Assembly (NCBI RefSeq): GCF_013391635.1
Contig: NZ_JACAWU010000002.1
Span: forward strand, 434,001 to 498,000
Origin: Natronomonas gomsonensis
GTDB taxonomy: Archaea > Halobacteriota > Halobacteria > Halobacteriales > Haloarculaceae
DNA: 64,000 nucleotides
Reading direction: 5' to 3'
Of the stretch, positions 1 through 64,000 are shown in pieces. Both the position numbers and the translations under genes were made by a program. Numbering within the stretch: the first letter of the stretch is position 1; the number at the start of each line of letters is the position of its first letter. The notes below the pieces were generated by a model. That model saw only the letters and a list, made by a program, of their open reading frames with translations. It had not been told where the DNA came from and ran no database searches.

Positions 1-327
1 GGATTGGGCCCACTCCATGCGGGTGTTGGCGAAGATGCCGACGCGGGTACCACCCTCGACGCCGAGTTCGCGGAACCCGGCGGTGAGGTTGTGGACGATG
101 TTCTGCATCTCGGCGTACGTGAGCGCCGCGTACTGGCCTGTCGGGGCGGTCGGGACGATGTCCGGCGCCAGCGAGCGGTCGTAGACGCCGCCTTTGTACC
201 ACTGTGCGTCGCGGCTGGCGTGACGCGCCGCGGCCTCTTCGAACATTCGAGGGAGGGTAGTGTCTCCTATCACCTCGTCTTCGTATTCCGCCTCCGCCTG
301 CATCCAAACGGGAGTGTTGCTAGACAT
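1..327 (-). CDS. AMP-dependent synthetase/ligase (long-chain fatty-acid-CoA ligase type), 5' part only
   Basis: The first 109 codons of a gene that runs off the left edge of the window. The translation begins MSSNTPVWMQAEAEYEDEV and continues with a region typical of the N-terminus of ATP-dependent acyl-CoA synthetases (a Tyr-rich 'LTYAEMQNIVHNLTAGFRELGV' type segment followed by GTRVGIFANTRMEW). Enzymes of this family adenylate a fatty acid and transfer it to CoA. The AMP-binding and catalytic motifs lie outside the window, so substrate cannot be judged. The ATG at 327 is 29 nt downstream of a TATA-like box on the same strand, which fits a leaderless transcript. A second, complete acyl-CoA ligase lies at 31.8 kb. 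Confidence 0.8.
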   Translation of the reverse strand, partial: MSSNTPVWMQAEAEYEDEVIGDTTLPRMFEEAAARHASRDAQWYKGGVYDRSLAPDIVPTAPTGQYAALTYAEMQNIVHNLTAGFRELGVEGGTRVGIFANTRMEWAQS

Positions 328-356
328 CTTAGGTGATTGTTGGGTAACGAGCCAAT

Positions 357-364
357 CATATTAA
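357..364 (-). promoter_or_regulatory. TATA-like box for the acyl-CoA ligase
   Basis: On the minus strand this reads TTAATATG, the only clearly AT-rich octamer upstream of the ATG at 327. Its spacing of about 29 nt is that of a haloarchaeal core promoter feeding a leaderless mRNA. Position and composition are seen; promoter activity is inferred. Confidence 0.45.
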
Positions 365-501
365 TAGGGGTGCTTCGCTTCGAGTGTCTATTGTCGAACA
401 GATTCGCACAGTCACTGAGCGGAGATCTCACAGAAAGCGGGGGTGAAACGGAAGAGAACGGAAGTGCAGTTTTTGGGTTATCGTATCGGATGCTGGAGAG
501 G

Positions 502-897
502 TCAGTCGATGTCGATGCGGTGGCCGCTCTCCGACTCGACATCGGATTCGGTGGGCAGGTGAACTTCGAGGACGCCGTTGTGGTAGTGGGCCTCGATGTC
601 CTCGACGATGAGTTCACCGGGGATGCGGACCGTCTCGTGGACGCGGCGGCTACTCGTTTCGTAGTCGTCGCTCACCTCGTGGACGGCGCGGATGGTGAGC
701 CGTTCGTCGTCGTATCGGAGGTCGATTTCCTCCTTCTCGAACCCCGGCAGGTCCGCGTGGAGGACGTACCCCTCGGAGTCGGTGTCCAGGCGCACGTTGA
801 TGTCGCGGCCGAAGTCGTACCAACTGCCTTCGCCCATCATCGAGCGTCGCATTCCTTCCAGCAAGCGGTCCATTTCGTCGAACGGTGTTAATCGCAT
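502..897 (-). CDS. Hsp20/alpha-crystallin family small heat-shock protein
   Basis: A 131-residue small heat-shock protein, an ATP-independent holdase that keeps unfolding proteins soluble. The N-terminus (MRLTPFDEMDRLLEGMRR) is the usual amphipathic haloarchaeal Hsp20 start. The central alpha-crystallin domain contains YVLHADLPGFEKEEIDL and ends with the hallmark HNGVLEVHLP near residues 107-116, followed by a short acidic tail. An in-frame GTG at 909 would add four residues; the ATG at 897 is preferred because the MRLTPFDEM start is typical. A TATA-like CATAATAC lies about 25 nt upstream. The gene is divergent from the decarboxylase at 1027. It lacks the CTAAC-N5-GTTAG operator seen at the Cdc48 operon. 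Confidence 0.88.
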   Translation of the reverse strand: MRLTPFDEMDRLLEGMRRSMMGEGSWYDFGRDINVRLDTDSEGYVLHADLPGFEKEEIDLRYDDERLTIRAVHEVSDDYETSSRRVHETVRIPGELIVEDIEAHYHNGVLEVHLPTESDVESESGHRIDID

Positions 898-949
898 GTT
901 GAATTTCACCTCTATTCGACCTGTATTATGGCTCTCCGAGGAGATAAAT

Positions 950-963
950 ACGTAGTAATACGT
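950..963. promoter_or_regulatory. Dyad in the divergent hsp20/decarboxylase promoter region
   Basis: ACGTA-GTAA-TACGT is a perfect 5-bp inverted repeat with a 4-nt centre, located between the divergent Hsp20 and decarboxylase genes and next to an AT-rich box (GATAAATA). It could be an operator for either gene. Only the symmetry is seen; the function is a guess. Confidence 0.3.
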
Positions 964-1026
964 GATAGCACGGCTTCGAATCGGGTAGCAAAACGGCCAA
1001 GACCCCTCGCGCGTACCGTTTCATCT

Positions 1027-1626
1027 GTGTTTCCCTCGTTTCCCGACATCGCCCCCGGCGGGTGGCGCTACGCTGCCGTCCCGCTGGTACTCTCGGTTCC
1101 CCTGTCGATACTCGCCTTTCCCGTCGGTGTCGTTTGTCTGTTCGCCGGCCTCGGCGCACTGTGGTTCCACCGGGACCCCGAGCGGTCGCCGCCGCCGTCG
1201 GGAGTCGTCGCGCCCGCCGACGGCCGCGTCTCCGTCGTCCGCGAGGAGGGCGACCGCGTCCGGGTCGCTGTGTTCATGAACGTCACGGACGTCCACGTCA
1301 ACCGCGCCCCTGCACCCGGAACCGTCGAGTCGGTCACGCACACTCCCGGCAAGCACCTGCCGGCGTTTTCGAAGGAATCCGACCGCAACGAGCGCGTCGA
1401 CATCGTCTGTGCGGAGTACGAACTGTCGCTCATCGCGGGCGCCGTCGCCCGGCGCATCCACCCCTACGTCGACGGCGGCGAGCGCCTCGAACGCGGCGAG
1501 AAGGTCGGTCACATCTCCTTCGGGTCGCGAGCAGACGTGTTGCTGTCGTCGGCGTACGACCTCGAAGACGTCCGCGTCTCGAAGGGCCAACGGGTCCGCG
1601 CCGGCGAGACCGTCATCGCCGCATAG
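1027..1626 (+). CDS. asd: Archaetidylserine decarboxylase (phosphatidylserine decarboxylase-related, archaeal type)
   Basis: A 199-residue pro-enzyme of the short PSD family, which converts archaetidylserine to archaetidylethanolamine at the membrane. Two hydrophobic segments sit near residues 15-50, followed by WFHRDPERSPP and APADGRVSVV, then the FMNVTDVHVNR block. The maturation site is FGSRADVLL: family knowledge says the chain cleaves between Gly and Ser (Ser about 167), turning the Ser into the pyruvoyl cofactor. The GTG at 1027 was chosen because the family starts just before the GGWRYA segment; an upstream ATG at 928 would read through the promoter region. A CDP-alcohol transferase that may act in related lipid synthesis lies at 53.1 kb. 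Confidence 0.87.
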   Translation: MFPSFPDIAPGGWRYAAVPLVLSVPLSILAFPVGVVCLFAGLGALWFHRDPERSPPPSGVVAPADGRVSVVREEGDRVRVAVFMNVTDVHVNRAPAPGTVESVTHTPGKHLPAFSKESDRNERVDIVCAEYELSLIAGAVARRIHPYVDGGERLERGEKVGHISFGSRADVLLSSAYDLEDVRVSKGQRVRAGETVIAA

Positions 1627-1666
1627 TGGCGCGAGTTTTTAGCCACCGGAGTCCGTAGAGGTACCC

Positions 1667-2332
1667 GTGTCACAGCGGGAAGCGACGGTGCAGGGAGAAG
1701 TCCACGCCGCCGAGAGCGACAAGCGTGCCCTCTTGGAGCGCGGCCTCGAGGAGTACGACGCGGTGTTAGTCGAGGGGCGTTCACCGACGCTCGTCGTACG
1801 GAAGTTGACTATCGGCTACGCTGCCTTCCTGATGGGGTACGTGACGCTGATGTGGGTACAGGCGGTCGTCGCACGACTCCGGGCGAAAGTCGCCGGCGGA
1901 ACGTCGCTGCGGGCGGCCGTCGAGGCGGCGGGCGTCGACTACCACGACCGCATCGACGCCGACACCGCAGCCGTCTACGAAATGGTCCCCCGCTGGGGGA
2001 AGTATCTCCTCGGAGGCTGGCTCGTCGCCGCGCTCGCCCTCTCGATTGTCGCCGGCGTCAACCGCCTCGTCCTCGTCGTCTTCGCGCTCTCGGTTCCGTA
2101 CCTCTACGCCACGTTCTCGGTGGTATTCGTCGCAGTCGCCAGCGGCGGTCGCGCCTCGCACATGGCCGACCGAATCACGGCCGTCGCCGACCAGCAGGCC
2201 TACGAGCGGGTGGCTGTCCTCTGTGGGGACTCACATCGGGAAGCGATTCGTGAGGAACTGGAAGAACGCGAGTGGTCGGTGACGACCTACGGGAGTCGAC
2301 ACCCACTGATACGGCTGTTCGGACGGACGTAG
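1667..2332 (+). CDS. Haloarchaeal membrane protein of unknown function
   Basis: A 221-residue protein beginning at a GTG 40 nt after the decarboxylase, so probably co-transcribed. The N-terminal third is soluble (ESDKRALLERGLEEYDAVLVEG), then three or four hydrophobic helices follow (roughly residues 48-70, 108-128 and 130-155), and a soluble C-terminus carries ERVAVLCGDSHREAIREEL. The 'VLVEG ... VLCGDSHR' pattern faintly recalls TraB/PrgY-like membrane proteins, but the signature histidine motif of that family is absent, so no function is assigned. Codon use matches the neighbours. Confidence 0.7.
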   Translation: MSQREATVQGEVHAAESDKRALLERGLEEYDAVLVEGRSPTLVVRKLTIGYAAFLMGYVTLMWVQAVVARLRAKVAGGTSLRAAVEAAGVDYHDRIDADTAAVYEMVPRWGKYLLGGWLVAALALSIVAGVNRLVLVVFALSVPYLYATFSVVFVAVASGGRASHMADRITAVADQQAYERVAVLCGDSHREAIREELEEREWSVTTYGSRHPLIRLFGRT

Positions 2333-2346
2333 CGACGACAGTAGGA

Positions 2347-2456
2347 TGCTCGCTAGGGGATTTGAACCCCTGTCATCGGCTGTCCTCCCTCGGAAGGGTT
2401 GAACCCTCCCCGAGGCCGAAAGGCCGATATGATTGGCCGGGCTACACCAAGCGAGC
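2347..2456 (-). tRNA. tRNA-Glu (anticodon TTC) with an intron
   Basis: The cloverleaf can be drawn by hand. The acceptor stem GCTCGCT pairs with AGCGAGC, with discriminator A encoded at 2347 and no encoded CCA. The D arm is 3 bp, as usual for tRNA-Glu. The anticodon stem TCGGC pairs with GCCGA and the T arm AGGGG-TTCAAAT-CCCCT is perfect. The anticodon loop reads C-T-TTC-G before it is interrupted, giving anticodon TTC (Glu). The 35-nt insertion after position 37 is listed separately. The gene lies about 100 nt downstream of archease on the same strand. Confidence 0.93.
2382..2416 (-). other. Intron of tRNA-Glu (position 37/38)
   Basis: Thirty-five nucleotides separate G37 from A38. They fold into CCTCGG/CCGAGG with an inner AGGG/CCCT stem, the kind of internal hairpin that joins the extended anticodon stem to form a bulge-helix-bulge for the tRNA splicing endonuclease. 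The exact cut sites are inferred from restoring a 7-nt anticodon loop. I recall introns in haloarchaeal tRNA-Trp, elongator tRNA-Met and some tRNA-Gln, but not commonly in tRNA-Glu. Confidence 0.85.
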
Positions 2457-2557
2457 GCGTATCCGACTCTGGGTGACGCCGTTGTATAAATCCTGCTCTT
2501 TGCGGTGGGTTCTGTGAAAGGTCACCACGGTGCGTTCTGGCGGTTCCTCCCGTAGCG

Positions 2558-2968
2558 TCACACGTCGAAGACGACGTAGGCCCGCCAGCCCTCGTCGGTT
2601 TCCTCGAGTTCCATCTCGGAGTAGGTGACGGCTTTGATTTCCCGGGCCTCGACTGCGTCGAAGGGAACGCCACGGGCGGAGCCCTCCAGTACCCACTCGC
2701 CGTTCCAGTGGACGCGGGCCTCGTGGTCGGCCGGGAGCACCGAGCGAACGTCGCGCTGGTAGATGAGTTCGTCGAGGTACTCGAAGAGGAGGGCTTCCTT
2801 CGACTCGGCGTGGGCGACCACCGGAAAGCGTTCGCCGACACCCTCCGGGATGGACTCACAGTGGGCGGCTGAGAGCCCGTCTGCAGCGTACACGAACACC
2901 TCGTCGATGTCTTCGCCGGTGGCTTCGACGGCTACGTCGGCGGTGTGTTCGCGGAGTTCGTAGCTCAT
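2558..2968 (-). CDS. Archease
   Basis: A 136-residue archease, the small metal-binding cofactor that activates the RNA ligase RtcB for joining tRNA exons. It starts MSYELREHTADVAVEATG (the HTADV-type start is diagnostic), contains LLFEYLDELIYQRDV in the middle and ends with the EGWRAYVVFDV tail. The length is normal. Its ATG overlaps the stop of the upstream DUF502 gene by 4 nt (ATGA), so translation is coupled. The next transcribed element downstream is an intron-containing tRNA-Glu, a natural substrate of the splicing pathway in which archease works. Confidence 0.93.
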   Translation of the reverse strand: MSYELREHTADVAVEATGEDIDEVFVYAADGLSAAHCESIPEGVGERFPVVAHAESKEALLFEYLDELIYQRDVRSVLPADHEARVHWNGEWVLEGSARGVPFDAVEAREIKAVTYSEMELEETDEGWRAYVVFDV

Positions 2969-3876
2969 CGGTCGTCGCCGGCGTCAGAGTCACCGTCGGC
3001 GTCGATATCGCTCGAGGGAACCGGGTCGTCGATATCCTCCGGGTCGAGGTCGGCGGCGCGGGATTCGGTGTCGGTCATCTTCTCGGTGTCCGGTAGTTCC
3101 TCGCCGTTTTTACCATCGTCGGCGAGCGGCGACTCACCGTCGGTGTCGGCGGCGTTGAGCTGGCGTAGCTGCTGTTCGCTGAGGCCGCTCGGTCCGTCGT
3201 CGCCCTCGCCGAAGGCGACGCCGCTGGTGACGATAGAGCGGATGCCCTGTTCGACAGTGAGGTCGACGTCGACGACGCGGTCCGTGGAGACGTGGATGAC
3301 GAACCCGCCCATGACGGGGTTCGGCGCCATCGGCATGAACAGCGTAATCATCTCCTCGTTGCCGGTGTCCTCGGCGACGACTTCCGGGGTTTCGGCCGTC
3401 TTGAACGCGACGACGTAGGAGTCCTTGCCGGGGTACTCCACCAGCTTCACGTCCTGGAAACTGTCGGTGTCGGAATCGAGGAGGAGTTCGCTCATCTCGT
3501 TGAAACTGGTGTAGACGGAGCCGAGGCCGGGAATCGAGGCCATGAATTCGTTGAACTGGGCACTGAGACGGTCGTTTTTGGTGCCGTACTCCGCGACGGA
3601 GCCGACGCCGACGACGAGCAACAAAAAGAGGACAATCGTCGACGCCGCGACGACGATTTCACTCTGAAACGGCGTCACCTGGACGACGGCGGTGACGACC
3701 GGGTTCAGTTGTTGAAAAACGAACCCCAACACGAACGAGAGAACGAACAGCGTGACGAGAAGCGGCAGGAGGATGGCCAGCCCCTTGATGAACGACTTCC
3801 GGAGGGCGTCTTTGGGGTCTGGCCGCTCGGAGATGAGCTCTTCGGCGGCCTCGATATCGGCCGGCGCGGAAGGCAT
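2965..3876 (-). CDS. DUF502 family membrane protein
   Basis: A 303-residue protein of the DUF502 family. The N-terminus (DPKDALRKSFIKGLAILLPLLVT) leads into a first membrane helix at about residues 32-52. A second helix follows at about 75-97, then an extracytoplasmic or cytoplasmic domain with the family motif SIPGLGSVYTSFNEMS and FMPMAPNPVMGGFVI. The last 80 residues are acidic, low-complexity and probably disordered, a haloarchaeal extension. The molecular function is unknown. It is first in an operon with archease (4-nt overlap). Confidence 0.85.
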   Translation of the reverse strand: MPSAPADIEAAEELISERPDPKDALRKSFIKGLAILLPLLVTLFVLSFVLGFVFQQLNPVVTAVVQVTPFQSEIVVAASTIVLFLLLVVGVGSVAEYGTKNDRLSAQFNEFMASIPGLGSVYTSFNEMSELLLDSDTDSFQDVKLVEYPGKDSYVVAFKTAETPEVVAEDTGNEEMITLFMPMAPNPVMGGFVIHVSTDRVVDVDLTVEQGIRSIVTSGVAFGEGDDGPSGLSEQQLRQLNAADTDGESPLADDGKNGEELPDTEKMTDTESRAADLDPEDIDDPVPSSDIDADGDSDAGDDR

Positions 3877-3989
3877 TGGAGAATCGAACTCGTTGACACG
3901 TTGAAAGCCTTATGGCATAGAACGTCGCTGCTTGAACCCGGAGCGGTCGAGCGGTGGCGGTGGAGTTATATTCGACCCGTTCCTACGTT

Positions 3990-4484
3990 GTGTCAGTGAG
4001 TGTCACCGTCGATATTCGGGTGTTCGGGACGGGTGACGACGCGTTCGTCGAGGAGGCGTGGGAACTGAAAGAACGCATCCGTCGAACGGAGGGCGTCCTC
4101 AAACAGCGGCGGGGCTTTTTTACCGACGCCTACAAGCGCTCGCGCGTGTACGCGCTCGTCGAACCCGCCTACGACGGCGACGAACTCCTCGGCTTCGCGG
4201 CCACCCGGCGCGACGGCTACATCCTCTTTCTCGCCGTCGACCCGGAACACCGACGCAGGGGGTTCGGCCGCCGCCTCGTCGCCGCGGTCGCCGAGGACCA
4301 CAACTCCGTGACGTGTCACGCCCGCGCGTCCAACGACGCCGCGTTGGACTTCTACGAACGGCTCGGCTTCGAGATTCAACGCCGAGTCGACAACTACTAC
4401 GAGGACCACGGCGACGCCTACTACCTGCGACTCGGGGAGGGCGGCCTCGCCTCGAAGATATCCAAGTTCGTCCGCGGCGGTTGA
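3990..4484 (+). CDS. GNAT family N-acetyltransferase
   Basis: A 164-residue GCN5-type acetyltransferase. The acetyl-CoA loop is visible as LAVDPEHRRRGFGRRLV (about residues 83-99), followed by the C-terminal ALDFYERLGFEI signature. The substrate is unknown. The GTG at 3990 is favoured over the upstream ATG-less extension because a TATA-like TTATATTC lies about 20 nt before it; a second GTG at 3996 is possible. It precedes the primase gene by 40 nt and probably heads the primase-GINS transcription unit. A role in modifying replication proteins would be pure speculation. Confidence 0.8.
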   Translation: MSVSVTVDIRVFGTGDDAFVEEAWELKERIRRTEGVLKQRRGFFTDAYKRSRVYALVEPAYDGDELLGFAATRRDGYILFLAVDPEHRRRGFGRRLVAAVAEDHNSVTCHARASNDAALDFYERLGFEIQRRVDNYYEDHGDAYYLRLGEGGLASKISKFVRGG

Positions 4485-4524
4485 GAGGGCAACGCTTTTT
4501 CGCACCTCTCTCGAAGCCGAGTCC

Positions 4525-5709
4525 ATGGACGGTCGCACCCGTGAGTACCTGAAGGGTCGCTTCGGCGACCACTACCGTCGGAGCGACATCTCCCCGCCCC
4601 CGGCGGCCAACGAACGGGAGTGGGGGTACATCACGTGGAGTTCGGGCGGGACCACGATGGTTCGGCACCACTCGCATCTGGATTTGGTCGGCGGCGGCGA
4701 TTTGGGGGACTTCCTCGCGGGCGAGCGCCCGCGTCACGTCTACTTCTCGGCCGGCCGGTACGACGACCCCGGCGCATCCAGCATGGGAAAGAAGGGCTGG
4801 CGCGGGTCGGACCTCGTCTTCGACCTCGACGCCGACCACCTCCCGGGCGTCGACCCCGAAGCCGACAGCTACGCCGAGATGCTCGCGGAGTGTAAGGAAG
4901 CCCTGCTCAGACTGCTCGATTTACTGGAACAGGACTTCGCCTTCGAGGACCTGACCGTCGTCTTCTCCGGGGGTCGCGGCTATCACGTCCACGTCCGCGA
5001 CCCCGGCGTTTTGGAGTTGAGCCGCAGTGCCCGCCGGGAAATCGTCGATTACGTCCTCGGGGACGGCGTCGACATCGAGGCGCTCATCGAGACGGAGAAG
5101 GTCTCAGGCAGTTCGGGTCGGAAGACGCCGGCGGACAAACGGACGCTTCAGAACGACGGCGGATGGGGCCGACGGCTCCAGACCGAACTGAACGCGTTCG
5201 TCGAGGAACTCGACGGACTGAGCGACGACGAGGCGATGGAGCGGCTCACGGCCTTCGACCGCATCGGGGAGGGGAAAGCGACAACGATGCTCGGAGCGAT
5301 TCGGAAACAGCGTGACGCCATCGAAGCTGGAAACATAGACGTTCACAACGCGCTCAAGACGATCGCCGAGACGCTGTTGACTCGGGTGCTCGAAGAGCAG
5401 ACCGCACCAATCGACGAACCGGTGACGACGGACATCAACCGACTCATTCGACTGCCGGGCAGCCTCCACGGCGGGAGCGGCCTCGAAGTTCAGCACATCC
5501 CGCGGGACGAACTCGATTCCTTCGATCCGCTCGTCGACGCCGTCCCGGAGACGTTCGTCGGGAACGACATCTCGGTGTACGTCCGCGAGGAGACGACGAT
5601 TCGACTCGGGGGGGAAAGCTTTAGGCTCTCGGAGGGAGTGCATTCGATGCCAGAGTACGTTGGCGTGTTCGCGATGGCTCGCGGCCACGCCACCAAAGCC
5701 GCAGAATGA
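4525..5709 (+). CDS. priS: DNA primase small (catalytic) subunit PriS
   Basis: The catalytic subunit of archaeal/eukaryotic primase, which makes RNA primers at replication forks together with PriL (not in this window). The protein has 394 residues, normal for Halobacteria. The two metal-binding aspartates lie in LVFDLDAD (Asp100, Asp102) and the nucleotide-binding SGGRGYHVHV motif spans about 148-157. IRLPGSLHGGSGLEV near residue 312 is the third conserved block. Its stop overlaps the ATG of the GINS gene by 4 nt, so the two replication proteins are translated from one message. Confidence 0.95.
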   Translation: MDGRTREYLKGRFGDHYRRSDISPPPAANEREWGYITWSSGGTTMVRHHSHLDLVGGGDLGDFLAGERPRHVYFSAGRYDDPGASSMGKKGWRGSDLVFDLDADHLPGVDPEADSYAEMLAECKEALLRLLDLLEQDFAFEDLTVVFSGGRGYHVHVRDPGVLELSRSARREIVDYVLGDGVDIEALIETEKVSGSSGRKTPADKRTLQNDGGWGRRLQTELNAFVEELDGLSDDEAMERLTAFDRIGEGKATTMLGAIRKQRDAIEAGNIDVHNALKTIAETLLTRVLEEQTAPIDEPVTTDINRLIRLPGSLHGGSGLEVQHIPRDELDSFDPLVDAVPETFVGNDISVYVREETTIRLGGESFRLSEGVHSMPEYVGVFAMARGHATKAAE

Positions 5710-6698
5710 ATCTCGACGAACTTCAATCGGTACAGGCCCGCGAGCGCCAATCCAGCGACCTCCAGCACCTGCGCTCGTCGTTCTATCGGGAGGTCGGCGA
5801 GTACATTCACGAACTCACCGAGGAGCGCGCGCGGAAGGTCGAGCAAGCCGAGGACCCCTTCTCGTCGTCAGAGGTCCGACGGCTCTCCGACGACATCGAA
5901 ACCGCCGAGGGAACCGTCGAGGCCATCTACGAACGCCGTGTCGGTAAGGTCGTCAAGAAAGCGTCCATCGCTGCCGCCGGCATGCCGGTCGACGACGACG
6001 GCCTCACCGACGAGGAGGAGGCACTGTTCGACGACCTCGTCGCCCGCATCGAGGACAACCGCGAGTCCGTCCTGTCGGTGCTGGACGGCGACGCCCCCTC
6101 AGTGTCGTGTTCGATAGACGACGACGCCTCCGAGACGGCGCCGACAGACCCCGTTCGGGGCGGTTCGGAGGCCGACTCACGCTCCACTGACACCGGTGAA
6201 GAGCCGTCACCGAGTCCCTCGACGGCTTCCGACACCGACGGCGTCAGCGCGGCGGAGTTGATGGGGAGCGGTCCGAGCGACGCCGCGGAGGAAGCCGCAG
6301 ACACGGCGCCCTCGGCCGGCGCCGAAAGCGAACCGGCGACCGACCCCGAATCCCCCTCGGCGGACCCGCTCGTCTCGGATTCGTCACAAACGACCGAAGT
6401 CCACCCCGACCCCGAACCGCCGGAAACCTCCTCGGAGTCCCGTCCGCCCGAGTCCGAGGGCGACCGACCACCGAAGGACGCCGCAGGGACGGATGACTCA
6501 CAGTCTTCGACAGATGACTCGGGTCGCAGCGACATCCCCGGTATTCCCCGAACGACGGTCCGAATCACGGCGGATGTCGGCGAGATGGTCGGCACCGACA
6601 ACCGTGATTACGACCTCGGTTCCGAAGACGTGGTCACCCTCCCGGAGGGGACTGCCGAGGCGCTCGTCGACAACGGTGCGGCAGAGCCGTTAGAGTAG
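5706..6698 (+). CDS. GINS complex subunit Gins51 (archaeal Gins15)
   Basis: A 330-residue GINS subunit, part of the CMG-like replicative helicase. Residues 1-125 form the helical A domain (MNLDELQSVQARERQSSDLQ, FYREVGEYIHELTEERARK). The C-terminal 50 residues are the small B domain (TTVRITADVGEMVGTDNRDY, VVTLPEGTAEALVDNGAAEP), in the A-B order of Gins51. Between them lie about 150 residues rich in Ser, Asp, Glu and Pro, clearly disordered, which makes the protein nearly twice the length of non-halophile homologues. It is co-translated with PriS. Its 3' end overlaps the convergent hydrolase by 9 nt. Confidence 0.9.
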   Translation: MNLDELQSVQARERQSSDLQHLRSSFYREVGEYIHELTEERARKVEQAEDPFSSSEVRRLSDDIETAEGTVEAIYERRVGKVVKKASIAAAGMPVDDDGLTDEEEALFDDLVARIEDNRESVLSVLDGDAPSVSCSIDDDASETAPTDPVRGGSEADSRSTDTGEEPSPSPSTASDTDGVSAAELMGSGPSDAAEEAADTAPSAGAESEPATDPESPSADPLVSDSSQTTEVHPDPEPPETSSESRPPESEGDRPPKDAAGTDDSQSSTDDSGRSDIPGIPRTTVRITADVGEMVGTDNRDYDLGSEDVVTLPEGTAEALVDNGAAEPLE

Positions 6699-7451
6699 GA
6701 ACGAACGAACCGACTCGTTGAACTCCTCGGGTTTTTCCAGCATGGGCATGTGTGCGGCGTCGGCTATCTCGACGTACTCGCAGTCCGAAAGCTCGGCTTC
6801 GAGGTACTCGTGGAACGACGGCGGCGTCAGCGGGTCGTGTTCGCCACACAGCGCCAGCGTGGGTACGTCGACTTCGTCGAGGCGGTCGCGAACGTCGAAG
6901 GTGTCACAGCTCTCGAAGTCCCGGACGGTGACCGCCTGTCCAGATTCGAGCAGTCCCGCCTTCGAGACCTCGACGAGTTCGTCGTCGGGGTCGTGAAACA
7001 GGGTGTCGGGGACGTGCAGCGAGGCGACGGCGGCCTCGAAGTTCCGGGCGAGCGATTCGAGAAAGCCGGGGTCGACGCCGAGTTTCGCGCCGGTGTCCGA
7101 GAGCACGAGCGCCTCGAGGTCGAGGTCGCCTTCGAGGGCGACCCACAGCGCGACGGCGCCACCCATCGAGTTGCCACAGATGACCGACGCGTCGGTCGCC
7201 TCACAGACGGCCGCCACGTCGTCGGCGTAGGCCGCTATCGTCTCCATCCCGGGTTCGGTCGTCACGTCGTCGCTGTCGCCGTGTCCCGAGAGGTCGACGG
7301 CGACGGCCGGCGGTCCCTCGCGGTCGCCGTACTGTTCGACCCAGACGCCGTGGTCGCCGCCGGCGCCGTGAACGTAACAGACCGTCGGCCCGTCGCCGAA
7401 GCCGGTTTCGCGGTAGGCTGTCGTCCGCCCGTCGTGAGTGACGGTTTCCAT
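6690..7451 (-). CDS. Alpha/beta hydrolase
   Basis: A 253-residue alpha/beta hydrolase. The oxyanion region is VCYVHGAGGD, the nucleophile elbow GNSMGGA (Ser about 96), the acid is in CGEHDPLTPP and the catalytic His in IADAAHMPMLE near the C-terminus. The fold is like that of 3-oxoadipate enol-lactonases and other small esterases; the substrate is unknown. It is monocistronic and convergent with the GINS gene. Confidence 0.85.
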   Translation of the reverse strand: METVTHDGRTTAYRETGFGDGPTVCYVHGAGGDHGVWVEQYGDREGPPAVAVDLSGHGDSDDVTTEPGMETIAAYADDVAAVCEATDASVICGNSMGGAVALWVALEGDLDLEALVLSDTGAKLGVDPGFLESLARNFEAAVASLHVPDTLFHDPDDELVEVSKAGLLESGQAVTVRDFESCDTFDVRDRLDEVDVPTLALCGEHDPLTPPSFHEYLEAELSDCEYVEIADAAHMPMLEKPEEFNESVRSFLL

Positions 7452-7589
7452 ACGTTGGTTCTCACGGCGTCACCCGATAAACGCGACGACCGCTCGTCGC
7501 CGCTTTCTCGCGTCAGGACGATCTCCAATGAATGTGAACCGCAATTCTACTGTTACTGCAATACACCACTCCGTCTCCTCATTTTTAGA

Positions 7590-7628
7590 GAAAGATTTAA
7601 ATACTATCGTAACTAACTCTGAGTTAGT
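7590..7628 (+). promoter_or_regulatory. Heat-shock-type promoter and HSR1-like operator of the DUF7127-cdc48 operon
   Basis: The BRE-like GAAAG (7590-7594), TATA box TTTAAATA (7596-7603), nine bases, then the dyad CTAAC-TCTGA-GTTAG (7613-7627), extended by one base pair on each side to ACTAACTC-T-GAGTTAGT. The dyad ends one base before the ATG at 7629, so it covers the start site of a leaderless mRNA and a bound protein would block initiation. The same arrangement with identical spacing occurs at the TFB gene (37264-37301). CTAAC-N5-GTTAG is the motif I recall for Archaeoglobus HSR1, which represses an hsp20-cdc48 operon. Confidence 0.8.
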
Positions 7629-7865
7629 ATGACTGAATACACGCAGTCGATTCGCGGCGACGCGGACGGCATCGTTCGTCAGTACGAGTACGACGACGGC
7701 GCGGTCCTCGTCGCGGACTTTGGCCCCGTCGAAGGGGGTGTTGACGTCGTCGACGGGACGGCCATCGTGGTCGTCGACGACGAACAGTACGAGTACGAAG
7801 TGCCCGAGGGGGCATCCCGTGCTATTATGAACAACGGAATCGTTACTATCGAGGTGGAGCGATAA
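7629..7865 (+). CDS. Small Hsp20-like protein (DUF7127 family), partner of Cdc48
   Basis: A 78-residue acidic beta-rich protein of a haloarchaeal family I recognise as DUF7127. Its C-terminus NNGIVTIEVER matches the closing 'NGVLxIxV' strand of alpha-crystallin domains, and VLVADFGP resembles the opening strand, so it looks like a minimal Hsp20-type fold without the N- and C-terminal oligomerisation arms. It lies 3 nt upstream of cdc48 and shares its operator-controlled promoter. In Archaeoglobus, as I recall, cdc48 is also preceded by an hsp20 gene. A role as adaptor or holdase for Cdc48 is inferred. Confidence 0.75.
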   Translation: MTEYTQSIRGDADGIVRQYEYDDGAVLVADFGPVEGGVDVVDGTAIVVVDDEQYEYEVPEGASRAIMNNGIVTIEVER

Positions 7866-7868
7866 CCG

Positions 7869-10136
7869 ATGAAACTGACGGTCAAACCCCTCAAACAGAA
7901 AGACGCCGGTCGCGGACTGGCGGCGATAGACCGCGCGGCGATGGCCGAACTCGGCCTCGAGAACGGTGACTACATCCTCATCGAGGGTGACGGCCGCGCC
8001 GTCGCCCGGGTGTGGCCCGGCTACCCCGAGGACGAAGGCCAGGGCGTCATCCGCATCGACGGCCGCCTCCGACAAGAGGCCAACGTCGGCATCGACGACC
8101 GCGTGACGGTCGAGGCTGCCGACGTCAACCCCGCAAAGCAGGTGACGGTAGCGCTACCGCAGAACCTCCGCATCCGCGGGAACATCGGTCCGCACATTCG
8201 CGACAAACTCAGCGGTCAGGCCGTCACGACGGGCCAGAACGTCCCCTTCTCGCTCGGCCTCGGGCCGCTGTCCTCACAGAGCGGACAGCGCATTCCGCTG
8301 AAAATCGCTGACACCGACCCCGACGGGACGGTCGTCGTCACCGATTCGACGGACATTCAGGTGAGCGAAAAGCCCGCCGAGCAGATCGCCGACACCGGCG
8401 ACAGCACGGCCGCAGGGGGCGACGGCACTCCCTCGGTACGATACGAGGACATCGGCGGTCTCGATAACGAACTTGAGCAGGTCCGGGAGATGATAGAACT
8501 CCCGATGCGACATCCGGAGCTGTTCCAACAGCTCGGCATCGAACCGCCGAAGGGCGTGTTGCTGCACGGCCCGCCGGGGACGGGCAAGACCCTGATGGCG
8601 AAGGCCGTCGCCAACGAGATAGACGCCCACTTCACGGACATCTCCGGCCCCGAAATCATGTCGAAGTACTACGGGGAAAGCGAGGAGCAACTCCGTGAGG
8701 TGTTCGAGGAGGCCTCCGAGAACGCCCCAGCGATAGTCTTCATCGACGAACTCGACTCCATCGCGCCGAAGCGCGGCGAGACCAGCGGCGACGTCGAGCG
8801 CCGTGTCGTCGCCCAACTGCTCAGCCTGATGGACGGTCTCGACGAACGCGGCGACGTCATCGTCATCGGTGCGACGAACCGCGTCGACGCACTCGACCCC
8901 GCACTGCGCCGGGGCGGCCGCTTCGACCGCGAAATCGAAATCGGCGTCCCGGACAAGGAGGGTCGCAAGGAAATCCTGCAAGTCCACACCCGCGGGATGC
9001 CGCTCGTTGAGGGCATCGACCTCGACCGCTACGCCGAGAACACCCACGGGTTCGTCGGCGCCGACATCGAGAGCCTGACGAAGGAGGCTGCGATGAACGC
9101 CCTGCGGCGCATCCGGCCCGAACTCGACCTCGAAGCCGACGAAATCGACGCCGAGATACTCGAGGCGATGCAGGTCACGGAGGGTGACTTCAAAGACGCC
9201 CTGAAGGACGTGACGCCGAGTGCGATGCGGGAGGTGTTCGTCGAAGTCCCCGACACCACGTGGGACTCCGTCGGCGGACTCGAAGACACCAAAGAGCGCC
9301 TGCGTGAGACCATCCAGTGGCCGCTGGAGTACCCCGAGGTGTTCGAGCAGATGGACATGCAGGCCGCCAAGGGCGTCCTGCTGTACGGCCCACCCGGCAC
9401 CGGGAAGACCCTGATGGCGAAGGCTATCGCCAACGAGGCTCAGTCGAACTTCATCTCCATCAAGGGTCCCGAACTGCTCAACAAGTACGTCGGCGAGTCC
9501 GAGAAGGGCGTCCGAGAGGTGTTCGAGAAGGCACGGTCGAACGCGCCGACCGTTGTCTTCTTCGACGAAATCGACTCCATCGCCGGCGAACGCGGCGCCC
9601 GCATGGGCGACTCCGGCGTCGGCGAACGGGTCGTCTCCCAACTGCTGACCGAGTTGGACGGCCTCGAACAGCTCGAGGACGTGGTCGTCATCGCGACGAC
9701 GAACCGACCGGACCTCATCGACTCGGCGCTGTTGCGCCCCGGTCGACTGGACCGACACGTCCACGTGCCGGTCCCCGATACGGACGCACGGAAGGCCATC
9801 TTCGAGGTCCACACGCGCAACAAGCCGCTGGCTGACGATGTCGACCTCGACGAACTGGCCGCCGAAACCGACGGCTACGTCGGCGCCGATATCGAGGCGC
9901 TCTGCCGGGAGGCCGCCATGGCCGCAACCCGGGAGTTCGTCAACAGCGTCTCCCCCGAAGAGGCCGCGACCAGCGTCGAGAACGTCCGCGTGACTCGCGA
10001 GCACTTCGAGCAGGCACTCGAAGAGGTCGGTGCCAGCGTCGACGAGGACGTCCGGGAGCGCTACGAGGAACTCGAAGAGAAGTTCACCCACGGTAGCGAA
10101 CCCGACGAACCCGAAATCAGCCGGACGTTCCAGTAA
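7869..10136 (+). CDS. cdc48: Cdc48/VAT family AAA+ ATPase
   Basis: A 755-residue double-ring unfoldase that extracts and unfolds proteins for the proteasome and other machines. The N domain (about 1-180) contains the double-psi barrel start [20 protein letters not shown]. The D1 ATPase has Walker A GPPGTGKT at about 234-241 and Walker [10 protein letters not shown]2 has Walker A at about 507-514 and Walker B FFDEIDSI, plus arginine-finger regions [15 protein letters not shown]. The length and domain order are complete. It is transcribed behind the DUF7127 gene from a promoter with an HSR1-like operator, so heat-shock control is likely. Haloarchaea usually carry several paralogues. Confidence 0.95.
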
Positions 10137-10237
10137 CTACCGTTCTATTCCATTTTGTTTCTTTGAATACCAATTGGTGGTATATTAGGGCATCTGAGGC
10201 ACAAAGGGTTTATCTCCTGACCGCCTAGACCGGGGCG

Positions 10238-10522
10238 ATGACCACCACAGGACGATGCGCCGACACACCGGCGGACAGGAAGACGCTCCTGTTCTGTCCG
10301 GCGTGCGGCCACGAGGCGCCAATCGACGGCGAGTGGTCGGTCCGACACCGCCACGGTACCGACGGTGACCGCACGGTCACCGAATGTCCGGAGTGTGGCG
10401 ACGTGGTTTTGAGCCAGCCGCAGTTCGAACCCTCGGCGGCACACTCCACGTGGCACTCCCTCGATTTAGTCCGGCCGTTACTCGGGTTTGTGAATTCCGT
10501 CGTCCGTCACGACGTTCTCTAG
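10238..10522 (+). CDS. Zinc-ribbon protein (DUF8106-like)
   Basis: A 94-residue protein with two CxxC pairs (FCPACGHEAP and ECPECGDVV), forming one zinc ribbon, and the core pattern RKTLLFCPACGH...DGEWSV of a small haloarchaeal family (DUF8106, from memory). The last 30 residues are a tail with no recognisable feature, and its final 45 nt overlap the 3' end of the convergent eIF2B-like gene. Either the tail is real antisense overlap or a homologue would end earlier. Function unknown. Confidence 0.65.
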   Translation: MTTTGRCADTPADRKTLLFCPACGHEAPIDGEWSVRHRHGTDGDRTVTECPECGDVVLSQPQFEPSAAHSTWHSLDLVRPLLGFVNSVVRHDVL

Positions 10523-11332
10523 AAGGTGCGTCGGTGTCGCGTCGTACGCCGGATTTTCGATACTGAAGCCCTCTGCCGGTTCTCGCATTACTTCGCTCGG
10601 AGAGCGGAAGTCGTTCTCGAAGGCGAACCCCTCGTCGATGAGCTTTGCGCTCGCGCCGAACACCGAGACGGGGACGGCCAACTCCGCCGCAGTCGCGGCG
10701 ATGGGGAACGTCCCGACGCGGTTGTACAGCGTGTCGTCGACGATACAGGACATTCCCAACACGACCCGGTCACACTCGTCGAGGTAGTGGCCGGCGGCGC
10801 TGTCGACGATGAGCGTCGCGTCGACGCGGTCGATACTCGCCAGCGTCCGAGCGGTCTTCCGGCCGAGGAACCGAGGTCGGGCTTCGGTGACGTACACCTC
10901 GATGTGGTGGCCCTCTTGGGCCGCGAGTTCGATGGCCTCCAGCACCGTCGAGGAGTAGTCGTGAGTCAACACCGTCGCGCCGTCGGGGAGCAGTTCGACG
11001 GCGTGTTGGGCAGCCTCGTGTTTCGCCGTTTCCACGTCGTCGACGACGGCCTCGATGGCCGACTCGGTCAGGTCCTTCGCCTCCTCGACGGTGTCGGGGG
11101 CGCCGTCTTCGACGCGGGCGACGATTTCGCGTTGGGTGTTGTGCAGCGACGCGTGAGAGGGTTGGGCGCGCCGGAGGGCGCTGCTGTTGCGGTCCAGCGA
11201 ACGGACGTACTCCTCGACGGTCGCGTACTCGCGGTCGAGGAGTTCCCGCAACGCCTCGGCGGCCTTGATGGCGACGGTCGACGAGGAGTGGGTCTGCATC
11301 TCCCGAATCTCGCTTGCAGTCTCGTCTATCAT
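10478..11332 (-). CDS. eIF2B-like protein, probable ribose-1,5-bisphosphate isomerase
   Basis: A 284-residue member of the eIF2B alpha/beta/delta family. Family knowledge: archaeal members of this type isomerise ribose-1,5-bisphosphate to ribulose-1,5-bisphosphate in AMP and nucleoside degradation. Visible blocks are the helical N-terminus (MIDETASEIREMQTHSSSTV), NSSALRRAQPSHASLHN, VLTHDYSSTVLEA, VYVTEARPRFLGRKTA, the conserved VVLGMSCIVDDTLYNRVGTFP and FGASAKLIDEG. The ATG at 11332 was chosen because it matches the family start; an open frame continues upstream without homology. Whether it is an isomerase or a regulatory homologue cannot be settled here; no RuBisCO gene is in the window. Confidence 0.82.
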   Translation of the reverse strand: MIDETASEIREMQTHSSSTVAIKAAEALRELLDREYATVEEYVRSLDRNSSALRRAQPSHASLHNTQREIVARVEDGAPDTVEEAKDLTESAIEAVVDDVETAKHEAAQHAVELLPDGATVLTHDYSSTVLEAIELAAQEGHHIEVYVTEARPRFLGRKTARTLASIDRVDATLIVDSAAGHYLDECDRVVLGMSCIVDDTLYNRVGTFPIAATAAELAVPVSVFGASAKLIDEGFAFENDFRSPSEVMREPAEGFSIENPAYDATPTHLLENVVTDDGIHKPE

Positions 11333-11413
11333 GCCGGTACCGTCGTGCGGCGAGCCCATAGGCCTTCGGGGACCGTCCGACGGCCCTATGGCGGTTCGGC
11401 CCCTACGAACGGT

Positions 11414-11707
11414 ATGGTCGATGTCTCGTATTACTGCCCGCGGTGTGGGGCTGTCGCCGAACTCGAACGCGATGCATACCTCGAGGATAAATGCGTCACC
11501 GCCGAGCCCCTGGAGGGGTGGACCTACGAGGATGCCTACGAGGATTTCGAGGACGGAGAAGGGGTCGTCATCGTCTGCGGCGCCGAGGAAACCGACGGGG
11601 AGGGCTGTGGCGAACCCTACTATCTCAGTTTCGTGAAGTTCGAAAACGGCGAAGAAATCGACCCGCGCGTTTCCGCCGACGAGGTCCGGTTCGACTTCTT
11701 GCGATAG
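11414..11707 (+). CDS. Small CxxC haloarchaeal protein
   Basis: A 97-residue acidic protein beginning MVDVSYYCPRCGAVAELERD. A CxxC pair is near residue 8; two further cysteines occur at VIVCGAEE and EGCGEPYYLSF, which could complete a zinc site. It is divergent from the eIF2B-like gene and separated from it by about 80 nt. No function is known to me. Confidence 0.65.
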   Translation: MVDVSYYCPRCGAVAELERDAYLEDKCVTAEPLEGWTYEDAYEDFEDGEGVVIVCGAEETDGEGCGEPYYLSFVKFENGEEIDPRVSADEVRFDFLR

Positions 11708-11717
11708 TTCCGAGCAA

Positions 11718-11927
11718 TCAGTCGTCGTCGCCGCGGCGTTTGACCTCGTCGATTGCCGAGCGGGCGGAGACGCTCGTTTCGCCCAGCGTGGCACCCACGA
11801 GTCCGCCGATGGCGCCGCCGGTACTCGCCGCGTTCCGGCTGATTAACCCGCCGATACCCGCACCGATTGCACCGCCGATGGCTGCGTACCGGGCACGGCC
11901 CAGCACCCGTTTGATTTGTTTTCGCAT
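11718..11927 (-). CDS. Small glycine-zipper membrane protein
   Basis: A 69-residue protein with a basic N-terminus (MRKQIKRVLGRARY), then a Gly/Ala-rich hydrophobic stretch with GxxxG repeats (AAIGGAIGAGIGGL and GGAIGGLVGATLG, about residues 15-50) and a charged tail. This is the layout of glycine-zipper membrane-associated peptides. It is convergent with the CxxC protein. Function unknown. Confidence 0.6.
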   Translation of the reverse strand: MRKQIKRVLGRARYAAIGGAIGAGIGGLISRNAASTGGAIGGLVGATLGETSVSARSAIDEVKRRGDDD

Positions 11928-11998
11928 ACTTCGAAACTTCAGTCGGCGGTTTCATAAAGATGCGGTCCGGCCGGCACAGCGGGAAGCGACCGCGGCGG

Positions 11999-13168
11999 TC
12001 AGTAACTGCGCGGCATCCCGAGTTGGTGTTCGCCGATGAAGTTCAACACCATCTCGTTGGAGACCGGGGCGGTCTGGGTGAGTCGGAGGTTCTGCCAGAT
12101 GTCGTAGACTTCGTACTCGCGGGTGAAACCGTTGCCACCGTGGGCTTGGATGGCGCGGTCGGCAGCCTCGGTGCCGGCCCGAGAGGTGAGCAGTTTGGCG
12201 ACGTTGGCCTCCAGTCCGCAGTCCTCGTCGTCGTCCCACTTCTTGGCGCCCTTATACAGGATTTCGCGGGCAGCCATCAGCTTCGCGTAGGATTCGGCGA
12301 TGGGGTGTTGGATGCCCTGATGGGCGCCGATGGGCTGGCCGAATACTTCGCGGTCCTGTGTGTACTCGACGGCGAGGTCGACTGCCCGGAGACCGCCGCC
12401 GAGTGCCGACGCCGCCCCGCCGAGGCGTTCTGTGTTGAGGGTGTCCCACAGCAGATAGAGACCGCCGTCCTCCGTGCCGAGGATGTCGTCTTCGCTCACG
12501 CGGAGGTCGTCGAACTGCACCTGGTACTGCCGTTCGAACCACGGAACGGTGGTGTCGAGTTCCGAAAGCGAAATGCCGTCGCGCTCGGCGGGGTCGTCGA
12601 CGAGAAACAGCGTGACGCCGTGGGTTGGATTCGACTTGTCGAACTCGGAGGTGCGGGCGACGAGCAGCATCGTGTCGGCATTCTCGACGCCGCTGATGAA
12701 CGTCTTCTGTCCGTCGACGCGGAACTCGCCGTCGCCGTCCCGCTCGGCGTGCGTCGAGATATTGAGGGTGTTCGTCCCTGCCTCGGGTTCCGTCAGCGCC
12801 ATGCAGAACTTCATCTCGCCATTTGCGATTTTCGGGAGGTACTCCTGTTTCTGCTCCTCGTTTCCGTGGCGCTGGATGCCGATACCGCCGAAGACGGGCG
12901 TGAGAACGAAGATGATGCCACCCTGTCCGCCGCCCCGGGACAACTCCTCGATGATGATGGACATCTCCAACATCCCGAGTCCCTCGCCACCGTACTCCTC
13001 GGGGATGGTGACGCCGAGCCAGCCGTCGTCTGCCAGCGCCTGCCAGTACTCCTCGGGGAACTCTTTGTCGTCGATGTGCTGTTGCCAGTACTCCCGGCCG
13101 AAGTCGTCCGCGATGCCGCGAACCGACTCTCGAATCAGGTCGTGGAGTTCGGATTCTCCGAGTGCCAT
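11999..13168 (-). CDS. Acyl-CoA dehydrogenase
   Basis: A 389-residue FAD-dependent acyl-CoA dehydrogenase that oxidises an acyl-CoA to the enoyl-CoA. Signatures include MALTEPEAGTN (FAD/substrate block 1), GQKTFISGVENAD and the C-terminal AIQAHGGNGFTREYEV block. At the position where many family members carry the catalytic Glu (the YEGT motif) the sequence reads QTAPVSNEM, so that Glu is absent. A Glu in LNTERLGGAASALG aligns with the alternative base used by isovaleryl- and long-chain enzymes. It is divergent from an acyl-CoA carboxylase subunit, suggesting branched-chain or short-chain acyl-CoA catabolism. Confidence 0.9.
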   Translation of the reverse strand: MALGESELHDLIRESVRGIADDFGREYWQQHIDDKEFPEEYWQALADDGWLGVTIPEEYGGEGLGMLEMSIIIEELSRGGGQGGIIFVLTPVFGGIGIQRHGNEEQKQEYLPKIANGEMKFCMALTEPEAGTNTLNISTHAERDGDGEFRVDGQKTFISGVENADTMLLVARTSEFDKSNPTHGVTLFLVDDPAERDGISLSELDTTVPWFERQYQVQFDDLRVSEDDILGTEDGGLYLLWDTLNTERLGGAASALGGGLRAVDLAVEYTQDREVFGQPIGAHQGIQHPIAESYAKLMAAREILYKGAKKWDDDEDCGLEANVAKLLTSRAGTEAADRAIQAHGGNGFTREYEVYDIWQNLRLTQTAPVSNEMVLNFIGEHQLGMPRSY

Positions 13169-13351
13169 GGTGCCCGTACCCAGTTACCATACTTAGGATT
13201 TCTGCCGCTCTTCCGAGGGTCGACGACCGCCACGACCGAACCTACCGCTTGGCTGACTCGTGTACCCACAATGTTTTTACCTCGCGTTGGTATATCACGG
13301 CATACGCACATGCTGGAAACTCTAAACATTCGGTGAGTTTCCGAGGACACC

Positions 13352-15049
13352 ATGGAAATCAAAATCGACAACGACACCGACGAGGAAATCGCACAGGCAA
13401 TCGCGACGGCCGTCTCTGAGCACTTGGGCCGTGGCGTCGAGTTGGTCGGCGACGACGGAACCCTCGCCGAAGCCGGCGAAAACTGGAGCGAGGAGGGCGC
13501 CGTCGTCACCGAACGCGAGGAGGCCATCCGGGAGGACATCGAGTCGATTATGTCCGGCGGCCCCGAGCGCGGTTTCGACAAAATCGAGGACCTCGGCAAG
13601 GTGTTCGTCCGGGACCGCCTCGACATGATCTTCGACGATATCGAATACGAGGACGGCTCCTTCGCCCGCTTCGGCGACGACGACGAACTCCCCGCAGACG
13701 GTCTCATCACCGGCGTCGGCACCATCGACGGCCGGAAGGTCGCCTTCACCGCCAACGACTACACCGTCAAGGCCGGCTCGCTCGGACAGATGGGCGTCGA
13801 GAAGGTCATCCGGATTCAGGAGCGGGCGCTGGACCTCGGCATCCCGATGTTGCGGCTCGTCGACTCGACGGGCGCACGCCTCAACGCCGAAGAGCGGGAA
13901 CCCGGCGACACCCACATGGACCGCTATCGCGGCGGCAAGATGTTCTACAACCAATGTCGGATGTCCGGCGAAATCCCACAAATCGGCGTCCTCTACGGCC
14001 CGGACGTGGCCGGGTCCGCCTACACGCCCGTCTTCTGTGATTACCTCATCATGGTCGAGGACATCGCCGGGATGGCCATCGCCTCGCCCCGCATCGTCGA
14101 GGCGATGACCGGCGAAAAAACCGACATGCAGCAGTTGGGCGGCCCGCAGGTCCACGCCCAACACTCCGGCAGCGCCGACCTCGTCGTCCCTGACGAGGAA
14201 ACCGCCGCCGAGAAGGCCCGGGAGGTCCTTCGATTCCTCCCGCAGAACTACTCCGAATCGCCCCCCGAAGAGACGCCGAAACCGCCGAAGAAGAACCCCT
14301 ACAGCCTCGACGACATCATTCCCGAGGAGCCGAACAAGGCCTACGACGTCCAAGAGGTCATCGACCGCGTCGTCGACCGCGATTCGTTCGTCGAGATGAA
14401 GCCGGATTTCGCCCCCGAACTCGTCACCGGCCTCGGACGCATCGACGGGCAGGTCGTCGGTATCGTCGCCAACCAACCCGACCACATCTCCGGCGCCATC
14501 TTCCCGGATTCCGCCGACAAGGGCGCCGGCTTCGTCTGGACGTGTGACGCCTACAACATCCCGCTGGTGTACCTCTGTGACACGCCCGGATTCATGATCG
14601 GCTCACAGGTCGAAAAGGAAGGCGTCCTCCGGCGCGGCCGGAAGTTCATCTACGCCACCTCCAACGCCCAGGTGCCGAAGTTCTGTGTCATCACCCGGAA
14701 GGCCTACGGCGCCGGCATCTACGCGATGGCCGGCCCCTCCTTCGGCCCCGACGCGACGCTGGCGCTGCCCTCCGCCGAAATCTCGGTGATGGGGCCCGAC
14801 GCCGCCGTCCACGCGCTGTTCGGCGGCCAAATCGAGGACATGGACGGCGACGCCAAGGACGCCTTCATCGAATCCGCCAAAGGGGAGTTCGACAAGTACA
14901 TCGACATCAAAAAGCAGGCCGGCAAGATGCAGGTCGACGAACTCATCCCGGCAGGCGACCTCCGGGAACAACTCGAAGTGCGACTCGATACCTACCGGAC
15001 CAAACAGCGCGACGACCGTCCGCGGCACCACGGGACGGTTTTCTTCTAA
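13352..15049 (+). CDS. Acyl-CoA carboxylase carboxyltransferase (beta) subunit
   Basis: A 565-residue biotin-dependent carboxyltransferase of the PccB/MmdA family, which transfers carboxyl from biotin to propionyl- or acetyl-CoA. Both crotonase halves are complete: GVGTIDGRKVAFTANDYTVKAGSLGQ and LRLVDSTGARLN in the N half, and GFMIGSQVEKEGVLRRGRKFIYA with KAYGAGIYAMAG in the C half. The protein is about 50 residues longer than usual, because of a charged N-terminal segment (about residues 1-55) not found in typical PccB. The biotin carboxylase and BCCP subunits are not adjacent. It is divergent from the acyl-CoA dehydrogenase and ends at a strong hairpin. Confidence 0.92.
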   Translation: MEIKIDNDTDEEIAQAIATAVSEHLGRGVELVGDDGTLAEAGENWSEEGAVVTEREEAIREDIESIMSGGPERGFDKIEDLGKVFVRDRLDMIFDDIEYEDGSFARFGDDDELPADGLITGVGTIDGRKVAFTANDYTVKAGSLGQMGVEKVIRIQERALDLGIPMLRLVDSTGARLNAEEREPGDTHMDRYRGGKMFYNQCRMSGEIPQIGVLYGPDVAGSAYTPVFCDYLIMVEDIAGMAIASPRIVEAMTGEKTDMQQLGGPQVHAQHSGSADLVVPDEETAAEKAREVLRFLPQNYSESPPEETPKPPKKNPYSLDDIIPEEPNKAYDVQEVIDRVVDRDSFVEMKPDFAPELVTGLGRIDGQVVGIVANQPDHISGAIFPDSADKGAGFVWTCDAYNIPLVYLCDTPGFMIGSQVEKEGVLRRGRKFIYATSNAQVPKFCVITRKAYGAGIYAMAGPSFGPDATLALPSAEISVMGPDAAVHALFGGQIEDMDGDAKDAFIESAKGEFDKYIDIKKQAGKMQVDELIPAGDLREQLEVRLDTYRTKQRDDRPRHHGTVFF

Positions 15050-15054
15050 CGAAC

Positions 15055-15091
15055 CTTTTTGCACGGACCGGCGAAGCCGGTCCGGCAAAAA
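15055..15091 (+). terminator. Hairpin terminator after the carboxyltransferase gene
   Basis: TTTTTGC-A-CGGACCGGC, loop GAA, GCCGGTCCG-GCAAAAA forms a stem of about 16 bp with one bulged base. It begins 6 nt after the stop codon, with T-runs at its border on either strand, so it could stop transcription from both sides. Confidence 0.6.
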
Positions 15092-15260
15092 CGTTCATGA
15101 AAAAGACACGTCGGCCCTCCCTCAGGAAGACTCACTCCGTTCGTCTTCCACGGCTCCCGCTCGCTTCGCTCGCGGGACCTACGGTCGGGCCTCGGTTCTG
15201 CGCGCCGTAGGCGCGTAGTGAACCGCTCGCTCACTTCGTTCGCTCGTGGATGCTAATCGA
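15092..15260. repeat. Palindrome-rich intergenic segment
   Basis: No gene is credible here. The stretch is packed with short inverted repeats: GGAAGAC/GTCTTCC (15125-15131 with 15143-15149), CCCGC/GCGGG around 15157-15177, and CGCGCC-GTA-GGCGCG (15202-15216), plus several direct copies of the CGCTCGCTTCGCTCG type. Such spacers are common between haloarchaeal operons; their function is not established. Confidence 0.6.
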
Positions 15261-15299
15261 GTACTACCGTCTGTGCGTCATATCCTATGAAAAGAACAG

Positions 15300-15953
15300 C
15301 TACCCCACCAGCGTCCGCAGCACCCGCGACTCGGCTTTCCGGAGGTGTTCGTCGACCGTCGAGGGCGCACACTCCAGTCGCTCGGCGATGTCCTCGTGGG
15401 TCGCCTTGCGAGGAATCTCGTAGTACCCCAACTCGACGGCCTTCCGGAACACCTCCAGTTGTCGCTCGGTGAGTTCCGAGAGCGTGTCCTGTCGGTCCGG
15501 AGTGTAGGAGCCGACCTGCTCGATGTTGACCGAGATGTCGTCCGGGAGCTCCTCGATTGCCCCTTTCACCATGTCGTGGGCGCCGATGACGGTCAACCGG
15601 AGGGCACCCCGCCGAGTGAAATCGATTGGCGTGTCAATCATCAGCGCGTACTTCTCGGCGAGCATCATCAACGCCCCGGCGGGGTTTCCGGGTTCGATGT
15701 GGAGATACAGGTGAAACTCCTCGTCGTCGGCGTCAAGGAGGTCGTAGGAAATCACGTCGGGATGGTCACCGATGTCGGGAACCAGTATCTCGGAGTTACC
15801 CTCGAGTCGGTAGAGCAACACGCCCGTCCCGTCGCCGAGGGCGTCGATGTGCATGAGCGAGATTCGAGAGATGGCCCCCGTCTCCGCGATAGCCCGGTCT
15901 ACGGGGTGAATCGCGCCGTCCTCCGGGGTCAACGTGAAATCGAAGTATCGCAT
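15300..15953 (-). CDS. Bat-type transcription regulator with C-terminal HTH_10
   Basis: A 217-residue regulator. The C-terminal 55 residues (LTERQLEVFRKAVELGYYEIPRKATHEDIAERL, then CAPSTVDEHLRKAE) are the bacterio-opsin-activator HTH_10 DNA-binding domain. The N-terminal 150 residues form a ligand or partner domain (MRYFDFTLTPEDGAIHPVDRA). No PAS or GAF domain is visible. The ATG at 15953 was chosen because a TATA-like box lies 25 nt upstream; the open frame extends further without support. The effector and targets are unknown. Confidence 0.87.
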   Translation of the reverse strand: MRYFDFTLTPEDGAIHPVDRAIAETGAISRISLMHIDALGDGTGVLLYRLEGNSEILVPDIGDHPDVISYDLLDADDEEFHLYLHIEPGNPAGALMMLAEKYALMIDTPIDFTRRGALRLTVIGAHDMVKGAIEELPDDISVNIEQVGSYTPDRQDTLSELTERQLEVFRKAVELGYYEIPRKATHEDIAERLECAPSTVDEHLRKAESRVLRTLVG

Positions 15954-15978
15954 AGTCGGCTGGCGGGGGCCTGTCAGC

Positions 15979-15986
15979 CTATTAAA
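15979..15986 (-). promoter_or_regulatory. TATA box of the Bat-type regulator
   Basis: On the minus strand this is TTTAATAG preceded by CCGG, 25 nt before the ATG at 15953. This fits a leaderless haloarchaeal transcript and supports the chosen start codon. Confidence 0.55.
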
Positions 15987-16065
15987 CCGGTTTTGCGGGT
16001 TTAGACCTTTCGGCTGGTCCACGTTTCGAGTGTACCGAAACCCTCCGTAATCGACGACTCGCTTC

Positions 16066-17493
16066 TCATTCCAGCTCCCGATATCGGGACTCTATATCGA
16101 GCATCGGTTGGGGATAATCGGTGCCCAACTCGACGCCGAAGTCGGCCTGTTCTTCCGGAGAGAGCCGCCACGGACGATGTGCGTACTCCGACGGGAGCGA
16201 CGCCAGCTCCGGGAGCCACGTCCGGATGTAGGTGGCGTCGGCGTCGTAGTACTCTCCCTGTGAGAGCACGTCGAAGTGGTTGTTCCGTGAGTCGTTGCCG
16301 ACGCCGGCTTGATACGCCCAGTTTCCCCAGTTGGAGGCCACGTCGTAGTCGACCAGTCGGGACTCGAAGTACGCCGCACCCCACCGCCAGTCGATGCCGA
16401 GCGCGTCGACGAGAAACGACGCCACGTTCTGTCGGCCACGGTTCGACATGTAGCCGGTCCGGTTCAACTCCCGCATGTTCGCGTCGACGAAGGGGAAACC
16501 CGTCCGGGCGTCGGCCCAACGCTGGAAAGCCGAGCGGTCGTGGTCCCAGTCGGTGGCGACGCCGCGAATCCCACCGGCCGAAAAGAACCGAGCGCCGTGC
16601 TTCCGGAACTGGAACTGAAAGAAGTCTCGCCACAGCAACTCGAAGACGAGCCAGTAGGTGTCCTCGTTTTCGACGCGTTCGTCCTCGTAGCGTTGGACTT
16701 CGCGGTGAATCCACCGCGGCGAGAGACACCCTGCCGCAAGCCACGGCGAGAACTTCGAGGAGTAGTTCGCCCCCAGCAGGCCGTTTCGGGTCTCCTTGTA
16801 CTCCCGGAGGTGGTCGCCCTCCCAGAGGTACGATTCGACGCGCCGCTTTCCGGCCGTCTCACCGCCCTCGAATCGCAACACGGCTCGGTCGTCGTCGGTC
16901 GGGGGGTCGATTCCGAGGTCGTCCAGTTCCGGTAGGGCACCCGGGTCGACGCTCTCGGGGACGGCGACCGAGTCGGGCGCCGCCCGCGGGGGGTCAGGTT
17001 CGATGGCTCCCTCGACGGACTGTCGCCACGGCGTGAACGTGTCGTCGATGTCCTCGGGCGGCGTCGGCAAGTCGTCGGGGTGATACAGGGTGTGCGTCCA
17101 CCGTCGTTCGAGGTCGATGTCTCGCTCTGCGAGGGCTTTTCTGACGGCTTCCTCGACTGCTCGCTCCTCGGTCGCCGGCTTCGTCTGGGCGTAGACGGCC
17201 GACGCACCGACCGACTCGGCGAGTTCGGGCACCACCGTTTCGGCCGGCCCATCCCGGACGAACAACTCGCCGCCGCGGTCACGAAGCGAGGCACGCAAAT
17301 CGGCGACCGCTTCCTGACGAAAGCGACCGCGGTGGGGTGCCATCTTCGGCGGCCCGTATCGCGTCTGGCCGCGCCACCGGGGATCGAACGTGTAGACGGG
17401 GACCACCCGGTCGGCCGCCGAGACGGCGTCGGAAAGCGTCGGACTGTCGCTCACCCGGAGGTCGTCGCGGAACCAGACGACTGCGGTGACCAT
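16066..17493 (-). CDS. DASH-family cryptochrome/photolyase
   Basis: A 475-residue FAD photoreceptor/photolyase. The N-terminal alpha/beta antenna domain starts MVTAVVWFRDDLRVSDSPTL. The DASH signatures of the FAD domain are present: LLGANYSSKFSPWLAAGCLS, ELLWRDFFQFQFRKHG, GYMSNRGRQNVASFLV and DVASNWGNWAYQAGVGND. Family knowledge: DASH proteins repair cyclobutane dimers mainly in single-stranded DNA, and some act as light sensors. The ATG at 17493 gives the canonical start. It stands alone between the Bat-type regulator and the YjbQ gene. Confidence 0.93.
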   Translation of the reverse strand: MVTAVVWFRDDLRVSDSPTLSDAVSAADRVVPVYTFDPRWRGQTRYGPPKMAPHRGRFRQEAVADLRASLRDRGGELFVRDGPAETVVPELAESVGASAVYAQTKPATEERAVEEAVRKALAERDIDLERRWTHTLYHPDDLPTPPEDIDDTFTPWRQSVEGAIEPDPPRAAPDSVAVPESVDPGALPELDDLGIDPPTDDDRAVLRFEGGETAGKRRVESYLWEGDHLREYKETRNGLLGANYSSKFSPWLAAGCLSPRWIHREVQRYEDERVENEDTYWLVFELLWRDFFQFQFRKHGARFFSAGGIRGVATDWDHDRSAFQRWADARTGFPFVDANMRELNRTGYMSNRGRQNVASFLVDALGIDWRWGAAYFESRLVDYDVASNWGNWAYQAGVGNDSRNNHFDVLSQGEYYDADATYIRTWLPELASLPSEYAHRPWRLSPEEQADFGVELGTDYPQPMLDIESRYRELE

Positions 17494-17545
17494 ACTCGCC
17501 GTTTGGGGTCCGCGGCGCAAAAGTCGGTGGAAGCCGGAAACGCGC

Positions 17546-17926
17546 TCACACCCGGACCTCGACCGTCCGCGAGCGCGGCCCGTCACACTCGACGAGCAAC
17601 ACAGACTGCCACGTCCCGAGGTCGAGCGTGCCGTGGCTGACGGGGAGGGTCTCGGAAGCGCCGACCAGAAGCGCCCGGAGGTGGGCGTCGGCGTTGCCGT
17701 CCAAGCGGTCGTGGTCCCAGCCGTCGTCGTCGACGGCGTCGGCGAGGAACGCCTCGAAATCGCCCAGCAGTCTCGATTCGGCCTCGTTGACGGCGATACC
17801 GGCGGTCGTATGCCGGACGAACACCGTTGCGGTTCCGTCGGCGTCGTCGGGAACTGCGGCCTCGACGCGGTCCGTGATGTCGATGACTTCGAGACGGCGG
17901 TCGGTGTCGACGGTGAACGTCGTCAT
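17546..17926 (-). CDS. YjbQ/UPF0047 family protein (secondary thiamine-phosphate synthase type)
   Basis: A 126-residue YjbQ-family protein. The metal-site pattern is seen in VFVRHTTAGIAVNEAE and in HLRALLVGASETLPVSHGTL, ending GTWQSVLLVECDGPR. Some members have weak thiamine-phosphate synthase activity; the real role is uncertain. The ATG at 17926 overlaps the stop of the upstream DUF7344 gene by 4 nt, so the two are co-translated. Confidence 0.88.
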   Translation of the reverse strand: MTTFTVDTDRRLEVIDITDRVEAAVPDDADGTATVFVRHTTAGIAVNEAESRLLGDFEAFLADAVDDDGWDHDRLDGNADAHLRALLVGASETLPVSHGTLDLGTWQSVLLVECDGPRSRTVEVRV

Positions 17927-18471
17927 TCCCGGAGTCGCTGGAAGATGACGCGGTCCTGCTGGCTGTACACGTGGTACGCCGAGGCGGCCATCAACCCGAC
18001 GAAGAAGACGCCGGAGACCACGGTCATCCCGACTTCCGAGATGGCCGGGACGCCGACGAGAACCGCAATCGTGGTGAGCAGGCCGAGCAATCCGAGTCCG
18101 AAGTAGAACTCTCCCCACGATAGCCCGTACTGCGGGACGACCTCCATGTACACCTCGATTTCGCGGACGCGGTCCCGTAGCGCCACGCGCTTGCTGTCGT
18201 TGTCGTAGTCGACGATACCGAGGTCGTCGAGTTTCGGGAGGTGCGTCTGGTGCAGCGAGACGTAGACGGACTGGCGTTTGTCCCGCGGCGGCGGGTCCTC
18301 ACCCGTCTCGCGAGCCGCGACCTCCTCGGAGAGTTCGCGGACGTTCATCTCCCCCTCGCCCTCCCGGAGCGACCGGATGGCGAGCCGCCGTCGACCGTTC
18401 CGCAGAACGTCGTGGATTTCCCCCTCTTCCAGCGCCCCGTTCGCCGAGGCGGACCCAGCGCTCTCTGACAC
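17923..18471 (-). CDS. DUF7344 winged-helix protein with two membrane helices
   Basis: A 182-residue haloarchaeal regulator-like protein. Residues 15-105 carry a winged-helix domain (EIHDVLRNGRRRLAIRSL, VREIEVYMEV) with the family segment QSVYVSLHQTHLPKLDDLGIVDYD. Two hydrophobic helices follow at about 118-137 and 143-165, so the DNA-binding domain is probably membrane-tethered. The ligand and targets are unknown. It is first in a two-gene operon with YjbQ and divergent from a histidine kinase gene. Confidence 0.82.
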   Translation of the reverse strand: MSESAGSASANGALEEGEIHDVLRNGRRRLAIRSLREGEGEMNVRELSEEVAARETGEDPPPRDKRQSVYVSLHQTHLPKLDDLGIVDYDNDSKRVALRDRVREIEVYMEVVPQYGLSWGEFYFGLGLLGLLTTIAVLVGVPAISEVGMTVVSGVFFVGLMAASAYHVYSQQDRVIFQRLRE

Positions 18472-18584
18472 AGTTCGAGTAACGAACGGGGTATTAAGAA
18501 GTTATCTCCTCGTGTACCACCGAACCAGTTCGGTTCACGTCATGGCCGATACACTTTAACACACCCGTTCTGAAGAACCGAATC

Positions 18585-19784
18585 ATGGGTGAGGAGTCCT
18601 CGCTATCCAAAAGACGGGTGCCGCAGGCACTCGTTGGGGCCAGCGGGGTCCTCGTGTTTGTCGTCATTTTGGAGACGATCGGTAGACTCCGATCCATCGA
18701 GTCCCTCACTGGCGTGGACCCGGTAGTCTTCACCGGTGAGTACCTCGTTGGAGTGGTCACCTCGCTTCCATTCGTCGTGGGCGTCGGATATGCCGGTTAC
18801 TGGCTCACGAAAAGCTCGATATCCCCGCGAAGACACCGTCGCGTCGGAATATGGGGCGTCGCCGGTCTCGTGGCGTCTCTTATTATCAACGGCGCGATGA
18901 TTGTTGCCTTCACTGTCGATTCCACGTGGTTGGTCGTCGGCTGGCTCCGGTGGGCGGCGGCAATCGGACTCGGCATCGGCGTCGCAATCGGTATCAGCGA
19001 AGCACGAGCAGTCGACAGCGCGATAGAGGCCGAACGGGCAGAACTGCAGGCAGAACACCTCGAAGCCCAGCGTGACCTTCTCGAATACCTCAACAGTCTG
19101 CTCCGACACGAAGTATTGAACTCGGTCAATGTCATCAGTGGCTACGCGTCACTGCTTCAGGAAGAACATCCATCTGAGAGCCGTTCACACGAGTACGGCG
19201 AGACGATAGAGGAACAGAGCCAGGATATGTCCCAAGTCATACACGACGTTCGGGTCTTGCTCGATGCGACCCACGGCACCGCGACTTTCGACCCGGTGAA
19301 CCTCTCAGAGATACTTCGAGAGGAAGTAAAAAAGGTCGACCGGACGTACGACACTGCTGAAATAGACGCCTCGATTCCGGACGACGTTCTCGTCCCGGCA
19401 GACCGCCTTCTCCGTCGTGTGTTCGGGAATCTGCTATCGAACGCCGTCGAACACAACGACAGCGAGACACCGGTCATCTCGGTGACTGTGACGACGACCC
19501 CGGAGACGGTCCGCATCGAGATTGCCGACAACGGCTCGGGAATTCCCGACACCGCGGCTGAAACGCTTTTCACTCGGCCCGAGACGGGCCGACCGGACCA
19601 CGGAGTCGGTCTGTATCTCGTCGGAAAACTCGTCGAGAACTACCGGGGGCGCATCGACCTCACGGAGAGTGGCTCCAATGGGAGCGTCTTCACCGTGGAA
19701 CTCCCGCGCGTATCGTCCGAGAACTCGGGGTCGGGCGGTGGCGTCTCGACGGCGTTTACCCTCACCGATGCCGAACATCCCTGA
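18585..19784 (+). CDS. Membrane sensor histidine kinase
   Basis: A 399-residue kinase. Four hydrophobic segments fill residues 13-145 (16TM-like sensor without a large external loop). A coiled linker leads to the HisKA-type H-box LLRHEVLNSVNVISG with the phospho-acceptor His175. The HATPase domain contains the N box GNLLSNAVEHND, the G1 box IADNGSGIPD and G2 HGVGLYLV. There is no receiver domain and no response-regulator gene adjacent, which is common for haloarchaeal orphan kinases. The signal is unknown. It is divergent from the DUF7344 gene with about 110 nt between. Confidence 0.9.
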   Translation: MGEESSLSKRRVPQALVGASGVLVFVVILETIGRLRSIESLTGVDPVVFTGEYLVGVVTSLPFVVGVGYAGYWLTKSSISPRRHRRVGIWGVAGLVASLIINGAMIVAFTVDSTWLVVGWLRWAAAIGLGIGVAIGISEARAVDSAIEAERAELQAEHLEAQRDLLEYLNSLLRHEVLNSVNVISGYASLLQEEHPSESRSHEYGETIEEQSQDMSQVIHDVRVLLDATHGTATFDPVNLSEILREEVKKVDRTYDTAEIDASIPDDVLVPADRLLRRVFGNLLSNAVEHNDSETPVISVTVTTTPETVRIEIADNGSGIPDTAAETLFTRPETGRPDHGVGLYLVGKLVENYRGRIDLTESGSNGSVFTVELPRVSSENSGSGGGVSTAFTLTDAEHP

Positions 19785-19805
19785 CTGTGAGCGAGCGAAT
19801 GTCGC

Positions 19806-21791
19806 TCAGAGCCACTCGTCGGGTTTGGTGTTGTAGTCCACTTCGGTCGCCCTGATGTCGGCTATCTCCTCGTCGTCTAACTCCTCCGCTTCGAAGGATT
19901 CGCCGTCGAAACGGATGAGTCTCCCCCGCTCGGTCGGTTTGGGTTCGCGGTCTCGGCGGCGAGCGACCTCGATGTCGTGTTCGTCGATTTCCTTGACGAT
20001 GGTCTTCAGCGCGACGGGACGGCCCCACAACTCGAAGACACGTTCGAGCGTCTGTTTGGCCTCGGTCAACTCCAGCCCGACGCCGTTGTAGTGGTGGGCG
20101 AGGAGCAGTTCGTTGCGGTTTCGGTAGTTGCCGTCGTGGACCGCGATGGTCGGCTTACCGAAGTTCGTGAACTGCAGCATGAGCTTCTTTTTCACGTCTT
20201 CGGCGTCGGTCGAGGTCACACGAAAGTCCCGAGTCGTGTGGGTGTACTCGTAGGTGAAGTAGTCGTTGTCGTCGACGAACTCGTCGGTGAGGAACTCGTC
20301 GAGGAACGTGACGTCGTTGTGACTCTCCCGGACCTCACGCATCCGGTCCCAGCCGGCGGCGCGGTCGACCGCTTCGACGGCTTCCTCGACGGTGGTGTAC
20401 CGGTCGGTGTCGAAGAGGTACCGCGAGGTGCGTTCCAGTTCCTCTTGGGAGATGCGCTTGAGGAATCCGCGACTCTGCGGGCGGACGAGCGAGTAGTGAC
20501 GCTCGGCCAACCCCTCGTAGGTGAGCAGTTTCCAGGGGTACGTCTCGGCGTCGATGTCGCCCGCTCTCGCCGCTGCGAGCGCGTCGGCATCGATGCGTGG
20601 GTCCTCGGGGTCGAGGGAATCGAGGTGTGTGACCGGGTCGGCGACGAGTGGGTCAGGTTCCAGTGATTCGAGAACCGCATCGAGGTCGACGGTGTCGGCG
20701 AAGTTCCGCCAGGTCACGCCCTCGACGCGCAGCAGGTGTTCGACGACCTCACGTCGGTTCCGTCGGTTCTCGATGTACTGCCACAGCTCCAACCCGAGTT
20801 TGTAGGGGTTCAGCCCCGGCGAGCCCAACACCTGTGCCATGTGGTCGGCGTAGGAGACGAACTCGTCGGCGGCGGCGAAGCGTTCCCCGGCCATCATCTT
20901 CGACTCCCAGTAGGAGGCCCATCCCTCGTTCATGACCTTCGTCATCTTCTGGGGGGCGAAGTAGTACGCCTCCTTCCGCAGCATTTCGAGTATTTCCCGT
21001 TGCCACTCCTCGTAGTCGGTGGCCTTCTCGGCGTCGTCGTCGTAGGCCTTCCCGTGGGCACGCAGGAACGCGAGGATGTCCTTTTCGGGTTCGGCGGGGA
21101 ACGTCGGGCCGTCGCCGTCGTCGGCCATCGCGTCGAGCCACTCCTCGGAGAACACCTGTTTGCGGACCTCCTCGGAGAGGTCGAGTTCGTCGAGGTTCTC
21201 AGCGAGATCTTCGGGCATCTCGCCGTCTTCGGTCCACCCTTCGGCCGTCGTGAACGTGCGGTGTTGGTCGATGTTGTCCTCCAGACAGAGGACGTGGTCT
21301 ATCCACTCCTCGACCGCCTCCCGGGAGATGTCGGGGTCCTCCATGTACTCGGCGACGGTTTCGCCGTGCCGTTCGAGCATCGCCGCGGCGTCCGGCGACG
21401 TGCCGAACAGTCGGAACCACTCGTTGTTCTTGAAGAAGTCCGCGTGGGCTTCGACGTGGGTGATGACGGCCTTCTGGTCGGCAAGCGCGTTGGACTCCTG
21501 GAGGAAGGCGTTCGAGGGGTCGTCGTTGTTGACGATTTCGAAGGCCTTCCCGCCGAGGAACTGCCGCTGTTTCCGCTGGCGGTCGTAGCCCATCCCCCAC
21601 CGCCAGTGGGGGTATCGCGACTGGAAGCCGCCGTAGGCGATGAGTTCGTTCATCTCGTCGTAGTCGACGACCCAGTAGTTCACGTCGAAGGGGTCCAGCC
21701 CCAGTTTCCGTGCGAGACGGTTGGCCTCGCGGGCCGGCTCTTCGAGCTCATCAGCGATGCGCTGCTTTTCGAGTCGGTCGTCGGTGCTCAT
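19806..21791 (-). CDS. SpoVR family protein
   Basis: A 661-residue SpoVR/YcgB homologue, last gene of the PrkA-DUF444-SpoVR operon. Hallmarks are [52 protein letters not shown] and the long central [14 protein letters not shown] segment. At 661 residues it is about 150 longer than the E. coli YcgB (about 510, from memory); the extra length is a C-terminal region after about residue 560 with acidic and basic stretches ([20 protein letters not shown]). The biochemical function is unknown; in bacteria it co-occurs with YeaG/PrkA and YeaH in stress or sporulation. Confidence 0.93.
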
Positions 21792-23116
21792 TCGTTTGCC
21801 TCCGTACTGAGGATGGTGTAGATGGCGTCGACCACGTCGTCGGGGCTCTGGACGTAGGCGACGGCGACGTTGTCCGAGGCCTCGAAGTGACTTTCGACCT
21901 CTTGGGCGTGGGTCGCGTTGATGGCGTTGCCCGAGGGCTGGGTCTCCACGTACGCGTGGAGGTTCGCCGGAATCGCCTCCATCAGCGGAATCACGTTCTG
22001 TTCGGTGTCGTTCGAGGAGTTCTCCGAGTCGCCGGCGGCGAAGACGTAGCGGTTCCACTCGCTCCAGGGGTACCGCTCTTCGAGGACTGCCGCGGCCAAC
22101 TCGTAGGCGCTGGAGATGCGGGTACCGCCGCCCGACCGGATGCCGAAGAACTCCTCGCGTTCGACCTCCCAGGCGTCGGCGTCGTGGGCGATGTAGACGA
22201 ACTCGGCGTTGTCGTACTTCCCCGTCAGATACCAGTCCAGCGGCGTGAACGTCCGCTCGACGAGTTCGCGTTTCGACTGCCGCATCGACCCCGACACGTC
22301 GCGGATGTTCACGACGACGACGTTCTTCTCGCGTTCCTCGATGATTTCGGGGTAGCGGTAGCGTTCGTCCTCGCGTCGGAACGGGATTTCGTCGACGCCT
22401 TCCCGGCGGATGCGGGCGGCCGTCGACTCCTTGTCGACGTTTTGCTCCATCTCCTCGATGGACGACCAGCGGTCCCGCTCGTCGGCCGGAATCGACTCGT
22501 AGGCGTCGACTATCCACGGTCGCGAGACGGGGATGTGGTTCGCTCTGGCCCACTCGAAGACCTTCGCCGGCCCCCAGCCGTCGACGCGCAGCGCCTCCCG
22601 TACGTACTCGCCGTCGAAGTCCATCGCGAGTTTCCGCTTCAGCCCTTCCTTGAACAGTCGCTCGAAGTCCAGCGTCGAGGCGGGGCCGGTCCGGGTCATA
22701 TCCGTGAAGTCGCCCTCCTTCTCCTCGATTACCTTCTTGCCCTTCGGTTCGAGTTCCAGGCCGAGTTCCTCGTCGAGTTCCTGGGCGAACTCCTCGGGGT
22801 CCATCTCGTAGTACTCGTGTTCGCCACCTTCCTCGCCGGGTTCGTCGCCGTCGCCATCGTCGTCGCCGTCACCGGGTTGCGGTTCGGGCTGACCGACTGG
22901 GTCGCCCACGTCGGGCGTCCCGCCCTGTCCCTTGCCGACGCCGCCCTGGTCGCGGGGGTCGTAGACGAACTCCGGGAGGTCGACGATTTTGATGGGTATC
23001 TTCACTTCGTCGGGCCGCGATTGGCCCAAATCGCCGTACTGGATGAACTCCGAGAGGTCCTGTCGCTTGGCTTCGCCGACCTCACGGAAGCGGTCGAGGT
23101 CGTCTCTCAGTCCCAT
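21788..23116 (-). CDS. DUF444 (YeaH/YhbH) family protein with VWA-like fold
   Basis: A 442-residue protein of the DUF444 family. The C-terminal half contains a von Willebrand A-like domain with a MIDAS motif in [20 protein letters not shown] (about residues 262-281) and [15 protein letters not shown]. The N-terminal half has a flexible Gly/Asp-rich insertion at about 65-100. In bacteria YeaH/YhbH is the constant neighbour of PrkA kinases and SpoVR. The ATG at 23116 overlaps the upstream PrkA2 gene by 10 nt, and its stop overlaps the SpoVR start by 4 nt, so co-translation is expected. Confidence 0.92.
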
Positions 23117-25383
23117 CGGTAACTCACCTGTCCCATGACGTGTCTGCTGGTCAACTCCGCGGAAGCCGCCGAGTAGCCGAACATCTCCTGGAGGTTCCGA
23201 ATCGTCTCCTCTTTGATTGCCTCGGTGTCGGTCCCCGATGGCGGGTCGTCCCACTGGCTGGGGTCGAGGTCCTCGTGGGTGCGTCGCACGTCGTCCCAGT
23301 CGTGGCTCCCCAGCACCGTCTCGATGACCGGAATCTCCCGGGGGTCCACGTCGGAGACGCGGAACTCGTCGTCGCGGTTCCGCCAGGCGTGGCGGTTCAA
23401 CGCCGTAATTATCTTCTCGGCGCGGAACCGCTCGACGCCCTCGGTCGGTTCGGCGCCGTCGTAATCGGCCTCGTCGAACCGGCCGAGGTGCTCGATTTCG
23501 AACACCTTCATCTTCAGCGGGTCCGGGGCTTCGAGTTCGCCGCGGTCGTTCTCTATCTGTTCGCCCTCGACCCACGCGTAGACGTGTTCGATGTACTCCT
23601 CGACGGTCGCCTCGTCGACACGCTTCTCGCGCATGATTGCGTCGATGATGTCCTGTTCCTGCTGGCCGAAGACGTGGTTCTTGACCGGGACGAGGCGGTT
23701 CTCGTACTCCGTGCGCTCGCTGCTCGAGAAGACAGGGGCGTCATCGAAGCGCCCCGCCATCGCGTTCAACACGTCACGCGGCATGATGACGTCTTCGACC
23801 GGCAACTCGGCGTGGAAGCGCTCGGTGTCCTCGTACAGCAAATCCGCGACGATGTCGCGGGTGTAGGTCACCGGGATGCCGCCGTCGCCGTCGTCGGGGG
23901 TGCCGAAATCGAAGTCCTCCTTGTACCGGCGCTCGTCGCCGTCTTGGAGATAGCCGCGGTCGTAGACGAGTGCCTTGTCGACCAAATCGAGGCCGGGCGG
24001 CAGCGACTCGGCGTCGAGCCGCGAGACGACCGCATACAGCGCTGCGGCCTCGATGGCGTGCGGTGCGAGTTCGCGCTCACGTACCTCGCCGGCGCTGTTC
24101 CGCACCGAAATCGTGACCGGCTGGCGAATCCGCTCTTCTAACCGCTCGTAGCTGTCGGCTTCCCAGATGTCGGTCTCGTTCGTCAACTCCCGCTGGAGGA
24201 GTTCGGCCTCCAGCGAGAGGTTCGTCAGGTAACCGAACTCGTGTTTGTCGAGGCGGCGCTTCAGCGCCTTCAGGGGGTCCTGGCCCTCGCGTTCGGCGTG
24301 TTGGTTCAACTGCGCTTCGAGGTCGGGATTCGAGATGATAATCATCTGGGTGTCGATGTCCATCCCGATTCCCTTGTCGAGTTTCACGGTTCCCTCGTCG
24401 GGGACGTTCAGAAGTTTCTGCAACAGGTCGGCGTGCTGGGCGGCGTCCTCGACGATGGTCAGCAGGCCGTTGCCCTGCGAGAGGACGCCGTCGTAACTGA
24501 ACGCCTGAGGGTTCTTCCGACCGCGGGAGTCGAGCCGCTGGAGCATGCCGGCCATCCACGACCCGACGAGTCGTTCCTTCGGGGTGCCGTCGTCCTCGCT
24601 GTGGAGGACGCCGATGCCCTGTCCCACGTCGACGACGAAGTTCTTCACCCGGAGGTGGTCTTCGTCTGCGACCGCCGAGAACAGGTCCCTGGTGTCCTGT
24701 CGGCGGTACTGCTCTTCGAGGTGGTCGTAGGCTTCTCGGCTGAAGGGGTCCAGGCGGGCGTCGAGATGGACGGGAATGTGGTCGTCCAAGGCGTCGTTGA
24801 GGTCGGCGAGCAGTTCCTCACGGACCGACTCCGGGAACACCGACAGCGGGTGGGCCTGCACCGGCGATGGGTACCAGTCGTCCTCGTCGGGTGCGGGCGT
24901 GTCGCCGTAGGTCATCCCCGGGGAACTGTCGGCCCCGGAGACGTTCCACTCGACGGTGTAGCGCCGGCCGGCTTCGGTCTTGGAGTACTCCCGAAGTCCG
25001 TTGACCAGACAGCGCTTGAGTTCGGACTTGCCGGTCGCCGTCGGGCCGTCGAGCCACAGTATCTTCTCGTCTTTGCCGCGACGGGCCGCGATGGAGCGCA
25101 AATCGTCGACGAAGGCGTTCAACACCTCGGTGTTGCCGAGGATGGCGTGTTCGCCGTCGTTGTGCGGGTCGTCGAAGAATCGATACCGCTCTTTGCGTTC
25201 ACCCTCCTCGACGACGGTCCGGGTGCCGGCGGCCTCGATGGCTTCGAGCAGGTACTTCGAGGCGTGGGCCGCCGTCCGCGGGTTCTCGAAGACCGTCTCG
25301 ACGTACTCCGAAAGCGACATCGGCGGTTCGTACGTCTCCCGAAGGGCGTCGTCGGCGCGGTCGATGTACTCCTGTCCGGTCAT
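23107..25383 (-). CDS. PrkA-type serine kinase paralogue 2
   Basis: A 758-residue PrkA-family protein, the second of two in tandem. The N-terminal AAA-like domain has the Walker A sequence [14 protein letters not shown] at about residues 111-124, less canonical than that of paralogue 1 but still Gxxxx[22 protein letters not shown] and [14 protein letters not shown] are the conserved family blocks. The C-terminal PrkA domain with [29 protein letters not shown] matches its sister. It is over 60 residues longer than paralogue 1 and over 100 longer than bacterial PrkA. The paralogues are very divergent, so duplication is old. Confidence 0.9.
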
Positions 25384-27455
25384 TCCTCGCCTTCCATCTC
25401 GGCTTTCGCCACCTCCGCGCCGGCGAACTCGAGGACCTCCTTTGCGCCCTCGGTGCTGTACCCCTGTTCTTCGAGGGCGTCGACCCACGCGTTGCGCTCC
25501 TCGTCGTCTAAGTCGCCGCTGGAGACCAGCGCCGAGAAGTTGATGTTGTGTTTCTTGTCCTCCCAGAGTTTGCGCTCCAGCGCACGGCGGAGGCGGTCGT
25601 TGTCCTGTGGGTTGAACGTGTCACCCTCGCGGGCGCGCCGGGAGACCCAGTTGGAGACCTCCTGTCGGAAGTCGTCCTTGCGGTCCTCGGGGACGTTGAG
25701 TTTCTCCTCGACGTCCCGCAGGAACTTCTCGTCGGGTTCCTGTTCGCGACCCGTGATTTCGTCTTCGACGGTGTCGTCGTCGATGTAGGCCATCACGTGG
25801 TCCATGTACTTCTCGCCCTGTCGCTGGATTTCGTCGAGATCGTAGGCCAGGGCGTGTCGGACGTCCTCGATGGCGCGTTCTTTGTACTCCTCGCGCACCA
25901 ATTCGAGATAGCGGTAGTAGGTCTCGAAGTTCTCTGCGGGGATGGAGCCGTGGTTTTCGAGGTTCTCCTCGAGGTGGTTGAACGTCGTCAGCGGAGAGAG
26001 GAACATCCGGTTTCGGTGCATCGAATCCATCAGCGCCTCGGCGATTTCGTCGCCGATAAAGCGAGGCGAGACGCCGTCCATCCCCTCGCCGATGTCGGCG
26101 GTATTGCTCGCCTCGTCGCGGAGTTTCTTCACGTCGATGTCGTCGCCCTCGTCGATTTCGCCGTTGTAGGCCTTGGCCTTCTGGACGACCGAGACGTTGC
26201 CGCCGTCGGGTTCCTCGATGCGGGTGAGGACGCCGAACAGCCCCGCCATCTCCAAGGTGTGTGGCTCGACGTGCATATCGGGCACGTCGGCGTTCTTCAG
26301 CATCTTGCGGTAGATTTTCGCCTCCTCTTCGTACTGGAGGACGTAGGGGAAGTCGATGCGCTTCGTTCGGTCGTTGAACGCCTCCATCTTCTCGTCGCCC
26401 TTCTTGTCGCGGTACTCAGGCATGTTCGTCCGACCGACGATGACCTGGTCGATGTCGATTCGGGGGTTGTTCTTCGGCTTGATGGTCTGTTCCTGCGTGG
26501 CGTGCAGGAAGTCATAGAGGAACTCCCGCTGGAGTTTGAGCAACTCCTCCCCGGAGAAGATGCCGCGGTTGGCGTTACAGAACGCCCCCGAGTAGTCGAA
26601 GGCCCGGGGGTCGCTTTCCCCGTAGACGGCGATTTTCGAGTAGTTCACGTCGCCGGTCAACTCGGTTTCGTCCTGGTTCTTCTTGTCCTTCGGTTCGAAC
26701 GTCTCGATGGCCTGCCGTTTGTTCTCGTCGGCGAGCAGGCGGACGATTTCGACGTGGTTCTCCAGCACCGACTGGAGGTCGTCGTCGTAGTACTCCAGCA
26801 GTTTGTCCATGTAGAACTCGCTCGCAGGGTCCAGCGCCTGCTCGTTGCGGATGGTGTAGGGGGCGTCGAGACGCTCGTTTACGTCCTCGATGACGCCCTC
26901 GCGTTGCTCCAGCGGGAGCAACACGACCGGGTCCTGGTTCATCGGCGAGCGAACCACGTCGTCTGCTGGGTCTTGGTCCCTGAGTACGTCACAGAGGCCG
27001 GTCCACCGGAAGGTGTACATCCGCCCCTCCTCGCGGGTGGTGTAGTCCTCGTAGTACTGTCGGACCTGTCGGTCGAAGTCCGACTTCCCCGAGCCGACGG
27101 GACCGAGCAGCAGTTTGATGCGTTTCTCCGGCCCGAGCCCCCGGGCACCCGATTTCACCTTGTTGACGAACTCGTGGATGGCCTCGTGGATGACGCGGCC
27201 GTAGAAGGTGTTCTCGCCGTTGCCGAGCGGGTCCTCGGAGGCGAGTTCGTATTCGACGACGCCGGCGTCCTCGTCGTACGACGTGCCGTAGTAGTCGAAC
27301 ATGTCCGCGACGCGTTGGTGGGCGTTGCGGGCGATTTTCGGGCTGTCGTACAGTTCTTCGAGATACCAGTCGAACGACCGCGTCTCGCGGAGGTCCGACG
27401 GAATCGAGCTTCTGTACTCCTTGCTGAGTTCCTCGAGTGTTTCCATATCGCTCAT
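25380..27455 (-). CDS. PrkA-type serine kinase paralogue 1
   Basis: A 691-residue PrkA/YeaG homologue and first gene of the four-gene operon. The Walker A motif LLLGPVGSGKSDFDRQ lies at about residues 118-130. Conserved blocks follow: EGRMYTFRWTGLCDVL, ALDPASEFYMDKLLEYYDDD, GAFCNANRGIFSGEELLKLQ and VIVGRTNMPEY. The C-terminus has the PrkA kinase-like domain (YMDHVMAYIDDDTVEDEITG). In bacteria PrkA/YeaG is an AAA+ protein with reported serine kinase activity in sporulation and nitrogen or stationary-phase stress. The ATG at 27455 was chosen for its close match to the family N-terminus. Its stop overlaps paralogue 2 by 4 nt. Confidence 0.93.
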   Translation of the reverse strand: MSDMETLEELSKEYRSSIPSDLRETRSFDWYLEELYDSPKIARNAHQRVADMFDYYGTSYDEDAGVVEYELASEDPLGNGENTFYGRVIHEAIHEFVNKVKSGARGLGPEKRIKLLLGPVGSGKSDFDRQVRQYYEDYTTREEGRMYTFRWTGLCDVLRDQDPADDVVRSPMNQDPVVLLPLEQREGVIEDVNERLDAPYTIRNEQALDPASEFYMDKLLEYYDDDLQSVLENHVEIVRLLADENKRQAIETFEPKDKKNQDETELTGDVNYSKIAVYGESDPRAFDYSGAFCNANRGIFSGEELLKLQREFLYDFLHATQEQTIKPKNNPRIDIDQVIVGRTNMPEYRDKKGDEKMEAFNDRTKRIDFPYVLQYEEEAKIYRKMLKNADVPDMHVEPHTLEMAGLFGVLTRIEEPDGGNVSVVQKAKAYNGEIDEGDDIDVKKLRDEASNTADIGEGMDGVSPRFIGDEIAEALMDSMHRNRMFLSPLTTFNHLEENLENHGSIPAENFETYYRYLELVREEYKERAIEDVRHALAYDLDEIQRQGEKYMDHVMAYIDDDTVEDEITGREQEPDEKFLRDVEEKLNVPEDRKDDFRQEVSNWVSRRAREGDTFNPQDNDRLRRALERKLWEDKKHNINFSALVSSGDLDDEERNAWVDALEEQGYSTEGAKEVLEFAGAEVAKAEMEGEE

Positions 27456-27812
27456 TCTATCACGGGGACGCTCACGCATCCCACCCGGCGGAGCCGGGCT
27501 GGCCGTCTGGCCGTCGTCTCGATGGCTCGGTACGTCACCACATACCACGACCCGATTCCGGCCGGCGGCCTCGGAGCACAACGACACGGTCGGGGACGGC
27601 ACGTGGCGACGACGCCACCGATACTATCTTATATATGAGTGCTGCTGCTACATAAATCTTGTCTGCAGTTGACACGCACCACGGCCGAGCCGTCGGCGCA
27701 AAACCAGCAACAGACGCCGGATTAATCGTCTTCGGTTTCCCGTCCGTCAGACGAGTGACTGACGTGGTTTATAAACCGAGGGGCTGATAGGGACCGAGTT
27801 CGAAGCCAGTGT
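27456..27812. other. 357-nt intergenic region between the PrkA operon and the DUF5820 gene
   Basis: No gene is supported. On the minus side a hairpin CCCGGC-GGA-GCCGGG (27484-27498) lies about 30 nt before the PrkA1 start codon, inside what must be a 5' leader, because no TATA box is at leaderless distance. The nearest AT-rich block is ATACTATCTTATATATGA near 27620-27637, which would give a leader of about 140 nt. On the plus side GGTTTATAAACC (27766-27777) is a good TATA for DUF5820. Confidence 0.5.
27766..27777 (+). promoter_or_regulatory. TATA box of the DUF5820 gene
   Basis: GGTTTATAAACC is a perfect 12-bp palindrome containing TTTATAAA. It ends 35 nt before the ATG at 27813, giving a short leader of about 10 nt. 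Confidence 0.5.
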
Positions 27813-28205
27813 ATGCTCGAGGAGGCGGCGCTCGGCGACGGTTGGCAGGTGTGGAACGCCGAAGACACTCGGGCCATCCTCGCCTACCGCCCCGACGTGT
27901 TCAACGGCAGCGAGTTCCCCGCAGCGTGTCTGCCGACCGTCTACGTCACGCGCGGTCGACGGACCCGCCGGCCGGAGGGCAACCGCAACCTCCCGCCGAA
28001 CGCGCCGTGGATGGTGACGCTGTATCTGGAACCCGAGGTGAATCGCGACCCCGACGCCTACGACACCCGGTCGGCGGCGCTGGACGGCGCCGTGGACCTG
28101 ACCCATCGGTTCGCCGACGGCGACATCGACTACCGGGAACTGTACCAGGTGCCGCGAGAACGGTACTTCGAGAAACTCGACGAGCTGACCGGACGCAAAG
28201 TCTAG
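27813..28205 (+). CDS. DUF5820 family protein
   Basis: A 130-residue haloarchaeal protein I recognise as DUF5820 from the pattern WNAEDTRAILAYRPDVFNG, EFPAACLPTVYVTRG and MVTLYLEPEVNRD. It is soluble, of unknown function. It precedes the UPF0179 gene by about 40 nt and may be co-transcribed with it. Confidence 0.8.
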   Translation: MLEEAALGDGWQVWNAEDTRAILAYRPDVFNGSEFPAACLPTVYVTRGRRTRRPEGNRNLPPNAPWMVTLYLEPEVNRDPDAYDTRSAALDGAVDLTHRFADGDIDYRELYQVPRERYFEKLDELTGRKV

Positions 28206-28246
28206 CTGCCGACGGCCTTAACACGTCACCGGGGAAAGGACGACAC

Positions 28247-28693
28247 ATGTCGAAGGTCACGCTCATCGGCGAACGGCTCGCGGAGGTGGGCACCGAGTTC
28301 GTCTACGGCGGCGAGTCCGATGCCTGTGAGGGCTGTCCCTACCGCGAGCAGTGTCTCAACCTCACCGAGGGGCGCCGCTACCGCGTGACCGGCGTCCGGG
28401 ATTCGGGGACCCTGGAGTGTGCCGTCCACGACACCGGTGTCACCGCCGTCGAAGTCGAACCCGCGCCCGTCCTCGCGAACGTCCCCGACAACGCCGCCTA
28501 CGCCGGCAGCAAGGCCAAACTCGCCGGTCCGTGTCCTTACACCGAGTGTCCGAGCCACGAGTTCTGTGAACCCGCCGGCGCGGAGTTCGACGAAGAGTAC
28601 CAGATTACCGAGGTCGTCGGCGACCCACCGCACGACTACTGCATGCTCGACCGGGAGTTGACGCTCGTCGAGTTCGCCGCCGCCGAGGAGTAG
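28247..28693 (+). CDS. UPF0179 family cysteine-rich protein
   Basis: A 148-residue archaeal protein of the UPF0179 family. It has many conserved cysteines: CEGCPYREQC near residue 26, C in LECAVHDTG, CPYTECPSHEFC near 89 and a final DYCMLDRELT. This looks like a metal-binding or Fe-S site, but the ligand is unknown. Function is not known to me. Confidence 0.85.
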   Translation: MSKVTLIGERLAEVGTEFVYGGESDACEGCPYREQCLNLTEGRRYRVTGVRDSGTLECAVHDTGVTAVEVEPAPVLANVPDNAAYAGSKAKLAGPCPYTECPSHEFCEPAGAEFDEEYQITEVVGDPPHDYCMLDRELTLVEFAAAEE

Positions 28694-28730
28694 CCGAACG
28701 TTTTTGTTCGACGGCGCCGCGTGCCGCCGT

Positions 28731-29501
28731 GTGCTATCGAACGTCACTGCCTTCGTCACTGGCGCAAGCGGCGGAATCGGACGGGAAATCGCCGAAACGT
28801 TCGCCGACCGTGGCGCGAACGTCGCCGTCGCCGCACGGAGCGACGGCATCTACGAAACCGTCGACGCAATCGGCGAGGAACAGGCGCTGGCTGTGGAGTG
28901 CGACGTAACCGAGGAAGACAGCGTCGAAGCCGCAATCGAGGCAACCGTCGAGCGGTTCGGCAGCCTCGATTGTGTGGTCAACAACGCCGGCGTCGCGGGG
29001 CCAGTCGAACCGTTCGACCGCGTCGACTCCGAGGATTTCCTCGACGTACAGGCGGTCAACGTCGCCGGCGCACTGAGTTGTGTGAAACACGCCGCACCGC
29101 ACCTCCGCGACAGCGAGCAGGGAAGCGTCGTCAACATCGCCTCTATCGGCGGGAAGCGACCCTATCCGAACCGTTCGCCGTACGCCGCCTCGAAGATGGG
29201 ACTCGTCGGACTCACGCGGACACTCGCCTACGAACTCGGCCGCGACGACGTGACGGTGAACAGTGTCCTCCCGGGTCCGGTCGAGGGCGACCGAATCGAG
29301 GAGGTCGTCGCCAAACAGGCCGAACTCGCTACCGTCGAGAACGCCGAACCGGCGAGCATCGGGCCCGACGACTTCGCACTACCGGACTTCTACATTCCGA
29401 AATCCGACGTTGCCGAACAGGTCGCCTACCTCGCGGGGCCGAACGCACGGAAGGTAACCGCCCAAGAAATAGCCGTCGACGCCGGCGGAACGTGGTACTA
29501 G
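28731..29501 (+). CDS. SDR-family oxidoreductase
   Basis: A 256-residue short-chain dehydrogenase/reductase. The dinucleotide loop is FVTGASGGIGREIA (about 8-21), the structural NNAG motif is CVVNNAGVAGP, and the catalytic Ser/Tyr/Lys are in VVNIASIGG and YAASKMG. A GTG at 28731 is chosen as it gives the family start LSNVTAFVTGASGG. A small hairpin with a T-run (28695-28710) between it and UPF0179 separates the units. The substrate is unknown. Its stop abuts that of the convergent deacylase-like gene. Confidence 0.88.
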   Translation: MLSNVTAFVTGASGGIGREIAETFADRGANVAVAARSDGIYETVDAIGEEQALAVECDVTEEDSVEAAIEATVERFGSLDCVVNNAGVAGPVEPFDRVDSEDFLDVQAVNVAGALSCVKHAAPHLRDSEQGSVVNIASIGGKRPYPNRSPYAASKMGLVGLTRTLAYELGRDDVTVNSVLPGPVEGDRIEEVVAKQAELATVENAEPASIGPDDFALPDFYIPKSDVAEQVAYLAGPNARKVTAQEIAVDAGGTWY

Positions 29502-30353
29502 CTATCGGTTCCGGCCGTCGGCGCGGGCCGAAGCGCTCTCTCGGGCCGGGACCGCGGGTTCGTCGCCGTCGAGTCGACCCACCAGGTCGCCCGCGTAGCC
29601 GAACTCGTTCTCGTAGCCGTAGGCCGACAGGAGAATAGGGTAAAACGGCGTCTCGGAGAACAGCTCCTCGCCGTCGACGGCGGCGATTGCCTCGCCCTCC
29701 GCGACGCGCTCGAAGTTCTCGACGAACACCTCGTATCGTTCACCGACCGGTTTCGGAATCTGTCGTTCCAGTCTAAACACCGGGAGGGGGTGGTGTCGGC
29801 CGCTGCCGGTCTCCCCCGAGAGGACCCCCGTTGCGACGAGGAACTCCCGAGCGAGTTGTTTGGCGTTCTTGGTCGCGGACGCCGACCGCTGGATGCCACA
29901 CTCTAACTCGACGACATTGGGGTAGGCGATGAGCCGGCCGGTGCTGTAGCCGGCTGTCTCGACGACCGCCTCGACGGAGAGGTACGGACACACCGACCGG
30001 GCGTAGCCGTCCATCTCGTCGACGAGTGCGAAGGGAGCGGCGTACGATTGCGTCGAGTGCAGCGAGAGGATGTCACAGCCGCGAATCTCCCGTAGCAGTT
30101 CGTGTGCCAGTCGCCCCTCGTGGGTGTCCGCCTCGGGGTCGCCGGGGAAGGCGCGGTTGAGGTCCTCTTCGAGGTAGCGGACGCCGGCTTCGAGAGCCCT
30201 CTCGTTTGCGACGATGAGTTTCACCGGTCGCTGGATTTCGAGGTCGGCTTCGAGGAGGTCGTCGACGGCGTTCGGGCCGCACGGCTCGTCGCCGTGTATC
30301 CCACCGACGATAGCAACTTCGGGGTCGCCGTCTCCCAGCGTCTCGACGCGCAT
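29502..30353 (-). CDS. Succinylglutamate desuccinylase/aspartoacylase-family hydrolase
   Basis: A 283-residue zinc carboxypeptidase-like amidohydrolase. Zinc-ligand motifs are GGIHGDEPCG (about 17-26) and the LSLHSTQSY His near residue 99; EEDLNRAFPGD is the substrate-binding block typical of aspartoacylases. Members remove acyl groups from N-acyl amino acids, often as compatible-solute or osmolyte enzymes; the substrate cannot be inferred. It is convergent with the SDR gene with no spacer. Confidence 0.87.
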   Translation of the reverse strand: MRVETLGDGDPEVAIVGGIHGDEPCGPNAVDDLLEADLEIQRPVKLIVANERALEAGVRYLEEDLNRAFPGDPEADTHEGRLAHELLREIRGCDILSLHSTQSYAAPFALVDEMDGYARSVCPYLSVEAVVETAGYSTGRLIAYPNVVELECGIQRSASATKNAKQLAREFLVATGVLSGETGSGRHHPLPVFRLERQIPKPVGERYEVFVENFERVAEGEAIAAVDGEELFSETPFYPILLSAYGYENEFGYAGDLVGRLDGDEPAVPARESASARADGRNR

Positions 30354-30403
30354 CTACCTCGGCGTAACGGGGCCGGGAGTATGAACCCCGCGCTTCCGTG
30401 CCG

Positions 30404-30970
30404 TCAGCGACCCATCCCGTAGAATTCGTCGTTGGGACGCATGTCGGCGAACGTCGCCATCCGGTTCGAGAGGTTGAACACCGAGACGACGCTGCCGATG
30501 TCCCAGATTTCCTCCTCGGAGAATCCGACTTCGCGGAGCGCTTCGAGGTCCTCGTCGCCGACTTGCCCCGGCTCTTCGGTGAGCTTTACGGCGAAGTCCA
30601 ACATCTCGCGGTGCTGTTCCGAGAGGTCGGCGGTGCGGTGGTTCGTCGCCAGTTGGTCGGCGAGTTTCGGCGCGTCGGCGAAGATGCGCAGCAGGGCACC
30701 GTGGGCGACGACGCAGTAGAGACAGTCGTTGACGCCCGAGACGGTGACGATGAGCATCTCGATTTCCTCCCGTTCCAGCGGCGTGTCCTCGGTCAGCGCG
30801 TCGTGATACGCGAAGAACGCCCGGAAGTGACTCGGCTTGTAGGCGAAGCCCTCGAAGACGTTCGGCGTAAAACCGGCTTGTTCGGTCTCTTCTTCGATTC
30901 GCTCGCGGATGTCCTCTGGCAACTCATCGTGGTCGGGGACCGGAAACCGGCCCATCGCGTCGTCGCTCAT
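30404..30970 (-). CDS. AhpD-like peroxidase-related protein (carboxymuconolactone decarboxylase fold)
   Basis: A 188-residue protein with the AhpD-type redox motif NDCLYCVVAHGALLR (CxxC followed by His, about residues 86-99). Family members are alkylhydroperoxidase-related and may reduce peroxides with a thiol donor. The ATG at 30970 starts MSDDAMGRFPVPDH. The gene is monocistronic; no donor protein is adjacent. Confidence 0.88.
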   Translation of the reverse strand: MSDDAMGRFPVPDHDELPEDIRERIEEETEQAGFTPNVFEGFAYKPSHFRAFFAYHDALTEDTPLEREEIEMLIVTVSGVNDCLYCVVAHGALLRIFADAPKLADQLATNHRTADLSEQHREMLDFAVKLTEEPGQVGDEDLEALREVGFSEEEIWDIGSVVSVFNLSNRMATFADMRPNDEFYGMGR

Positions 30971-31021
30971 AGTTCTCACTCGACCCCCGTCGGTAAAACT
31001 GATTCCCCGATGTCGACTAGT

Positions 31022-31150
31022 TTACTCGTCGGTGCGGTAGTCGTCTTCGTCGCGCAGTCGTCCCAGCAGCACGACGACGCCGTAGAAGACGACGCCGAGG
31101 AAAAACAGGCCGGCGGGAATCAGAAACGGACCGAAAACGTCGACTGCCAT
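31022..31150 (-). CDS. Small single-span membrane protein (42 aa)
   Basis: A 42-residue protein starting MAVDVFGPFLIPAGLFFLG, with one membrane helix (about 7-29) and a charged tail LRDEDDYRTDE. It lies between two other genes and shows normal haloarchaeal codon use. The upstream extension in the same frame is too basic to be real. Unknown function. Confidence 0.6.
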   Translation of the reverse strand: MAVDVFGPFLIPAGLFFLGVVFYGVVVLLGRLRDEDDYRTDE

Positions 31151-31208
31151 ACTGGCCCGTGGGGCGGCCGATATACAGGTTCTTCCCTCCCGGCGTCGAA
31201 CGGGGGGT

Positions 31209-31691
31209 ATGTACAAGACGGGGCACTACGGCGCTGCACTGCTCGTGTACGCGCCCGTCGGGTTCCTGTTGCTGTCGGTCGACCCAGGTGTCGCCATCGC
31301 CGGCTGTATCGGCTCGGTCGGACTCTCGCGGCTCCCCGACTACGACCTCCGCGTGCCGTTTCTGGAACATCGCGGCATCACCCACACCCTGCTGTTCCTG
31401 AGTGTCGTCACGGCGACTCTCGGCGGTTCGGGATTCATCGTGGGACAGCGGGTCGGCGTCGACCCCGTCTTGGCGACCGGATTTGGGGCAGTCGTCGCCG
31501 TCGTCGGCGTCGGCTCTCACCTGCTCGCGGACGCGCTTACGCCTGCCGGCGTTCCGCTTTTGTGGCCGCTGTCAGGCACCGACTACTCGCTCAGCGTCGC
31601 GCGGGCGTCGAATCCGATAGCCAACTACGGCCTGCTCGTGTTGGGCGTCGCCGCGACAGCGGCGGTCGGCTACGTCGCGGGAACGCTGTAG
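31209..31691 (+). CDS. Membrane-bound metal-dependent hydrolase (DUF457/YdjM type)
   Basis: A 160-residue membrane protein of the YdjM-like (DUF457) family, with four hydrophobic segments. The metal-binding residues are in LSRLPDYDLRVPFLEHRGITHT and GSHLLADALTPAGVPLLWPL. The family is often regulated with DNA damage in bacteria, but its substrate is unknown. Length is normal. Confidence 0.85.
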   Translation: MYKTGHYGAALLVYAPVGFLLLSVDPGVAIAGCIGSVGLSRLPDYDLRVPFLEHRGITHTLLFLSVVTATLGGSGFIVGQRVGVDPVLATGFGAVVAVVGVGSHLLADALTPAGVPLLWPLSGTDYSLSVARASNPIANYGLLVLGVAATAAVGYVAGTL

Positions 31692-31795
31692 CCGGTCCCC
31701 GTCGACACTCCGTATCCCCCGATGGAGAGGGTTTTTCCACCGATTTTAGCCGGGAGAATCTTTAATAGGTGCCGTTCGGAGTTGCGGACGCTACC

Positions 31796-33469
31796 ATGGA
31801 ACACTATAACGGTGCACCCTTGCGGAACATGGGTGACCTCCCCTCGATGGCTGCCGACCGATATGGCGAGAAGACGGCGATTACGTTCATGGGTCAGGAG
31901 ACCTCCTTCAACGAACTGGAGTCCTCGGCCAACAGCGTCGCGAACGTGCTCGTCGACAACGGCGTCGAACCGGGCGACCGCGTCGGCCTCTACATTCCTA
32001 ACACCGACCAGTTCCCCGAGTCGTACTTCGGCTCGATCAAAGCGGGCGCGATTCCGGTTCCGCTGAACCTCCGGATGGACCCCAACACCCTCGAGTTCGT
32101 CCTCCAGGATGGCGACGTAGACCACATGATAGGGTCGCCACTGCTCGCCGGCGGGATGGACACCGAGGAAGGCCGCATCATCGGGCCGACCGAACTCGCC
32201 GACAACGCCGGGGTGTCGAACGTCTACGTCTCCGGCGTGAGCGACGACGGCGTCGTCAACTACTCCCAGGCCGTCGCCGAGGCATCCGACGAGTTCGACA
32301 CCGTCGACCGGGATTTCGACGACGTAGCGTGTCAGCCCTACACCTCTGGGACGACCGGCAAGCCGAAAGGGGTGCTTCTGACCCACGAGAACCTCCTTTC
32401 GACCATCGAATCCTACGCGAAGGGCGGACTCCCGATCGACCCCGACGACAGCATCGTCCTCGTGTTGCCGCTGTTCCACATCTACGCGCTCAACGCCATC
32501 CAGGGAACCTACCTCTACAACGGCGCGGAGATGCACATGATTCCGCGGCCGGACCCGAACATGATTCTGCAGACCATCTCGGACAACGACGTCACCAACT
32601 TCGCCGGCGTCCCCGCGCTGTACAACATGATGTGGCAGGTGTACCGACAGGACCCCGACGCCTACGACATGGAGTCGCTGACCGACGTTATCTGTGCAGC
32701 TGCCCCGTTGGCCGACGACACCCGACGCACCATCGAGGAGGCGTGGGGCGTCCCGATGACCGAAGGCTGGGGGATGACCGAAACTGGGCCGGCCGGCTGT
32801 GTCGAACCCTCCCGTGGCGTCCGGAAATCCGCCGGCTGTATCGGTCCGGCGCTCCGGAACATCGAAATCAAGTTGGTCGACCCCGACACCCGCGAGACCC
32901 GCATCTCGACGGACGACCTCGAACCGAACCCCAGCGACGACATCGACTTCTCCGACGAGGAGCAGGTCACCGGCGAAATCGCGATTCGGTCGGCGACCGT
33001 CTTCGAGGGGTACTACAACCGCCCCGAGAAGACGCAGGCGGTCTTCGACGACGAGGGCTTCTTCTACACCGAGGACATCGCCCGCGTCGACCAGGACGGC
33101 TACTTCTGGATGGTCGACCGCGCCGACGACATGATAATCGCCGGCGGGGAGAACATCTACCCGGCGGAAGTCGAGGACGCACTCTACGAACACCCCGACG
33201 TGGCGGAGGCTGCCGTCGTCGGCGCCCCCCACGAAATCAAAGGTGAGGCGCCGGTCGCCTTCGTGGTCCTCGAAGAGGGCGCCGACCGCAGCGAGGAGGA
33301 ACTCCGCGAGTTCAGCCTCGACCACGTGGCGACGTACGCCCACCCGCGACGGATATTCTTCGTCGACGAACTGCCGCGGTCGGCCACCCAGAAGGTCCAG
33401 CGGTTCAAACTCGAAGAGGAGGCCAAAGAACGTCTCGGCGGCCCGCTCGGCTCCAGCGAGGAACTGTAA
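31796..33469 (+). CDS. Acyl-CoA ligase (long-chain fatty-acid-CoA ligase type)
   Basis: A 557-residue AMP-dependent ligase. The P-loop-like motif A3 is PYTSGTTGKPKGVLLTHEN (about residues 180-198), motif A5 is EGWGMTETG, and the hinge is YTEDIARVDQDGYFWMVDRADD; A10 near the C-terminus is RSATQKVQRFKLEE. The ATG at 31796 follows a TTTAATAGG TATA box at about 31761. The fatty-acyl range is unknown. It is complete, unlike the partial ligase at the left edge. Confidence 0.92.
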   Translation: MEHYNGAPLRNMGDLPSMAADRYGEKTAITFMGQETSFNELESSANSVANVLVDNGVEPGDRVGLYIPNTDQFPESYFGSIKAGAIPVPLNLRMDPNTLEFVLQDGDVDHMIGSPLLAGGMDTEEGRIIGPTELADNAGVSNVYVSGVSDDGVVNYSQAVAEASDEFDTVDRDFDDVACQPYTSGTTGKPKGVLLTHENLLSTIESYAKGGLPIDPDDSIVLVLPLFHIYALNAIQGTYLYNGAEMHMIPRPDPNMILQTISDNDVTNFAGVPALYNMMWQVYRQDPDAYDMESLTDVICAAAPLADDTRRTIEEAWGVPMTEGWGMTETGPAGCVEPSRGVRKSAGCIGPALRNIEIKLVDPDTRETRISTDDLEPNPSDDIDFSDEEQVTGEIAIRSATVFEGYYNRPEKTQAVFDDEGFFYTEDIARVDQDGYFWMVDRADDMIIAGGENIYPAEVEDALYEHPDVAEAAVVGAPHEIKGEAPVAFVVLEEGADRSEEELREFSLDHVATYAHPRRIFFVDELPRSATQKVQRFKLEEEAKERLGGPLGSSEEL

Positions 33470-33536
33470 CCGCCGAGAAGCGACGCTCGACCGCCGAGCC
33501 TCGCCGTTTTTGTTCTTTCGCTGCGAGGACCTCCGT

Positions 33537-33821
33537 ATGGCTGCAGACCTCGAGGAGAAGACGAACCGTTACGAGGAACTGCTGGCGGCGGCGCTGGACG
33601 CCGCAGACATCGCCGCCCAGGAGGGGACGCCCCTGTACGAGGCCGGCGAGGAGTTCGAGGAGATGGCCCGGTCGTATCTGGAGGACGGCCGGCACTTCCG
33701 GGAGGAAGACGATTTGGTCAACGCGTTGGCGTCGTTCTCCTACGGGCACGGCTGGATGGACGCCGGCGCCCGAATCGGCGTCTTCGACGTGCCAACCGAC
33801 GGACACCTATTCACCGTATGA
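33537..33821 (+). CDS. DUF357 family protein
   Basis: A 94-residue helical archaeal protein of the DUF357 family. The pattern is KTNRYEELLAAALDAA, FEEMARSYLEDGRHFREEDDLVNALASFSYGHGWMDAGARIG. It probably forms a helical bundle; its function is unknown. A T-rich promoter-like GTTTTTGTTC lies upstream. Confidence 0.82.
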   Translation: MAADLEEKTNRYEELLAAALDAADIAAQEGTPLYEAGEEFEEMARSYLEDGRHFREEDDLVNALASFSYGHGWMDAGARIGVFDVPTDGHLFTV

Positions 33822-33874
33822 CATCGAAGTGATACCCCCCTATTTTACGTCATTTGGATGTGTGGATGTCGCTA

Positions 33875-34150
33875 ATGGAGGCGGCCCTCTGGTACGTACT
33901 CTCGGGCACGCGTGGCGGTGCCAACCGCGCCCGCATTCTGCGTGCACTCGACGAGCGGCCGCGAAACGCCAACCAGTTGGCCGAGGACCTCGAGTTGGAC
34001 TACAAGACGGTTCGGCACCACCTCGATGTCCTCGAGGAGAACAACGTCGTCACCGACAGCGGCGACGACTACGGGAAAGTGTATCTCCCGACGGAGTCCG
34101 CACGCGTCCACTGGGACACCGTCGAGGAGATAATCGGGAAAGTGATCTGA
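33875..34150 (+). CDS. Small winged-helix transcriptional regulator
   Basis: A 91-residue protein, essentially one ArsR-like winged helix: GGANRARILRALDERPRNANQLAED, then LDYKTVRHHLDVLEENNVV, then the wing YGKVYLPTES. The start MEAALWYVLSGTRGG at 33875 lies 26 nt after a TATTTTAC box, a typical leaderless arrangement; in-frame starts at 33860 and 33866 also exist. It is followed by a small membrane-protein gene, a frequent pairing in Halobacteria that suggests control of or by the membrane protein. Confidence 0.82.
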   Translation: MEAALWYVLSGTRGGANRARILRALDERPRNANQLAEDLELDYKTVRHHLDVLEENNVVTDSGDDYGKVYLPTESARVHWDTVEEIIGKVI

Positions 34151-34206
34151 GTATGGGCGGAATTTGGGTAAGAGTATATGTACGTCGATAAGTTAGGTGG
34201 TTCATA

Positions 34207-34512
34207 GTGCTCGTCAGTATCGTCCAGGTGTTTGCCGTCCTGAACATCCTCCTGTTGGGTGCCCTACTGTACGTCTGGGGTGGCAACTGGTGGGAACTCC
34301 GGTCGAAACACACTCTCGGACTCGTCCTCTTCGGCGTGTTCCTCCTCGGTGAGAACGCCCTCGCCGCGTACCTGTTCATCTTCCACGCCGGCCTCTCGGC
34401 GTGGATTCACGACCCCAACATGGTTCCGTACCCCGCCCAACTCGCGCTCGCAACCCTCCGCGTCTTCGAGTTTGGCGGCCTCGCGTTCCTTACGTGGGTT
34501 ACGTGGGACTGA
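34207..34512 (+). CDS. Small membrane protein paired with the winged-helix regulator
   Basis: A 101-residue protein starting at GTG 34207, with three hydrophobic segments (about residues 4-24, 38-60 and 80-100). It lies 56 nt downstream of the regulator gene in the same direction. Unknown family; the length and position resemble the haloarchaeal regulator/membrane-protein pairs. Confidence 0.6.
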   Translation: MLVSIVQVFAVLNILLLGALLYVWGGNWWELRSKHTLGLVLFGVFLLGENALAAYLFIFHAGLSAWIHDPNMVPYPAQLALATLRVFEFGGLAFLTWVTWD

Positions 34513-34706
34513 CCCGCTTCAGGTCCCCGTCATCCACCTAACTTTTCGCGCTGTTCGGCCAATACGTTTTTATTCTCCAGCTTGCGACGAGAGTTCCCAC
34601 ATTCACACCGAGAACCGGCAAAGAGGGCGGTAATCCGGACTGCTGTGGGTCGAATTTGGGTGTCAGTTCGGCAAATGCCTTTTTATACTTCTCGGAACAG
34701 TGTGCC

Positions 34707-37073
34707 ATGCATCGACGCATAGGTGCAGTCGTCATGACTCTGCTCATGGTCGCGAGCGTCGCGACCGCGGGAGCGGGCGTCGTGTCGGCAAACCACGTAG
34801 CTTCAGCATCGATTTCAGACCAGACCAGCGGCGGCCACACGGTCGTCGTCGACGACGTGTACCTGCCCGAAGGCGGGTTCGTCGCGATTCACGACTCCAG
34901 CCTCAACGACGGCGGCGAGGCGGTGCTCACGAGTGTCCGTGGCACGTCCGGCTATCTCGAAGCCGGCAATCACAGCAACGTCACCGTGACGCTGGACGAG
35001 CCGCTCGAAGAGGACGACACGCTCATCGCGATGCCGCATCTCGACACCGACGGCGACCGAACCTACGAGTTCGTCTCCAGCGGTGGCGAGGAAGACGGCC
35101 CCTCGACGAACGAGGACGGCGACATCGTCATCGACAGCGCGAACGTGACCGCCAGCGCGACGGTGGCCATGTCCGACCAGTCGACCGGCGGCTCGTCGGT
35201 CTCCGTCGACCGCGTCGAACTCTCCGAGAGCGGCTTCGTGGCGATTCACGACAGTTCGCTTCTGGACGGCAACACCTTCGACAGCGTCCGCGGCGTCAGC
35301 GACGTCCTCTCTGCGGGCGTCCACGAGGACGTCCGGGTCGAACTCGACGACGAGCTCGACAACGAGGACACCATCATCCCGATGCCGCACAAGGACACCA
35401 ACGACAACGGCGAGTACGACTTCGTCACCAGCGAGGGCGACGAGGACGGGCCGTTCGAGGACCCCAACTCCGACTTCGACATCGCGGTCGACACGGCGGC
35501 AGTGACGCCCACCGACGAGGCTAGCGTCTCGATGAACGACACGAACACGGGCGGGAACTTCGTCGTGGTCGACGAGGCGTTCCTGCCGAACGGCGGGTTC
35601 GTGACGGTTCACGACTCGACGGTACTCGACGGCGATGTCTTCGACAGCGTCCGCGGCACGAGCGAGTACCTCGCGCCCGGTACGCACGAGGACATCCACG
35701 TGACCCTCGACGAGCCGCTCGAAGAGGACGACACGCTCGTCCCGATGGCTCACCAGGACACCAACAACAACGAGGCCTACGACTTCCCGGACAGTGAGGG
35801 CCAACAGGACGGTCCCTACACGACCGACTCCGGTGACGCCGTCGTCGACACCGCCAACGCGACGGTGTCGGCGCTGGTCTCCGGCTCCCAGCAGGAATCC
35901 AACGGCAACACCGTGGCGGTTCACCACGTCGACCTCTCGGAGGGCGGCTTCGTGACGATTCACGACAGTTCGCTGCTCGGCGGGGCGACGTTCGACAGCG
36001 TCCGCGGCACCAGCGAGTACCTCGAAGCCGGCTTCCACTCCGACGTGGAGGTCACGTTGGACGAACCGATGAAGACCTCCCAGACGGCCATTCCGATGGC
36101 CCACCGGGACACCAATGGCAACGAGGAGTACGACTTCGTGACCAGTGAAGGCGCCGACGACGGCCCCTACACTGCCAACGGCAACGCAGTCGTGGACACG
36201 TACCGAGCGAGCGTGCAGGCACAGGTGACGTTCACCGGTCAGGAGGACGTTTCCGACACCGTCACCATCGACAGCGTCACGCTGCACAACGGCGGCTTCG
36301 TCACGCTGCACGACTCGACGGTGCTCGACGGCGCGGTCTTCGACAGCGTCCGTGGCACCAGTGAGTACCTCGGCCCCGGCACACACGAGAACGTCAGCGT
36401 CTCTATCGACGAGGTGCCCGGCGGCGAGGACACCTTCGTCGCGATGCCGCATCTCGATACGAACGGCAACGAGGCCTACGACTTCGTCACCAGCGAAGCC
36501 GCAGACGACGCACCGTACACGGTCGCTGGTAACGCCAACGTGGCCCCCGCGACGGTGAGTGCAGTCCCGGAGGCGAGCGTCTCCATCTCCGACCAGACGA
36601 CCGACGGCGAGTCCGTCACCGTCGACAGCGCCTCCCTCTCGCAGGGTGGGTTCGTGACGATTCACGACGGGACGCTCCTTGACGGTGCGACCTTCGACAG
36701 CGTTCGCGGCACCAGCGAGTACCTCGAATCCGGCGACCACTCCGATATCGAAGTCAGCCTGGATACGCCGTACGAGGGGGACGGCACCGCCGTCGCGATG
36801 CCGCATCTCGATACGAACGGCAATCAGGAGTACGACTTCGTCGACACCGAAGGCGGCGAGGACGACCCCTACACCACGGAGGGTGGCGACATCGTCCTCG
36901 ACGACGCCTCGCTGACGGTCGAAGGCGGCATGGGCGAGACGACCGAGACGGACGGTATGGACGACATGACCGAAACCGACGGTGGTTCCAGTGGTGACGG
37001 CGCCGGCTTCGGTGCGGTCGTCGCGCTGCTCGCCATCCTCGGCTCGGTGCTGGCCGCTCGCCGACTGAACTGA
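34707..37073 (+). CDS. Secreted surface protein with six DUF7282-type repeats and PGF-CTERM-like anchor
   Basis: A 788-residue secreted protein. The N-terminal signal peptide is about residues 1-29 (MHRRIGAVVMTLLMVASVATAG). Six imperfect repeats of about 118 residues follow, each with GGFVTIHDSSLLDG, DSVRGTSEYLEAG, VTLDEPLEEDDT, then MPHLDTNGNEEYDFVTSEG. At the DNA level the TTCGACAGCGTCCGCGGC stretch recurs at about 35277, 35640, 35991, 36339 and 36693. The C-terminus is a Thr/Glu/Asp-rich stalk followed by AGFGAVVALLAILGSVLAARRL, close to the PGF-CTERM sorting signal used by archaeosortase, with Pro replaced by Ala. The acidic repeats may bind cations or form part of the cell surface; role unknown. 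Confidence 0.88.
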   Translation: MHRRIGAVVMTLLMVASVATAGAGVVSANHVASASISDQTSGGHTVVVDDVYLPEGGFVAIHDSSLNDGGEAVLTSVRGTSGYLEAGNHSNVTVTLDEPLEEDDTLIAMPHLDTDGDRTYEFVSSGGEEDGPSTNEDGDIVIDSANVTASATVAMSDQSTGGSSVSVDRVELSESGFVAIHDSSLLDGNTFDSVRGVSDVLSAGVHEDVRVELDDELDNEDTIIPMPHKDTNDNGEYDFVTSEGDEDGPFEDPNSDFDIAVDTAAVTPTDEASVSMNDTNTGGNFVVVDEAFLPNGGFVTVHDSTVLDGDVFDSVRGTSEYLAPGTHEDIHVTLDEPLEEDDTLVPMAHQDTNNNEAYDFPDSEGQQDGPYTTDSGDAVVDTANATVSALVSGSQQESNGNTVAVHHVDLSEGGFVTIHDSSLLGGATFDSVRGTSEYLEAGFHSDVEVTLDEPMKTSQTAIPMAHRDTNGNEEYDFVTSEGADDGPYTANGNAVVDTYRASVQAQVTFTGQEDVSDTVTIDSVTLHNGGFVTLHDSTVLDGAVFDSVRGTSEYLGPGTHENVSVSIDEVPGGEDTFVAMPHLDTNGNEAYDFVTSEAADDAPYTVAGNANVAPATVSAVPEASVSISDQTTDGESVTVDSASLSQGGFVTIHDGTLLDGATFDSVRGTSEYLESGDHSDIEVSLDTPYEGDGTAVAMPHLDTNGNQEYDFVDTEGGEDDPYTTEGGDIVLDDASLTVEGGMGETTETDGMDDMTETDGGSSGDGAGFGAVVALLAILGSVLAARRLN

Positions 37074-37263
37074 CGACGGACGCGACGCCGCGTCCGACTC
37101 GGAAACGGCGGGCCGGCCGCCGTGGCGGTTTTTATGTGGTGTCCAGCGCTCGTAGCAACATTTATCACTAACAATCGTTGGGCAAAGGATGCCACACGAC
37201 ATACGGTAACACACAATACTGTCTCTACTGCCCGATATCGGTGTATTCGAGCCACACGCCTGC

Positions 37264-37301
37264 GAAAGGTTTAAGTACCTTTCGGACTAACATACTGTTA
37301 G
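37264..37301 (+). promoter_or_regulatory. TFB promoter with HSR1-like operator and a second dyad
   Basis: BRE-like GAAAG (37264-37268), TATA TTTAAGTA (37270-37277), nine bases, then CTAAC-ATACT-GTTAG (37287-37301). Spacing is identical to that of the Cdc48 promoter at 7590-7628. In addition, CGAAAGGT and ACCTTTCG (37263-37270 and 37277-37284) form an 8-bp inverted repeat with TTAAGT at its centre, so the TATA box itself lies inside a dyad. The predicted transcript would begin near 37300 and have a leader of about 60 nt before the ATG at 37364. Confidence 0.78.
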
Positions 37302-37363
37302 CAACAGTCCGATACCGGATTTCTTCGGGTTTTCCACCTCCGGAGACGGGCGTAACCCATACA

Positions 37364-38347
37364 ATGAGCGATACAAGCATCCGAACCTACACCGACGAGC
37401 GAAGTACCGAGACGACGACCGAGCGAGCCGACGAGCACGAACACGAAGACACGACGGTGTGTCCGGAGTGTGGCGCCCGCCTCGAATCGGACACCGAACA
37501 CGGCGAGACGGTCTGCAGCGAGTGCGGACTGGTCGTCGAGGAGGACGAAATCGACCGCGGGCCGGAGTGGCGGGCCTTCGATTCAGCCGAAAAGGACAGC
37601 AAATCCCGCGTCGGCGCCCCGACGACGAAGATGATGCACGACAAGGGGCTGTCGACGAACATCGGCTGGCAGGACAAAGACGCCTACGGCAACTCCCTGT
37701 CGAGTCGCCAGCGCCAGAAGATGCAGCGGCTCCGCACCTGGAACGAGCGGTTCCGCACCCGTGACTCCAAGGAGCGCAACCTCAAGCAGGCACTCGGCGA
37801 AATCGACCGTATGGCGAGTGCGCTCGGCCTCCCCGAGAACGTCCGCGAGACAGCCTCGGTCATCTACCGCCGAGCGCTGCAGGACAACCTCCTGCCCGGC
37901 CGCTCCATCGAGGGCGTCGCCACGGCATCGCTGTACGCCGCCGCCCGACAGGCCGGCGTCCCCCGCAGCCTCGACGAGGTCGAACGCGTCTCCCGCGTCG
38001 ACAAGATGGAACTCACGCGGACCTACCGCTACATCATTCGCGAGCTGAACCTCGAGGTCAAGCCGGCCGACCCCGAGAGCTACATCCCCCGGTTCGTTAG
38101 CGACCTCGACCTCTCGGATGAAGTCGAGCGTCGGGCCCGAGACCTCATCGACGCCGCCCGCGAGGACGGCATCCTTTCGGGGAAGTCGCCGGTCGGCCTC
38201 GCCGCCGCCGCGGTGTACGCCGCCGCGCTGCTCTGCAACGAGAAGGTCACTCAGAGCGACGTCAGCGAGGTGGCCGACATTTCGGAGGTCACCATCCGTA
38301 ACCGATACAAAGAGTTGCTGGAGGCCGGCGACGTCGTAACGGCCTAA
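37364..38347 (+). CDS. tfb: Transcription initiation factor IIB (TFB)
   Basis: A 327-residue TFB, the archaeal TFIIB homologue that recruits RNA polymerase to TBP-bound promoters. The N-terminal zinc ribbon has TVCPECGARL and TVCSECGLVVEEDEID (about residues 33-60). The B-reader region holds GPEWRAFDSAEKDSKSRVGAP. Two cyclin-like repeats follow, the second closing with SDVSEVADISEVTIRNRYKELL. The ATG at 37364 gives the standard start. Haloarchaea carry several TFBs; this one has an HSR1-like operator, and I recall that one Haloferax TFB is heat-inducible. Confidence 0.95.
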   Translation: MSDTSIRTYTDERSTETTTERADEHEHEDTTVCPECGARLESDTEHGETVCSECGLVVEEDEIDRGPEWRAFDSAEKDSKSRVGAPTTKMMHDKGLSTNIGWQDKDAYGNSLSSRQRQKMQRLRTWNERFRTRDSKERNLKQALGEIDRMASALGLPENVRETASVIYRRALQDNLLPGRSIEGVATASLYAAARQAGVPRSLDEVERVSRVDKMELTRTYRYIIRELNLEVKPADPESYIPRFVSDLDLSDEVERRARDLIDAAREDGILSGKSPVGLAAAAVYAAALLCNEKVTQSDVSEVADISEVTIRNRYKELLEAGDVVTA

Positions 38348-38424
38348 TCGGGTTCGGATTCATCGCTCGATTCGCAGCGTGAAACGTTTTCAATCGCTTT
38401 TACTGATGCCACACAGCGTAGCGT

Positions 38425-38832
38425 ATGCGACGACGGGAGTTCATCGTCGGTTCGGGTACTGCAGCGACGGCGGCCCTCGCCGGCTGTCTCGGCGACGATG
38501 TCGACCACAGGGCGGCGTTTCGTGACGACGTCGAATCCAGCGGTGTCACACTCGACGCGTTGGCGTTGGATTCGGGCGTCGTCTCGGTGGAGTACGACAG
38601 CGACAGCGTCGGCGACGACCTCGGTGCCGTCGCCGTCGCCTTCGCCGACCGGGTCGGCGAGGGATGGACCGTCGAGAAACTCGACAGCATCGCCTATGCC
38701 GACCGGACGCTGACGTGGTACGCCGAGGGAGCCTGGGCAAGCGCCTACGTCTCCGGCGACATCGACGCAAGCGAGTACGGCCGCCGAATCAACGAGACGC
38801 TTGCCCCCGCTGTCGTCGTCGGCGACGACTGA
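38425..38832 (+). CDS. Tat-secreted lipoprotein
   Basis: A 135-residue protein with a Tat signal (MRRREFIVGSG, twin Arg) and a lipobox LAGC at about residues 18-21, as for haloarchaeal Tat lipoproteins. The mature part is acidic (DDVDHRAAFRDDVESSGVTL, VGEGWTVEKLDSIAYA) with no domain I recognise. A TTTTACTGATG-rich stretch lies upstream. Unknown function; anchored at the outside of the membrane. Confidence 0.75.
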   Translation: MRRREFIVGSGTAATAALAGCLGDDVDHRAAFRDDVESSGVTLDALALDSGVVSVEYDSDSVGDDLGAVAVAFADRVGEGWTVEKLDSIAYADRTLTWYAEGAWASAYVSGDIDASEYGRRINETLAPAVVVGDD

Positions 38833-38875
38833 ATCGTGACAAAGGTTTTCATACCTGCCCGCCGTTGCCGGAGGT

Positions 38876-39049
38876 ATGGAAACGTACGTCCGACTGCTGT
38901 GTCCCGAGTGCGGTAAGAACTGGCAGGATTCCCCGAGTGAGTTGCCCGACCCCGGCCGGACGTTCCACTGCCCGAACTGTCACGCGAGCAGACGGCTCTC
39001 GGAGTTCGCTCGAACCGAACACGACCTCCAGAACCTCAAGCAGTTCTGA
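38876..39049 (+). CDS. Small zinc-ribbon protein, DUF7836-like (57 aa)
   Basis: A 57-residue protein with two CxxC motifs: LLCPECGKNW and FHCPNCHASR, separated by about 20 residues, then a helical tail. It matches a haloarchaeal family I recall as DUF7836. The gene sits between the lipoprotein and the convergent OsmC gene. Functions of these small ribbons are unknown. Confidence 0.75.
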   Translation: METYVRLLCPECGKNWQDSPSELPDPGRTFHCPNCHASRRLSEFARTEHDLQNLKQF

Positions 39050-39064
39050 AACGCGAACCCCGCG

Positions 39065-39463
39065 TTAGAAAGCGCCTGCCGTCACGTCGATGTCGGCCTG
39101 GAGCCCCTCACGGACCGCGGCGTGGACGTGACAGATCTCCTCGCCCAACTCGATGACGTTCTCGACTTGCTCGTCGTCGAGGTCCGCTTCGATGTGGAGG
39201 TGGAAGGCGATGGATTCGAGGTCGTCGTCGTCGTCGAGGGCGGCTTCGGCCTCGGCTTCAATTTTACCGAGGTCGATGTCGAGTTCGCGCTGGGCGCCCG
39301 CTCGGCAGGCGAAACTGAAACAGGAGGCGTAGTCGGCGACGAGTACCTCGTTCGGTGTGGGGCCGTCCGACCCCGTGGCGTCGATGCTCAACTCGAAATC
39401 GCCGGCCCGGCTCAGTGCGTGAAACTTCTCTTCGTTGACCGTAGTGGTCTCGATGTCAGCCAT
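39065..39463 (-). CDS. OsmC family protein
   Basis: A 132-residue OsmC-type protein, a family that reduces organic hydroperoxides with a pair of cysteines. The two Cys positions are in VADYASCFSFACRAGA and GEEICHVHAAV. NEVLVADYASC is the family's central helix. The domain is complete and of normal length. Thiol donor unknown. Confidence 0.87.
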   Translation of the reverse strand: MADIETTTVNEEKFHALSRAGDFELSIDATGSDGPTPNEVLVADYASCFSFACRAGAQRELDIDLGKIEAEAEAALDDDDDLESIAFHLHIEADLDDEQVENVIELGEEICHVHAAVREGLQADIDVTAGAF

Positions 39464-39517
39464 TGCGAACGAACAATCGGCCGGCGAGTATAAAAAGGCG
39501 GTGTAGCCCTCGGACGC

Positions 39518-40237
39518 CTACAGGGTGTAGGACTCGTCGCCGTCGAGGATGACGGCTTCGGCGCCGGCGCCCGTAGCCTTCAGTTCGCGCTCGAAATCCT
39601 CCGTGTCGATTTCTATCGGCGGGAACGTGTCGTAGTGCATCGGGCAGGCGTAGTCGACGCTCAGCCAGTCGGCTGCGATGGCGGCTTGGGCCGGCCCCAT
39701 CGTGAAGTGGTCGCCGGCGGGAAGCGCCGCGAAGTCGGGTTCGAGGAACGGGGCGATGACCTCGCGCATCTCGACCATGAGACTGGTGTCGCCGGCGTGA
39801 TAGAACGTGGTGGTGTCGGGGTCGGACTCCTGTGTCGGCTTCTTGTCGCTGATGACGAAACCGGCCGGCATCCCCGCCGAGGCACCGTAGTCGGTTTCGA
39901 TGCCGTTGGTGTGGTCGGCCCGAACCATCGTCACCCACGCGTCGCCGCACTCGACGGTTCCTCCGAGGTTCATTCCCATCCCCCCGACGGCGCTGTCGTA
40001 GCCGAAGTTGTCCTCGGCATAACTGACGAGTTCGGGCACGGCGACCAGCGTCGCCCCCGAGAAGCGGTCGGCGTCGCCGATGTGGTCGGCGTGGCCGTGG
40101 GTCAACAGGACGTAATCGGGGTCTACCTCCTCCGGGTCGGTGTCAGTCATCGGGTTTTCGAAGAACGGGTCGATGAGCAGGTCGGTGTCGTCGACCGTGA
40201 CGTGCCACGTCGAGTGGCCGTAGTAGGTGAGTTCCAT
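39518..40237 (-). CDS. UPF0173-type metallo-beta-lactamase-fold hydrolase
   Basis: A 239-residue metal-dependent hydrolase. The start [26 protein letters not shown] is diagnostic, followed by the metal motif [13 protein letters not shown] (HxHxDH) at about residues 45-57, the Asp in YHAGDTSLM and the late [10 protein letters not shown]. Its substrate is unknown. It is divergent from the second GNAT gene. Confidence 0.92.
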
Positions 40238-40355
40238 TGCGCCTTGGACTACTCCCGTCAGCGTATTAAGCGTGGGTGCCGCTCAGATACCGCAAGCGCG
40301 AGGGGGAAATACGACGACCGGAAACGTCAGGCCGTTCGGCGCACACGCCTCGCGT

Positions 40356-40781
40356 ATGGACGTTCGCCGGGTCGAAACCGACAGTGAACTGGACGACGCC
40401 CTCGCAGTCCGACGCGAGGTGTTCATCGACGAACAGGGCGTCCCCGAACACAGGGAACTCGACGGCAAAGACGACGAGGCGATACACTTCCTCGCGACCG
40501 ACGAGGGAACGGCAGTCGGGGCGGCGCGGATGCGGGCCTACGACGAGACGACGGCGAAGGCCGAGCGGGTCGCCGTCGTCGAATCGCACCGCGGAACCGG
40601 CCTCGGCCGAGCACTGATGGAGGCGCTCGAAACGGAGGCCGCCGACCGCGGCTACGACGAGGTCGTTCTCCACGCACAGGTCCCGGTCGTCGCTTTCTAC
40701 GAACGCCTCGACTACGAGGTGACGAGCGAAGAGTTCGAAGACGCCGGTATCCCCCACCGCGAGATGCGGAAGCGACTCTGA
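40356..40781 (+). CDS. GNAT family N-acetyltransferase
   Basis: A 141-residue acetyltransferase resembling ElaA-type enzymes, starting MDVRRVETDSELDDALAVRREVF. The acetyl-CoA loop is VAVVESHRGTGLGRALM (about 70-86), and FYERLDYEVTSEEF is the C-terminal block. The substrate is unknown. The ATG at 40356 was chosen over an upstream in-frame extension that overlaps the promoter of the divergent hydrolase. Confidence 0.83.
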   Translation: MDVRRVETDSELDDALAVRREVFIDEQGVPEHRELDGKDDEAIHFLATDEGTAVGAARMRAYDETTAKAERVAVVESHRGTGLGRALMEALETEAADRGYDEVVLHAQVPVVAFYERLDYEVTSEEFEDAGIPHREMRKRL

Positions 40782-40809
40782 CCGACGAACGGTTCCGTTT
40801 CAATCGTTC

Positions 40810-41145
40810 TCACTTCCAGGGAGTGCCGACGACTTCGGCCTGAATCTCGTGGCCGACGCGCAGTCGGCAGTCGGATTCGGGTGTGGCGATACACGGCAGG
40901 ACGTACCCGGCTTCGAGCGAGCGGGGTTTCAGCGCCCGAGGGGGCTTCCGATGGCTCATCTCGCCTTCGAGTAGTTCCGCGGTGCAGGTGCCACAAGCAC
41001 CGTAGAGACAGCCGTACGGAAGGGCCACGCCGGCCCGCTCGGCGGCGTCGACGACGGCTTCACCGCTGCCGACCCGAACCGTCTCGGTCCGTCCATCCGG
41101 CCAGACGAGTTCGACGACATCGGTGGCCGTCTCCGGGGCGAGCAT
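40810..41145 (-). CDS. 2Fe-2S ferredoxin-like protein, coupled to SBP56
   Basis: A 111-residue plant-type [2Fe-2S] ferredoxin. The cluster ligands are in LPYGCLYGACGTCTAEL (about residues 42-58; CxxxxCxxC) with the fourth Cys in YVLPCIATP. Its ATG directly follows the stop of the SBP56 gene (TGAATG), so it is translated as a unit with that gene. A role as electron acceptor or donor for the SBP56 enzyme is inferred from position alone. Confidence 0.88.
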   Translation of the reverse strand: MLAPETATDVVELVWPDGRTETVRVGSGEAVVDAAERAGVALPYGCLYGACGTCTAELLEGEMSHRKPPRALKPRSLEAGYVLPCIATPESDCRLRVGHEIQAEVVGTPWK

Positions 41146-42558
41146 TCACTGCCAGACGTCGCTGGTGCAGTCGCCGCCGGGCCAGCGAATCTCGTGGGCG
41201 CGTGCGGGTCCACCCGGTGCGTCGCCGAAGTCGACGAGGAACTCCTCGTCCAACTCCATCCGCCCTTCCTCGGGGTACACGTCTGCTTTCAGCATCAGCG
41301 ACCCCTCCTCGGCGATGTCAGGGAAGAACTGGTTGTCCCACGAGGAGAACAGCGACGTCGTCCAGTAGAGTCGCCGGCCGTCTCGCGAGAGCTGGAGCAT
41401 CTGTGGTGCGCCGCGTATCTCCTCGCCTCCGACCTCCTGTCGGTCGCCGAAGAGGCCGCCGGCCCACACCTGGTCGACCAGTCGCGGATTACCCGCATCA
41501 CTCACGTCGTACATCCGCACGTCCCCGTGGAGCCAGTTCGAAAAGAACAGGTACTGGTCGTCCAGCGACAACAGGAGGTCCGTGATGAGCGGCGGGACCG
41601 GCATGTCCCAGTCCTCGTGTTCCCGGGCATCCTCGTCGATGACGACGTCCCAGTCCCACCGTCCGTCGTCGGTCTCGTAGAAGCGGATGACGTTCGAGGA
41701 CAGCGCCGCTCCGACGTATCCCTGCGTTTCCTCGGGGTTGTGGCTCATCCGAACTTCGAGCGGAATCCGACCCTGCTCGCCGAAGGTGAGCGTCTGTTGG
41801 TGCTCGCGGTCGTTCCACGACCAGATGTGGATACTGTCGCCGTACTTGCCGTTCTCGACGTCGTCGAGGTCGAACCCCGGATAGTACGTGTTCGGTGCGG
41901 CCCACTCACTTGAGATGAGGACGTCGTGCCGTGGCTGGTACCAGTAGTCGTAGTTCATCTCCATCTCGCCGCGGCCGGCCTCCCAGTGGCCGTCGATGCT
42001 GAAATCCTCCTGGTCCAACTGGAGGAAGCCACCGGGGAGTTTACCGTCGGAATCGCCCAGCATACTGATGACGATTTTCCCACCGGGGACACAGTGGACG
42101 GTGTGCGGTGCCGAGAGGTTGTACTCGAACACCTCTTCGGGTTCGATGACCTTCACCATCTCGGGGTCTCGTGGGTCTTCGGCGTCGATGATGTGGATGC
42201 GTGAGGACCGTTGGCCGGGGACGACCAGATACTGTCGGGACAGCCCCTCGGCGTGACAGGACGACGAGCAGGCGTTCCAGCCGAAGTGATGCAGTTCGTC
42301 GCCCTTGTTGGGCATCTCTATCACGTCGATGAGTTCACTGTACGTCTCCGAATCGGGGTCGAGGTCGACGATGCCGACGAAATCCGGCCCGTCGTTCTCC
42401 ATGCCGACTCGTGGCGCCATCACGTAGGCCGTCTTCTCCCGACTGCTCTCGGTTCGCATCGCGGCCGGCGTCGGATACCCCGGCCCCTCGACTTCGTGGT
42501 GTTCGTGGCCATGCTCCTCGGAACCATGAGTAGAGTTATCAGTACTCATACCGTCCAT
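41146..42558 (-). CDS. Selenium-binding protein 56 family (methanethiol oxidase-like)
   Basis: A 470-residue SBP56-family beta-propeller. Members in animals and bacteria oxidise methanethiol to formaldehyde, hydrogen peroxide and sulfide. Seen here are the Cys site WNACSSSCHAEGL at about residue 95 (usual family form CSSC, here CSSSC), APHTVHCVPGGKIVISMLGD, HDVLISSEWAAPN and ITDLLLSLDDQYLFFSNWLHGD. The N-terminus is His/Glu-rich. Its stop abuts the start of a ferredoxin. Whether it oxidises methanethiol needs biochemistry; the haloarchaeal ferredoxin context is not one I know for this family. Confidence 0.9.
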   Translation of the reverse strand: MDGMSTDNSTHGSEEHGHEHHEVEGPGYPTPAAMRTESSREKTAYVMAPRVGMENDGPDFVGIVDLDPDSETYSELIDVIEMPNKGDELHHFGWNACSSSCHAEGLSRQYLVVPGQRSSRIHIIDAEDPRDPEMVKVIEPEEVFEYNLSAPHTVHCVPGGKIVISMLGDSDGKLPGGFLQLDQEDFSIDGHWEAGRGEMEMNYDYWYQPRHDVLISSEWAAPNTYYPGFDLDDVENGKYGDSIHIWSWNDREHQQTLTFGEQGRIPLEVRMSHNPEETQGYVGAALSSNVIRFYETDDGRWDWDVVIDEDAREHEDWDMPVPPLITDLLLSLDDQYLFFSNWLHGDVRMYDVSDAGNPRLVDQVWAGGLFGDRQEVGGEEIRGAPQMLQLSRDGRRLYWTTSLFSSWDNQFFPDIAEEGSLMLKADVYPEEGRMELDEEFLVDFGDAPGGPARAHEIRWPGGDCTSDVWQ

Positions 42559-42735
42559 GATTCGGGACCAACCTAATTAATAATGTGGGTCTATCCGCGA
42601 GCGCCTTGACGCCGCCGTGGATAGAGCGACACCGCGCGGCTACTCACGGCAGCCGTCGCTGCCGGCTCAAAAAGCGTGGGGGCAGGCTACTGGAACCGCG
42701 AACGCTTAAGCCACGGCCGGCCGTCGGACGCCGAT

Positions 42736-43506
42736 ATGAGATACGTCCGATTCCGCGACCCCGAAGGGACGGTGCGCCGCGGCGAGTGGACCGACGAGGC
42801 CGGCGCCGAAATCGACGCCTATCCGGTAGACGAGGGGCGAATCGACCTCGGCGAGGAAACGGTCGCCGCCGACGATGTCGAGATACTGCCGCCGTGTGAC
42901 CCCTCGAAAATCGTCTGTGTCGGCCTCAACTACGCCGACCACGCCGCCGAACAGGGCAAGGAGGTCCCCGACCGCCCGCTTCTGTTCCTCAAACCGCCGA
43001 ACGCGGTCGCCAGCCACGGCCAGACCGTCGAGTTGCTGCCCGACAAGCAGCGACTCGACTACGAGGCCGAGTTGGGCGTCGTCGTCGGCGAGCGCTGTCG
43101 GAACGTCGACGCCGACGACGCCGAGTCGGTCATCGCGGGGTACACCTGCGTGAACGACCTCTCGAACCGCGACGACCAGTCCGTCGAGACCAACTGGGTC
43201 CGAGGGAAGGCCTTCGACGACGCTGCACCAATCGGCCCAGTTGTGGCCTCACCCGACGAGGTGCCCGACGACGCCGCCGTCCAGTGTCGGGTCAACGGCG
43301 AACTCCGACAGGACTCCTCCCGGGAGCAGTTCATCTTCTCGGTGCCGGAGCTCATCGAGGAGATTACGGCGTACCTGACGCTGGAGCCCGGCGACGTGAT
43401 TTCGACGGGAACGCCCGAGGGCGTCGGCCCGTTGGACGACGGTGACACTGTCGAGGTGACCGTCGAGGGCGTCGGGACGCTCGAAAACGAGATTCGGATT
43501 CCCTAG
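42736..43506 (+). CDS. Fumarylacetoacetate hydrolase family protein
   Basis: A 256-residue FAH-family protein, a divalent-metal enzyme for C-C cleavage, decarboxylation or isomerisation. Conserved parts include IVCVGLNYADHAAEQG, LFLKPPNAVASHG, the metal ligands DYEAELGVVVG and CVNDLSNRDDQ, and ISTGTPEGVGPL. The N-terminal 45 residues form the family's small lid domain. The pathway cannot be fixed. Its end overlaps the convergent CopD-like gene by 4 nt. Confidence 0.9.
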   Translation: MRYVRFRDPEGTVRRGEWTDEAGAEIDAYPVDEGRIDLGEETVAADDVEILPPCDPSKIVCVGLNYADHAAEQGKEVPDRPLLFLKPPNAVASHGQTVELLPDKQRLDYEAELGVVVGERCRNVDADDAESVIAGYTCVNDLSNRDDQSVETNWVRGKAFDDAAPIGPVVASPDEVPDDAAVQCRVNGELRQDSSREQFIFSVPELIEEITAYLTLEPGDVISTGTPEGVGPLDDGDTVEVTVEGVGTLENEIRIP

Positions 43507-43970
43507 AAGGGCAGGCCGTATCGACCGGCAACACCCAGAAGCCCGGCGACGACGAGCAGTAACGCGGCGAAGACGGCGGCGGCGAGATAGAACGGCCGGG
43601 CGTCGCGGGCCGGTTCCCGGATTTTCCCCGACTCGATGCCACGCTGTGCGCGGGCGCTACCGATTTCGACGACCGCCGCGAGCGCGAGCCACAGCGCCAG
43701 CATCGTGAGGACGAGGTGACCGCTTCCGCTTCCAGTCAGCGATTCGACGGAGTACAGCGTCCCCGCGAGGTGGCCGCCAGTGAGGAACGTCACGAGAACG
43801 CTGAGTCGCGTCACCCACTGGAGTTTCGAGACGATACTGCCGAAATTTTCGGGAGCGATGTCGCCGTCCATCGCAAGCGGAAGGACGGCGGCGACGACGA
43901 ACAGGACCGCCCCGGCCCACAGCGACGCGAAGGCCGTGTGCAGGGTGTACATAATCGTATCCAAGACCAT
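43503..43970 (-). CDS. CopD-like small membrane protein
   Basis: A 155-residue membrane protein with four hydrophobic segments (about residues 5-32, 55-75, 85-105 and 128-150). The start MVLDTIMYTLHTAFASLWAG with His and the WVTRLSVLVTFLTGGHLAG segment resemble CopD/DUF2269-type membrane proteins. No copper-binding partner is adjacent. The ATG at 43970 was chosen because upstream sequence in frame lacks homology. Confidence 0.68.
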   Translation of the reverse strand: MVLDTIMYTLHTAFASLWAGAVLFVVAAVLPLAMDGDIAPENFGSIVSKLQWVTRLSVLVTFLTGGHLAGTLYSVESLTGSGSGHLVLTMLALWLALAAVVEIGSARAQRGIESGKIREPARDARPFYLAAAVFAALLLVVAGLLGVAGRYGLPF

Positions 43971-44049
43971 ACGCCAACGCCGAACGCCGACCACAAATAA
44001 ACACCCGAACCGGCAGAGCCGTTTTGTGTCGGGCCGTCGTCGCCTCGGT

Positions 44050-44781
44050 ATGGACCTCAACGAGGCGTTCGACCCGGAGGGTGCGGTTGCCGTCGTCGGT
44101 GCCGGCGGCAAGAAGTCGACGCTGTATGCGCTTTCGGCCGCTCTCGACCGGGCCGTCGTAACCGCGACGGTTCGCATCCCGCCGTTCGAGGGCCACGTGG
44201 GTCGTCTCGTCGTCACCGACGACCCGGCCGGCGCCGTCGAGGCCGCCGGTCCTGACGACTGGCCACTCGGCGTCGTCCCGGGACGCGACGGCGACCGAGA
44301 GCGGTACCTCGGCTACGAGACGGCGACGGTCGAGAAACTGACCGACGCGACGGACGCGCCGATACTCATCAAGGCAGACGGGGCACGACGCCGGTGGTTC
44401 AAGGCGCCGGCCGACGACGAACCTCAGATACCGGAAACCGCCGACGTGGTCGTTCCCGTCGCGAGTGTTCGCGCGGTCGGCGAACCGCTGACCGACAAGC
44501 GCGTTCACCGCCCCGAACGCGTCGCCGAACTGACCGGGCTCGATATCGGCGAAGAGATACGTCCGGACGACATCGTGACCGTCCTGACGCACGACGACGG
44601 CGGCCTGAAGGGCGTTCCCGATGGGGCCCGCGTCGTTCCGCTTTTGAACATGGTCGACGACGAATCGTTGGAAACGACCGCCCGAGAAGTCGCGACGGAC
44701 GTACTCGAACACCCACGAATCGACCGGGTCGTTCTCGGGCGGATGGACCTCCGGAACGTCGTCGACGTACTGACTGGGTGA
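44050..44781 (+). CDS. YqeC-like protein (molybdenum/selenium cofactor-related)
   Basis: A 243-residue protein resembling YqeC, a family described as 'selenium cofactor biosynthesis protein' and found near molybdenum hydroxylases. The N-terminus EGAVAVVGAGGKKSTLYALS carries a P-loop-like GxGGKKST (about residues 14-23). IKADGARRRWFKAPADDEPQIP and LTDKRVHRPERVAELT are family blocks. A molybdenum-cofactor guanylyltransferase lies 2 kb away, so a cofactor role is plausible but unproven. Confidence 0.8.
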   Translation: MDLNEAFDPEGAVAVVGAGGKKSTLYALSAALDRAVVTATVRIPPFEGHVGRLVVTDDPAGAVEAAGPDDWPLGVVPGRDGDRERYLGYETATVEKLTDATDAPILIKADGARRRWFKAPADDEPQIPETADVVVPVASVRAVGEPLTDKRVHRPERVAELTGLDIGEEIRPDDIVTVLTHDDGGLKGVPDGARVVPLLNMVDDESLETTAREVATDVLEHPRIDRVVLGRMDLRNVVDVLTG

Positions 44782-44782
44782 G

Positions 44783-45412
44783 TCAGTCGCCGTCCCGAAG
44801 TTCGAAGGTAGCCTTGACGGAGGCTTCGATTTCGACGGGCCCGGGGTTGAACCCCGATTCGGCCGACCCGAGTGCATCGTCAACGATACTGTCCATCCCA
44901 CTGGGCATGTTGTCTGTCGTCACCTCCAAAACCTCGCCGACGGTGAGGCCTTCGGCGGCCGCGATGGCTTCCGCCTTGCGGCGTGCGACCTCCATCGCAT
45001 CGTCGAGCGCTTTCTCGCCGAGACGTAGTCGCTCCTCGTCGCCGACGTCGAAACTAATCCGCTCGATGCCGGACCTATCGCCAGCATCGAGCACTGCGCT
45101 CACGATATCGTCGGCCTGTTCGGGAACACAGTCGACGACCATCGAAAACTCCGCTCGGTACTCGGGGTCGTCGCTGTGTATCTCGAACCCGTTGTCCCTG
45201 TCCTCGATTTGAGCGTCGGTCCGACGGATGCAGTCTTCCGGCACGTCGGCTGCAGAGAGCGCGGCCCGAAGCGACGCTTCGGTGTCTCGGGCCCGTTCGT
45301 GTGCGATTTCGGCGATGTCGTCCCGTCCCGCCACCCACAGCCGGACTTCCGCGATGTCCGGTTGTGCTGCTGTACGCCCCGCCCCGCTCGTGGTGACCGT
45401 CCGTTCGGTCAT
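44783..45412 (-). CDS. SIMPL (DUF541) domain protein
   Basis: A 209-residue SIMPL-domain protein, starting MTERTVTTSGAGRTAAQPDIAEV. The repeated domain structure shows ISFDVGDEERLRLGEKALDDAM and AEAIAAAEGLTVGEV. There is no signal peptide, unlike many bacterial periplasmic members. Function unknown. It is convergent with YqeC, one base apart. Confidence 0.85.
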   Translation of the reverse strand: MTERTVTTSGAGRTAAQPDIAEVRLWVAGRDDIAEIAHERARDTEASLRAALSAADVPEDCIRRTDAQIEDRDNGFEIHSDDPEYRAEFSMVVDCVPEQADDIVSAVLDAGDRSGIERISFDVGDEERLRLGEKALDDAMEVARRKAEAIAAAEGLTVGEVLEVTTDNMPSGMDSIVDDALGSAESGFNPGPVEIEASVKATFELRDGD

Positions 45413-45454
45413 ACGTGTTCGTGACGGCGGGACGACATAGTTCCTCGTCCTGGA

Positions 45455-46165
45455 TCACAGGAACTCGACGGTTCCGTTGCCGTTCGTGATGTGAACCTCG
45501 AAGTCCATCGTGTCGGTCGATTGTTCGACCAGCGTCCAGTACCGCTCGGCGATGGCGTCGGGGTCCAGATACGAGTCTGCGTCGTCCTCGACACCGTCCG
45601 GCGGTCGGATGACACCGTCGAGAACGACGTGGGCGACGTGAACACCCTCGGAACCGAGTTCCTGTGCCATCGACTGCGCGAGGCCACGGCAGGCGAACTT
45701 CGCGGCGCTGAAGCCGACCGACCCCGCGCGCCCACGGACCGAGGTCGTCGCGCCCGTGAAGATGACCGTTCCGCCGTCGCCGTCCAGCATATCCGAGACG
45801 GCTTCCTGCGAGCAGCGGAACGCCGCCTCCGGGCCGACGGCCATCGCCCGTCGGAAATCATCCGTCGATTGCTCCAAGAGGCCGTCCCAGGACGCGGCCG
45901 AGGCGTGATTGACGAGCACGTCGACGTCGCCGAATGCCTCCCGCGTCTCCGCGAAGGCGACCTCGATGTCGGACGGTTCGGCGAGGTCCGTCGGCACGGT
46001 GAGTGCCTCGCCGGGCGTCTCCTCGTCGAGGCGGGCCGCGAGTCCGTCGAGGTACGCCTCCGAGCGCGCCAGCAACGCGACCGAACAACCTTCCTCCGCG
46101 AATCGTTCGGCGAGCGACGCACCCAGTCCGGGGCCGACGCCGGCGATAACTGCAGTTCGTGGCAT
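45455..46165 (-). CDS. SDR-family protein with Phe in place of the catalytic Tyr
   Basis: A 236-residue SDR starting MPRTAVIAGVGPGLGASLAER, where GxGxGxG-like GVGPGLG is an atypical dinucleotide loop. The NNAG motif reads NHASAA. The catalytic YxxxK reads VGFSAAKFA: Phe (TTC, plus-strand 45700-45702) replaces Tyr, Lys is kept. The enzyme may therefore be inactive as a classical dehydrogenase or use another residue. It lies 36 nt downstream of mobA in the FDH operon direction. Confidence 0.82.
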   Translation of the reverse strand: MPRTAVIAGVGPGLGASLAERFAEEGCSVALLARSEAYLDGLAARLDEETPGEALTVPTDLAEPSDIEVAFAETREAFGDVDVLVNHASAASWDGLLEQSTDDFRRAMAVGPEAAFRCSQEAVSDMLDGDGGTVIFTGATTSVRGRAGSVGFSAAKFACRGLAQSMAQELGSEGVHVAHVVLDGVIRPPDGVEDDADSYLDPDAIAERYWTLVEQSTDTMDFEVHITNGNGTVEFL

Positions 46166-46201
46166 ACCCGACAGACAGTTTCCGATGACAAGAGGGTGGC
46201 C

Positions 46202-46816
46202 CTACTCGCGGAGTCGCTCGGCGGCCCACTGCAAATCGTCGGGCGTGTCGACGCTCTCGAAACTATCGAGACTGCCGTGGGCGGTGAGATCGCTGCGCTC
46301 GACGACGACGTAGTCCAAGGAGAACAGCGGTTCGATGATGCGGGTGTCCTCCTCTTCGAGGGCGGCTTCACAGGCGTCTGCCATCGGTTCGGGTCGGTAG
46401 ACGGCGTGCAGCGGCTCGAACCAGTCGCCGGGGCGAGGGACGGCGGTGTCGTGCCCCGCCGCGCGCTCGAAGAGATACTCGAAGAGGCCGGAATCGAGCA
46501 GCGGCATGTCGGCGGCGGCTACGGCCGCGTAGGGCGTTTCGACCGCTTTCAGCCCGGTCGCGATGCCGCCGACCGGTCCCCTGTCGGGTTCCTCGTCGAT
46601 GGCGAACGTCGGGTCCAGTCCCGACAGTGCCTCGGCGATTGCCGCCCGCTGGTCGGCCCGGCAGTTGACGACGAGGCGGTCGGCCGCTTCCAGCAGTCCC
46701 TCGGCGGCGTGCCGAATCAACGGCTTTCCGGCGAGGTCGGCGACCGTCTTGTCGCGGGCCCCGAAGCGGACTGACCGACCGCCAGCGACGACGACGCCGG
46801 TACGCTCGTCAGTCAT
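46202..46816 (-). CDS. mobA: Molybdenum cofactor guanylyltransferase
   Basis: A 204-residue MobA, which attaches GMP to molybdopterin to make the MGD cofactor used by formate dehydrogenases. The nucleotide-binding start is GVVVAGGRSVRFGARDKTVAD, DEEPDRGPVGGIATGL is the loop binding GTP, and AVAAADMPLL is the metal site. It overlaps the 3' end of fdhA by 8 nt in the same direction, so the cofactor enzyme is made with its client. Confidence 0.9.
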   Translation of the reverse strand: MTDERTGVVVAGGRSVRFGARDKTVADLAGKPLIRHAAEGLLEAADRLVVNCRADQRAAIAEALSGLDPTFAIDEEPDRGPVGGIATGLKAVETPYAAVAAADMPLLDSGLFEYLFERAAGHDTAVPRPGDWFEPLHAVYRPEPMADACEAALEEEDTRIIEPLFSLDYVVVERSDLTAHGSLDSFESVDTPDDLQWAAERLRE

Positions 46817-49800
46817 CGGTGGGTGCCGTCGCGCTCTCGCCGTCACTTTCGAGCGGTGTCACGCGGACGCTCGCGACCTTGTACTCGGGGATGCCGCTCG
46901 TGGGGTCGTAGCGCTCGCCGGTGAGGACGTTCGCCGCGCCGTCGGCGAAGTGCATCGGGACGAAGACGACGCCGTCGCCGGGGCGGTCGGTCACCCACGC
47001 CCGGACCTCGATTGCGCCGCGTTCGGACTCGACGCGAACCGTCTCGCCGTCGGTGACGCCGAGTCGCGTCGCCGTCTGGGGGTTGATTTCGACGAAACTC
47101 TCGCCGACGTGGTCGGTCAGCGCGTCGACACGGCGGGTGAGCGTCCCCGTATGGAAGTGATACAGGACGCGCCCGGTGGTCAGCGTCAGGGGGAACTCCT
47201 CGCTGGGGAGTTCGCCGGGTTCACCCATATCCGCGGGGACGAACCGGGCCATCCCGTCGTCGAAGTTGAAGCCGTCGGCGTAGAGGAATTTCGTTCCGGG
47301 GTCGGCTCCGTCTCTGCAGGGCCACTGGAGGCCACCCTCGCGTTCGATGCGGTCGTGACTGATGCCGCCGTAAATGGGTGCGACGCGGGCGATCTCGTCC
47401 ATGATTTCGGCTGAGTCGTCGTAGTTCCAGTTCGCGCCCATTCGGTTGGCCAGCGACTGGACGATACGCCAGTCGGGGCGAGCCTCACCGGGCGGGTCGA
47501 CGGCGGGATTGACTATCTGGACGCGCCGTTCGGTGTTGGTGAACGTCCCCGACTTCTCGGCGAAGGACGCGGCCGGCAACACTACGTCGGCGTGGTCTGT
47601 CGTCTCCGTCTCGAAGATGTCGACCACGGCGAGAAACTCCAGTTTCTCGAGGGCGCTCTCGGCGTGGCGGATGTCCGGTTCCGACAGCGCCGGGTTCTCG
47701 CCCATCACGAACAGGCCGCGCACGTCGCCAGCGTGGATAGCTTCGAACACCTCGGTGACCTTCAGGCCGATTTCCTCGGGTGGGCGGACGTCCCACTCGG
47801 CCTCGTAGCGGTCGACCGTCTCGGGGTCGGTCACGTCGCCGTAGCCAGGGAGTTTGTTCGGCAGCGTCCCCATGTCGCCACCACCGCCTTGGACGTTGTT
47901 GTGGCCGCGGAACGGCGAGAGGCCGGCGTTCGGCTTGCCGACGTTGCCCGTCAACAGCGCGAGGTTCGCCATCGCGAGCACGTTGTTCGTCCCGTGGCTG
48001 TGCTGAGTGAGTCCCATCGCCCACCCGAAGACGACCGAGTCGGCCTCGGCGATGGTTTCGGCGGCCTGTTTCAACTCCTCGGGAGCGATGCCCGCCAGGC
48101 GCTCGACTTCCTCGGGCGTGAAGGGGTCGACCTTCTCTCGAAGCGCCTCGAAGTCCTGGACGTTCTCCGCGACGAAGTCGGCGTCGTAGCGGTCCTCCTC
48201 GATGATGTAGCGGGCCATCCCGTTGAGCCACGCCACGTCGTAGCCGGGGTTCGAGCGGAGGTACTGGTCGGCGTGTTCGGCGATGTCGACTTTCCGGGGG
48301 TCGACCACGACGAGGTCGGCGCCGTCGCGGACGTTCCGCTTGATTTTCGTCGCCAGCACTGGGTGGGATTCGGTGGTGTTCGTCCCCGACAGCAGGTAGG
48401 CGTCGGCGTTGGCTACGTCCTCGATGCTGTTGGACATCGCGCCGTAGCCGACCGTCTGGAGCAGCGCCGCGACAGTCGAGGAGTGACACAGTCGCGCGCA
48501 GTTGTCGACGTTCGGCGTCTCCAGTACCGTCCGGGCGAACTTCTGGAGGAGGTAGTCGTCCTCGTTGGTGCACTTCGAGGAGGCGAAGGCCGCGACCGAA
48601 TCGACGCCCCCTGTCTCGCGGATGCCGCCCAGTTCAGATGCCACGCGGTCGAGGGCCTCCTCCCACGAGGCTTCTCGCAGTTCGCCGTCCTCGCGAACCA
48701 GCGGCGTCGTCAGGCGGTCCTCGCGTTCGACGAAGCCGTAGCCGAACTTCCCCTTGACACAGGTCGAGAAGTCGTTTGCGGGGGCGGCTTCGAGGTCCGT
48801 CGCCCGGACCCCGAGTATCGAGTCGTCCTTCGAATACACGTCGAACCGGCAGCCGACGGCACAGTAGCCACAGGTCGTCTCCGTTTCGTCGACGCGTTTC
48901 AGTCGAGCGTCGCCGACGCGCTTTGCGATACCGAAGAGAAGCCCCTCCGAGAGGACTGTCGCCGCCATATCCTCGGCGAGGTGTTCGCCGAACTTCATCG
49001 CGCGAGCGCCGAGTCCCCTCGCGCCGTCGGTCGCCTGCCGCTTTGCTCGCTGCATGAAGCCGTCGACGCCCGGTTCGGCTTCCGTCCCGCTGCTATCACC
49101 GTCGTCACGCTCCAGCACCTCGCCGACGGAGTTCCGCTGGGAGAATCCCGGCAAGGGGAGGGTCGTCGCGTCGACCAATCCCTCCTCGACGAGGCTGCCG
49201 GTCGGACACACAGTCGCGCAGTGGCCACAGGAGACACACGTCGAGTCGGCCATCGTCTCCGCGCCGGTCTGGAAGCCGATTCGGGTGTCCTCGCCGGTGC
49301 CCTCGACACGGAGGACGCCCTCCACTTGCACATCGTTGCAAGCCTCGACACAGCGGTTACAGAGGATGCACTTGTTGCGGTCGATGTTGATTGGCGAGGA
49401 GGCGTCCAGCGGTTCGTACTCGTCACGTTCGTCGAAGACGCCGTAGCGGGGATGGGAGACCCCCGCCTCGATGGAGGCGTCCTGCAGTTCACAGCGGCCG
49501 TTCTTCCCGCAGGTCGTACATCTGAGGTTGTGATTCGAGAGCACCAAATCGAGGTTGACGCTGCGGGCCTCCTCGGCGTCCGGAGCCGTGGTCTCGACCG
49601 AGAGTCCGTCTTCGGCGGGTGTCGAGCAGGCGGCGACGAGGTCGCCGTCGGACTCGACGACGCAGGTCCGACACGTCGACCGCGGGCCGATTTCCTCGCC
49701 GGCGTCGGTCTCCCGGTCGTAGTGACACAGCGCCGGGACCTCTCTTCCAGCGGCTTCGACGGCGTCCAGAAGCGTCGATTCGGGCGGGACGACCACCGTC

Positions 49801-49961
49801 TCGCCGTCGACGGTGAGCGTCGCGGCGGCATCGGTCTCCGAGTCCTGCCTCGGCGGGTCGTTGGCAGTTCCGGTCCGGAAGTCCTCGGTCAGCGGCGTCG
49901 ACGGCCGAGGGTCCTCGATGTCCGGTATCCCTGGCGTCGGTCCGGGTTCGTCGGCGCTCAT
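46809..49961 (-). CDS. fdhA: Formate dehydrogenase-type molybdopterin oxidoreductase, catalytic subunit
   Basis: A 1050-residue catalytic subunit. The N-terminal 2Fe-2S domain (CHYDRETDAGEEIGPRSTCRTC) and a His/Cys cluster site CTTCGKNGRCELQ are followed by two 4Fe-4S motifs (NKCILCNRCVEACND and TCVSCGHCATVCPTG). The Mo domain begins CGYCAVGCRFDVY. The active-site ligand is Cys492 (codon TGT at 48486-48488) in DNCARLCHSSTVAALL, where E. coli FdhF has selenocysteine. The C-terminal domain contains TTGRVLYHFHTGTLTRRVD. Upstream in-frame start codons exist, but MSADEPGPTPG at 49961 is preferred. It is fed by the NuoF-like subunit (4-nt overlap). Confidence 0.93.
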   Translation of the reverse strand: MSADEPGPTPGIPDIEDPRPSTPLTEDFRTGTANDPPRQDSETDAAATLTVDGETVVVPPESTLLDAVEAAGREVPALCHYDRETDAGEEIGPRSTCRTCVVESDGDLVAACSTPAEDGLSVETTAPDAEEARSVNLDLVLSNHNLRCTTCGKNGRCELQDASIEAGVSHPRYGVFDERDEYEPLDASSPINIDRNKCILCNRCVEACNDVQVEGVLRVEGTGEDTRIGFQTGAETMADSTCVSCGHCATVCPTGSLVEEGLVDATTLPLPGFSQRNSVGEVLERDDGDSSGTEAEPGVDGFMQRAKRQATDGARGLGARAMKFGEHLAEDMAATVLSEGLLFGIAKRVGDARLKRVDETETTCGYCAVGCRFDVYSKDDSILGVRATDLEAAPANDFSTCVKGKFGYGFVEREDRLTTPLVREDGELREASWEEALDRVASELGGIRETGGVDSVAAFASSKCTNEDDYLLQKFARTVLETPNVDNCARLCHSSTVAALLQTVGYGAMSNSIEDVANADAYLLSGTNTTESHPVLATKIKRNVRDGADLVVVDPRKVDIAEHADQYLRSNPGYDVAWLNGMARYIIEEDRYDADFVAENVQDFEALREKVDPFTPEEVERLAGIAPEELKQAAETIAEADSVVFGWAMGLTQHSHGTNNVLAMANLALLTGNVGKPNAGLSPFRGHNNVQGGGGDMGTLPNKLPGYGDVTDPETVDRYEAEWDVRPPEEIGLKVTEVFEAIHAGDVRGLFVMGENPALSEPDIRHAESALEKLEFLAVVDIFETETTDHADVVLPAASFAEKSGTFTNTERRVQIVNPAVDPPGEARPDWRIVQSLANRMGANWNYDDSAEIMDEIARVAPIYGGISHDRIEREGGLQWPCRDGADPGTKFLYADGFNFDDGMARFVPADMGEPGELPSEEFPLTLTTGRVLYHFHTGTLTRRVDALTDHVGESFVEINPQTATRLGVTDGETVRVESERGAIEVRAWVTDRPGDGVVFVPMHFADGAANVLTGERYDPTSGIPEYKVASVRVTPLESDGESATAPTDD

Positions 49962-51430
49962 TGCATCCCCCCGCAGGCGCCGGCCGGACACCTGCCGTCG
50001 GCGTGAGCGCGGAACTCACCCTCGAAGTCCTCCAGTGCTGTCCGGACGGGTCGAGCGGCGGTTTCGCCGAACGTACAGAGGCTCGTCGTCGCCATCACGC
50101 GACTCAACTCCCGAATCTCGCCGGCGTCGAACTCGCCGTCGTACACCGCCCGAAGCGCCTCGTGGAGTTGTTTCGACCCCTCGCGACAGGGGACACACCG
50201 GCCGCAGTTCTCCTCGCGGGCGAAAGCGGCGCGTTCCCCGACGCTGGCGACGATACAGCGGTCGGGGCCGAGCACTTCGACGACGCCCTCGGTGCCAAGC
50301 CCGGCCGCGCTCAGCGCGGGCGCGGCCACGGGAACGTCCAGCGAACGGGTTAGGCCGCCGAAACGACCGCCGACGGCGAACCGGGCGTTCGCCGGCGAAT
50401 CGACCGCCGAAAGCGCTCTCGACAATGGCACGTCGGTCGGCAACTCGATGGTCGTCGGGGCGGCCACGTCGCCCCCGACGGAGACGAGACGCGTTCCGGG
50501 GTCGGCGGTGTCGGCGTCGAAGGCTTCGGGATTTCGCCAGAACTCGGCGGCCTGCAACAGCGTTCGCGGGGTGTGGACGGCGGTCGGCCGGCCGTACAGC
50601 CCCCACTCCTCGGGGCCGGGCGGGCGTCGTCGCGCCTCGATGCGGTCGTTGCCCTCCAGTCGCTCCAGCGCCATCGTCGGTTCGCCGAGTCGGAAGTCGT
50701 CTTCGGCGGCGACGACGTGCCATTCGCCGGCGGCTTCGAGGCGCTCGACGACGAGGGGGTCCTCGGCAGGAGCCAACACGATAACGTCCTCGGCGCCGAC
50801 GACGGCGGCGACGGCGTCCGCGGCGTCGTACAGTCGTCCAGCGGCCGACGCACACAACAGTCGGTCCGCGTGAGCCTCCGGGTCGGCATCGGCTGCGTTT
50901 ACAACGAGGACCGGGTCGCCGTCGGTCTCGCGTATCCGTCCCCACGATTCGGCGAGCGGTTCGTCCGCGGCCGCGTCGGCGCGTCCACGGCCCAGCAGGC
51001 CGATTTCCTCGACCGTCTCGAATGCCCTCTCGGGGTCGGCACGAACCTCGGGAGCGACCGGGTCGGGGGACGCTGTGGGAGCGTGCCAGCCACAACCTTC
51101 GAGGACGCGACGCGTGCCGACCGACAGCGGTCCCTCGGTCGGACGCGGTGGACCGTCGCCGTCGGTTACTGCTTCGGCCTCCGCTGTCGGAAGTGACCCC
51201 TCCTCGCAGGCGTCGACCAGTCGTTCGAGCGTCGAGTCTGTGACGGCGGCGTACAGCGCCGTCCGACCGTCGACTGTCACGTAGGCGTAAGGGCCGCTCG
51301 GCGCCCCCGTCGATCCGGTTTCGACGACCGCCGTTCGTTCGGCGCGGTCGCGGACGGCATCGAGTGAGTCCCGGTCGGCCGCCCCGGCGACGCTCACCCG
51401 CAGCGTCGGTCCGTCGGCTGAATCCGTCAT
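49958..51430 (-). CDS. NuoF/HoxF-like electron-transfer subunit of the FDH complex, degenerate flavin site
   Basis: A 490-residue protein of the NADH dehydrogenase 51-kDa type. The C-terminal 4Fe-4S site is intact: ENCGRCVPCREGSKQL (about residues 408-423) and TSLCTFGETAARPV. The FMN/NADH loop, normally RGRGGAGFPTGLKW, reads GLLGRGRADAAADEPLAESW near residue 143, and the second flavin block NADEGDPG reads NAADADPEA. The NADH/FMN site therefore looks lost. A C-terminal CPAGACGGM tail is present. The start is ATG 51430. It is the first gene of the FDH operon, so it may pass electrons to another acceptor. Confidence 0.85.
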   Translation of the reverse strand: MTDSADGPTLRVSVAGAADRDSLDAVRDRAERTAVVETGSTGAPSGPYAYVTVDGRTALYAAVTDSTLERLVDACEEGSLPTAEAEAVTDGDGPPRPTEGPLSVGTRRVLEGCGWHAPTASPDPVAPEVRADPERAFETVEEIGLLGRGRADAAADEPLAESWGRIRETDGDPVLVVNAADADPEAHADRLLCASAAGRLYDAADAVAAVVGAEDVIVLAPAEDPLVVERLEAAGEWHVVAAEDDFRLGEPTMALERLEGNDRIEARRRPPGPEEWGLYGRPTAVHTPRTLLQAAEFWRNPEAFDADTADPGTRLVSVGGDVAAPTTIELPTDVPLSRALSAVDSPANARFAVGGRFGGLTRSLDVPVAAPALSAAGLGTEGVVEVLGPDRCIVASVGERAAFAREENCGRCVPCREGSKQLHEALRAVYDGEFDAGEIRELSRVMATTSLCTFGETAARPVRTALEDFEGEFRAHADGRCPAGACGGMQ

Positions 51431-51500
51431 CCCGTAGACGGTGGGACGACGCCGTGAAAAGCGTTGTCGCACCCCCGATGGCCGAACCGGATGGACGCCT

Positions 51501-51508
51501 ACTTATGG
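51501..51508 (+). promoter_or_regulatory. TATA-like box of the hisC operon
   Basis: ACTTATGG ends 22 nt before the ATG at 51531, within the range for a leaderless start. It is the only AT-rich octamer in an otherwise GC-rich leader. Confidence 0.4.
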
Positions 51509-51530
51509 GCCGCCGTACACAACGTTGGAT

Positions 51531-52598
51531 ATGGAACCACGGGACCTGTCGGCGCACGTCGCCTACGAGGCCGGCCGGGGCGTCGAGGAAGTCGCCCGCG
51601 AGTTGGGTCTCGACCCCGAATCTCTCGTGAAACTCTCCTCTAACGAAAACGCCTACGGACCCGCACCGAAGGCGGCAGAGGCGATTCGGGAGTACGCCCC
51701 GAACGTCCACACGTACCCGAAGTCGTCGGCGGCGGACCTCCGTGAAGAGCTCGCCGAGCAGTGGGCCGTCACGCCCTCACAGGTGTGGCTCGCGAACGGG
51801 GGCGACGGCGCGCTGGACTACCTCGCCCGCGCCATGCTCGACCCCGGCGAGTGTGTCCTCGTCTCCAAGCCCGGCTTCGCCTACTACGCGATGAGCGCCC
51901 GGTACCACCATGGTACCGTCTCGGAGTATCCGATTCGGAAATCGGAGGACTTCGAACAAACCGCGGACGCGGTCCTCCAACACTACGAGGGCGAGCGCAT
52001 CGTCTACATCACCAGTCCGCACAACCCCTCCGGTAGCGAGATGTCGCTGTCGGAAGTCGAGACACTCGCCGACACGACCGACGAGGAGACGCTGGTGGTC
52101 GTCGACGAGGCCTACGGCGAGTTCTCCGACTCCCCGTCGGCGGTCTCACTCGTCGAGGAACGCGACGACGTGGCCGTCCTCCGGACGTTCTCGAAGGCGT
52201 ACGGACTGGCTGGCGTCCGCCTCGGTTACGCCGTCGTCCCCCGCGAGTGGGCCGACGCCTACGCCCGGGTGAACACGCCGTTTGCGGCCTCGGAGATCGC
52301 CTGCCGGGCCGGCCTCGCCGCACTGGACGACCCGGACCACGTCGAGAAGACCGTCGAGGGAGCACGCTGGGCGCGACAGTACATGTACGACGAACTCGAC
52401 TGTCACACCTGGGAGAGTTCGGGGAACTTCGTGCTGTGTGAGGTCGGCGACGGGACGGCCGTCGCCGAGGCGGCCCAACGCGAGGGCGTCATCGTCCGCG
52501 ACACCACCTCCTTCGGCCTGCCGGAGTGTATCCGTGTCACTTGCGGTACGCGCGAGGAGACGAAACGCGCCGTAGAGGTGTTGAACAACCTATTATGA
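51531..52598 (+). CDS. hisC: Histidinol-phosphate aminotransferase
   Basis: A 355-residue PLP-dependent aminotransferase of histidine biosynthesis (imidazole-acetol phosphate to histidinol phosphate). KLSSNENAYGPAPKA is the N-terminal signature, ITSPHNPSGSEM and VVDEAYGEFS contact PLP, and the Schiff-base Lys222 is in RTFSKAYGLAGVRLGY. Its stop overlaps the next ATG by 4 nt, giving an operon with an AK6-type kinase and a lipid transferase rather than with other his genes. Confidence 0.9.
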   Translation: MEPRDLSAHVAYEAGRGVEEVARELGLDPESLVKLSSNENAYGPAPKAAEAIREYAPNVHTYPKSSAADLREELAEQWAVTPSQVWLANGGDGALDYLARAMLDPGECVLVSKPGFAYYAMSARYHHGTVSEYPIRKSEDFEQTADAVLQHYEGERIVYITSPHNPSGSEMSLSEVETLADTTDEETLVVVDEAYGEFSDSPSAVSLVEERDDVAVLRTFSKAYGLAGVRLGYAVVPREWADAYARVNTPFAASEIACRAGLAALDDPDHVEKTVEGARWARQYMYDELDCHTWESSGNFVLCEVGDGTAVAEAAQREGVIVRDTTSFGLPECIRVTCGTREETKRAVEVLNNLL

Positions 52599-53101
52599 GG
52601 GTCATCGTCACCGGAACCCCGGGAACGGGCAAGACGACTGCGACCGACCTCGTCGACACCGACCTCAACGTGGTCCACCTCAACGACCTGATTCGTGATG
52701 AGGGACTGGCGATCGGCGAGGACCCCGAACGCGGCAGTCTCGTCGCCGACATCGACGCGCTTCGCGAGCGACTCGCCGACCGCCAGGACGTACTCGTCGA
52801 ATCCCACCTCGCACACCACCTTGATGCCGACCGGGTCGTCGTGTTGCGGTGTCATCCCGAAACGCTGCGGGAGCGACTGCTGGACCGCGGCGAGGTCGAG
52901 TCGAAGGCCGAAGAAAACGCCGATGCGGAGGCACTGGACGTAATTCTCTCCGAAGCCGTCGACGCCCACGGTCTCGATAGCGTCTACGAAATCGACACGA
53001 CCGACAGAACGCCCGAGGCAGTCGCCGCCGACATCGAAGCCGTCATCGCCGGCGAGCGAGCGCCGACGGCAGGGGAGGTGGAGTTCCTCGATTACCTATG
53101 A
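52595..53101 (+). CDS. Adenylate kinase family protein (AK6/Fap7 type)
   Basis: A 168-residue nucleoside kinase-like ATPase. The P-loop GTPGTGKTT is at about residues 7-15; VLVESHLAHHLDADRVVVLRC follows the AK6 pattern. In eukaryotes and archaea Fap7/AK6 acts in small-subunit rRNA maturation with ribosomal protein uS11; this role is inferred for the haloarchaeon. It overlaps hisC and the next gene by 4 nt each. Confidence 0.88.
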   Translation: MRVIVTGTPGTGKTTATDLVDTDLNVVHLNDLIRDEGLAIGEDPERGSLVADIDALRERLADRQDVLVESHLAHHLDADRVVVLRCHPETLRERLLDRGEVESKAEENADAEALDVILSEAVDAHGLDSVYEIDTTDRTPEAVAADIEAVIAGERAPTAGEVEFLDYL

Positions 53102-53727
53102 CACTCGATAAATTCCGGCCGCTGGCCGACCGCATGCTCGAACCCTTCGTGACCGCTGCCGACCGCGTCGGCCTGTCGCCGGACGGCGTCAGCGTCATCG
53201 CCTTCGGCTTCGCCGTCTTCGCGGGTACCGCCTACGCACTGGCGGGGGCGGCGGCGGGGATCTGGCGTCCGGACCCGCTTCTGTACCTCCTCGGTGCGGC
53301 CTTCGTGTTGGTCAACGGCTGGCTGGACCTCTTAGATGGGGCGCTGGCCCGCCAGCAGGGAACCGACTCGAAAGCCGGCGACCTCCTGGACCACGTGCTG
53401 GATCGATACGCCGACATCGTCATCATCGCCGGACTGGCCGCCGGCACCGAGGAGTACCTCCTCGGCTTCCTTGCGGTTACTGGCGTGTTGATGACCTCCT
53501 ATCTCGGGACGCAGGCACAGGCCGTCGGTCTCGACCGGGTGTACGGCGGCCTCGTCGGCCGCGCGGACCGGTTGGCCATCATCGGCGTCGTCACCGCCGC
53601 GGCCGCCTTCTACACCGCCGAACCGTACGGATTGACGCTCGTGGGGTGGCTGCTGGTTTTCTTCGCCGTCGTCGGTCACGTCACCGCACTCCAGCGGTTC
53701 TACTACTCGATGGTCGCCCTGGAGTAG
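53098..53727 (+). CDS. CDP-alcohol phosphatidyltransferase family protein (archaetidyl transferase)
   Basis: A 209-residue integral membrane transferase with about six helices. The CDP-alcohol motif DLLDGALARQQGTDSKAGDLLDHVLD (residues about 77-102; DxxDGxxAR...GxxxDxxxD) is perfect. Archaeal members join CDP-archaeol to inositol-phosphate, serine or glycerol phosphate; which one cannot be told here, though archaetidylinositol phosphate synthase is common in this context. It is third in the hisC-AK6 operon. Confidence 0.88.
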   Translation: MTLDKFRPLADRMLEPFVTAADRVGLSPDGVSVIAFGFAVFAGTAYALAGAAAGIWRPDPLLYLLGAAFVLVNGWLDLLDGALARQQGTDSKAGDLLDHVLDRYADIVIIAGLAAGTEEYLLGFLAVTGVLMTSYLGTQAQAVGLDRVYGGLVGRADRLAIIGVVTAAAAFYTAEPYGLTLVGWLLVFFAVVGHVTALQRFYYSMVALE

Positions 53728-53765
53728 GCGGAAAACCCTTTTGCGCCCCGACGATAAGGGCGAGT

Positions 53766-54296
53766 ATGGTACAATGTGAGATGTGCGGCGCCGAGACGGC
53801 GTCGCCGAAGACCGTCAAGGTCGAGGGGGCCGAACTCGACGTGTGCGACGACTGCGCGGACTTCGGCACGGAGGTCCAGACACAGGACACGTCCTCGTCC
53901 TCGACGAAGTACTCCACGTCGTCCTCTTCGTCGTCCTCGTCGTCGTCCAGTTCCACGTCGTCTTCGTCCTCGTCGGGTGGCGGTGGTGGCCGACGCCGCG
54001 ACATGTTCGACGAGATGGACGAGGTCGTCACCGACTACGACGACCGCATCCGTACCGCCCGGGAATCCGAGGGGCTCACCCAGGAGGAACTGGCGAACCA
54101 GCTCAACGAGAAGGCGAGTCTCATCCGGAAACTGGAGCGGGGTGACGTACTGCCGAGTGACAAAGTCCAGCGCAAACTCGAGAAGGCCCTCGACATCACG
54201 CTGTCCGAAGGCGGGTCGGCCGACGACAGCGAGTGGTCCGGTGGGTCCTCGACGGGCGGGACGACCCTCGGCGACGTCGTCAAGCGGAAGGACTGA
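53766..54296 (+). CDS. Archaeal multiprotein bridging factor 1 (aMBF1)
   Basis: A 176-residue MBF1. The N-terminal zinc ribbon has VQCEMCGAETASPKTVKV and LDVCDDCADFG. A long run of Ser (about residues 40-72, mostly Ser with a few Thr) links it to the HTH domain IRTARESEGLTQEELANQL and LNEKASLIRKLERGDVLPSD. In other organisms MBF1 binds TBP and the ribosome; archaeal function is poorly known. The 3' end overlaps the convergent hydrolase by 17 nt. Confidence 0.9.
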   Translation: MVQCEMCGAETASPKTVKVEGAELDVCDDCADFGTEVQTQDTSSSSTKYSTSSSSSSSSSSSSTSSSSSSGGGGGRRRDMFDEMDEVVTDYDDRIRTARESEGLTQEELANQLNEKASLIRKLERGDVLPSDKVQRKLEKALDITLSEGGSADDSEWSGGSSTGGTTLGDVVKRKD

Positions 54297-55086
54297 CGAA
54301 CGAGACGCAGTCTTCTCGCGCTTCGCACAGCGTTTCGAGGTGGTCCGTCGACAACGCGACGGTTTCTGCACCGGTAGCCTCGGCGACGGCCGTCGCGACC
54401 GACGGTGGAACGTTCTCGTCGTCCTCGCCGAACCAGATTTTCACGGGTTCCTCAGGGTTCGGAACCGACCACGATTCGCTGAGCAGTGCGAACTCTCGTG
54501 CGAGCCACCTACTACCCTGTTCGCTCGCGGTCAGGGCGTCCTCGGCGAACACCTCGATTGGGTCGACGCCGTCGGGGACCGACAGCGAGGCGGGTTCGGC
54601 GTCGGTGTACAGCGACAGCGCGGCATCCGGGTTCCAACGGACGATGGGACGCTGGAGTGCGAAGAGCCCACGGAGCAGTATCGGCGCGTGCCGCCCGGCC
54701 ACCGTGAGCGGGTCGGTCGGACCGGCTTCGGGCGGGCCGCTGGGGGCGAGGAGTCCCACGGCCGTTGCCCCCGGCGCGTCTCCGGCAGCGAGTGCGAATG
54801 GGCCGCCGCCGGAGAACCCGACGACGCCGAACTCGTCGATGCCGAGTTCCTCCGTCAGCGCTGCCACGTCCTCGCGCCACGAGTCGAAGTCGCGTCCGGC
54901 GTCGGGGTCGGAGGCGCCGATACCGGGGCGGTCGGGGGCGACGATACGAGCCGAACAGTCCTCGAAGAGGGCCGCCGAGCGGCGCGAACCGGGCGTGCCG
55001 TGACAGAAGACGACCGGCGGCGCGTCGGCGTCGCCGTACTCGTCGTAGGCGAGCGTGCGTCCGTCGGGGAGGGCAATCGTCTCCAT
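54280..55086 (-). CDS. Alpha/beta hydrolase
   Basis: A 268-residue hydrolase. The oxyanion strand VVFCHGTPGSRRSAAL, the cap-preceding APDRPGIGASDPD, the nucleophile elbow VVGFSGGGPFAL (Ser about 93) and the C-terminal LSTDHLETLC His are visible. Substrate unknown. It overlaps the convergent MBF1 gene and starts 1 nt after the upstream small gene. Confidence 0.85.
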   Translation of the reverse strand: METIALPDGRTLAYDEYGDADAPPVVFCHGTPGSRRSAALFEDCSARIVAPDRPGIGASDPDAGRDFDSWREDVAALTEELGIDEFGVVGFSGGGPFALAAGDAPGATAVGLLAPSGPPEAGPTDPLTVAGRHAPILLRGLFALQRPIVRWNPDAALSLYTDAEPASLSVPDGVDPIEVFAEDALTASEQGSRWLAREFALLSESWSVPNPEEPVKIWFGEDDENVPPSVATAVAEATGAETVALSTDHLETLCEAREDCVSFVSPSA

Positions 55087-55087
55087 C

Positions 55088-55381
55088 TCAGGCGTCGCTG
55101 TCGAACAGTACGTCGTCTATCTGTGGGTTCACGACCACTTCGTCGGTGTCGCCGACCGGGTCGTCCAACTCGACGGCCAGAAGGGGTGCCCCCGTCTTCG
55201 GGGCGTACGAGTACCTGACCACCGTCCCGAGTCGCGGTTCGCCGTCGACCGACACCCACGCGCGGCGTCCGTTCATGTCTCGGCGTAGCGACTCCGGCAC
55301 CGTGTATCCGTCGTTCTCACGACTCGCCGTCGACGCTTCGGTGGGGAGCAGTACTCGGCGGATTCGCGTTCGCCGACTCAA
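55088..55381 (-). CDS. Conserved haloarchaeal protein of unknown function
   Basis: A frame of 97 residues using the TTG at 55381; ATG at 55276 would give a shorter 63-residue product, and a GTG in between is possible. Readable content: RRVLLPTEASTAS, RRDMNGRRAWVSVDGEPR and LLAVELDDPVGDTDEVVV. The tail is acidic. The stop precedes the hydrolase start by one base, so they are co-transcribed. Start uncertain; function unknown. Confidence 0.6.
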   Translation of the reverse strand: MSRRTRIRRVLLPTEASTASRENDGYTVPESLRRDMNGRRAWVSVDGEPRLGTVVRYSYAPKTGAPLLAVELDDPVGDTDEVVVNPQIDDVLFDSDA

Positions 55382-55479
55382 CGTGATGTGTGCGGCGTGG
55401 ATATGATGTCTCTGGAACGCTCAATAGCCCTGTGGAGGGCAATTAGCAGCCGTTTTGGGCCGGGAGATAGGCCATCGAG

Positions 55480-55692
55480 ATGTCGATGACGACCACGGGC
55501 GAGGGACTCGACGGGACGAACCGAACGCGAAACCACGAGCAGCCAATTACGCTCACGGCGGCCCTCGTCCGGTACGACGGTCGGCCCGACCGGCGGACCG
55601 TGTATCCACCGGGACTCTCGGGCGTCGCTCGGATGTCGACGTGGCTGACCGCCGACGCCGACGCGTTCGTCGACCTCGACGGTTCCCGCTGA
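55480..55692 (+). CDS. DUF7511-like small protein
   Basis: A 70-residue protein of a haloarchaeal family I recall as DUF7511, matching the pattern LVRYDGRPDRRTVYPPG and RMSTWLTADADAFVDLD. It is soluble and probably a single domain. An in-frame second ATG at 55486 is possible. Function unknown. Confidence 0.68.
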   Translation: MSMTTTGEGLDGTNRTRNHEQPITLTAALVRYDGRPDRRTVYPPGLSGVARMSTWLTADADAFVDLDGSR

Positions 55693-55710
55693 CGCGGTCG
55701 GCATGGACAA

Positions 55711-55718
55711 CTATTTTG
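55711..55718 (+). promoter_or_regulatory. TATA-like box of triosephosphate isomerase
   Basis: CTATTTTG lies 22 nt before the ATG at 55741, fitting a leaderless promoter. Confidence 0.45.
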
Positions 55719-55740
55719 TGCCGGCAACCGCCCTCCCGCT

Positions 55741-56385
55741 ATGTTCGTCCTCGTCAACCTGAAGGCGTACCCCTGTGACCCCGTCGAAGTCGCGGAGGCG
55801 GCCGCCGAAGTCGCCGACGCCACCGGCGTCCGAATCGCCGTCGCACCGCAGGCCGCACACCTCGACCGCGTCGCCGAGACGGGGGTCGAGACGTGGGCCC
55901 AACACGTCTCGCCCGTCGAGTACGGCTCTCACACGGGGTCGACGCTCGCGGAGGCCGCCGCCGACGCCGGCGCGATCGGGACGCTTCTGAACCACTCGGA
56001 GAATCGGCTAAAATTGGCCGACATCGACGCATCGCTCCGGGCCGCCGAGCGCGCCGACCTCGAAACCGTTGTCTGTGCGAACAACCCCCGGCAGATAGCG
56101 GCTGTGGCCGCACTCGACCCCGACGCCGTCGCCGTCGAACCGCCGGAACTCATCGGCACCGGAACGCCGGTGTCGAAAGCCGACCCCGACATCGTCACCG
56201 ACTCGGTCGATGCTGCCGCGTCCGTTTCGGACGTGCCCGTCCTCTGTGGCGCCGGTATCTCCACCGGCGAGGACCTCGAGGCCGCCGCTGGCCTCGGAGC
56301 AGAGGGGGTCCTCCTCGCCTCTGGCGTCGCGAAAGCCGACAACCCGAAGGCGGCGCTCGAAGCCCTCGTCGACCCCGTGGTCTAA
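55741..56385 (+). CDS. tpiA: Triosephosphate isomerase
   Basis: A 214-residue archaeal-type TIM that interconverts dihydroxyacetone phosphate and glyceraldehyde-3-phosphate. The catalytic Lys is in LVNLKAY (Lys8), His85 in LLNHSENR and Glu133 in [15 protein letters not shown]. The phosphate-binding [13 protein letters not shown] block closes the barrel. It is shorter than bacterial TIM, as usual for archaea. Monocistronic; the next gene is on the other strand. Confidence 0.95.
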
Positions 56386-56391
56386 TCACTG

Positions 56392-56868
56392 TCACTTCGG
56401 CGCCAGTCGGTCCGCTTGTCGCCCCGACTGCGAGGGTGTCGGGAGTTCCCCCGAGAGAAGCGTCTCGATGGCCGCTCTGACCGTGTAGGTCTCCCCGTCG
56501 ACGGAATGCGGGAATACCCCCGCTAACTCTTGGTTTCGGTAGATGGCGAGACACAGCAACGGCGTCACGAGAACGCTGTGTTCGTCGTCGGCGATGGAAC
56601 ACCGAGTCCGTCTCTCGAAGGCCGGTTGGAGGCTGACCCCGTGGCGTTCCCCCCACGCCTCGAACTGCTCGAACTGGCCGACGACCTCGCGAGTGGGGCT
56701 CTCCTCACCATCCAACCGGACGCTCTCCGGCCACCCGCGGAGAACGACCCGGTCGACGAGTGGGCCGCGCTCACACCGCTCCAGCAGTTCGATGTTCGAT
56801 TCGACCGATTCCGAGACGATTGGCTCCCGTGCATAACAGAGTACCGTGATTTTCGTATCCTTGGACAT
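56392..56868 (-). CDS. Haloarchaeal protein of unknown function, tandem paralogue A
   Basis: A 158-residue protein starting MSKDTKITVLCYAREPIV. It shares with its neighbour the blocks LVDRVVLRGWPESVRLDGE, FERRTRCSIADDEHS, VLVTPLLCLAIYR and GVFPHSVDGETYTV. Similar proteins are sometimes annotated 'HTH domain-containing' in Halobacteria, but no clear HTH is visible to me. It ends with a short basic tail and lacks the zinc ribbon of paralogue B. Confidence 0.7.
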   Translation of the reverse strand: MSKDTKITVLCYAREPIVSESVESNIELLERCERGPLVDRVVLRGWPESVRLDGEESPTREVVGQFEQFEAWGERHGVSLQPAFERRTRCSIADDEHSVLVTPLLCLAIYRNQELAGVFPHSVDGETYTVRAAIETLLSGELPTPSQSGRQADRLAPK

Positions 56869-57011
56869 GTCTCTCTCCACGCAGTTCACCGGCGTGGTTG
56901 CCGGCGTCGAAAGAGGCTACTCCAGTGTCGGAAATAAGGGTAGTTACGGGGTGGTTGTGGTTCGCTTGGCACCGGCGAGGGCGTCCGGTCCCGTTCGATG
57001 GCACCGTCGCG

Positions 57012-57626
57012 TCAGTCCGAAGGCGCCTCGGCGGTCCGCGTGCCGGCCGTCGGCAACTCCGCCCACCCGTCGGCGGTCGCCGCGCCCACCCACGCACAGT
57101 CCGGGCAGATGAACACGCCCTGTCCGTTGACGAGAGCCCCCTCACAATCGGGACAGCGTCGCTGCTCGGCCGTGGGCTTTGGGTCTATCGACCCGAGCGG
57201 ACGCGGCAGTTCACCGCTCCGAAGGGTATCGACGGCCTCCTCGACGGTATAGGTCTCCCCGTCAGCGGCGTGGGGGAAGACGCCGACTAACCGCTCTTCG
57301 CGGTAGACGGCGAGACACAGCGTCGGCGTGACCAACACGTCGACACCGTCTTCCTCGACTATCGACGACCGGGTTCGCGTCTCGAAGGGCGGTCGAATCG
57401 AGACGCCGCGCCGGTCGGCCCACGACCGGAATCGCTCGTATCGGGCGAGGGTTTCGTGGTCGCCCTCGTCGTCGAGGCGGACAGTCTCCGGCCAACTCCG
57501 AACGACGACGGTGTCGACGAGTGGGCCGTCTTCGAGGGAACGGAGCGTTTCGACGCGCGATTCGATTGGATCCGCGACGAGCGGCGCCCTGACGTGACAG
57601 ACGAGCGTAGTTTCGTCTTCGTGCAT
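57012..57626 (-). CDS. Haloarchaeal protein of unknown function, tandem paralogue B with zinc ribbon
   Basis: A 204-residue paralogue of the gene at 56392. The shared domain (residues 1-130) includes LVDTVVVRSWPETVRLDDE, VLVTPTLCLAVYREERLVGVFPHAADGETYTV. Unlike paralogue A it continues with a zinc ribbon CPDCEGALVNGQGVFICPDCAWVG (about residues 162-185) and a disordered tail. It lies directly upstream, in the same orientation, 143 nt away. The pair probably arose by tandem duplication followed by loss or gain of the ribbon. Confidence 0.72.
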   Translation of the reverse strand: MHEDETTLVCHVRAPLVADPIESRVETLRSLEDGPLVDTVVVRSWPETVRLDDEGDHETLARYERFRSWADRRGVSIRPPFETRTRSSIVEEDGVDVLVTPTLCLAVYREERLVGVFPHAADGETYTVEEAVDTLRSGELPRPLGSIDPKPTAEQRRCPDCEGALVNGQGVFICPDCAWVGAATADGWAELPTAGTRTAEAPSD

Positions 57627-57729
57627 GTGGACTCACCTCTGAGCGCTCGTACCGACACACACGTCGCTTCCGACTCGTTGTAACCAACGGCAGAATCGAG
57701 ATTAAAAATTTCGCCGGCGTGTGACCCGA

Positions 57730-59631
57730 TTACTCTTCCGGCCACGGCGTCACGCCGTCGGCGTGGTCGGATTCGACCTCGCCGCCGTCGGCGGCCGCGG
57801 TTCCGTTGCTTTCGTCCGCTGTCTGTGGCTCGATACCCTCCACGAACGCTGCCTCGATTGCTTGGACCAACTCATCGCGTTCGTCGTCGGGCAGTCGCTC
57901 GTTCGGCTCGAAGGGGTCGACCGACTCCTCGGCGACCAACGAGGGCAGCGCGTAGTCGTGTTTGCCGCGACCGACGTGGGCGACGAGCCCTCGCTGGCGC
58001 AGCGCGCGGTTGACGGCGTAGGATTCGGTTCTGTCGCCGGACCCGCCCGCGGCGGCGTGGGCTTCCTGTGGCGTCGTCGGACCGTAATCCCGGTAGTGTC
58101 TGAGCATCTCGACGGCGATAGCGTCGAGGGAGTAAATCTCGTCCCGCAGTCGGCTCACGAGCGGGTCTCTGGCCGTTTCCGTCGCGGTCGCCGTCGGCGA
58201 GCGTTCCTCGCCGCTTGCGACTTCCGAGACGGTCGGCTCCGTGTCCGTTTCGGTCGTTTCCTCGGCTCCGACCGAGTCGATTCCGTCGAAAGCATCCCCG
58301 AAGTTCGCCGGCCCCTCGGCGTCGTCGACGGGGTCGGCCTCCGGTTCCGCCGATTCCGATGCGACGGATTCGTGGTCCTGCTCGTCGTCGGAATCGGTTC
58401 CGGTTGCGTCGCCGGGGCTGTCGGTGCCAGCTCGGTCCCAGTCGCTGCTGGCGTCGGGTACCTGCCCGGACTCGGGTTCGCGCTCGCCGTTTCGGACGGC
58501 GTCCAGTTCCGCTTCGAGTTCGGGGTCGCGGCGGACCGGCTTTCGGGCGACCTCTTCGAGCTCGCTCTGTCGTCCCGGCGCGGCCGACAGCGGCCGGCCG
58601 GTCACCTGCTCCATCATCGCCCGCGAGAAGCGGTCGGCCATCTGCTTGAGGTCCTGTGCCTCCGACAGTTGCCGTTCGAGGTCCTGAATCCGCTCGTCTT
58701 TCTGCTTCAACTCGCGCTGTAACTCCTCGATGCGGTTCTCCCGTTGCTGTTGGGTCTCGGTTATCTCCTGGAGTTCCTCGACGAGGTCGCCGGAGACGCT
58801 CTTCAGTTCGGGGCGCTCGAAGTCGTCGAGACCGGGTGTCGCGCCGGCGTCGAAGGTCCGCTTGCGCTCGAACTGGACGACGCGGATGTCCTCCGACCAG
58901 TCGGTCATCAGGAAACACTCCCCGTCGTCCATCTCCTCGATGTGGTCGGCGTACTCGCTGCCGAGGATGCGCCCGACGACTTTCGTGTCGTTGTTCCAGG
59001 TCAGCCGATGCCAACAGAGCCAGTCACACTGCGTGATGAAGTCCTTCTTCACGTCGGCGGGGCGCTGGCTGATGCCGACGATGCCGAGGCCGTGTTTGCG
59101 GCCGCGTTTGCCCACCTTGATGAGCATCCGACCGCACTCGTCCATGCCGCCACCTTCAGGGATGAACTCGTGGACCTCCTCGACGAGCATCATGAAGGGC
59201 TGTTTCAGTTTCTTCTCCTTGGCGAAGAGATGTTTCGTCACCTCAGTCAGCAAATCGCGGGCCTCCGATTCGTCCAAAAAGCTGGAGATGTCGAGGATTA
59301 TCGGGACGTTCTGTTCGAGCGCCAACTCGGCGATTTTGCCGGCGTGCTCCTCGTTGACCTGCAGGTCACACTCCTCGTCGCCGCCGACGTGGAGGATTTC
59401 GTACTCCTCTTTCAGGCCGTAGTACTCGCCGTCGATGTCGACCGCGAGCAGGCTGTAGCCGCGGTCGAGCAGTTTTTCGGCGACGACGCTCGCGCTGTTC
59501 GACTTCCCTGAACCGGATTTGCCGGTGATGAATCCCCGTCCGGTGAGCAAGTCGACGATTGGCAACTCGACGCCCGTTCCGGCGTCGTCGCCACGACTCA
59601 CTTCTCCGACGGTAATCGTTTCCTCGCCCAT
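57730..59631 (-). CDS. HerA-like ATPase (DUF87) with coiled coil and C-terminal winged-helix-like domain
   Basis: A 633-residue ATPase. The N-terminal HAS-barrel-like segment MGEETITVGEVSRGDDAGTGVELPI leads to Walker A FITGKSGSGKSNSA (about residues 35-48), Walker B MMLVEEVHEFIPEGG and sensor-like HGLGIVGISQRP. A coiled coil spans about 305-350 (LQEITETQQQRENRIEELQREL), a long acidic disordered region about 380-500, then a C-terminal wHTH-like module MLRHYRDYGPTTPQEAHAAA. HerA-type pumps move DNA with NurA nuclease, but no NurA lies here, so the role is unknown. Confidence 0.85.
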   Translation of the reverse strand: MGEETITVGEVSRGDDAGTGVELPIVDLLTGRGFITGKSGSGKSNSASVVAEKLLDRGYSLLAVDIDGEYYGLKEEYEILHVGGDEECDLQVNEEHAGKIAELALEQNVPIILDISSFLDESEARDLLTEVTKHLFAKEKKLKQPFMMLVEEVHEFIPEGGGMDECGRMLIKVGKRGRKHGLGIVGISQRPADVKKDFITQCDWLCWHRLTWNNDTKVVGRILGSEYADHIEEMDDGECFLMTDWSEDIRVVQFERKRTFDAGATPGLDDFERPELKSVSGDLVEELQEITETQQQRENRIEELQRELKQKDERIQDLERQLSEAQDLKQMADRFSRAMMEQVTGRPLSAAPGRQSELEEVARKPVRRDPELEAELDAVRNGEREPESGQVPDASSDWDRAGTDSPGDATGTDSDDEQDHESVASESAEPEADPVDDAEGPANFGDAFDGIDSVGAEETTETDTEPTVSEVASGEERSPTATATETARDPLVSRLRDEIYSLDAIAVEMLRHYRDYGPTTPQEAHAAAGGSGDRTESYAVNRALRQRGLVAHVGRGKHDYALPSLVAEESVDPFEPNERLPDDERDELVQAIEAAFVEGIEPQTADESNGTAAADGGEVESDHADGVTPWPEE

Positions 59632-59696
59632 TGGGAAACCGAAGACGCCCACCGCACATAGTTCTCCGTCAGACGGGCGTCGTGCGCGTGATTCCG

Positions 59697-60131
59697 CTAT
59701 CGGTCGCTTCGAACGACCGCCCCGGCGGCGACGTCTTCGGTCACCGTCACTCCCGCCCCAACGACCCCGTTCTCGCCGACGGTGACGCCGGGCAACACGA
59801 CTGCACCGGCGCCGACGAACGCGCCGTCTTCCAGCACCACTGTCTCGAAGGTGTCCTCGCGGAACGTCATTCCCTCCGAACTGCGGTCGTGGGTGACGCC
59901 GACGACGGCGGCGTTGGGGCCGACCTGCACCTCCGACCCGATTCGGGCGTTCTCGACGTAGGCGTTGGCGTTGATGTCGGTCGGCCCGTCGATGTTGGAT
60001 TTCTTGATGGACGTTCGTTCGTAGACGCGACATCCAGTAGCGATTTCGGAGTCGTGAACTGTCACGTACTCCCGTATCTCCACGTCGCCGAGCGTCGAGT
60101 TCTCGATATGTGCCGTCTCGTCGACCGTCAT
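59697..60131 (-). CDS. Hexapeptide-repeat acyltransferase-like protein
   Basis: A 144-residue left-handed beta-helix protein. Hexad repeats are visible, e.g. AHIENSTLGDVEIREYVTVHDSEIA, and later VVLPGVTVGENGVVGAGVTVTED. It resembles NeuD/WbbJ-like acetyltransferases but lacks an obvious catalytic His in the loop except HDRSS. The substrate is unknown. It is upstream, same strand, of the HerA-like gene with a 65-nt gap. Confidence 0.82.
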   Translation of the reverse strand: MTVDETAHIENSTLGDVEIREYVTVHDSEIATGCRVYERTSIKKSNIDGPTDINANAYVENARIGSEVQVGPNAAVVGVTHDRSSEGMTFREDTFETVVLEDGAFVGAGAVVLPGVTVGENGVVGAGVTVTEDVAAGAVVRSDR

Positions 60132-60170
60132 ACCGGCCCGACCGTCGGCGGAAAAATCAATCCTCTCGTC

Positions 60171-60446
60171 TCACTCCGCCCGGATGACGAAGTGGTCTTC
60201 GGCCTGCCGTTCCAGCGTCGACTCCTCGCGCAGTTTGGCGATGTAGCCGGTCGGCTGATTCAGGAGTTCGTGGTCGGCGTCGACGCGGACGAGGTTGCCG
60301 ATGAGTTGCGCAGACGGGGGCTTCTGGGCTGCACCGCAGTCGTAAATCGTAATGAACTCGTTGCCGTCGGGCGTCTCGTGGACGATGACGTGGGCGTGTC
60401 GAGGGAGGTGCCACGTCTCGTCGCCGGCGACGGCGAGGTGGTTCAT
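60171..60446 (-). CDS. Haloarchaeal protein of unknown function
   Basis: A 91-residue soluble protein: MNHLAVAGDETWHLPRHAHV, FITIYDCGAAQKPPSAQLIGNLVRV, then YIAKLREESTLERQAEDHF. Cys38 is alone. It lies between the acyltransferase and Pol IV on the same strand. I do not recognise a named family. Confidence 0.65.
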   Translation of the reverse strand: MNHLAVAGDETWHLPRHAHVIVHETPDGNEFITIYDCGAAQKPPSAQLIGNLVRVDADHELLNQPTGYIAKLREESTLERQAEDHFVIRAE

Positions 60447-60485
60447 ACCGGCGCTTCGCCCCCGACAGCCAAAAGCCTGCCCACC

Positions 60486-61700
60486 CTACTGGAACTCCGA
60501 GAGGTCGGCCTGTCCATCTCGGGAACGTTCACGATGGCGTTTTCGGATGTCGTGGTCCGTCTCGACATCGTCGTCGGAGTCCTCCCACGCATCCAGACTC
60601 GCCTGTTCGCGGTCGTCGAAGGAGAGATTCGAGACGCGGACGCCGAGTTTCCGAACCCGGTCGTCGTCGAACTCCGAGAGCAAATCGAGCGCGACGGCTT
60701 CCACGAGGTCCGGGTCGTCGACCGGTCCCGACAGCGACCGCGCGCGGGTGTTCACGTCGAACGGCGGTTCGACGACCTTGATGCCGATGGTACGATACAG
60801 CGCGCCCTTCGCGGTCGCGCGGTCGGCGACCTCCTCGGCGAGTCCCCGGACTTTCTCGCGTTTCGTCTCCGAGTCGTCGGTCGTCTCGACGAACGCCGAT
60901 TCGCTGGAGAGGCTCTTCGGCCGCCCCTTCGGTTCGACCGCGCGGTCGTCCTCGCCGCGCGCTTGGGCGTGGAGGTCTCGGCCCCGTTCGCCGAAGGCGT
61001 CGAGTAGCGTCGTCTCCTCGGCGGCGGCGACGTCGCCGGCCGTCTCGAACCCCATCTCGCGTAACTCCCGAGCGGTGACTGGACCGACGCCGTGGAGGTC
61101 CTCGACGGCCATCGGCGCGAGGAAGTCCCGAACTTCCTCGGGTTCGACCACGACGAGTCCGTCCGGTTTGTCGGCGTCGGAGGCGAGTTTCGCCGTCGTC
61201 ATGTTCGGGGCGATACCGACCGAGGCGACGACGCCGGCCTCGTCTTCGATGTCGGCTTTCAACTCGCGACCGAACGCACGGGCGTCGTCCCACGCGAGGT
61301 CGCCCAAATCGAGGTACGCCTCGTCGATGGAGACGTTCCGGACCGTCTCTGCGGTGTCGTCGAGGACCGCTTTCACGTCGGCGCTCACTGATTCGTAGAA
61401 CGCCATGTCGACGGGCCGGTAGACGCCGGTGTCCTCGTCGTCCTCGGCGGTTGCCCGGCGGGAGAGCAACTCCAAGGCCTCCGAGATGGCCATCGCCGAC
61501 TCCACGCCGTACTCCCGTGCTTCGTAACTGGCGGTGGCGACCGCACCGTGTTCTTCGCCCGATTCGTAGCCCATTCCGACGACGACCGGTTCGCCTTCCA
61601 GCCTCGGCTCCTTGAGTCGCTCACAAGCGGCGTAAAAGCAGTCCATGTCGACGTGACACACCACCTGTTCGGGCGTCGTCACGCCCGGGAGCCGAGCCAT
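60486..61700 (-). CDS. DNA polymerase IV (Y-family)
   Basis: A 404-residue Y-family translesion polymerase (Dpo4/DinB). CHVDMDCFYAACERLKEP is the catalytic palm start, and RNVSIDEAYLDLGD holds the other acidic residues; VASVGIAPNMTTAKLASDADKPDG is the family motif. Fingers, thumb and little-finger regions follow. The C-terminus ends GQADLSEFQ, a PCNA-interaction (PIP) motif QxxLxxF. The ATG at 61700 was chosen over an upstream extension. It probably bypasses UV lesions; the DASH cryptochrome lies 44 kb away. Confidence 0.92.
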   Translation of the reverse strand: MARLPGVTTPEQVVCHVDMDCFYAACERLKEPRLEGEPVVVGMGYESGEEHGAVATASYEAREYGVESAMAISEALELLSRRATAEDDEDTGVYRPVDMAFYESVSADVKAVLDDTAETVRNVSIDEAYLDLGDLAWDDARAFGRELKADIEDEAGVVASVGIAPNMTTAKLASDADKPDGLVVVEPEEVRDFLAPMAVEDLHGVGPVTARELREMGFETAGDVAAAEETTLLDAFGERGRDLHAQARGEDDRAVEPKGRPKSLSSESAFVETTDDSETKREKVRGLAEEVADRATAKGALYRTIGIKVVEPPFDVNTRARSLSGPVDDPDLVEAVALDLLSEFDDDRVRKLGVRVSNLSFDDREQASLDAWEDSDDDVETDHDIRKRHRERSRDGQADLSEFQ

Positions 61701-61763
61701 ATCGGTGGTTCCCGCCACGCCGTCTATAACATTGTGAGAGCGCGGTGAAACTGAACTGGCCAC

Positions 61764-62849
61764 CTACTCCAGCGGACAGCGCACGACCCGGTAGCCGAAC
61801 AGTGACCCGAGATACAGCGCGCCGTCGTGGGGCGTCGCGGAAGTGACGCCGAAGACGCCGCCGGTGGGGTCGTGCAGCGACTCGACGATGTTCCCCTCCG
61901 AATCCAGCCGCAACACCAGTCCGTAGGCGTCGCCGCTGACCTGCTCTAAGACGGCTTCGGGGAGTTTCCCGAGTTGGCGCTTCAGCCACGGCACTCGGTG
62001 GAGGCCGTCCAGCGTCGAGTCCCGGAGGCTCGGAATCGCCACCCAGTGGTCGCCGTCGCCGGCGACCTCGATGTTGTCGGGGTAGCCGGGGAGGTTCTCG
62101 GCGAACACTTCGGATTCGCCCGCTCGGTCGCCGTCGACGTAGTACCGCGTGATACGATACCGCGAAGTCTCCGTTATCAAAAGCGACTCGCCGTCTTCGT
62201 GGGGACAGACGCCGTTGGCGAAGCCGAGGTCCTCCAGTTCGACGGTCGTCTCTCCGGAGTCGGGATGGTACGCCAGCAGCCGACCGGTGTCCTGCAGTTC
62301 GAACAGTTCGTCCTGGAACAGTTCGTGGACCGTCGCGTCGGTGAAGTAGACGGTGCCGTCGTCGGCGACGTGGAGGTCGTCGGCGAAGACGATGTCTCGG
62401 CCGCCAGCGCTACTCGATAGTGTCGTCACCTCGCCAGCGGGGTCGATAGACAGCAGGCCGGCGCCGGTGGCGGCGACGAGGAGGTCCTCGCCGTCGAACT
62501 CCATGCCGAGGGCACGGCCGCCCGTGTCGGCGAACGGTTCCAACTCGGCGTTCGTCGTCCCATCGTCGACCGGTTCCGTCGTCCGGACGACCGCGCCGTC
62601 CTCGGTGCCGGTGTACAGTCTCCCGTCGTCGTCGAAAGCCACGTCCTCGGGGCCTTCACACTCCACGACGGTCTCCCGACCGGTCAGGCTCCGATTGGAG
62701 TTCAGCGGTCCGGTCATCGCCGGGGGGTCCGGGGGGTTCCAGCCCGCGGGGTCCAGTCGTGACTCGACGCGTGAACCGGCGATGCCGACAGCACCGACCA
62801 GTATTCCTGCCGTCGCGAGCGGATGCCGTCGGACGAATCCGAGTGCCAT
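61764..62849 (-). CDS. SMP-30/strictosidine-synthase-like beta-propeller
   Basis: A 361-residue protein with an N-terminal hydrophobic segment (about residues 8-28, MALGFVRRHPLATAGILVGAVG) that may be a membrane anchor. The propeller repeats include GPEDVAFDDDGRLYTGTEDG, FTDATVHELFQDELFELQD, NGVCPHEDGESLLITETSRYRI and VAIPSLRDSTLDGLH. The last two resemble APMAP/strictosidine synthase-like proteins. Substrate unknown; it may be extracytoplasmic. Confidence 0.85.
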   Translation of the reverse strand: MALGFVRRHPLATAGILVGAVGIAGSRVESRLDPAGWNPPDPPAMTGPLNSNRSLTGRETVVECEGPEDVAFDDDGRLYTGTEDGAVVRTTEPVDDGTTNAELEPFADTGGRALGMEFDGEDLLVAATGAGLLSIDPAGEVTTLSSSAGGRDIVFADDLHVADDGTVYFTDATVHELFQDELFELQDTGRLLAYHPDSGETTVELEDLGFANGVCPHEDGESLLITETSRYRITRYYVDGDRAGESEVFAENLPGYPDNIEVAGDGDHWVAIPSLRDSTLDGLHRVPWLKRQLGKLPEAVLEQVSGDAYGLVLRLDSEGNIVESLHDPTGGVFGVTSATPHDGALYLGSLFGYRVVRCPLE

Positions 62850-62966
62850 GGTGTCGCCTCACGCGGCGTCGTGTCAAAAGTTTGGATTCCGACGGAACGG
62901 GAGACTTCGTATTGAGAGTTGTTATCAGTACACAATTGGTAAGCGATAGCCGGCCGTAGTAGCGCC

Positions 62967-63827
62967 ATGCGTCTGGGATTCGTCTACACCCGAATTCGAG
63001 AGGACGAGAAGTTACTGTTGAACGCACTCCGGAATCGCGGCCACGACGTGGTGAAAGTCGACGCCTCGCGGATGGGCTTCGGACTGGAGGGACCGCATCC
63101 GCCCGACACCTTCGAGGGCGTCGAGTTGGCGTACAACCGATGTCTCGAGTCGAGTCGCGCCCGGTACGTCAGCCGGTTTCTCACCCACTACGACGTGCCG
63201 GTGGTCAACGGTCCCGAACCGACGTGGGTGTGTGCCGACAAGGTCCGAGGGAGTCTCGCCCTCCGGAAGGCCGGCGTGCCGACGCCCCGAACCGAAGTCG
63301 CGTTCAGCGTCGAGGCCGCCTTGGAGACCTGCGACCGCTTCGGGTATCCCTGTGTCCTCAAGCCGGTCACGGGGTCGTGGGGCCGGCTCATCGCTCGCCT
63401 CGACACCCGCGCCGCCGCCGAAGCCGTCCTCGAACACAAAGACGTCCTCGGCGGCTACGAGCACAAAGTGTTCTACATCCAGGAGTTCGTCGAGAAACCG
63501 GACCGCGACATCCGCGTTCTCGCCGCCGAGGGCGAACCGATTGCGGCGATGACCCGCTCGTCGGGCCACTGGATTACGAACGCGGCCCGTGGCGGGAGCG
63601 TCGAAGCCTTCGAGGTGACCGGGGAGGTGCGGCATCTCGTCGAGGAAGCCTCGAAAGCCGTCGGTGGCGGCTTGCTTGGCGTCGACCTCATGGAAACCGA
63701 GACCGGATACACCGTCCACGAGGTCAACGCAACCTGTGAGTTCAAGGCGCTGAACGCCGCCACGCCCGACGTCGACGTGCCCGAGCGCATCGTCGACTGG
63801 CTCGAAGCCCGCGCGGCGACCGCCTGA
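62967..63827 (+). CDS. ATP-grasp ligase, LysX/ArgX-like
   Basis: A 286-residue ATP-grasp protein of the RimK/LysX family. CVLKPVTGSWGRLIARLDT is the ATP-binding lysine/glycine region, and YTVHEVNATCEFKALNAATPDVDVPE carries the LysX/ArgX-type 'EVNxTxEFK' signature. In haloarchaea such enzymes attach glutamate or aminoadipate to a LysW carrier in arginine or lysine synthesis. No lysW/argW carrier or arg gene is adjacent, so it may instead be an orphan ligase with another acceptor. Confidence 0.8.
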   Translation: MRLGFVYTRIREDEKLLLNALRNRGHDVVKVDASRMGFGLEGPHPPDTFEGVELAYNRCLESSRARYVSRFLTHYDVPVVNGPEPTWVCADKVRGSLALRKAGVPTPRTEVAFSVEAALETCDRFGYPCVLKPVTGSWGRLIARLDTRAAAEAVLEHKDVLGGYEHKVFYIQEFVEKPDRDIRVLAAEGEPIAAMTRSSGHWITNAARGGSVEAFEVTGEVRHLVEEASKAVGGGLLGVDLMETETGYTVHEVNATCEFKALNAATPDVDVPERIVDWLEARAATA

Positions 63828-63869
63828 ACCGGCGACAACTCTTTGCTCGCCGTGGCCGAGACCCCTGCT

Positions 63870-64000
63870 ATGGCCGACGAGGACTCGACGACCACCGAGG
63901 TACTCGAGCGACTGGAGTCCCTCGAGGAGTCGGTGTCGGCCGGAGAGGAGCGTCGCCGTGCCCGTCGAATCCGCCGCCTCGCCGAGGGACTGCACCGATT
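63870..64000 (+). CDS. Haloarchaeal protein, 5' part only
   Basis: The ATG at 63870 begins MADEDSTTTEVLERLESLEE, continuing as a Glu/Arg-rich helical sequence to the window edge. It is probably a coiled-coil protein or the N-terminal arm of a membrane protein; only 43 codons are visible. No function can be given. Confidence 0.5.
   Translation, partial: MADEDSTTTEVLERLESLEESVSAGEERRRARRIRRLAEGLHR

Follow-up and report, generated by a model that had tools for sequence, protein, structure and literature searches.

A candidate HSR1-type operator common to a TFB gene and the cdc48 operon in Natronomonas gomsonensis and other haloarchaea

What could control the expression of one particular transcription initiation factor B (TFB) in a haloarchaeon? 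This question is raised by a palindrome located just downstream of the TATA box of a tfb gene in a stretch of 64,000 nucleotides of Natronomonas gomsonensis DNA (contig NZ_JACAWU010000002.1, positions 434,001 to 498,000), hereafter called the window and numbered from its first letter. The tfb gene lies on the + strand (37364..38347) and encodes a protein of 327 amino acids which is matched by the Pfam families TFIIB and Zn_Ribbon_TF and by NCBIfam NF001658. An earlier note on this DNA, made from the letters alone, had mentioned a heat-inducible TFB in Haloferax. Such a case is indeed published, since heat raises tfb2 of H. volcanii up to eight-fold (PMC2121645). In Halobacterium NRC-1, tfbG is up 2.4-fold in heat and is also up in cold (PMC1971269).

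The operator and its targets

The core promoter of tfb was read directly from the sequence. It consists of a BRE (37262..37269, + strand, GCGAAAGG, in which GAAAGG occupies 37264-37269), a TATA box whose position was aligned with the promoters of relatives (37270..37277, + strand, TTTAAGTA), a gap of nine bases (37278-37286) and the candidate operator CTAAC-N5-GTTAG, a dyad read alike on both strands (37287..37301, CTAACATACTGTTAG). Before the cdc48 operon, the BRE GAAAGA (7590-7595, + strand), the TATA box (7596-7603, + strand, TTTAAATA) and again an N9 gap (7604-7612) are followed by a second candidate operator (7613..7627, CTAACTCTGAGTTAG), which ends one base before the ATG. The spacing of the BRE/TATA, N9 and CTAAC-N5-GTTAG elements is identical in the two promoters (37262-37301 and 7590-7627), as the earlier note had claimed when it assigned to both genes an HSR1-like operator nine bases away from the TATA box. 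The same note had described this match as base for base; that wording is valid for the spacing only, because the TATA boxes differ by one base and the nine-base gaps and the dyad centres are also different.

The first gene of the cdc48 operon (7629..7865, + strand) encodes a DUF7127 protein of 78 amino acids (Pfam PF23444) and is followed by cdc48 (7869..10136, + strand), which encodes an AAA+ ATPase of 755 amino acids. The DUF7127 protein is probably a small heat-shock (Hsp20-like) protein, to judge from a Natrinema homologue annotated as Hsp20/alpha crystallin and from a single-sequence AlphaFold model (mean pLDDT 71.9), for which the first 13 Foldseek matches were small heat-shock proteins, none of them with E < 0.001. 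A small ORF begins 1 to 10 bases past the operator in 90 of 90 cdc48 instances (duplicates included). Since one base separates operator and ATG in the window, the operator would span about -16 to -2 on the predicted leaderless transcript of the cdc48 operon. With the same distance from the TATA box, the tfb transcript would start near 37303 (+ strand); the earlier note had predicted a start near 37300.

A genome-wide search detected the exact dyad CTAAC-N5-GTTAG at two places of the 3.38-Mb genome, before tfb and before cdc48 only, and its backward control pattern at three. As about 1.1 dyads are expected per genome from independent bases with the composition of the window, the dyad alone is little proof. 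For the TTTA-N13-dyad composite, about 0.002 occurrences are expected per genome and two are seen. When up to two mismatches were tolerated in the composite, 18 places were obtained (the 2 exact ones included) against 16 control matches, and no third target is therefore claimed in this genome.

With the half-sites relaxed at their third base, the composite at fixed spacing (CTWAC-N5-GTWAG, W being that base in the left and right half-sites) was found in 227 of 292 Halobacteria genomes and in 60 of 77 genera, with 7 control matches. The narrower pattern TTTAN{11,15}CTAAC-N5-GTTAG was present in 156 of the 292 genomes, while the backward control pattern was matched 7 times; the control totals of both searches were added by eye. 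In the family of the window, at spacings N12-N14, the composite occurs in 58 of 67 genomes and in all 22 genera. The strict composite is missing in 65 of the 292 genomes, though a homologue of the candidate regulator described below is held by 290 of them (E 1e-20 or better).

The genes following the site are nearly always the same two. Among 124 distinct fetched places (126 fetched instances minus 2 duplicates, 46 being returned automatically and 80 chosen by hand among the matches listed), 88 lie before cdc48, 34 before tfb and 2 before neither; the 115 places at which the dyad stands N13 away from TTTA are all followed by cdc48 or tfb, and both exceptions have N14. The 24 matches of genus g31, which is placed next to Halobellus in the TFB tree described below, all precede cdc48 (10) or a tfb (14), and the 12 genomes of this genus have the tfb site in 12 cases and the cdc48 site in 10. 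Two loci of this genus (L291, L292) present an additional TFB of divergent sequence (identity of about 63% with that of the window), which has the operator without the TTWCG element described below.

In family f2, where one mismatch was allowed, the site is followed by cdc48 at 17 of the 30 places fetched and by a tfb at 11, for a total of 28. Many left half-sites have drifted in this family (ATTAC, GTAAC, CTTAT), and among the 16 genomes of its genera g14 and g15, one has an exact match, 8 have one-mismatch matches only and 7 have none. At the f2 loci L330-L333, L335-L338, L342-L347 and L349-L352, most cdc48 and tfb operators are drifted by one base, often in the left half-site, and the site thus appears to be decaying or changing there.

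Orthologous tfb promoters had been pointed out in the earlier note as the place where a lack of the dyad would count against the operator. Among titled tfb records (the best 80 of 455), CTWAC-N5-GTWAG stands at 57 of 80 loci; of the remaining loci, 7 combine a TATA box with a dyad containing one mismatch, and 16 are devoid of the dyad. In base-shuffled upstream regions, the dyad was recovered in 2 of 1600 and the composite in 0 of 1600. A contig-cut copy in Natronomonas sp. CBA1123 is 100% identical to the window TFB over residues 1-273. At two loci among the nearest tfb relatives (L034, L052), the dyads are decayed. The genome of the window contains ten TFB matches, of which only the window's gene has the operator; the best sites at the other nine deviate from it by 2 to 4 mismatches. 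In a tree built from 133 TFBs (106 with and 27 without the operator, the rows being partly picked because they were operator-bearing), the operator label requires 11 changes versus 24.9 in shuffles; the distribution of the operator therefore agrees with gene lineages, apart from some gains or losses.

At this step, we conclude that the operator genuinely exists, that it is ancient and that its specificity is high. The coupling of a tfb gene to an HSR1-type operator, proposed in the earlier note, is upheld by the presence of the same operator with fixed spacing at the tfb promoter and by its conservation in orthologues. The designation of the site as HSR1-type is well supported; what is new is that, in many haloarchaeal genera, a TFB is a predicted direct target. 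No description of the operator in haloarchaea was found in open-licence PubMed Central papers, and a review states that no HSR1-like mechanism has been identified in halophiles so far (PMC9133787).

The candidate regulator and the readings of the switch

A candidate regulator with an ArsR-type winged helix is encoded at G000:C2:1408681-1409358 of the window's genome, about 0.94 Mb from the window's tfb. It is unlinked to cdc48, the operator of which is at 441613. Among 30 HTH_20 loci fetched from this genome, it is the best match of HSR1 (from the Archaeoglobus genome G417), and its homology with Phr/HSR1 extends over the greater part of the protein, the winged helices of the candidate and HSR1 sharing 35 of 51 residues. 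A PDB match to the Phr structure 2p4w was obtained with E 1.2e-22, and the NCBIfam model Phr_regulator was matched with E 7.7e-27, yet below the model's own cut-off of 320 bits. The C-terminal half of the haloarchaeal regulator diverges from HSR1 and is assigned to a separate Pfam domain, PF24270. Both HSR1 and Phr are members of arCOG01684, and they have hsp20 and cdc48 as targets (PMC5852551).

An operator-like site with up to two mismatches was located at -15 to -13 of the regulator's start codon in 9 of the 30 best-scoring loci of regulator homologues, versus 0 of 600 control windows. In the genome of the window, the regulator promoter contains at best a site with four mismatches, a level met by 60 of 600 control windows. 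At L152, L153, L155, L159 and L163, a one-mismatch operator-like site overlaps the start codon of the regulator, a hint of possible self-control in some genera. A regulator gene recorded as L019/L023 and L020/L024 is identical at G000:C1:73367-73726 and G000:C2:1804219-1804578, the latter some 8 kb away from where C2 ends; these copies are perhaps an assembly overlap or a duplication. CsmR of H. volcanii was also considered as the binder and was ruled out, being an Lrp-like protein with the motif TATCA-N4-TGATA (PMC13286277).

We propose, with a probability of about 0.73, that a haloarchaeal HSR1/Phr orthologue acting on CTWAC-N5-GTWAG represses the operon of the small heat-shock-like protein and cdc48 together with one TFB gene, that heat relieves this repression, and that the TFB spreads the response. 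Binding by this regulator, repression through binding and heat as the signal are the three steps that we infer. Placed downstream of the TATA box and ahead of the start site, a repressor dimer would deny RNA polymerase access to TBP-TFB, the block falling on the polymerase and not on TBP-TFB; polymerase block is reported for Phr and suggested for HSR1 in a review (PMC9133787). Upon heating, the repressor would let go and two transcripts would be released, one for the small heat-shock-like protein and Cdc48, the other for one particular TFB. The freed TFB would in turn raise second-tier heat-shock promoters, a general transcription factor thus serving as the amplifying step. In Halobacterium, CopR influences cctA as well as survival under heat (PMC5605881); this role and the rise of tfbG in cold indicate that other regulators take part in the heat response.

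It is possible, if somewhat doubtful, that the HSR1 orthologue binds the operator but obeys a signal other than heat as such (salt, redox, protein damage or growth phase), the two genes then constituting a proteostasis regulon. Targets made of protein-quality-control genes and a TFB would be in keeping with such a signal, and so would a C-terminal half that diverges from HSR1 and carries PF24270, the place of the redox regulator SurR in the same arCOG01684 (PMC9426492) and the cold induction of tfbG in NRC-1 (PMC1971269). However, heat induction of cdc48 and tfb genes is published for Halobacterium and H. volcanii (PMC1971269, PMC2121645), with inductions of 5.6-fold for cdc48b and 3.4-fold for cdc48d in NRC-1 (PMC1971269), which argues for heat.

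A second explanation for control at tfb concerns the surroundings of the TATA box. As the earlier note had observed, an 8-bp inverted repeat encloses the box (37263..37284, on either strand); its arms, CGAAAGGT (37263-37270) and ACCTTTCG (37277-37284), are an exact match in the window. As a conserved unit, however, this palindrome was rejected, because it recurs in full in 3 of 103 distinct tfb promoters and in 1 of 61 from titled records. The competition of two factors at this core promoter, which had been put forward on the basis of the repeat, is speculation. Two shorter elements are widespread in operator-bearing tfb promoters. An upstream BRE, CGAAA, is found in 73 of 103 distinct ones versus 7 of 91 cdc48 promoters, and a downstream TTWCG element is exact in 74 of 103 versus 0 of 91, these being comparisons in which the tfb rows of genus g31 were told from cdc48 partly by TCG in the gap. 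The count of 45 of 61 tfb promoters with TTWCG, which is restricted to titled records, avoids that limit. In the window, this element, typical of operator-bearing tfb promoters, is represented by TTTCG (37280..37284, + strand).

CGAAA and TTWCG are placed symmetrically about the TATA box in tfb promoters, and the TFB might accordingly regulate its own gene by means of the BRE and its TTWCG mirror element, with the main control residing there and not in the operator. The restriction of TTWCG to the tfb side of the comparison, with the TATA box as axis, favours this possibility. On the other hand, 29 of the 74 TTWCG-bearing promoters have the variant TTACG, in which the mirror with the usual BRE CGAAA is broken, and the element could equally be an extra repressor half-site. 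We regard it as unlikely that TFB self-control is the main mechanism; TTWCG itself might represent a BRE in inverted orientation, one more half-site of the repressor or an element of another kind.

It is slightly less likely still that the site is a true repressor site bound by another winged-helix regulator which took over the HSR1 motif in haloarchaea. As the genome contains 45 HTH_20 matches, other candidates for the binder remain, and the HSR1/Phr-like gene is neither beside its putative targets nor provided with a clear operator of its own in this genome. Against such a replacement, the motif is the same as that of HSR1, the targets overlap (cdc48 and a small heat-shock protein), the winged helix is conserved to the extent given above, and operator-like sites are found at the start codon of the HSR1-like regulator in several genera. 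Finally, a dyad expected about once per genome could be taken for chance or for inherited sequence without function, a reading whose probability is close to nil, refuted as it is by the fixed spacing, the specificity for two targets, the conservation in 60 of 77 genera and the lack of the composite in all 1600 shuffled regions.

The tfb leader RNA

With the start placed as above, the region between the operator and the ATG would form the leader of the tfb mRNA (37302..37363, + strand), with a hairpin core at about 37315-37343. Many tfb leaders present in this region a hairpin with a U-rich loop. Over 55 tfb leaders, the mean folding z-score was -1.26, with 14 leaders below -2. When the leader was considered as a possible RNA thermometer, the start codon was unpaired in 12 of 12 leader folds examined. 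The folding of the window's own leader is only a little more stable than that of its shuffled versions (z -1.30 and z -0.90).

A covariance model built from seven hand-trimmed leaders matched the leader strand, at E up to 1, in 31 of the 60 tfb leaders searched, its 7 seeds included (the 60 being 59 operator-bearing leaders and one with a decayed operator). No match to this model was obtained in 17 operator-free tfb loci, and 11 cdc48 loci gave a single place with E 0.51. Eight other matches were recorded, seven of them on the opposite strands of the same hairpins and one at another place in L082. The window leader matches the model partially, at positions 8-35 of 42 (20 bits, E 0.045).

In an alignment of 24 leaders, each of the three P1 pairs has changes at its two positions, and not one of 500 shuffles attained the covariation score; as these leaders were picked by score, from 28 sources chosen among the model matches, and the alignment was fitted to the model, the result leans towards the model. 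RNAalifold detected no pair in a raw MAFFT alignment of 40 leaders. A scan of 37000-38500 against Rfam gave no match at the gathering score, and one match below it, which lies outside the leader.

A broader picture can be drawn, in which a deeply conserved two-promoter heat-shock switch employs the TFB in the manner of a bacterial alternative sigma factor, TTWCG provides self-limitation, and a structured U-rich leader acts after transcription in many species. As a whole, this picture is conjectural and rather improbable.

Relation to known heat-shock systems

The HSR1 motif of Archaeoglobus fulgidus (Rohlin et al. 2005, as given in PMC9133787) is identical to the operator of the window. The haloarchaeal arrangement resembles the HSR1 regulon of this organism in the position of CTAAC-N5-GTTAG just downstream of the TATA box (PMC9133787, PMC5852551) and in its targets, cdc48 and a small heat-shock protein, the haloarchaeal protein being Hsp20-like by annotation and by a weak fold match. 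It differs from the A. fulgidus regulon in several respects. A TFB gene is the predicted direct second target, the half-sites are relaxed at the third base (CTWAC/GTWAG), and the eight-base TATA box is followed by a gap of N9 in haloarchaea versus N8 at HSR1-cdc48 of G417. Furthermore, the regulator gene is not in the cdc48 operon in the window's genome, whereas the two are linked in G417.

In G417, the operator stands in front of HSR1-cdc48, of an hsp20-like gene and of two small membrane protein genes, the last three being named by eye; at L294 and L295 of this genome, it is found at two similar pairs, each combining a small membrane protein with an XRE-like regulator (also named by eye). 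Next to HSR1 in G417, a TFB gene lies in divergent orientation (L293, 1321-3657). As this adjacency is absent in the seven other cdc48-linked Archaeoglobaceae stretches fetched, it was not used as evidence.

The candidate regulator belongs to the same protein family as Phr of Pyrococcus furiosus (2P4W), which represses hsp20 and the gene of an AAA+ ATPase. However, the DNA site of Phr is made of TTTA, TGGTAA and AAAA (PMC9133787) and not of the present operator, and the available text of the same review names no TFB target for Phr.

The proposed switch is also comparable to the heat-inducible TFBs of haloarchaea, tfb2 of H. volcanii and tfbG of Halobacterium, for which, with the hsp5 promoter, a TFB rising with heat has been proposed as the driver of heat-shock promoters. 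Unlike the present proposal, these reports, in their accessible portions, give no upstream switch for the TFB gene. The operator on the TFB promoter is thus a candidate for the missing step, namely what raises the TFB. Being common to the TFB gene and to cdc48, it offers a testable answer, which would connect a euryarchaeal repressor of ancient origin with the multiplication of general transcription factors that haloarchaea have undergone. A palindromic switch shared by a chaperone operon and a TFB gene suggests how heat may become a wider change in gene expression.
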